Shown: positions 1 to 33,571 of the stretch, piece by piece
How the letters are laid out: the number at the start of each line of letters is the position of its first letter
How positions within the stretch are numbered: position 1 is the stretch's first letter
Origin: Saccoglossus kowalevskii
Lineage: Eukaryota > Hemichordata > Enteropneusta > Harrimaniidae
Reading direction: 5' to 3'
DNA length: 33,571 nt
NCBI RefSeq assembly: GCF_000003605.2
Contig: NW_003140811.1
Location: 816,238-849,808 of the forward strand
Position numbers and translations under genes: made by a program
Notes under the pieces: generated by a model
Database searches by the model: none
What the model was told of the DNA's origin: nothing
What the model saw: the letters and a program-made list of their open reading frames with translations, nothing else

Positions 1-1854
1 AACCATACAACTATTATAATTGCCGTCTGTACTGACTAATTTTTTGAGTGTTTAAATAAAACATTACTATTACAAGTTTTACAACTTAATTTAATAGCAT
101 CGATAGTGTAATTTTGAAGTTTTTAATTCCATGTAATGAATTCGACGGAGTGATAAAAACAAAGATTTACAATTGTATACAAAGGGTGAAAAGTACAAAG
201 TCACGCGAGATGTGAATTGACCAGAAATCGCAAGACGAACGTAGATTACTGAAAAGAACTGGTTAGTTTTTGCCACGGGCTGTTTTTGCTGATACCTTTG
301 TATACTTGCAAAGCGTGTCATTACTTGCGTTTTTGAAAACGGTGGTACAACATTTTCAAGCGTTCACTTGTTATTTGACATTTGATTAAGAATTCGTTCG
401 ATTGACGCGAGATCTTCGTCGCATATCACAATAGATCTAAGTTTCATCAATATTCCCGAGCTCTGGTATAGATTTACTATAGATTTAAACATAGTCCAAA
501 ACATGAATCAAACCATATACAATAATAGTTACTATCACCCAGAATACATCGCTTAAGGTATAGATAGAAATGATAACTATTTTTTTTACGACGAATGATG
601 TTTTACAACTACGCGTTTAAACAAAAAAGGCAGAATAAACAGAATAACGTGAGTCAATTTCAAACATGTTTTGCGTAGTCACGTGTTAGGTGTGTACATG
701 TTATCACGTGCTGTCAAGTATAGGGAAATATACAAGATAAAAAAACACATCAAGGAACGTTATAGATTTTCATTTCCCGTGACCACATTTTATGGAGGTT
801 AAGCACTGACCACAAACAAACACACACTTATGTCACCACATGCATAGGAATGGCATATATTCACCAACATCGAGTTATTTACTGAAGCACTATTATTTTC
901 TTTTATTAACAGAACCTTGTAAGTTTAACCTTATAGTAAAACGATGTGATGGGACATAGTGACCCATCATTAAGTCGAATCTCTTACTTTCTATTAGAGT
1001 AGTGTAAATTGAAGAATTATCACTGCATTTACTAACCCCGTTGTGTTAGGCGAGAGGTGAAGAGTTGACTTAAAGCTCGGATCTATGTAGTCTAGCGGCA
1101 AATTTCTCAAATCATTCTCGTATATTTAAAGATAAACACTGCGACGCGGTGATGAAATGCACCCCGACTAGTACCTCCCATAAACTCTACATCGTAGATC
1201 ATAAAGTTCCAACACATAACATAAATGCGTCCTTTCGTTTAATACCCTGTTAGCATTATGTTCAATAGTGCACGAGTGTGTAATGATTACGGAGAACTTT
1301 CATCGTATGTTTCATATAATGAATGTCGAAGTCTATAACGAGGGAGTAAACCATGCACGCATCAAGTACTATGAGATCGCAATAAGACAGATTTGGACGT
1401 CGGCAGCCTTATTACGAAACCTCCAGTCGTTACCATGCGTGCGTGTTTGGGCGTTTAATCGACACATGAATTGCCAATACACTAAAAAAAAAAGCAGCAC
1501 CACCTGGTTAATAGTACTCCGCTTTTTATGAAAATATTTGTAAAAGGTTAAATTCGGCGGTCGTTGCAACGCTCCGTGGGTTAAAAACAACTGCCCACCA
1601 GCAAGGAGTGATATTTAACGATGTGTGCTCTCCCACGAAGACCGATTAAGCGTGCATGTGGTGTTAGTGACCATTATCGTGATTTGTCGTCTCTCTGGCC
1701 ACACGCCTGCAACGTACCGCTGGGAGCCCTCTATTTTTAATCTTCGACATCACGGGTCTACACGATCTTGACGTCAGAGCGCTACGTGGGCTCTACGACA
1801 ATACAGTATACACTATTTTTTTGTGCTAAAATTACATTCATTTATTTTAAACAG
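1..1854. other. Left flank without a recognised gene
   Basis: AT-rich DNA in which the open frames are short (under 90 codons), lack splice-site support and resemble no family I know. The only motif I would mark is a perfect TGACGTCA palindrome (CRE type) at 1769-1776, 112 bases before the start codon of the next gene. A splice-acceptor-like sequence, pyrimidine-rich and ending in CAG at 1852-1854, directly precedes an in-frame open stretch (1855-1887), so an upstream exon of the following gene may lie in this flank or beyond the window. I could not find it with confidence. Confidence 0.5.
1769..1776. promoter_or_regulatory. CRE-like TGACGTCA palindrome
   Basis: Perfect eight-base cAMP-response-element palindrome 112 bases upstream of the proposed ATG at 1888. 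A second perfect copy lies at 2641-2648 inside intron 2 of the same gene. CREB/ATF factors bind this motif in animals; that it acts here is inference from position only, and such an 8-mer can occur by chance. Confidence 0.3.
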
Positions 1855-1887
1855 AAAAGAAGAGCAAAAGAGCGACTGCTTTTGAAG

Positions 1888-4800
1888 ATGCAGGGACGCA
1901 ATGCAGCAGAGAAAGCCCCTGGAATTGGTAAGTTTATAAATCTATCATTGACTCGCCGAAGTAGGAGTTGGTCGTACTTTGAAGCAAAAAGATAACTGAT
2001 CACGTGGTTTTATCAACACGCAAAGATGTTTAGACTGTTGGCTCGTATCTTTAGTTATTGTAAAGAAGTATCAAGCTTTCTAAACGCGATATCATAGCGT
2101 GATCCCATGGGTGGATATGACTGGAAGCACGAGCGTAGGCGCTGAATATACTAGTATGCATTTAAAGCTAGTTTGTTATCATACTAATATTTGAAAATAG
2201 CGAGTACGTACGACAAAAGCTCGAATTTCTTTCTTTGATAGCGGTAATTACCCGTATGACTCTAGTTTTTGAGCATATAGTACATTGAACTTCATTCTTG
2301 CTGCTGGGTTAAATCCACTTGTCGGACTACGCGATTGTCCAGAGAGGGCGACATAGATAAGGAAGCGAGGAAGAATACAACCATCTAAATTATTAATGGC
2401 TCGTACTATTTGCTGTGATTTGTTCTTGTAGGTGTTATGCTACCAGGCAAAGTGAGAAGGTCTCGTAAATATGAACCTCGATACGAATTTTCGGAATCTG
2501 TACCGGACCTGGAGCATAGTGATGAGTAAGTGTTGAAATATTTTCAGATACTATGCTAAAACTACACTGACCTTTGAACTATGACATGTCAACAACCTCT
2601 ATGCTGAGTGTGTCTTCAGTTAGGGTTCTACGAGCATATATGACGTCATCGTGATGGAAAAAGAATAAATATATTTACAAATATTAAGTGTTGGAAACAC
2701 CTCGGGAAAGAGGGGTGTTGTGGAGCGACACGTTGACACTTTCAAGTCCACCACTTTTAAGTTTTCGGTGGGGGGAATAATGGCTAGTAACACTCGCTGT
2801 GGCTTGGCTTCGCTTCATTAATGCAAAAAATCACTAGCGGCAACGCGGACGCTGATTGGTTGCTCGCGTTGTCGGTTTTTTGGCCAGTGTATACTGATAG
2901 AAAACATGCCAATTATAAAATAACTGTTTAAATCACGTGGATACTGAGTAGTAAGTTTCTGAGACTATATCGAGTGTAACGACCCACCCCTCGAATTAAT
3001 CTGTAAATAGTACGAGAGGTATTTCAACTTTTCCGTAGCACAGGCAGTTTACAATTATTTAAAAATGGATACAAATAATTCTAACAGAAATTATGTGTTT
3101 TTGTTATCATATAGGCTTCTAATTGATACGAGCTCTCCAGTTAAGGAACGGATTCATGGTGGCATTGACGGTCATTCCACTAGGACGTCCATGACTAACA
3201 TGCATGGGCACCGACCACGCAAAAGGAGTCAACTCGCTGACATGATTCCTATGCAGAGTCTTATCGATAAAATTATTGCCAGGCGCCAAATTACAGATAG
3301 GTATTTGGACGATCGGTATAGACGTTATAGAGGGCGTCCTTCGGAGGAAGACAAAACTCCGATGATGATCCGGTAAGCAGAGTGCTACATGCATGACTAC
3401 AATACGTATCATTCAGTGATAATTTACCGATCACCTATAGCGCAGTTGTAGTTGCATTCAGCCATCGGACCTAAGTAATGTATTCATGATAGAAATATTG
3501 CCAAATTCATATTACAATGGCGGCAGTCGTCGCGCCGCGTCCTGTTCGATATGGGACTCATAGCGACGTATACAACGCGTGTAAAATACATTGTTTATTT
3601 ACATGATATTCGAACACGCGCTGCGCGACGACCACTGCGCTTTAAGCTATGTTCTCGCGTTACGCTAAACATTGAGCTTTGTGTTTAATGTTGTCTGAGA
3701 TTGTGATAACGAATCCAATTCTGTTCATTTTTAGGAGTTATAGGCAACCAGAACCGCCTTTTGCGATTCAAAATAACCCACGGGTAAGGTAAGTGACATT
3801 AGTTTCTGTTTTTGCCCCACAACGTCGTTTATTTTTGTTTGTTTTTTGGACGACCTAAACTTGAAGTATGGCAATATTTTTTTATCGTAATGAATATCCT
3901 CTTATTATATGAATATATGCATTTTTTCATTTCAGAAAGTTTGTTTTCATATCACCGAGGAGAGATCGTGACCGTATTATCACCGGGCCAACATCCAGCA
4001 TTGTTGTCATCGAAAAACCGTCGCCTCTTCCTCTACTAGAAAGAGATGAGGATAAAATGCGGCAGCAAAAATGGAACAATCGAACCCAGGAATTGGATGT
4101 TAAAACGTGGAAACCAAACTTGGAGTATTTACATCGACATCATGTTCATCCTGCCGCCGACCGCGAAGACAGGCATGTTAGAAACTATAAACTCGAAAGA
4201 CAATTAGGCATGAAAATGGAAGGGCAGGGAATGTACAGCGATTCACACTTAACGACTCAGGCCAGGGTCTTACCACCGATCCGAATACCATGCCAGCCTA
4301 TCTTCGGAGACAGGAACCATGAAAAGCGAGGGGAATTGACGGAGTCTCGAAAAAGTACATGTAGCTCTGCAAGGTCGTCGAAAAGAAACATTACACTCGG
4401 GGACATTGATGTGGTGGAGAAAGAGAATGCACATCGCAATGAGCAGTCCGAGAGCAGAACTGACCAACAGATTGAATACACTAAGAGCGGAGAGACGTCG
4501 CGGGCGAACGAGGACTTGATTCTCGAAATAAAAGGTGAGGAAATCAAGAAAAACGATACAAAGGAAAAGCTTAACAGTAGTGGCGACGAGTCGAAATCAA
4601 TCGAGCATCACAAAATGGAGGTACGGATCCCGATGGGTGTGCCACGCGTACCAACAAATACACCTGACCTTCCTGGTGAAGAATACGATGACGAGGAGGA
4701 GGAGGGAGACGACATCAATAGAATGGAAACAGCTAACCGACCGAAATGTGTGACAGAATCAGAAAAAGTAGACAATAATACAGAAGTTGATAACAATATC

Positions 4801-5025
4801 ACAATTAGCGTCATAACAGTTGTCCCGTTCGACAACGCTAATGTGGTTAAAACTTCGTCAGATTCGAATAACAACTCAGATAGCAAACCAACTGTCAGTG
4901 ATAGGCCACCCAACGAGTCAGAACTAGGCGTCCCCACCATAACAATGACATGTGCAACTCCCATTCCTGGTACAATTTCACGGACAAATACACCAGCTCC
5001 TCCAGTTTCACCACAACGTGACTAA
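1888..5025 (+). CDS. Five-exon gene for an unrecognised 511-residue charged protein
   Basis: Exons 1888-1927, 2432-2525, 3115-3372, 3735-3788 and 3936-5025 join into 512 codons including TAA. Every junction has GT..AG ends and the phases match: GG|T after exon 1 (phase 1), then GA|G, CG|G and AG|A (all phase 2). Introns are short (504, 589, 362 and 147 bases). The product begins MQGRNAAEKAPGIGVMLPGK. The first third is Arg-rich, with a RYLDDRYRRYRGRP stretch near residues 105-120. Residues about 160-245 form the least repetitive and perhaps folded part (KTWKPNLEYLHRHHVHP). The rest is hydrophilic and probably disordered, with an acidic run of Asp/Glu near 396-408 and a Pro/Thr-rich tail ending APPVSPQRD. 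I see no signal peptide, membrane segment or catalytic motif, and I cannot assign a function. The start is uncertain, because the frame stays open upstream to an acceptor-like CAG at 1852-1854, so an upstream coding exon is possible. It is convergent with MBD4. Confidence 0.8.
3519..3640. repeat. GC-rich fold-back element in intron 3 of the unknown gene
   Basis: A left arm at 3519-3548 (GGCGGCAGTCGTCGCGCCGC...) and a right arm at 3611-3640 (CGAACACGCGCTGCGCGACG...) are imperfect inverted repeats about 30 bases long, sharing GTCGTCGCGC and GTTCG cores. The roughly 60-base loop is AT-rich. The element is far more CpG-rich than its surroundings and has no coding capacity, so it looks like a short MITE or its solo ends. 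A close relative of the right arm recurs at 31961-31986 (GGCGCGACGACTACTGCCCTTTAA), showing that it belongs to a family. I found no clear target-site duplication. Confidence 0.55.
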
Positions 5026-5131
5026 TACAATCAAGTTTAATAATCTGATATTACGAGTCTGGCGTGGCTAGTTGGCAAAAACGAATGCACACGCAGTAGC
5101 ATTCAGCAAGGCTATAACATTCCCCAGATTT

Positions 5132-5160
5132 TGGTCGTGCGTCGCTTAGCAACACGACCA
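5132..5160. other. Small hairpin in the 3' UTR of the unknown gene
   Basis: An eight-base perfect stem, TGGTCGTG at 5132-5139 and CACGACCA at 5153-5160, closes a 13-base loop about 110 bases after the stop codon. If transcribed it would form an RNA stem-loop. It is GC-rich against an AT-rich background. Function unknown; it could be chance or the remnant of a fold-back repeat. Confidence 0.3.
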
Positions 5161-5569
5161 GACTACACGACAAACTCTTGAAGCATTCGTAGAAGAAAAT
5201 CATATTGTAATATCAAACTTTTAGTGCTGCGTGTGACATATTTTATTATTACAGATAGTTTTTGTGTACCCTACATTCCCCAACATCAACTGTGCCGTGC
5301 ATGTTCGGAAAATGAAAAACAAAACAATAGATGTATAAAAACAAAAATATGATTTAGACAGCATGTTTGATGCAATTATTGTGGTGGCGCTGCTGTGGTT
5401 GATATGCAAAGCTATTCATCAATTCATTGTAGGCATACCCGTATACGTGTATTTATTGTCATAGTATTGTTTTTCTTGCATTTCGTTTTGCTGTAGATAT
5501 ATGTTACTCAGCATCTTTTTACATGAATGAAACAATACGCATGCGCATCATGACATTAACAGCATGACG

Positions 5570-5575
5570 AATAAA
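5570..5575 (+). terminator. Poly(A) signal AATAAA for the unknown gene
   Basis: Canonical AATAAA 545 bases after the TAA of the 1888-5025 gene, followed within 30 bases by T/G-rich sequence (AGTTTTGAG...). It lies before the fold-back element at 5638. It fits a 3' UTR of about 560 bases, but no transcript data are available here. Confidence 0.4.
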
Positions 5576-5637
5576 GTTTTGAGACTTAGCGATCTGATTG
5601 GCTGGCTGAATTTTAATATAAACCTTATAACATATTC

Positions 5638-5758
5638 CATGGAGGTAAAAAGAGAAGGAGTCACAGCCAAAATAATCCTCCTAAACTTCTTTTGTTTTAG
5701 TCAAGTTTAATCCCATAATTCCCTTTGTCTTATCGTCCTTTCTCTTTTTACCTCCATG
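5638..5758. mobile_element. 121-bp MITE-like fold-back with 7-bp target duplication
   Basis: The ends are inverted copies: 19 bases match exactly (CATGGAGGTAAAAAGAGAA), and the match continues as GGA after one extra base. The element is flanked on both sides by the direct repeat CATATTC, at 5631-5637 and 5759-5765, as expected of a target-site duplication. The interior is short and AT-rich with no reading frame. This is the structure of a non-autonomous DNA transposon; a duplication of 7-8 bases would suit hAT-like or related families, but I cannot name the family. The near-identity of the arms suggests a relatively young insertion. Confidence 0.8.
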
Positions 5759-5972
5759 CATATTCCGAACTAACTTCGCTCATCTACAAGTGGCGTTATT
5801 TATTTTAGTGACATTTACCCCTATATTGTATGTGGATCACAATCCTACATCCATTGTAGGTTTTCTGGACATAAATTCTACGAATTAATTATGCCAATTA
5901 TACAAGACACGACCAACGGCATGGCTAGGCGTGTCACATGGTATACAAGGTTATTCCGAAGTGTGTGTGTAT

Positions 5973-5986
5973 GGGGGGGGGGGGGG
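5973..5986. repeat. G14 homopolymer next to a GT microsatellite
   Basis: Fourteen consecutive G residues directly follow a (GT)n run at about 5961-5970. Long G runs are rare in AT-rich DNA. They are prone to length variation and sequencing error, so the exact length should not be trusted. Confidence 0.8.
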
Positions 5987-8176
5987 CTTGGCTAGTATAA
6001 GTAGGACATACGAGTGTTCAGCAATATAAAAATGATTACAATTTTAATACACACCTTTTAAAAAATCTAAATTTCTTAATTTGGAGAAACACCAGGAAGA
6101 TATGTTTCGAGAAGATACGAGCGTCTCTGCGTATTCCACGTGTTTGGGTTTAGGTGGGACATTCAAAACAACAATGACTTCCACAGCCAAAACACTCAAT
6201 TTCTACGCATCGTTCAGAATGCCCAACCACGTGCCAATCCGAAGAGAACAAGTACGTTTCAGGCAATGTAAATTCATAAATACGAATGAAAATGTAAATT
6301 TACTTTACAATGCCGGTACACACGAGTTGATAGTCACGTGAATTAGAATAGTAACGGCCATGCGGTAAGGATGAGTACGACAGAAACGATATAATATTAC
6401 TGTATAAACGTGGCGATATTTAGAAACGGATTCCTGATCCAGAGTAGCGTTAATTCACAAATCCTAATCAAGGAATATTACCAAAAAGTACACACGCAAT
6501 ATATATATCAGACAACGGAGGTCTAATCCACCAGCACAGATTTTAGTTTAGCCTGTAATTATTGCATGGTTTTTTCACCCCATATTTAAGTCACTATATG
6601 AACTGTTTCATATTACTATACTGTTGAGAGAGATAGTACGGTCACAGTTACGCGCACGATTGGCATATGCCAATTTACACCGGTTTCCCACCGTGACGGG
6701 TGTGGCCGAAAAACGCGATACCAAACCACATCGTTCATTGTATTTACAACTGCCCGGCTTATTGCATGTTGGCTATTTTTTTCCACTGTACCCAAATAGA
6801 AAGCTAATATTAGTTCTGCATGAATTGCTATTTACTCAAATATACTTAATAGAGTGCTACGAAATTCACAAATATAGAATCAAACGAATAGATTATATTA
6901 TATCATTTTTCAAGCCAGTTTAATTGACGACAATGGTAAAACCCCATTTGATTAGTTCTTACAAGCAATGTTATTTTTTACTGGCCATTTATCGCAGTTA
7001 TGTTTTGCTACACATTAAAAGCAATCAAAGACGACATTTGCTACCAGGCAAAAAAAAAAAAAAAGTGATTTACAACCACACCATAGAGGGCGCTGATATA
7101 TTCTTTTTCGCACGAAACATACATGTACACAATTCATTTTATAAACCATATATATATATATATACTTTTATTATATTTGTGTGAAATAAACATTATAAAT
7201 GAACAATGTGAAAGCCGTCAAAACTAACATAGTAGATACCTTGAAAGAAGTATTTTTAGCAAGCATGGTAATTAACGCGACTAATTTAGTATATTCATAC
7301 AGCGAGAGATTTGGCAATAATTCAATTTCATGAAAGTGAAATTACAATTCAGTAATTATATATTACGTTGTCTTTATGTAATGCATACACAGGGGGCCAA
7401 AGTAGAGCATGATTTATTATGAACTGATACCACTATTGACATGCATTTTTTTTCAAAAGTCTCAAGGCTAAAAAGAAAAACAGAACACTTAAGAAAAATC
7501 GATTTTAAATTTCAAAGAGAGTCATACATCACAACACAAGACTCTTTTTAATATGTATGTTCAGTAAGAAAGTTTGGCTATATTAGAAATATTGTACATC
7601 CTGTTATTAGGTATAAAATGAATCCAAAATAATAAAATAAAATATATTTATCTATATTCAAGTGACTTAAACATTAAAATTTTCCCCACAAAAAAATATT
7701 GTTATTTGAATACTTGAGAGCACTAGTTATGAATACATTACACGAATGTCAGATACTTTATGTCTAAAGAACTCTCAGCCTGATATATGTTTCAGTGCTA
7801 CTAAATATTATGATACCCCCCACCCCCTGACACACAAAATTAGAGAAAGTACATCTCTTAACAAATTAGTGTGGTTCAGAATACCCACTGAATGCTGGGT
7901 AATCAGCCTCTAATAATAAAATAAAGATATAAGACGAGAATGCAGTCAGAAATCCCAATCCCATAATGCACTGTAACTATAATCTAAGCGTTGGATTGTT
8001 GACACACCAACAGAGAACATAGGCTAATGATAAAAATGTGAGACAAATTAGTTTTACCCTCCTTAATTATCACCCATTGACTGGCGACAAAACATCTACA
8101 GCTTATTTTCATCAGAATAGAGAGATGACATTGTGACTGATGTAGCATGTACCACATAGCAGGTATAAAATTCAAT
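5987..8176. other. Intergenic region between two convergent genes
   Basis: This is the space between the unknown gene (+) and MBD4 (-). Its open frames (for example 6081-6341, 6624-6923 and 6924-7184) have AT-driven composition, no recognisable domains and no supporting splice sites. A (TA)n microsatellite lies at 7149-7164 and an A run near 7051-7065. The left part of this stretch presumably includes the distal 3' UTR of MBD4. Confidence 0.6.
7413..7418 (-). terminator. Candidate poly(A) signal for MBD4
   Basis: TTTATT on the + strand reads AATAAA on the MBD4 strand, about 760 bases after its stop codon. I saw no canonical hexamer nearer the stop. Weaker variants such as ATTAAA (near 7547) are possible alternatives, so the true end of the transcript is uncertain. 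Confidence 0.25.
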
Positions 8177-11100
8177 CTATAAATCTAATTGTTTATAATT
8201 CTGCCACAACCAATCATGATATTTATTCAACATGTGGTCTTCAGGTTTTACCTAATATAAAAAACAAACAATCAGTACATTTTGCATTGCATCACAGTAC
8301 GTTAGGTTCTAATTATAATGCAGGGATATGTTTATATTAGTTTTATATTTTACTGACTACTGCTATGATACAGCTTTATAGAAATGGGACGGTAAAATGG
8401 TAAGTAAACAGCCTTTATATTGCTCAAATGATCCAAGTGTTCTATAACCAATATAAATTACTTGCCTGTTTCCACTCATTGACACAAAATATTCGATAAG
8501 AATCATTCCCATATTTCCCAATCCCATATAATTCTATAGGATATTTCCAGTTTTTATGAATATATTCTTCTATAATGAACCAAAAAAAAAACAGATTGAA
8601 TATGATGCAGTAATAAGTCAGTTATTATTCATGGGGGAAAAAGCACTACTTGAAATATGCAACAGGATATTTGAAATACACATGAAGATGTACTCATAAA
8701 CACATCAAGGTATATTTGAAATACACATCAAGGTATATTTGTAATACACATCAAGGTATATTTGAAATACACATCAACGTGTATTTGAAATAAACATCAA
8801 GGTATATTTGAAACCCAAATCAAGGTATATTTGAAATACACATCAATGTATATTTGAAATAAACATCAAGGTATATTTGAAATACACATCAAGGTATATT
8901 CGAAATACACATCAAGGTATATTTGAAATACACATCAAAGTATATTTTAAATACACATCAAGGTATATTTGAAATAAATATCAAGGTATATTTGAAATAC
9001 ACATCAAAGTATATTTGAAACCCAAATCAAGGTATATTTGAAATACACATCAAAGTATATTTTAAATACACATCAAGGTGTATTTGAAATACACATCAAG
9101 GTATATTTGAAATAAACATCAAGGTATATTTGAAATACACATCAAAGTATATTTGAAATACACATCAAGGTATATTTGAAATACACATCAAGGTATATTT
9201 GAAATACACATCAAGGTATATTTGAAATACACATCAAAGTATATTTGAAATACACATCAAGGTATATTTGAAATACACATCAAGGTATATTTGAAATACA
9301 CATCAAAGTATATTTGAAATACACATCAAGGTATATTTGTAATACACATCAAGGTATATTTGAAATACACATCAAACTATATATGAAACCCAAATCAAGG
9401 TATATTTGAAATACACATCAAAGTATATTTGTAATACACATCAAGGTATATTTGAAATAAACATCAAGGTATATTTGAAATATACATCAAGGTATATTTG
9501 AAATACACATCAAGGTATATTTGAAATACACATCAAAGTATATTTGAAATACACATTAAGTATATTTGAAATACACATTAAGTATATTTGAAATACACAT
9601 TAAGTATATTTGAAATACACATCAAAGTATATTTGAAATACACATCAAGGTATATTTGTAATACACATCAAGGTATATTTGAAATACACATCAAACTATA
9701 TATGAAACCCAAATCAAGGTATATTTGAAATACACATCAAAGTATATTTGTAATACACATCAAGGTATATTTGAAATAAACATCAAGGTATATTTGAAAT
9801 ATACATCAAGGTATATTTGAAATACACATCAAGGTATATTTGAAATACACATCAAGGTATATTTGAAATACACATTAAATATATTTGAAATACACATTAA
9901 GTATATTTGAAATACACATTAAGTATATTTGAAATACACATTAAATATATTTGAAATACACATTAAGTATATTTGAAATACACATTAAGGTTATTTGAAA
10001 CAAATTATTCTTACCAGAAAATCTGATCAACATTTTAGCTCTTTTATCATAAAGTCCTAGAGGGTGAATCAAATTGGCTATCTCTTTCCAATCAGCGTTG
10101 ATTGTTTCCACAGCTGAGGGCCATTTGGTGAAGAACTGCCATAGAATTGGAATTGCAGCTTTACCTAGGAAGAATTGGAATGAATTACTGAACTTAGGAC
10201 AATCTCTCCATTCATGTCATATCCAAATTAAACCGTAAATGCTATAATAGAGTTTGGGGTTTAGGAGTATTGGTACGTACATTTTAATATAAAATACCTC
10301 TCATCACCCAAGGATATGGACCATATATTCTTTATTAGTAGCATATGCGCCGACGTAAATCACAGGTATATGTTCAAAATAAGTAATATTTTAATGATTC
10401 AATATACAATAATATGTCCATTTTGATTTTATATACACATCTAAATGAGCAAATACAATTACTCCAACTTTTAAAAAACTGAAACAAACTGGCTCGTGAA
10501 TGACTGGTTCTGCAATTGAAAATTTGAAAATTGTCCCTTGTCAGTGTGCAAATTTTAGGTAATTACAACCTGACAATAATATTGCATGCCAAATTGCAAA
10601 ATTATAGTGAGCATAGAGAAAGCGTCCAAAAGCCACTTGTGAAGTGAGATCTATAGATAACATGTGTATATATAGAAAAGTATGGAAGAGATATGTATAC
10701 TAGTAGTAGTACCCTAAGAGTTTGAAAATGATGTACTTTTCAGTCAATTTGTTGTTTCACAAATTATGCGAAGCGAAAAAGCTCATTCATGATAAAACAT
10801 ATTCAGGATGTTGTTCAATGATCAGGCAATTGTTCTCTGCCATTTTCATCAGCGGCAACACACGAATCATTCGTAGTGCCGTCTTGAATTTCACTCAACT
10901 TGCATGTGAACTTATAACTTCCGCAGTTCATGCTCGCTGACTCTCTATGAATATGTCAGTTCTATTTTAAGTACCAGTAAATCACTAAACTACTCAGCTG
11001 CGCTCACTTACTAGGCATTGCCTGCTACATATTACATATTTAATTATTTCACATATACATCCCATGGTGCATTTCTCTTTTTGTGTGCACAGTAACCAAT

Positions 11101-14100
11101 TATGGAAAACAGTGAATGATGACATCACTTATACTGAAACACAAGGAATGATGACATCATTTATACTGAAACACAAAGAATGATGTATCACTTATATTGA
11201 AAACAAAAAATGATGACATCACTTACACTGAAATACAAAGAATGATGATATCACTTATACTGAAACACAAGGAATGATGACATCAGTTGTACCGAAACAC
11301 AAAGAATGATGTATCACTTATATTGAAACATACGAAATGATGACATCACTTACACTGAAATACAAAGAATGATGACATCACTTATACTGAAACACAAGGA
11401 ATGATGATATCACTTATACTGAAACACAAAGAATGATGACATCCCTTACACTGAAACACAAGAACTGATGATGTCACTTTCACTGAAACAAAACACTGAC
11501 CTATAATACCTTACCAGTAGTCCGATTGAGGAATATTGTTGCAACCAGCAATTTCCATGGATCATGAAATAAACTTTCTTGCACTAAATTATAAGGAGAC
11601 TTTGGAGGAATCCATTTTGTTTTTTTCTTGAGAGAAGGCAACAGGTCCTTCCCTTCAAAATAAGGACTGGAAACGATCTTTCTCCTCCTTGTTACTAGGC
11701 AACTGGAATGACCTGAATGTAAACAAGGTTAGAAGAGATGGCCAATTATAAATATTTAAATTTACAAAATTTGAATGTCAAAATATGACCAGTACTTTGG
11801 TGTAACACATTTCACTGTTATTAAATTCTACCGTATAACTTATTTGTTGGATGCGAAAATTGGAAACATGCTTTGATCAATATATTTCGTAAATGGAAAC
11901 AATTATCTTTTTAACATGTGACAAAAGTTGAATTTCGTGTTCAAAAAAAAAAAGGGTTATAAATGTGCAATAATGTCAGATTATGACATCATCATTTCAG
12001 ATAACACAGAAACTCAGCTGTATAAAAATTACCATACTTGTGAACAAATTTATAAGACCAGATTAAAAAAACAAACTATTTTCAATCAATATCAGTAAAC
12101 ATTTGTTAACACAACATTCCTTTCACGTGCTTTACATGGGTTTCTATGGCAAAGGTAATTTCAAAATATCTAGAAATATGTTTGGTGACACCGTTGGAGC
12201 AAAAAAAAAAATGCCATTTATTTTTTAGCAAGATATTTTTTCTATTTAATATACTCAATGAGAACAAAGCACAGCATGGTATCATGTTAGATGCAGAAGG
12301 GTGTGATACTGTAGTGCTGAAATAAGATTTGTTTTGACTGGATTTTAAGTTCACCAAATTGGCACTACAGTTCGAGACAAGCTTTTACACAAGCACATAT
12401 GCTTCTAATACAGCAAATGTAGCATGATTTATTTTTTTGTAAAAAATGTTCAAATATAGTCTATTATTACCATCTCACACATCCCTAAAACATTATCATT
12501 GCACACATTTCAACAGTTTAAATGTTAAAGATTCTAACATAGCTTATACCGATAGGTTTGTTTCCAAATTCAAAAATTGTTACCAACATATTTTAGTTAA
12601 TCACTTTAGCCTTTCAAACCAATTCATACGTATAATCCAGAAAATGTTGTAAATTCCATATTTTGTATTCCCGCTGGGGTAAAATATTGAAATAAGGGCA
12701 CATAAAAATGAAAGTAATGAGTATAGCAGCTTTATTTCAAATAAGGAAGCAGTTTTATCATGGTGCAAGACCAAACTGGATATGGTGGAACAGCCACAAA
12801 AACATGTTCAAGACAGTGGAAGATACCAATTACTCTTAAAACTGTCAACAGTGACACTACCCCAGATATTTTTTTTAAATTTTAATATTAAAATTTGCCA
12901 TTCTAGGTATTCACTATATGCAGCAAACCACCAACGCCTTGATATGATAGTGAACTATGTAATTAAGTTGAGATATGATTGATTATTAAAAAGTGCTAGA
13001 ATTATAATATTTTGTCAATCAACCTCAGATTTTGTGTTTAGGAGAATTTGCATGCAAAATTTAAACTAGCCAATGAACAATCAATATACTTATGACACCG
13101 TGTAGGGTCATATTTGCATGACTTTCATTGGATAATGAGATATTACTAGCACTGTACCTAGGCATATAGTGAGGTAAGGCCGCATAGATGTCTAAGACAT
13201 CCAATAGTGTGTGATGTTTGCTTAATCTTAATAGATAATGGATATTACGAGCACCGTAACTCGTCATGTAGTGAAGAAATGTCAATAGACATCTATGACA
13301 TCCCATACTACACGAGGTTTTCTTGAATCTGAATATTAATGGGTTAAGCCAGTAGAATGCATTAGATTCTATGCACAAATTTGTCAATGCAAGACGCATG
13401 CTTTGGACAATTTTTCCTGTAAATGAATTTTTCTTTTCTAATTTTATGAACCAGACAATGTCTACACATTATAATTAAAGAGGCAATTTGAATAACTATG
13501 AATATATGGGTAAATCAAGTGCCAATTAGTGTTCTTATTCATATGAATGTCATCATTACCATGACAATGTTTATATTTTACAATAAATCATTTTATCAAG
13601 TTGCAATAAAGAATTATTTGCAAACCTTTTCCAAAATGCTCAGTTCTCTACACTGCCTCTTTAACCCTACGATGGCCATAATTTTTGCCGCCAAAATTTT
13701 GATGAAACATTTTGTACACTTATAGGCATTTTCTTCTATTTTTTGGGTTCATTTGAACTAAATGCACATAATTTATTATCAGTTACAGATTTTGATTAAA
13801 ATTTATGAAAAAATACAGAAATAATTATGAAGGTTTATTTTGCGAAAGGTAACAAAAAAGTTGACTTTATACGTGCAAAGAGGTGAATTACTATAGCAAC
13901 AAGGGATCAAATAACACTTCCTGCATGGATGAATTCAGACAACAGGATTTTCCAAGAATACAATAACATATTTATTGCAGATACAATTAACAAGTGCAGT
14001 AAAGCAAGTAAACATAATTAACAAACTTGTAACATGTACCGGTATACACCACAAAAAGAACAATTGTATAGCAATTGCTCGATGTGGGAATCGAGTTTGA

Positions 14101-17100
14101 GGTGAAGAGTGCCCTCCAGTGTCAACACTGACTACTGTTTTCATTTTTTTTTATATTTAGATACCCATAACATTTCAAGGCAGTGATATCTTCGGCACAT
14201 TCCATTTTGAAAAAATGGTAACTGCAAAGATTATAAAATCCCTATACTATCGATCTTTCACAAAATAATATAACTTCACATCAATATGACATGTTGATCA
14301 TTCTTGTGAAATCTTGCTTCTTTATGTGACTAATAAAAAAACTTCTGGCTTGGGCAAAGTTAATAAGTAATAAAAAAATCTATAGAAATCCTTTTTAAAA
14401 ACAAAATATAAATACATTTTCAAAATCCATTAAAGCCTTCTGTGCTTTTCTTCTTTTTTTTTAGAGCATAATGTCATCTACAGAGATGTTTGTAAAAACA
14501 TGCACTAAAGTATATTTATAAATACCACAGAGCTATATTTGAAATACACACTGTGGTATATTCAAAATACACACCATAATATATTTTTCTTCATTCAAAA
14601 AATGAGCTCCCCCCCCTCCCACAACAATGAAAACAAATTAACAAACAATTTGAGCAAAATATGAAAAATGTATATGGACATAAAATTCTGAACTGATTTT
14701 GAGGGCAATAATATTATGTGCGTGTAGGATGTATTAATTGAAAATTTTTTCTAATTTATCAAGTCTTAACATTTTATTTTGAATGTCTTCACAAGATAAG
14801 GTACATGCACATAATATACAATGGACATTCGCGTAAACAAACCAGAGTACTGGGAGACAAGACTACCATAGATATTTTTGAAAATACAGGTCAGCAAATC
14901 AACTCAATTATAATTTAATCAGACACGTCTTTAATACAAGCAACCAGATTTACATAAGTTGTTTCAATTTTCATAACCATTACTTACAAAATGTCATAAT
15001 TTTGAAATCAATACCAAGCTACTTACAAAATTGTGCCTGATTGGCTACCAAACCCCAACATTCAGACCAATCAGAGAGCAGCTTCTTTGTTGTTTTTTCG
15101 ATGCATCAAATTCTGCCTTATATATATGTATAAACTCAACTGCGAATTTGCGAAATTCAAAAAAATGTTTTCTCATGAAATTATAACGGTTTACTATATC
15201 AAAGGATGGTGGTGGCACTGCGTTGTCTTTGAAAATAAAAGTGTAAAATACACTGCTTGTTTACACAGAATTTGAATATACGATGCACAACTAACACCAT
15301 TCTTCAACAATCTGAGTGCGAAAATAGTTTCGTACAGTAAATATAAGCTCAGTAATAGACGTGCGTACAATTAGTGTTTCATGATTGTCACTTACAAAAT
15401 GCAATAAAAAGTGATAATAAATATCAATAAAATCAACCATAGATTATTGTGATAAAATATAATTATGGAATACTTAGATAGAAAAAAAGTATATGATCAT
15501 AAAGGTGAAATAAAAGTTACGACGAATAAATATTAAAATTAGTTGCAAACAAAAAAGTGCACCCATCTGTTACAAAGGTTAACATGTTAAATATTATAGA
15601 CGAATTTATAATTAATATTAATTAAAAGTATGATGCATAATATTCATACAGTTTTCAATAATCACATCAATGTGACTATGCCAACAGAAAGGAGGAAGGT
15701 TGCAGGTATTTTTAAGACGAAAATGTTTTTTTTTTGTTTGTTTTTTTGAAAAATAGTAAATATTTCTTTTTCTAATATTTATGTAGATTTCAACAGCAGT
15801 AAATCCTAACTAAATTAAGTATGGTATTCCTCTGTCAAAAAATATTTGTGATCTAAAAAAAAAAGAAAAAAAAAAAAGAACCCACACTGGAATTCCATGA
15901 ACTTTAGAAGTACTTTATAGAAAATTTGTAAATAAAAGTAAATAGTACATAATGTATTTACCACACATGTCTATTATTACAAGATAAAAGACAACACACG
16001 CCCTACAGCAATCTGACACAGAGGCCATCATACCATCATACACCCTGTTGTTTAAAGCGGGAGGGTCATCACCTGCGCACGCCCGGGAATTGAGTCCCAA
16101 GCGACGATAACACACGTTAAGAACACAAAGGCTCATGGGTGGACGCTCGTTTGTAAACAATGACACGCTATGGCCATCTGACACATGCGCAAGTGAGCTC
16201 AGCAAAAACTTTAAAAGCAATGCATCATGTTGCCATAGCAACTAGCCTACATGCATATACTAATTAGCATGCTTGTTCACACAAAATCAAAATTGTAAAT
16301 CAGCAGATGACAACCCATGCATGGCACAGTCCCAGTTAGTTATCAAATTTAAGATATATAGTTTTGTTTATAGTAATATAGCTGGAATATAACCATGTCA
16401 GGAATATGATTTTTTAATATTAAAATGATTGACATTTGTATCTGATTGTCAAACATGTACTTGTCCATATTGAGAGATATTGCTCTGGAACAGCATTCAA
16501 AATCAGCCATTTTGAATACATGTGTATATATATATAACATGATGTATAACGAATATATAAAATTTGAATATAATCAGTCAAAGCATTTAAGAGATATGGC
16601 TCTCGAAGCCCAATCATTAAAACAAAATGGCCACCAGTCAGCTATTTTGAATCCAATCTGAAAGATAAAATGACGTGCATCAGGAACCTGTAATGTCTAA
16701 TGTATGTTATAGGTTTGAACAAAATCCATCCATAAATGCAAGAAATGCTTGATATTTGAGGATTTTTTTAGCACAAAAATAGCCACCATTTGGCCACTTT
16801 GAAAAGGATCGTCAAACCAATATATTCGTACATCTATGACATGATGTATAATGAATATTAAAAATTTGAACATAATCAGTCAAAACAAGTCAGAGATATG
16901 GGTCTGGAAACCCATTCATTAAAACAAAATGGCCACCAGACAGCCATTTTGAATCTGATCTGAAAAATAAATGATGTGCATCAGAGCCCTGTAATGTCTA
17001 ATATATGTACCAAATCAAAATCCATCTGTAAACAGCTGAAAAATGCTTGATTTTGATGATTTTTAGCACAAAAATGGCCGCCATTCGGCCATCTTGAATC

Positions 17101-20100
17101 AGATCGTGAAACAAATTGACGTGCACATGTAAAATATCATGTATGATGTATGTGTGAAGTTTGATTGTGATTGGTCCAGGCATTTCTAAGATACAGGTCC
17201 GAACGCACGCACAGACGCACGTACACACACGCACGCACAGACACACGGAGGTCAAAACATAAGTCCCAGTTTTCGGACTGCGTCCGAACGGGGACTAAAA
17301 ATTAAAACAACAAGAAACATTTTCTGTCAGCGTCAAACATATGCCTCCCCCATTATCCCCTGAACGGCAACGAATAATAGAACTAAAATATTCAATTCAT
17401 ATTTTATGTATAAAGTCTGCCCTCTGTACTTTATTTACAATTTACAAAATTTAAACAATGCATATTCAAATGAAAATGAATGCTATTTAATAATATGCGA
17501 TACTGGCCTAATAAATGTAATCTCATACATTAGCCCAATATCAGTAGAAGAATCAACTTGCATCGTAAATGGCATGCCTCCCCAATGATCATACAAACCA
17601 TTTTTGAAATCATGCGCTATAACCTCATCAAGATGAATGAATGGTTTCACACAATAACATTGGTTGGGGATATAATATAAAAAATAAAACAGGAAATACA
17701 AAATAGTGAGCTCCTGTAATCCAAATGTAAGTATGTTCTCTGTTTGGATAAAGCTGGCCCAGTCAACACAGAGAACAGTTGTGGCTGAGATGAGTGAAAC
17801 CGTCTTGTACTAATTGGAGTCTAGTGAAATCTTGATTACATCCCGTACTGCCCAAGTGCATACTATATTCCAGCGATAACATTATTATCTCTTTCTGCTT
17901 GTAGTCATCTTGAAAATAAATGTTATGTACCTTATGCCACAAAGATTCTATGGAAGCACTAGCATTCAATGATGTGTTTCTACTTTCTCCACAAGTATTG
18001 TATTTGTACCAATTTAGAAAAAAAATATGACGGGGAATTGGTTTGAAACGCACACACCACACACAGACAGACAGACAGACAGACAGACAGACCAAACGCA
18101 GAGGGCCTGACAATATATACATGTGCTTTGTTGCTGAAGTCAATGCATGCTTGTTTATGGATCGCGATATAGAGCTCAAAATAAAGGAAGGTTTAAAACT
18201 GAAATTGTTTAGTAATGTAATGCAAGCATATATTACTAAATTTAATCATCCAAATTTTCAAAACCCTCAAAATCATGCATACTTTTTTATCTAACGAGCC
18301 TGCACTATACTATACTACATATTCATTACACACTATAAACGTCCATTTATTGACTTCAGCAACCGACCACATGGAATCGTCAGGTCCCTGGGGGACAGAT
18401 GGCTGTCTACAACCCAAATCACATACGATTGCATTGCATCTAGCAAAGAGTGGGAGCTAAGGGTGAAGATTCATACATTTTTCAACTCTTCCGACGACAT
18501 TGTCAACTTTTGCCCACAAACTTTACAAAACAAATCGTTACAGTATTTTGTCTGCTCATTTCAAACAAATATGTTTTCCCAAATTGTCATAAATTTAGGG
18601 TAAAGATCTGTTTGCTCAATAAATTAAAACCTGTAGAAATTAATTTAGACAGAAAGCGAATGATTTAGACTTTATATTCAGTCAATCCAAAATATAGAAT
18701 TCACTGCATTTCAAGCCCAGTCATGGCAATTTTATTCTTTCATATAATTCCTTGAAGAACAAGTTTGTAGAATCTCTCGCATTGACGCGAAATTTTCACG
18801 ACTGGTTCTGTCGCGCCCTCTATAGTTGACACCGCATTTTTGAGGTGATAAATATGCTAATGAGTAGCATGAATTGTAAGTGCCAACCAATCAGAAAAGC
18901 AGCTTCTGGTTTGATCTATTCTTCACACACGTGGCCTGACACATTGCGACTTTCTTCATTTGGAAGTGTTCTACTCCCGGGTTCCATAACATCACTGCAT
19001 ATCATTAATAATTCAAAGCAATGAATACGCCTCAGAATAGACCAGTCGTGGTAATTTTGCATCGGACCAAGAGTTAAGAAAGAATTAAAAAATTTCCACG
19101 ACTGGTCTGTTTCTATCATTGATTATAAATAATATTTAGAATTTTAAATTAAATACACCTTCTGAGATTCTTTTCCTCCTTCCAGCATCTTTCATCTCAT
19201 CATTACTATCTGGCGTTCTCTGTCTGTTCTGCGGACTTTTCTCATCTACTGTTCCACTGCCACTCCAGAGAATATCTTGTGATCGCCGTCTACTCTCAGT
19301 CTGTTCTTTCAGGCTAGGTGACCGTGCTTCGCCATCGCTAGAATGTCTAACTGGAGACATTTTATTACAAGGAGATTTTGACTCTGAGGTTCTCCAAGGT
19401 GGAACTCCTTTGATCGGAGACTTTAAATCAATATCAAAAAAACTTTTTCTTGGAGAACTAATTCTCCTTGATTCAGGTTCATTAGAATTCCTGCACGGAG
19501 AAACAGGTGATACTGAACCATCATCATGGGAGTGTTTCCTAGGAGACCTTGGCTCACTGTCATTCAAGGCTTTCTTTGGCACATCCTTTTTTTCTTTCCC
19601 TTTCCAATCCTTCCTCCATGCGAAATCCTTATTTTTTACAGGTCTAGTGTCTTTTAAACTCTTTTTGGGGGATGCATTCTGAGATGAAGATAATTCATCT
19701 TTATCTTCCCTACTCAGAGAACTGAGATGAGGGAAAATCAATTGTTTCTTTGTAACCACAATTGTTTGTTTGTTTTGTTGATTGCCCTTTCCTTCAATTT
19801 GACTATCTACAGTAGTCTGTTTTATCATTTTTTTATTTTTCATCGTTGGCATAGCTTCTTTGCTTTCACTCATTTCCATCGCCCTTTTTCTTCGCTCTTT
19901 TGGAGTTATAAAGTTAATTTTCACAAACAGTTTTTGAGCTGGTTTCAAACTAGCCTTCTTTTGTTTCTCTTCTTTTTGTTTTGAAAGTTTTGTTATCTCT
20001 TTTAATTTTTTTGGTGATGGCTGGGTGGACCTAACCGGTGTGTTCTTAATACCTCTAATGGTGAAGTCAAACTGACTACATTTTAGGTCAGAGTTTGTCT

Positions 20101-23100
20101 TCATAAACAGAGCAGCCAGTTCAATTCTTGATCGATATTTTTTACCTTCAGGACTGAAAAACAAAATAAAAAATATTTTGAGCAGTAATCCTAGATTTTA
20201 CATAGCACAGCTAACCTCAGCTCAGAGAACCCAGTCACGCTACACACTAGACGAACTCAACCATGTCAGGATAAGTTCACCCTGAAAACTATGCTTTCTA
20301 GTCAAGCTAACCTCAGTCCGAAAAACCCAGTCATGCTACACACCAGAATAACTTACCCAAGCCAAGATAAGTTCAACCTACCACTATGCTTTCTAGTCAA
20401 GCTAACTCAGCCCAGAGAACCCAGTCATGCTACACACTAGATGAACTAACCATGCCAAGATGAGCGCAACCTGACACTATGCTTTCTAGTCAAGCTAACC
20501 TCAGCCCAAAGAACCCAGTCATGCTACACACTAGATGAACTAACCATGCCAAGATAAGATAAGCGCAACCTACCACCATGCTTTCTAGTCAAGCTAACCT
20601 CAGCCCAGAGAAACCCAGACATGCTACACACCAGATGAACTCAACCATGCCAAGATAAGCGCAACCTACCACCATGCTTTCTAGTCAAGCTAACCTTAGC
20701 CCAGAGAACCCAGTCATGCTACACACCAGACGACCTCAACCATACCAAGATATGCTCAACCTACGACTATCCATTCTAGTCATGCTATAACCGCAAACAA
20801 GGGAACCTATTCAAGAGGAACACAAGCCAAAATAAGCTTAATCTCCAATGATTACATCTAACGAAAAGAACACGCACAATAATACAGAACTTCTGTCATT
20901 GTAATTATAACATTGATATTTTACTTTGAAACAGAAACATGTTCTCATTCCAGTGACCAGGTTTACTCTATTCACCTATATGTGTAGAAATTGAAGTCAA
21001 CATTGACACAAATTCTGCATTATACAATGAATAAATAAAATCTGAGTGCATAACTGAATAGCAATATGAGTGAAGTGAAGGAATGATGTGAGTTCCTGAA
21101 TATCTTTCTCATCTACTAGATTATTGTTATCACTTACCTGAGTATATATACATCATACTTGCCCGCTGATTTACCAGACTTGCGCTGCACTACTTTTCTT
21201 GTCCATCCCTCTGGTAGAGTGGTATCTTCCAACAATGGAGAATCGTTTATATTTGAGATATCGCTCTTAGTCGGTGATGATTCTGTTGACGCATCAGAGA
21301 TCTCTTGACTTTGCCGCGTAGCTTGACTTTCATTTTGTTTGGCTTTATCTTCCACTGATTTAGCCTTTTTTCTCTTCTTCTTTATTTCTTTTTGTTCATC
21401 GGTAAGTTCCTTTTTCTTTTTCTTCACCTTAGGAACATCTTCATTCTCATCTCCACAATCAATTTTCTTCCTCTTACGGGGTTTCTTTTCCTTGTTGCTT
21501 TCACCAGCCTCCTTATGTTTCTTTTCTTTGCCCTCTTCACCTGACTCCTTAGGCTTCTGTTTTTTCTTTTCTTTACCAGCACTGGCATCATCACTTGATG
21601 TTTCAGGTTTTTCCCTTTTCATCTTTTTTCTTTTATTTCCTTTTGTCTTGTTTTGTTCCCCATCTTCCGTGATCAGATCATTCTGTTCATCCTGCTTTAT
21701 TTTTTTCTTCTTCTTTTGTTTCTCTATTACTTCTTTGGTACAGGCAATTGCTTCTTCAAAACTCATTTTTTTTTCCTGCTTCTGTCGTTGAACTTCAAGA
21801 AAATTCACACTTTTCGCATATGCATGATCTCCAAGACAAATCCGAGCTCTTTCCTCACTAGTCTGTCTTTCCAAATTAGCTTTATCAGGACTGTTTTTTC
21901 GCTCCCCTTCTTTCTTATCACCACAATTGTGTTTCTTAAACTTCAAAGACGTGGGTAACACAAATGACTTTGCTGTCGTACATTTTAGAAGCCCCATCAT
22001 AATTTTAGGCGATTGTGGCGAGGAATGTGAAGGAGAAATCATTTTGGGACTCTTTGGTGATGTCGGAGAGCACAACATCGGACATCTTTCTTCTATTGAT
22101 GTAAGCGAATTGGAAGGCATTGTAAAAGGTGCTATCTTACAGAACAGAGGAACTCTCTCGGCAGCACTGCTCCTGAAAAAGAGGGAAAAAACAAATATAG
22201 ATGGAGATGACAATCAGTTGAGACTAAATAAAAAAAAATTATATTATTTATTTTCGAAAATAATAATAAACAAATTAGCTACTTAATACGCATGAACACG
22301 GCACTTACACATTGTATACCAAATTTGGTCAAAATTAAGATTTTGCTCAAACGAACAGACAACAGGTGTTTTGCACACACAGGATGTATGGTTGTGTTCA
22401 TGTGTCTGGGTGTACATTTGATTGTAATTTTAAACAGAGAACAATTGTGCATAAATAAATATATCATTTCATAAAGACAAAATGGCTGACAATTTAGCAA
22501 TGATGTTGTGACATTATAGCCAGCATACTGTATAATTAATATTAATGAGTTCCATATCATCCAGTCAGCAAGTACTTTACTTTGAATAAGTGGGTAGTAT
22601 AATCAACTGTTTTCATTTCCACACCCGACCTCAACACTATTTGATATACACTCGATATCATACAAATTCTCGCACTTGATTATAAAAACATGTATTTTTT
22701 TAGTTCAAGATGTTCAGAAAAAATGTAATTTACGCTTTCATTTTTTTAGTCAAAACAGAACACAGATGTTAAGATTTAAAAAAAATTTAATTTAAAGAAA
22801 ACAAGTTGTTGTAATCTCAAATGGAGAACGCAACACATCACACCAGCAATGATTTCAACAAAACCTGAACATCAATCTTTTTTTTACTCACATTATAAAC
22901 ATAACTAAGGCATGCGGCAAAAAAAAATAATACTCTAAGGTTAAATGATTTCTACACCATGTTTTTGAAAGTTCATTGCTACCATAAATGGATGACATGA
23001 GTAACCAAATGTATCTTGATTTGAATTGCTAGCACACAATTGTCTGTGAACTAAGTTTGGACCTAATTGGACTGTGTGAATTTGAGATTCTTCAAACAAA

Positions 23101-24941
23101 ATGGCTGCTGGTCAAAAGTACAGGTGTTAACCACATTCTAAGTTTGAACAGAATCAGCCAGCAAAACTAGGAAAATTTACAGAATAATTCTCAACGAAAT
23201 ATAAAAACATCACATAGAAATATTCAGGTTTTAAAATTATGTCTACTGCAAAACAATTCAATCAACAACCAATTTGATGCCGCTAGTTTCTTATTGGAGT
23301 GAGTTCTACAAGCAAGTTTATTGCATTAAAAGTTGTTCTATTTCAAATTGTGCACACATACACACACACACACACACAGTGATTTCTCAAAATGCATACT
23401 AATTAAGTAACTTGTCACTGGTAAAAGTTATTGAAAACATTTTGAGCAATTGTACTAGAGTGAAATATCAATGTGCTTCTGCATTCTCCATGAATTTCGT
23501 AAATTGTTATGATCAATTAAAGAAAAAAACTGTGGTTACTTTCAGGTGTCTCTAAAACAACTTTTACATCAGTTTTTCGATTATTTTTTTCAGCTCATAA
23601 TAATAGAATCAGTTAATTTATAACTACCATGTTGGCTATAGGAAAGCATTTTGGCATTTTAACTGAAAAGACGAGTTGTTTTATTGCTCATGAATATATG
23701 CAAATGAGACATTTTTTTAGCCAGTCATGTCATGCAACACCCTTTGGTCTTCTAATCATTAATACAGGTGGTGTCATTTTGATTGTTCAGGTCATTCATG
23801 AAAAACATGTAAATTAGAAATCATGTACTTAGCTAACAAATCCACTTTTTTCTGTTAAGCAGCGACAATTAAGTAGTGAACGCGAAACATACTGACAATT
23901 CATGTCTGACTGTTTGAATCCCTATGTCTGTAACACTCCATGTGCTGTAAACATTCTACTTTATGTCATTTTCAGTTACTGTGAACGGATAAATATTCAC
24001 AGAGTTTAATTTTAGCAGCTTTTACAGCAGGGATATTCACTATGTTTTAAATTAACTGGTTTGCAAAAGACTAATATATTTTATGGTCAACTTTAATTAT
24101 TCACTGGGTTATAATTTATTTCTTTATTTAGCACATGTAGCTTTCAGCTAAAAAAGTTAAAATAAAACCCAGCAAACAATATTGTATTGTTAGTAATGAA
24201 CTACAAGAAAATAAATTGGGTATTACCAGTTGCCTATTATTTCTTACCTAAAACATATTATTTAAAATTGAATCCATTTTATTTTAAAGATTTTAATGAT
24301 GACCAATGAATCATAAGGTATGTCCTCAGTTAACCCATCAATCAAACAAAAAACGGGTTTGGGAAGAAGGGGACATGTATCTCTTATTACATATTATATA
24401 TTATTATAATCATTTGTAGCAATTATGGTGATAAATTTTGGTTTATAAAACACCACAGTTAACTGAACTAAACAAACATATTTTTATGTGCTATGTGACT
24501 TTATTAATGGTGTCGAGTGGACCTCACGATTTGATATGGACAGTCGATCCCTCAACCAATGAGTCACTGTGCACCACGTTACCACGATGGTCAAAATTCT
24601 GACTTTGTGAACTTAAATAGACCGCACACTTTGAATTCGCAACTCTGAAACACGATACAATACATCGCATACTGGTTTGTGACCGTGTGCATCGCGCGAC
24701 CACGACTCGCACGTTCCATCAGTGACTGAGGTAAACAACCATGGTTTGCCTGACCTTTTTAAGAGTTGTTTTAGGCACCTTTTTAGCAACACACATACAC
24801 GGCTTACTCTGTGTGAATACTGTTACTTAGTACGAGTTGGAGTACAGTCTTTCAAACAATGTAAAAGTCACTCTACTCGACGATCACATTTTCCCAGGAA
24901 ACAACATACCTCTCAGCCTTCTTCTCCATGTTTTCCGCCAT
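8177..24941 (-). CDS. MBD4: MBD4: methyl-CpG-binding thymine/uracil DNA glycosylase, complete, 7 exons
   Basis: Exons in transcript order: 24941-24910, 22172-21138, 20153-19159, 11712-11515, 10164-10015, 8569-8466 and 8251-8177. They join to 862 codons plus TAG with consistent phases (2, 2, 1, 1, 1, 0). MBD4 is a nuclear base-excision-repair enzyme that removes T or U mispaired with G at deaminated CpG. Residues 1-325 are a Ser-Pro-rich then strongly Lys-rich, probably disordered, extension. The MBD spans about 328-390 ([20 protein letters not shown], then YDVYIL, then [10 protein letters not shown]). Residues 391-690 are an SP-rich linker with many SPxK-like sites. The glycosylase domain runs from about 700 to 862: [14 protein letters not shown], then [32 protein letters not shown], the hairpin [15 protein letters not shown], and catalytic Asp843 in [16 protein letters not shown] (human Asp560 by position). 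It is longer than the 580-residue human protein, almost wholly in the extension and linker. Intron 6 has a GC donor. The exon 3 donor (GTGTAT, 19158) is weak, and a short extra exon in the 7.4-kb intron 3 cannot be excluded. Confidence 0.96.
8655..9997. repeat. 23-bp minisatellite filling MBD4 intron 5
   Basis: About 58 tandem copies of a 23-base unit (consensus AATACACATCAAGGTATATTTGA), with recurrent variants: AAACCCAAATC, AAATAAACATC, CATCAAAG, and a 22-base form containing CACATTAAG. The array ends about 17 bases from the 5' splice site of exon 5 and covers most of intron 5 (8570-10014). A higher-order duplication is visible: the stretch around 9301-9540 recurs almost unchanged 319 bases later (about 9620-9860), both carrying the rare CATCAAACTATATATG unit. 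Units have no spacers and vary gradually, so it is a variable-number tandem repeat and not a CRISPR array. Confidence 0.95.
11114..11496. repeat. 32-bp minisatellite in MBD4 intron 4
   Basis: About 12 tandem copies of a 30-34 base unit with consensus GAATGATGACATCACTTATA followed by CTGAAACACAAG. Some units lack a few bases (GATGTATCACTT instead of GATGACATCACTT). The array stops about 18 bases before the 5' splice site of exon 4 (donor at 11514-11509). Most units carry TGACATCA, one base from a CRE/AP-1 palindrome. It is unrelated in sequence to the intron 5 array. Confidence 0.93.
13131..13335. repeat. Diverged two-copy tandem duplication (~103 bp) in MBD4 intron 3
   Basis: The segment starting GATAATGAGATATTACTAGC at 13131 is followed 103 bases later (13234) by GATAATGGATATTACGAGCA. 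Further parallel blocks follow (CATATAGTGAGG / CATGTAGTGAAG; AGATGTCTAAGACATCC / AGACATCTATGACATCC; CTTAATCTTAAT / CTTGAATCTGAAT). The copies are considerably diverged, so the duplication is old. Confidence 0.6.
14505..14587. repeat. Degenerate relative of the 23-bp minisatellite in intron 3
   Basis: Three to four decayed units around TATATTTGAAATACACA (for example TAAAGTATATTTATAAATAC, then GCTATATTTGAAATACACA, then TGGTATATTCAAAATACACA). They match the consensus of the large array in intron 5, although more than 4 kb and two exons away. It may be an old seed of the same repeat. Confidence 0.55.
16440..17300. repeat. Old interspersed repeat built of ~150/300-bp units (intron 3)
   Basis: Blocks such as AACAAAATGGCCACCAG (16621 and 16923) and CACAAAAATGGCCGCCATT (about 16771 and 17068) recur with a period of about 300 bases. 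Half-unit similarity at about 150 bases is centred on AAAATGGCC..CC..TTTTGAATC, followed by ACGTGCATCA or TGACGTGCACA. The right end is GC-rich and simple (ACGCACGCACAGACGCACG, about 17203-17245) and finishes in GTCCGAACGGGGACTAAAAA. The layout suggests a non-autonomous element with internal tandem units. No reading frame is present. A related fragment may lie at about 23095-23160 (AACAAAATGGCTGCTGGTC, then GTTTGAACAGAATCAGCCA). Confidence 0.7.
18063..18092. repeat. (CAGA)n microsatellite
   Basis: Seven or more uninterrupted CAGA repeats within intron 3 of MBD4. The adjoining short open frames are artefacts of this repeat. Confidence 0.9.
18714..18809. repeat. Fold-back element, CCAGTCRTGG family, copy 1
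   Basis: The left arm at 18714-18734 (AGCCCAGTCATGGCAATTTTA) and the right arm at 18790-18809 (AAATTTTCACGACTGGTTCT) are inverted repeats with several mismatches. The arms resemble those of the fold-back at 19036-19111, so the two are members of one family. Intron 3 of MBD4. Confidence 0.6.
19036..19111. repeat. Fold-back element, CCAGTCRTGG family, copy 2, beside the exon 3 donor
   Basis: The left arm at 19036-19058 (AATAGACCAGTCGTGGTAAT...) and the right arm at 19089-19111 (AAAATTTCCACGACTGGTCT...) pair over 20 or more bases with few mismatches around a 30-base loop. In the pre-mRNA this strong hairpin would start 41 bases after the end of the exon 3 donor hexamer (19158-19153). Confidence 0.7.
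20210..20800. repeat. ~96-bp tandem repeat in MBD4 intron 2
   Basis: Six units plus a partial one begin with GCTAACCTCAGCCCAGAGAA or close variants at 20210, 20306, 20401, 20494, 20593, 20689 and 20784 (spacing 93-99 bases). Each unit contains CCCAGTCATGCTACACAC, then ACCATGCCAAGATAAG and ATGCTTTCTAGTCAA. The array ends 57 bases from the start of exon 3 (20153), on the acceptor side of the intron. Its composition is more GC-rich than the flanks. Confidence 0.93.
22173..24909. other. MBD4 intron 1: no gene found
   Basis: AT-rich, with donor GTATGT after exon 1 and acceptor TTTTTCAG before exon 2. It contains a (CA)n microsatellite at 23352-23379 and scattered fragments resembling the AAAATGGC repeat (about 22480 and 23095). 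The open frames are short and unsupported. Confidence 0.6.
23352..23379. repeat. (CA)n microsatellite
   Basis: A run of about 13 CA dinucleotides with one interruption, in intron 1 of MBD4. Confidence 0.85.
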
Positions 24942-24967
24942 TTTTAAAATAAGGCATCATGGGAAAT
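24935..24967 (-). promoter_or_regulatory. MBD4 core promoter with YY1-like and ZNF143-like motifs
   Basis: On the gene strand, TTTCCCATGATGCC (24966-24953) matches the core of the ZNF143/STAF site (TCCCAnnATGC). Just downstream, AAAATGGCGGAAA overlaps the start codon and fits the YY1 motif (AAnATGGCGG). Both motifs are typical of TATA-less housekeeping promoters, and YY1 sites overlapping the initiator ATG are known in mammals. With the motifs 12-26 bases before the ATG, the 5' UTR would be very short. Motif reading is from memory, and function is inferred. Confidence 0.5.
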
Positions 24968-25689
24968 GACGCCCTCAGACATCTTTTGAGTAAACCAACT
25001 TTGTTTTCAAGGCTAACGGACTGTTGAATTACTACTATTTCAATTCAATGGCAAAGTCGCGACTTCTTTTTTGTTTCACGCTAGTTTTCGCGATCACGCT
25101 AAAAAGGCCAAATTGACAATTAATTATATTTTTTTTTGTAAAAACAAAAAGAAGTCCTGACTTTGCCAGTGTATTATTTCAAAACAAAACGTTTTAACAC
25201 AAACCCAAAGACGGACTACTCAGACAATATACTACATGTACTATATTAATTTGCCAGGGTCTGATTCAACAAAATGGAGGGTAAAAAACACAGATTAAAA
25301 TAGACATACACCATTGTCAACAATGATTAAATATGTTTTGATGTATAAGATACATTGAATAACTTGCAAAAATATTATAAAAAATTCTGCATCTATAAAC
25401 AGAGTGAATAATTCACTCAAGTTCAACAAGTTCTCAACAATCTGCACTGCTTGTTAAAATCAACCAGAAAGACAATACTACAGTTACACAACCATATCAT
25501 TCAAGACTGTTGAGACTCCGCTTCAATACAAATACTGACAAAATCCTGGCTTTAGTTGGTTCCAGAAATTTATTATATTAATCCACCAGAGCCTAAACAG
25601 TTTATGAACAGTACAAATAGTTACCCATGTAATAACTGCACAGCATTATTATGAAAAGTACGATAATCAACACAATATATATATAATAT

Positions 25690-25800
25690 AGGGAAAAAAG
25701 TATATTCGCTAGATTTTATTTTCACTGAATCATTTCTTCAGCGAAAATAGCAAAAATCAATTCCAAGCGAAAATTAAGTATTCTATAGTATATTGTATAC
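25690..25800. repeat. Palindromic repeat fragment with GCGAAAAT motifs
   Basis: The centre ATTTTCACTGAA / TTCAGCGAAAAT (25718-25729 and 25737-25748) forms a 12-base stem with one mismatch. The flanks repeat the theme (TATTCGCTAGATTTTATTTT on the left; AAGCGAAAATTAAGTATTCT on the right). It resembles short palindromic repeats scattered through invertebrate genomes; family not identified. Confidence 0.5.
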
Positions 25801-26150
25801 TGGATCATTATAACATTATGACTTATTTTGATTATAGACATTCCTCAAGTATTTACAGAAGTGTATACATTACTATGTGTAATAGAGCAAATACAGTATT
25901 TTATACAGAATCATTAAAGTATGACTTGTTTTGAACATAACCACATACATGTCATGTCATGTCACATGTCATACATGGCGCATACACTATTATATAAATA
26001 GTGTGTTTCTAGTAACACTGACACAACATGGAGTAGGTAGGTATTACTTATATATTTTTTATTTCAAATAATGGATTGACCATTAGAAAGTCAAAGGAAG
26101 ATGACGAAATGTAGAAAAAAATCTACAGGTTAAAAGTTACAGAATCAAAG

Positions 26151-26381
26151 AAAGTCTAAAACGAACTCTGTTATATTAAGAGTATTTAAGGTAAATAAAA
26201 TAAGGTACATTTAAATTCACTTTAAAATTAGACCAATAAACACTCACATACACATTAATTGTAAAGAAGTCTAACAAGAACTCTGTTGTATTGAGAGTAT
26301 TTAAGGTAAATAAAATAGGGTATGTGTAAATTCACTTTAAAATTAGACCCATAAACACTCACATACACATTAATTGTAAAG
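26151..26381. repeat. 115-bp tandem duplication
   Basis: Two copies, 26151-26266 and 26266-26381, run in register at an offset of 115 bases. Both contain AGTATTTAAGGTAAATAAAA, then AAATTCACTTTAAAATTAGA and CACTCACATACACATTAATT. They differ at only a few positions, so the duplication is fairly recent. No coding potential. Confidence 0.9.
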
Positions 26382-27763
26382 ATTCTCATTATTTGCTCCG
26401 CACACAGGAGGCAAATAAATATTTAAAAAAAAATTCTACTCACACTTGAAAGAAAAAAAGCAAATTTGAGTAACACTGAAATAGTCAAACAAATATCAAA
26501 ATGAGAAACTGTGAGTTCATATTCTTGAGCACGCTTACCCCATTTTCCTATTAATAATGCATAATATACCATAAAAACTATGAGTATGTCTGCAACTAAA
26601 GCACTAAATTATAAAAAGTGTGTCATAGTCCATTTCAAATTAGTAATAGAGATTCCCTGGTTCCTGGTGTCCCCTGTGAATGGCAGTAGAATGCAGGTCG
26701 TTGAGTCTTCATATGATGCGCTCTTTCAGCATTGGTGGAGAAAGGACACCGATCTTCATCATCAACATTGTGTACAATATAAGCTTGCCCGATCAACGTC
26801 TATAGCTCTCAGTTACATCATTTTGATGCATTTAAAGTAAACAATGAACTTATATTATTGTATAGAAAACAAGAGTACCTAGTATTTTTAATGTCCATCT
26901 TTGGTGTCAGAATGTTATTTTTTGGCAGACTTGAACACTGTCTACAAAGTTCCATCTTTAAAATTATTATTTTGTGTTCAATAATTATTTTTTACTTTAC
27001 CACCACAAAACTGAAAACAAGAAAACAATCTTTTTTAAAAATTTAATTGATAAAAAATTACAAATTTAAAAAAAAACAATTCCCCTGAGTAATAAACTGT
27101 GCCTTATGAAGTACTACTAGCAGAGTAAATGGCGTCTTTTATCACAATGGTTAGACAGTTTTACTGGTAGTGTGATAGGTATTTTTGATGGTTAAAAACC
27201 TTTCACTTAGGTAACCGGGATTCGGTCGTTTCCACGCTAGGCTGACAAAAGACACACACAAGCTTCATTCATGTTCCAAACGATTCTCTGCCAAGTCCCT
27301 GGTTTTCACCCGAGACAGCATTAAATCACTCTTTATTTCTTGTCACTCCTTAACCAATTACAATCAGTATAAGGGACTCCAAGGCCTTGCCTTCAAACAA
27401 ACAACCAATCACATGAAAGTTTTTCACATCATAATCAATTAATTACTCGTCAAGCTATCTAGAAAAACACTACTATATATTGTCAACACTAACTAATATT
27501 TATGGGGTAATAGTCTTGCACTAACATTCCACAAAGATACCACCTTAGTTAGAATCGCAAACAAAATTGGTTTAGGATTACAGCTACTGTATTGTATCTT
27601 AAAAACTGCAGGCTCATAAGATGTTTTTGGTTGATTTCGACTAGCTCGCCATCTGGCCTTGTCATTAACCTTTATCAGTATATGTCATGGCAACCACTGT
27701 CAAACTGACTGAAATATAAATCATGACAGTAGTATGAATGTTACCGGGTATGCTCATTTTTAT

Positions 27764-29658
27764 TCACTTTGCCGTAGAGTCAAAATCTCTCCAATCCAAG
27801 TCAGTGCAACCAGTCTTTATAAAGTTTGCCACTACATCACTTCGGGAACGGAATCTCTTGTTCTGAGGACTGAAATAATAAGGTTGTTATAAATAATTGT
27901 TTCAGATATACTAATAATGTTCCATGAACAAAGAAAGCTGTCACTCAAACAGAACATCCTACTGCGTGTGATAAGATTAAATCATTATTACTATATCAAA
28001 AGGAAACCGACGGAGATGGGTGATGGTAATAAGAAGGATGACCCTCAGATATGTAAATTAGTGGTCACAAAACTGCAGTAAAATATTGTCTATATCATTA
28101 CATAGCTTGGAGAATAATGGCATGCACACAAATAGAGCAAAGTGGTACAACGTCAGATGATTTCATGCTTCAAAAACAAAGATGAGCAGTGGGTCTTCAA
28201 TAAAAATAATATATCCACATAGAGAAAATACTTTCAAATATCACCAGCTCCAAGCATGATCATGTATGATTTAATTTAAACCCACAAATTTAGTAAAATC
28301 TCTATGAAATCTCAAATTTGCATAAGTATGAATTTGACCTTCACGTTCCAGCTCTTCATTCTGCCTATCAAAAGACTCTTTGGAAATGGTCAACCAGCAA
28401 TGTCTGGTGACAACTAGCCCAAACATTTGTGGAGCATCTTTTGATTGGTTGTTTTAATCTGATGAAGTGACATGTAACATGATTTCCCAGGAAATTTAAA
28501 TTTGATTTAAAGTGAACTTGATTTTGAGAACACTACAGGCTGAATGAAAATATAATAGCATTATTTCTATTACTCTTACATGTACATGACTATACAACTT
28601 TGGCTAAAACTTGGGTACTCAACCTTCAAAATGGAGCCTAAATTTTACCCATGAGCACATTTTGTAAGTACTTGTAATATCAAGAAATTATACCCTAAAC
28701 AATGGTCATGTGATGTATATGAATCAATTGATTTATTGGATGCGATGAATGACAAAATTGAGAAAAAATTTGAGGTATTTTGTATAATTTTTTTTTATCT
28801 TTCTTTGGAAGTATGCAAGATATTCAAACAACTTATACCCTTAAATGCAAAACATGCCCGGCTAAAGGCTTTCAAGGTTGCGTACCCGACTTTGAGTAAA
28901 GTGCAGAAAGTACCAGGATGTGTAACCTACGAGTTATACAGTTATTCTAATTTTTGCATTAGAAGGCATGTGTGTTGTTTCATAACAGACATATTGTTTA
29001 TGTTGTTGGCATGCATTGAGTGGTAGACCAATGAAGAGAGCAGTGGCTGATGCGACAGTGCGGGCATATAAAATGTTTAAAACACTTTGATAAGAGCTGA
29101 ACAAAATGTCCACCACATGTGGTGCTTAACTTAGTTACCATTCGCTACACATCTCGTGAGTGATTTCCCACTCTATACTTGCCAACAAAATAAATGCTAT
29201 AGCAGGGATTTTTGTTTAAAAAGGGAACAGGGGCGCAGCACCCTCATGGCCATGCCCCCTTACCCTAGGGAGCAGATCCTCTGGCAACCATACAATTCTG
29301 ATTGACCAGGGATCACATGTGGCCACAGTCTTTAAGTGTCACCTGTCTGATAGTAATTTTAGCCCCAAGGAAGCCATAGAATGATCCATTTTGATTTAGA
29401 ATTATTAAAAACTCCACACCGTGGTAGGGAGAACCCTATCTCCCCCACTTGGTGGCGCCGTAGAATTGCAGTGCTCCCTCTTGCAGTTTTTTCCCCAGAA
29501 AAACCCCTGCTATAGTGTTCATAGTTGTATCATTGGATGCTGAGATACAGGTGACTTTGACTTACTTGTATATTACGACATCATGTCTACTATTCTGTCT
29601 TCGTGTAACACATCTCCTCCATCCCATTGGCAGTCTGGGATCATTCCACATTGGACAC
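27764..29658 (-). CDS. Second methyl-CpG-binding-domain locus: two exons encoding a diverged MBD
   Basis: Exon a (29658-29566) and exon b (27869-27764) have a good acceptor (AATACAG), donor (GTAAGT) and acceptor (TTATTTCAG). Joined, they read CPMWNDPRLPMGWRRCVTRR, then QNSRHDVVIYN, then PQNKRFRSRSDVVANFIKTG, CTDLDWRDFDSTAK and stop. This aligns along an entire MBD: LPMGW with LPEGW, HDVVIY with YDVYIL, KRFRSR with KKYRSR, FIKTG with FMKTN, and DFDST with FDFTI. The intron falls between the same two codon bases, in the same phase, as in MBD4. Differences: three residues of the GKxAG loop are missing, and the Tyr of the DVY motif is Val; in MBD2-type domains that Tyr supports recognition of methylated DNA. 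TGA overlaps AATAAA (27764-27759). A donor-like AA|GTGAAT lies just before it, so the frame might continue. Exon a is closed upstream by an in-frame TAA, so it depends on the acceptor. It is a real MBD homologue; whether it is a live gene or a pseudogene is open. Confidence 0.7.
29197..29515. mobile_element. ~320-bp MITE-like element inside the second MBD locus
   Basis: The ends are inverted repeats: CTATAGCAGGGATTTTT at 29197-29213 and AAAAACCCCTGCTATAG at 29499-29515 (one mismatch over 17 bases). The interior is much more GC-rich than the flanks (ACAGGGGCGCAGCACCC, TTGGTGGCGCCGTAG) and has no reading frame. It lies in the intron between the two MBD exons, 51 bases from the exon a donor. The target duplication is unclear, perhaps TA. 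A non-autonomous DNA transposon is the likeliest explanation. Confidence 0.65.
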
Positions 29659-29659
29659 C

Positions 29660-30790
29660 TGTATTGATTTTACAATTTTCAATATTTACAAGAGAAGTAG
29701 CACATTGAATAGTATCAATTTCTTTATGATCATTTGTTTTATGTTTCGATTTCTTTCTTTTTCTTGCTCAATGTGTCAGCTTTTTTTTAAACCTGGTGTA
29801 AAATGTTTCTCTTCAATGCTTTTTTTATATTTCTCTATTTCCTCCACATTATCATCACTATAAGTCTCAAAAAATGCTGCAAACATGCTGTTAGATTTAT
29901 TATTTATTTTCTCACTTGCCACGTCAGATTTTCTTTTTCTTCATAATCATAAGATAAGGTGATGCAGTATTCATCCATTTTAATTGTTTTAATTCCGCTT
30001 CAATATGATTACCAACATCGAACACAGAAGATGATAACCTTCCAGGATTCAACTGTGGATGAATTTTCTCCTGACTTCTGAGTTTCCTGACTTTGAGATT
30101 GTAAAACAGTTTCATCCACATCTATAGATTTATGCTCTACATTGTCATTTTCAACAGTTGCGCAAGTTTCTCTTGAATGTTTTGATTTTCTTGTTTTTCT
30201 TTTGACTCTTTTCAGTGTTCATAACAGAAGCAGCACAATCCATTGCATCATTTTCTGTATGATTATTTGTTGTATGTTTCCATTTCTTTTTTTCCTTTTC
30301 TTGGATAATATGATTGTTTCATTTATTAAACCTGATAAAATATCCTTTTTTATCTCCAATGTTTTTATTAAATTTCTTTTTTATTTCTTTTACTTGCTCA
30401 CCACTACCAGTCTCAAAGCCTACTGAAAACATATTACCAGAAGTTTGCTTTTTCTTTTTCTCATTCATCAAGACAGATTTCACTGAGGATGACGGTTCCC
30501 TCATTTTTCCAATTTCAAAACCACCTTCACTATTTTCCATCATATCATTTGTCAATTTCTTTTTCCTGCTAGTAAAAAAAAATCATATGGTGCAATATTC
30601 TTTCGTTTTGCTTCTTCAATCCCTTTTCAATATGATCACCGGCCTCAAATTCAAAAGATGGTAATCCTCCAGAAATAAAGTTTTTCTGTCTTTTCCTAAA
30701 TTGCATCTTGATAAGCAACTTTTTACTCTTCAGTGATTTCATTTTTTCACGTCTGAATTTCATCTTATTCATTAAACATAGGTTTACTCA
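29660..30790 (-). pseudogene. Decayed lysine-rich coding region with duplicated three-block module, upstream of the second MBD
   Basis: Read on the - strand, three protein blocks occur twice in the same order. Block X: GGLPSFEFEAGDHIEKGLKK (about 30665-30605) and GRLSSSVFDVGNHIEAELKQ (about 30040-29980). Block Y: NMFSVGFETGSGEQVKEIKK (about 30435-30375) and SMFAAFFETYSDDNVEEIEK (about 29895-29835). Block Z: KKWKHTTNNHTENDAMDCAA (about 30285-30225) and KKSKHKTNDHKEIDTIQCAT (about 29755-29695). Blocks sit in different frames with stops between them (for example after Y in both copies and after Z in copy 1), and obvious introns do not repair every break. Some breaks could be introns: TTTTACTAGCAG at about 30578-30567 is a fine acceptor. 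Composition recalls the Lys-rich region that precedes the MBD in MBD4, but I see no direct alignment. The function of the module is unknown. Confidence 0.55.
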
Positions 30791-31830
30791 CAAAAGTCCA
30801 TGTTTTAGGTTAGACAATAGAAGACGGCGCAGATTTGATGTACATATCACTATACTTTGGTGGATAACTAGAAAAAAATAGAATAAAAACCATCAAAGAT
30901 TTACAAAGAATAAGCAACTCAGATTTTAATGTCTGGTGATGCATGTGTCAATAAACTGTAGAATTATCGCATATTCAAAAGGCAAAACACATATATGTAG
31001 GACTTCCACTAAGATAAAGTATCTTTATGCAAATTAGCTACTACGGCATTGTTTTTATTAGCCAATTTTAAATTTGATTAGGCACTAGCTAATGAGAAGA
31101 AATGGTAAATCACGAATTTGTCAGAAAATTGGAAATGGAAACATGCTATTGTAACATACAATTTATACATTAAGCAATATGTTTTCCTTGTGTTTAATTT
31201 ACATTTCTGTGGGTGATAAAGTTCTTTTAAAAAAATGAAAATTTTTCTAGAATCATTCATGGTTTGAAATCACTCTTAGCCATTGTGACAAAAGTGACAC
31301 AATTTACTGTAGTCAAATCTAAATGAATTTTCGCTATTGCCGATAAAAAAGGGTTAGCGGAACACTTGTAAAAATGACTTATGTACATTATTCTTGTAAT
31401 TTGGTCATCATCTCGCAATTCAAGTGATTTCAAATTTGGATCTTCATAGAGCATCATCTTATCAATCCTACTGTATGTACAATGTACAAGTGTAATGTGA
31501 TATTAGTAAGATCTTTGTGAAGTGACATCTGTACTTTGCAAGGATTTATAACAGAAGAAAAACAAATTCTGTATGCCTATTTCTTAAGGACAAGTGTAAA
31601 TATGAAAAAAAAACACAGCGGTTTTAGTTTTAATTTGAAAATTTCTTTTGCCATCGCCCCACCGAGATTTGATAGTTGATGATCTTATACTTAAAGAGCG
31701 GCTGGCGTCGTGCTGCGCATGTGCGACATTTGTGTAGATAAACATTGATTTTCCCACAATCCAATGCGCTTTTCCAATGGAAAGCACAAGTATGAGATTT
31801 AACCTGGGCACGACTAGCAAGTATAATTAC

Positions 31831-31923
31831 CTCCGGTGACTCCTTCGATTCCTTCAAATCACCTGCAAAACCTAATTCAAGCTTGGTCTCAGTCTGTACT
31901 CGTTGGTTTGCGCAACCAGTCAT
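31831..31923 (-). CDS. Candidate first coding exon upstream of the second MBD locus (tentative)
   Basis: From ATG at 31923 the frame reads MTGCANQRVQTETKLELGFA and GDLKESKESPE, then meets a donor-like GAG|GTAATT. A possible further exon on the same strand at about 31465-31395 reads MMLYEDPNLKSLELRDDDQI, preceded by acceptor-like ATACAGTAG; however, its phase does not match this exon. A third possible piece at about 30870-30797 lies between TTTTTTCTAG and GTGAGT. I report them only as places to look, because phases are inconsistent and no homology is recognised. Confidence 0.2.
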
Positions 31924-32022
31924 CTTCGTTAATACGATACCCATATATCTCCCGCATGCGTGGCGCGACGACTACTGCCCTTTAATGAATTTAGTTGGCC
32001 CTTGTAGGCTTGAATTCCATGA

Positions 32023-32121
32023 ATATTAGCCCATGAATACAGTCCTGTAGGTTGGCCTCCTTCCGCTGATCATTCGGCCCCCTGATCAGCGAACCTATAG
32101 GACTGTACTCAGGGCTAGTAT
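32023..32121. repeat. Nested double hairpin (99 bp)
   Basis: The outer arms, 32023-32053 (ATATTAGCCCATGAATACAG...) and 32092-32121 (AACCTATAGGACTGTACTCA...), are inverted repeats of about 30 bases with few mismatches. Inside them a perfect nine-base stem, CGCTGATCA at 32064-32072 and TGATCAGCG at 32083-32091, closes a ten-base GC-rich loop. The right inner arm abuts the right outer arm. No reading frame. Probably a short fold-back transposon; 31961-31986, just to the left, carries the GC-rich motif shared with the 3519-3640 element. Confidence 0.7.
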
Positions 32122-32710
32122 TAAGTTAATTAGATCACGTACCTCTACTAATACGTCTCCCAGCATGAGTGGTCAGCCTCAAGCTGTCAGTCTCTCTTTT
32201 GTATTGGCAAGATTTGGTAATCAGGTGAGTACCGTATATAATTTTTTTTCTATGTTCTGAAAAACTGTTATATTTACAGTAAAAAAATGTAATGTTTTTC
32301 ATCACCCACGTCATTAGAGTCACACTTGTTACATACCCTGTCAATTTTATTCATTCCCATGTGGCGGCCTGTTTCAATTGGCAAGAAGTGGACTGAAATA
32401 CGGAATTTGGTTAGTGCTACTCTGTGTTTTTTTGTTTTTATACCATCCATTTCGAATTTATAATTATTTTTGAATGTTTTATATGTACTTAGTTTATTAT
32501 GACCAGTTTTGTTCAACTGACTTTCTAAGTTTGTTGAGTAGATTTGGTTAAACCTATTTTTTTTAAACAAATTGCAAAAATTGCCTGATTAGTATCTGTG
32601 TTTGACATATTTCTAATTTGAACAAACTTATCCCAAGGATCATATTTAAGCCCACTATTTTCTTTAAATGTTACGCAAGTCCATTAAGGCCATGACAAAA
32701 GATATTAAAT

Positions 32711-32846
32711 CTCGAAATTTTGACTTTCAAACTCGAAATTTCGACTTTCAATCTTGAAATTCTGACTTTCAATCTCGACATTTTGACTTTCAATCTCGGA
32801 ATTTTGACTTTCAATTCCGAAATTTTGACTTTTAATCTTGACTTTC
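32711..32846. repeat. 21-bp tandem repeat, CTCGAAATTTTGACTTTCAAT type
   Basis: Six consecutive 21-base units (CTCGAAATTTTGACTTTCAA plus T or A) with scattered substitutions, followed by a truncated unit (CTTGACTTTC). The central AAATTTT or AAATTTCG core is near-palindromic. The unit is a multiple of three, but no long frame with coding features emerges. Confidence 0.92.
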
Positions 32847-33060
32847 ATAATGCTGAAACTTCTACTTTTAACGACTGAACGTGGCGAATTGCATCATTCA
32901 GAGATAACTGCGATCAAATAGAGAATAAAGGTTAGATTTGTTGTTCATTTTACTGATTATTGAACACTCCCAATTAAGTGTGTTCTACATCAGCGTACTC
33001 CAATTTTTCTATAAGTCTAAGTGGTCCACAAGTGACAACATATATTTAATTCCGTCATCG

Positions 33061-33371
33061 CGGCAAAACTCTATTATTTCACGGCAAAACTTTATTATTT
33101 GGCGGCAAAACATTATTACTTCACAGCAAAACACTATTACTTCACGGCAAAACTTTATTTTGTCATGGTAAAACTTTATTATTTGACGGCAAAACTCCAC
33201 AATTTGACGGTAAAACTGTAATTAGTTGCGGCAGAGCTCTATTACTTCGCAACGAAACTCTATCACTTGTAGCGGCAAAACTCTCCGCGTCACGGCAAAA
33301 CTCTCCGCGTCACGGCAAAACTCTCCGCGTCACGGCAAAACTCTCCGCGTCACGGCAAAACTCTCCATTTC
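33061..33371. repeat. CGGCAAAAC tandem array: 21-bp units turning into 20-bp units
   Basis: About ten diverged 21-base units (CGGCAAAACTCTATTATTTC plus A) run from 33061 to about 33272. They pass into four identical 20-base units CGGCAAAACTCTCCGCGTCA at 33273-33352 and a fifth, altered one at 33353. The 20-base section is perfectly homogenised and CpG-rich, whereas the 21-base section is old. The change in unit length breaks any reading frame, so the heptapeptide-like open frames here are not genes. Confidence 0.93.
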
Positions 33372-33558
33372 CCACGGCGGAAGTTGCCATGATATCCCAA
33401 AATTCACACTTCTTGAAGCCACTTTTTAATCAAACGCAAGACTGCTCAATGTCGACACGGCTTAGTGAACGCTGTCTGCTGTAAATTCGTATCGGTTTGA
33501 TTGAAAAATTACTTCAAAAAGTGGAAATTATGGGATATCATTGCAACTTACGCTGTGG
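33372..33558. repeat. Inverted repeat with ~62-bp arms joined to the 20-bp array
   Basis: The left arm at 33372-33435 (CACGGCGGAAGTTGCCATGA, then TATCCCAAAATTCACACTTC) and the right arm at 33495-33558 are inverted copies with roughly four of five bases matching. In the right arm the complement reads CACAGCGTAAGTTGCAATGA, then TATCCCATAATTTCCACTTT. A loop of about 59 bases separates them. The array at 33061-33371 runs directly into the left arm. The window ends 13 bases after the right arm, so the right boundary cannot be examined. Confidence 0.8.
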
Positions 33559-33571
33559 AAAATAGACGCGG

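Follow-up and report, generated by a model that had tools for sequence, protein, structure and literature searches.

The window, by which we mean the whole stretch of 33,571 nucleotides that was analysed, harbors two loci of interest on its minus strand. The first is a gene that looks like a complete, apparently intact MBD4. The second, in the same orientation, is found 2.8 kb 5′ to the first coding exon of that gene and consists of a further MBD split over two exons (hereafter the copy) together with an A-rich stretch on its 5′ side. The features are the following.

8178..11714, minus strand: glycosylase half of MBD4, four exons (outer bounds)
19160..20153, minus strand: exon 3 of MBD4, carrying the C-terminal half of the MBD plus a linker; lower bound approximate
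21138..22172, minus strand: exon 2 of MBD4, encoding the lysine-rich region plus the N-terminal half of the MBD
24910..24941, minus strand: probable first coding exon of MBD4, phase 2 and in frame with exon 2 (sequence reading only)
27764..27869, minus strand: second half of the copy MBD, ending DFDSTAK-TGA, with AATAAA overlapping the stop and a donor-like GTGAAT at 27767
29197..29515, minus strand: interspersed repeat, about 310 bp long, in the intron of the copy MBD
29566..29654, minus strand: first half of the copy MBD, PMWNDPRLPMGWRRCVTRRQNSRHDVVIY-N, with a GTAAGT donor after 29566
29567..30766, minus strand: A-rich stretch at the position of the lysine-rich exon of MBD4, its 3′ end taking in the first MBD half
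30766-30190 and 30174-29658, minus strand: repeat copies inside the A-rich stretch

In the downstream gene, the motifs of the glycosylase half, including its C-terminal tail, are presumably those of MBD4. Taken singly, its two MBD exons score 25.0 and 19.1 bits against PF01429, and of the two glycosylase exons that were scanned one matches HhH-GPD at 23.6 bits, below the cut-off of 26.2, while the other gives no match. Two introns of this gene carry tandem arrays: a 23-nucleotide unit in 58 copies just past a glycosylase exon (8667-10000) and a 96-nucleotide unit in about six copies in the intron that splits the MBD (20209-20787). Elsewhere in the window, an open frame of 370 amino acids on the plus strand (3913-5025) is perhaps an exon of another gene, and a tblastn comparison with plasmids returned one irrelevant match.

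The preliminary description of this locus proposed that two exons rebuild an entire MBD upstream of MBD4 and suggested a profile search of the joined translation. This proposal is borne out: the joined exons match PF01429 with 36.6 bits (E 3.5e-9), above the curated cut-off of 21 bits, and the two pieces stand in the right order, strand and phase. The 29566/27869 join reads ...DVVIY-N-PQNKRF... and is flanked by a donor AA/GTAAGT and an acceptor ATTTCAG/T (slashes mark the cuts); the frame runs through 64 codons without stop or frameshift. Scored singly, the halves reach 14.9 and 15.8 bits, both below the cut-off, and the assignment therefore depends on the joined pair. When the MBD of the neighbouring MBD4 was used as the query against the 1528 six-frame open reading frames of the window, the copy segments ranked third (21.5 bits) and fourth (10.0 bits), and the only frames above them were the two MBD exons of MBD4 itself. 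In 100 dinucleotide shuffles the highest scores were 11.7 and 9.0 bits, so that the first half was outscored by one shuffle and the second by none. In the genome-wide PF01429 search the second half scores 20.0 bits, practically level with a zinc-finger gene at 20.2. These single-half results are what would be expected if the segments were chance MBD-like matches in non-coding DNA; such a coincidence is nevertheless very improbable in view of the joined score, of the 28 residues out of 59 identical to MeCP2 and of the correct arrangement and splice sites. A real, two-exon MBD on the minus strand is thus confirmed.

The copy exon stretch is single-copy in a DNA search of the 572-Mb genome; that stretch alone served as the query, as a search with the whole of 27760-31100 was swamped by the repeat in the intron. 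Thirty-nine other genomic copies of this repeat were scored, out of 599 first-look candidates, and are 86-89% alike; its inverted ends lie at 29190-29213 and 29499-29522.

The intron of the copy MBD and the MBD intron of the neighbouring MBD4 coincide in codon and in phase (phase 2). The match is exact, as the preliminary description stated; its weight as evidence for duplication is weaker than was claimed there, since this intron position is probably common to several MBD genes and so not specific for MBD4. For the same reason, although the copy carries the intron expected of the MBD4/MeCP2 group, the position is not diagnostic of it. At the residue level, the copy is identical to MBD4 at 25 of 58 aligned positions and to MeCP2 at 28 of 59, and the MBD4 of the window agrees with MeCP2 at 38 of 62. 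The copy retains 20 of those 38 shared columns. Furthermore, it shares with MeCP2 an NPQ, an F and one extra residue that are absent from the MBD4 of the window. The retention of residues lost from MBD4, together with the nearly equal distance of the copy from MBD4 and from MeCP2, argues for an old duplication, which probably predates the loss of NPQ, F and the extra residue from MBD4. Recent gene conversion from MBD4 is unsupported, with just 25 of 58 residues in common.

Among PDB entries, MeCP2 is the best match of the copy (53.6 bits), followed by MBD4 (29.8), MBD3 (28.8) and MBD2 (20.8). The MBD4 of the window likewise matches MeCP2 best, with 83.7 against 53.7 bits, and the MeCP2 match of the copy is therefore read as a signal of the group and not as MeCP2 orthology. 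The part of PMC8330077 consulted groups Mbd4 with MeCP2 among MBD proteins. The copy falls closer to MeCP2 and MBD4 than to MBD1, MBD2 or MBD3, in a PDB ranking, not a tree, in which MBD3 stands near MBD4; with the MBD2/3 proteins it shares the MBD fold, and on this PDB comparison it differs from them by its weaker match.

The only other site in the genome that matches the copy is exon 3 of MBD4, and only weakly (E 2.07), in an exon-by-exon search that is a limited test as it can miss split genes. Two further MBD-like matches (L019 and L021) belong to one open reading frame, which we take to encode C2H2 zinc fingers and which was rejected as an MBD gene on that recognition. Two unsplit MBDs (L001 and L002) presumably belong to BAZ2 and SETDB genes. 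MBD2/3 was sought in the 572-Mb genome with PF14048, PF01429 and PF16564 and was not located; one weak MBDa match (E 5.03) was rejected, as the frames of the stretch in which it lies appear to resemble a cysteinyl-tRNA synthetase.

The catalytic half distinguishes the two loci. As had been reported beforehand, the 2.8 kb between the copy and MBD4 yielded no glycosylase exon, and a search for a second glycosylase across the 572-Mb genome recovered only the four exons of MBD4 itself. Hence neither the region nor the genome provides the copy with the C-terminal HhH-GPD glycosylase of an MBD4. On the other, upstream side of the copy, an unread run of 8337 N bases starts at the end of the window; beside it, at 33061-33366, lie tandem arrays of 21- and 20-nucleotide units. 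The earlier suggestion of an MBD4-type duplication devoid of its catalytic half accords with these searches, the copy being of the same group, sharing the intron, adjoining MBD4 and having no other relative that was found. What the two loci have in common is the type of MBD, the intron codon and phase, an A-rich stretch upstream (lysine-rich in MBD4) and their vicinity on one strand. The copy differs from MBD4 in having no glycosylase found, a broken upstream frame, a four-residue loop deletion, a valine in place of a tyrosine and a stop just after the MBD.

The stretch preceding the copy MBD resembles the MBD4 exons in composition: its sense strand contains A at a fraction of 0.434, compared with 0.424 and 0.403 in coding exons of MBD4 and 0.30-0.36 in three flanks. 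Over its 1200 nucleotides a stop-free path needs at least 9 frame changes, whereas MBD4 exons 2 and 3 need none. Shuffles of the stretch need about 20 on average, and none of 500 was as low as 9. The resulting z of -3.8 is the lowest among 12 minus-strand stretches, the other 11 ranging from -2.7 to +0.4; these controls are presumed non-coding, partly overlap one another and in two cases include part or all of the second exon of the copy. One control also needs 9 frame changes (z -2.7), and the antisense of the A-rich stretch needs only 8 (z -1.5). Five pieces of the stretch were compared with Pfam and yielded nothing beyond one chance-level match (E 0.11). On balance, and by a modest margin, the stretch appears to be a formerly coding, now broken exon. 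We consider sequencing error an unlikely cause of the breaks, since exons 2 and 3 of MBD4 are just as rich in A and yet contain no interruption.

Two repeat copies within this stretch provide an internal view of its divergence. They are identical at 359 of 474 aligned bases and align with a score of 374.5, whereas 100 simple shuffles reached at most 248.5. Between them 7 of 28 gaps, counted by hand, have a length divisible by three, and mismatches are distributed as 17/15/20 over the three codon positions, 65 each (p 0.39). Few gaps in multiples of three and no third-position bias indicate divergence without visible coding constraint. The description of the locus as a second MBD locus, if taken to mean a working one, consequently does not hold up: none of the three frames of the upstream exon part is intact, and its repeat copies show no such constraint. 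The broken frame that marks a pseudogene is found in the upstream stretch; the MBD itself is free of it.

Could the copy exons instead serve as alternative 5′ exons of MBD4? Splicing from the donor-like GTGAAT at 27767 would bypass the stop and link the copy to MBD4 exon 2, giving an isoform with two MBDs; the 27768/22172 join is in phase and open through that exon, and the copy stands in the right orientation 2.8 kb upstream. A phase fit arises by chance in one case out of three, though, GTRAGT-like sites with at most one mismatch occur at 6.6 per kb, and a new start would still be required, given the broken stretch upstream. We regard this arrangement as improbable, and slightly more so its consequence, that some MBD4 transcripts running through the degenerate copy encode a repair enzyme with two different MBDs, one of them blind to methylation.

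The residues expected to contact DNA are only partly preserved in the copy MBD. Alignment with MBD4 and MeCP2 reveals a deletion of four residues in the GKxAG loop, where three had been counted previously, and agrees with the earlier reading of a valine in place of the key tyrosine of DVY. Two arginines and an aspartate, which we take to be DNA contacts, are retained. In BgMBD2/3, according to the portion of PMC5433704 consulted, methyl-CpG is contacted by two arginines, a lysine and a tyrosine. At the equivalent positions, mapped by hand, the copy keeps both arginines, replaces the lysine by arginine and the tyrosine by valine, and thus lacks the full set of contacts of a methyl-CpG-binding MBD. 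The consulted part of PMC5240623 attributes methyl selectivity to that tyrosine. From the shortened loop and the missing tyrosine, a translated copy MBD would be expected to favour methylated CpG weakly or not at all.

The codons of the MBD retain traces of constraint. Between the copy and MBD4, 22, 19 and 32 of 58 codons differ at the first, second and third positions respectively (p 0.015), the third having changed most. Two methods give dN/dS values of 0.48/1.51 and 0.45/1.07, near saturation, and a third gave no value. In simulations of neutral change at 0.3 per site, about 8% of frames stayed free of stops and 51-53% of residues were kept. This low proportion argues that constraint lasted long or partly persists, and selection has probably acted on the copy MBD during much of its existence.

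The same observations are what a short working gene would produce. Translation would begin either from the ATG within CCAATGTGG or downstream of an acceptor located shortly before it, and the product, some 63 residues long, would consist of the MBD alone and act as a weak DNA binder or a competitor of MBD4. Its frame is open, its splice sites are strong, third positions have changed more than first and second, and survival of the frame under fully neutral divergence is improbable; an AATAAA sits at the stop. This last signal carries little weight as the motif occurs 50 times on the minus strand of the window. There is moreover an in-frame TAA five codons 5′ of the MBD segment, the upstream stretch offers no usable frame, and the MBD lacks the key tyrosine and part of its loop. 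We consider such a gene unlikely, albeit the most serious competitor of the readings discussed here.

The explanation that we favour, with a probability of roughly 0.68, is that the locus is a decaying old tandem duplicate of a gene of the MBD4/MeCP2 group and most likely a pseudogene. An ancestral gene of this group would have been duplicated in tandem long ago. The copy would have remained under constraint for some time, as suggested by a dN/dS to MBD4 of about 0.3-0.4 and by the excess of third-position changes, before it lost constraint and began to decay. It would now comprise a frame-broken lysine-rich exon and two exons spelling an MBD, without the glycosylase half, and the surviving MBD frame would be a remnant without necessary function. 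We infer the coding past of the A-rich stretch that this course presupposes. Three points stand against decay: the intact MBD of 64 codons, the two arginines and the aspartate retained in it, and the low odds of a neutral frame staying free of stops.

Titles and abstract openings in one library yielded no report of a tandem MBD4 copy. The part of PMC8330077 consulted describes a few mbd duplications, mainly in vertebrates. If the locus is a pseudogene, it would be an ordinary relic, helpful for dating the duplication of MBD4 in this lineage and to be kept out of gene counts. If it is expressed, it would be a reader of methylated DNA that has lost both the enzyme and the methyl-specific residue.
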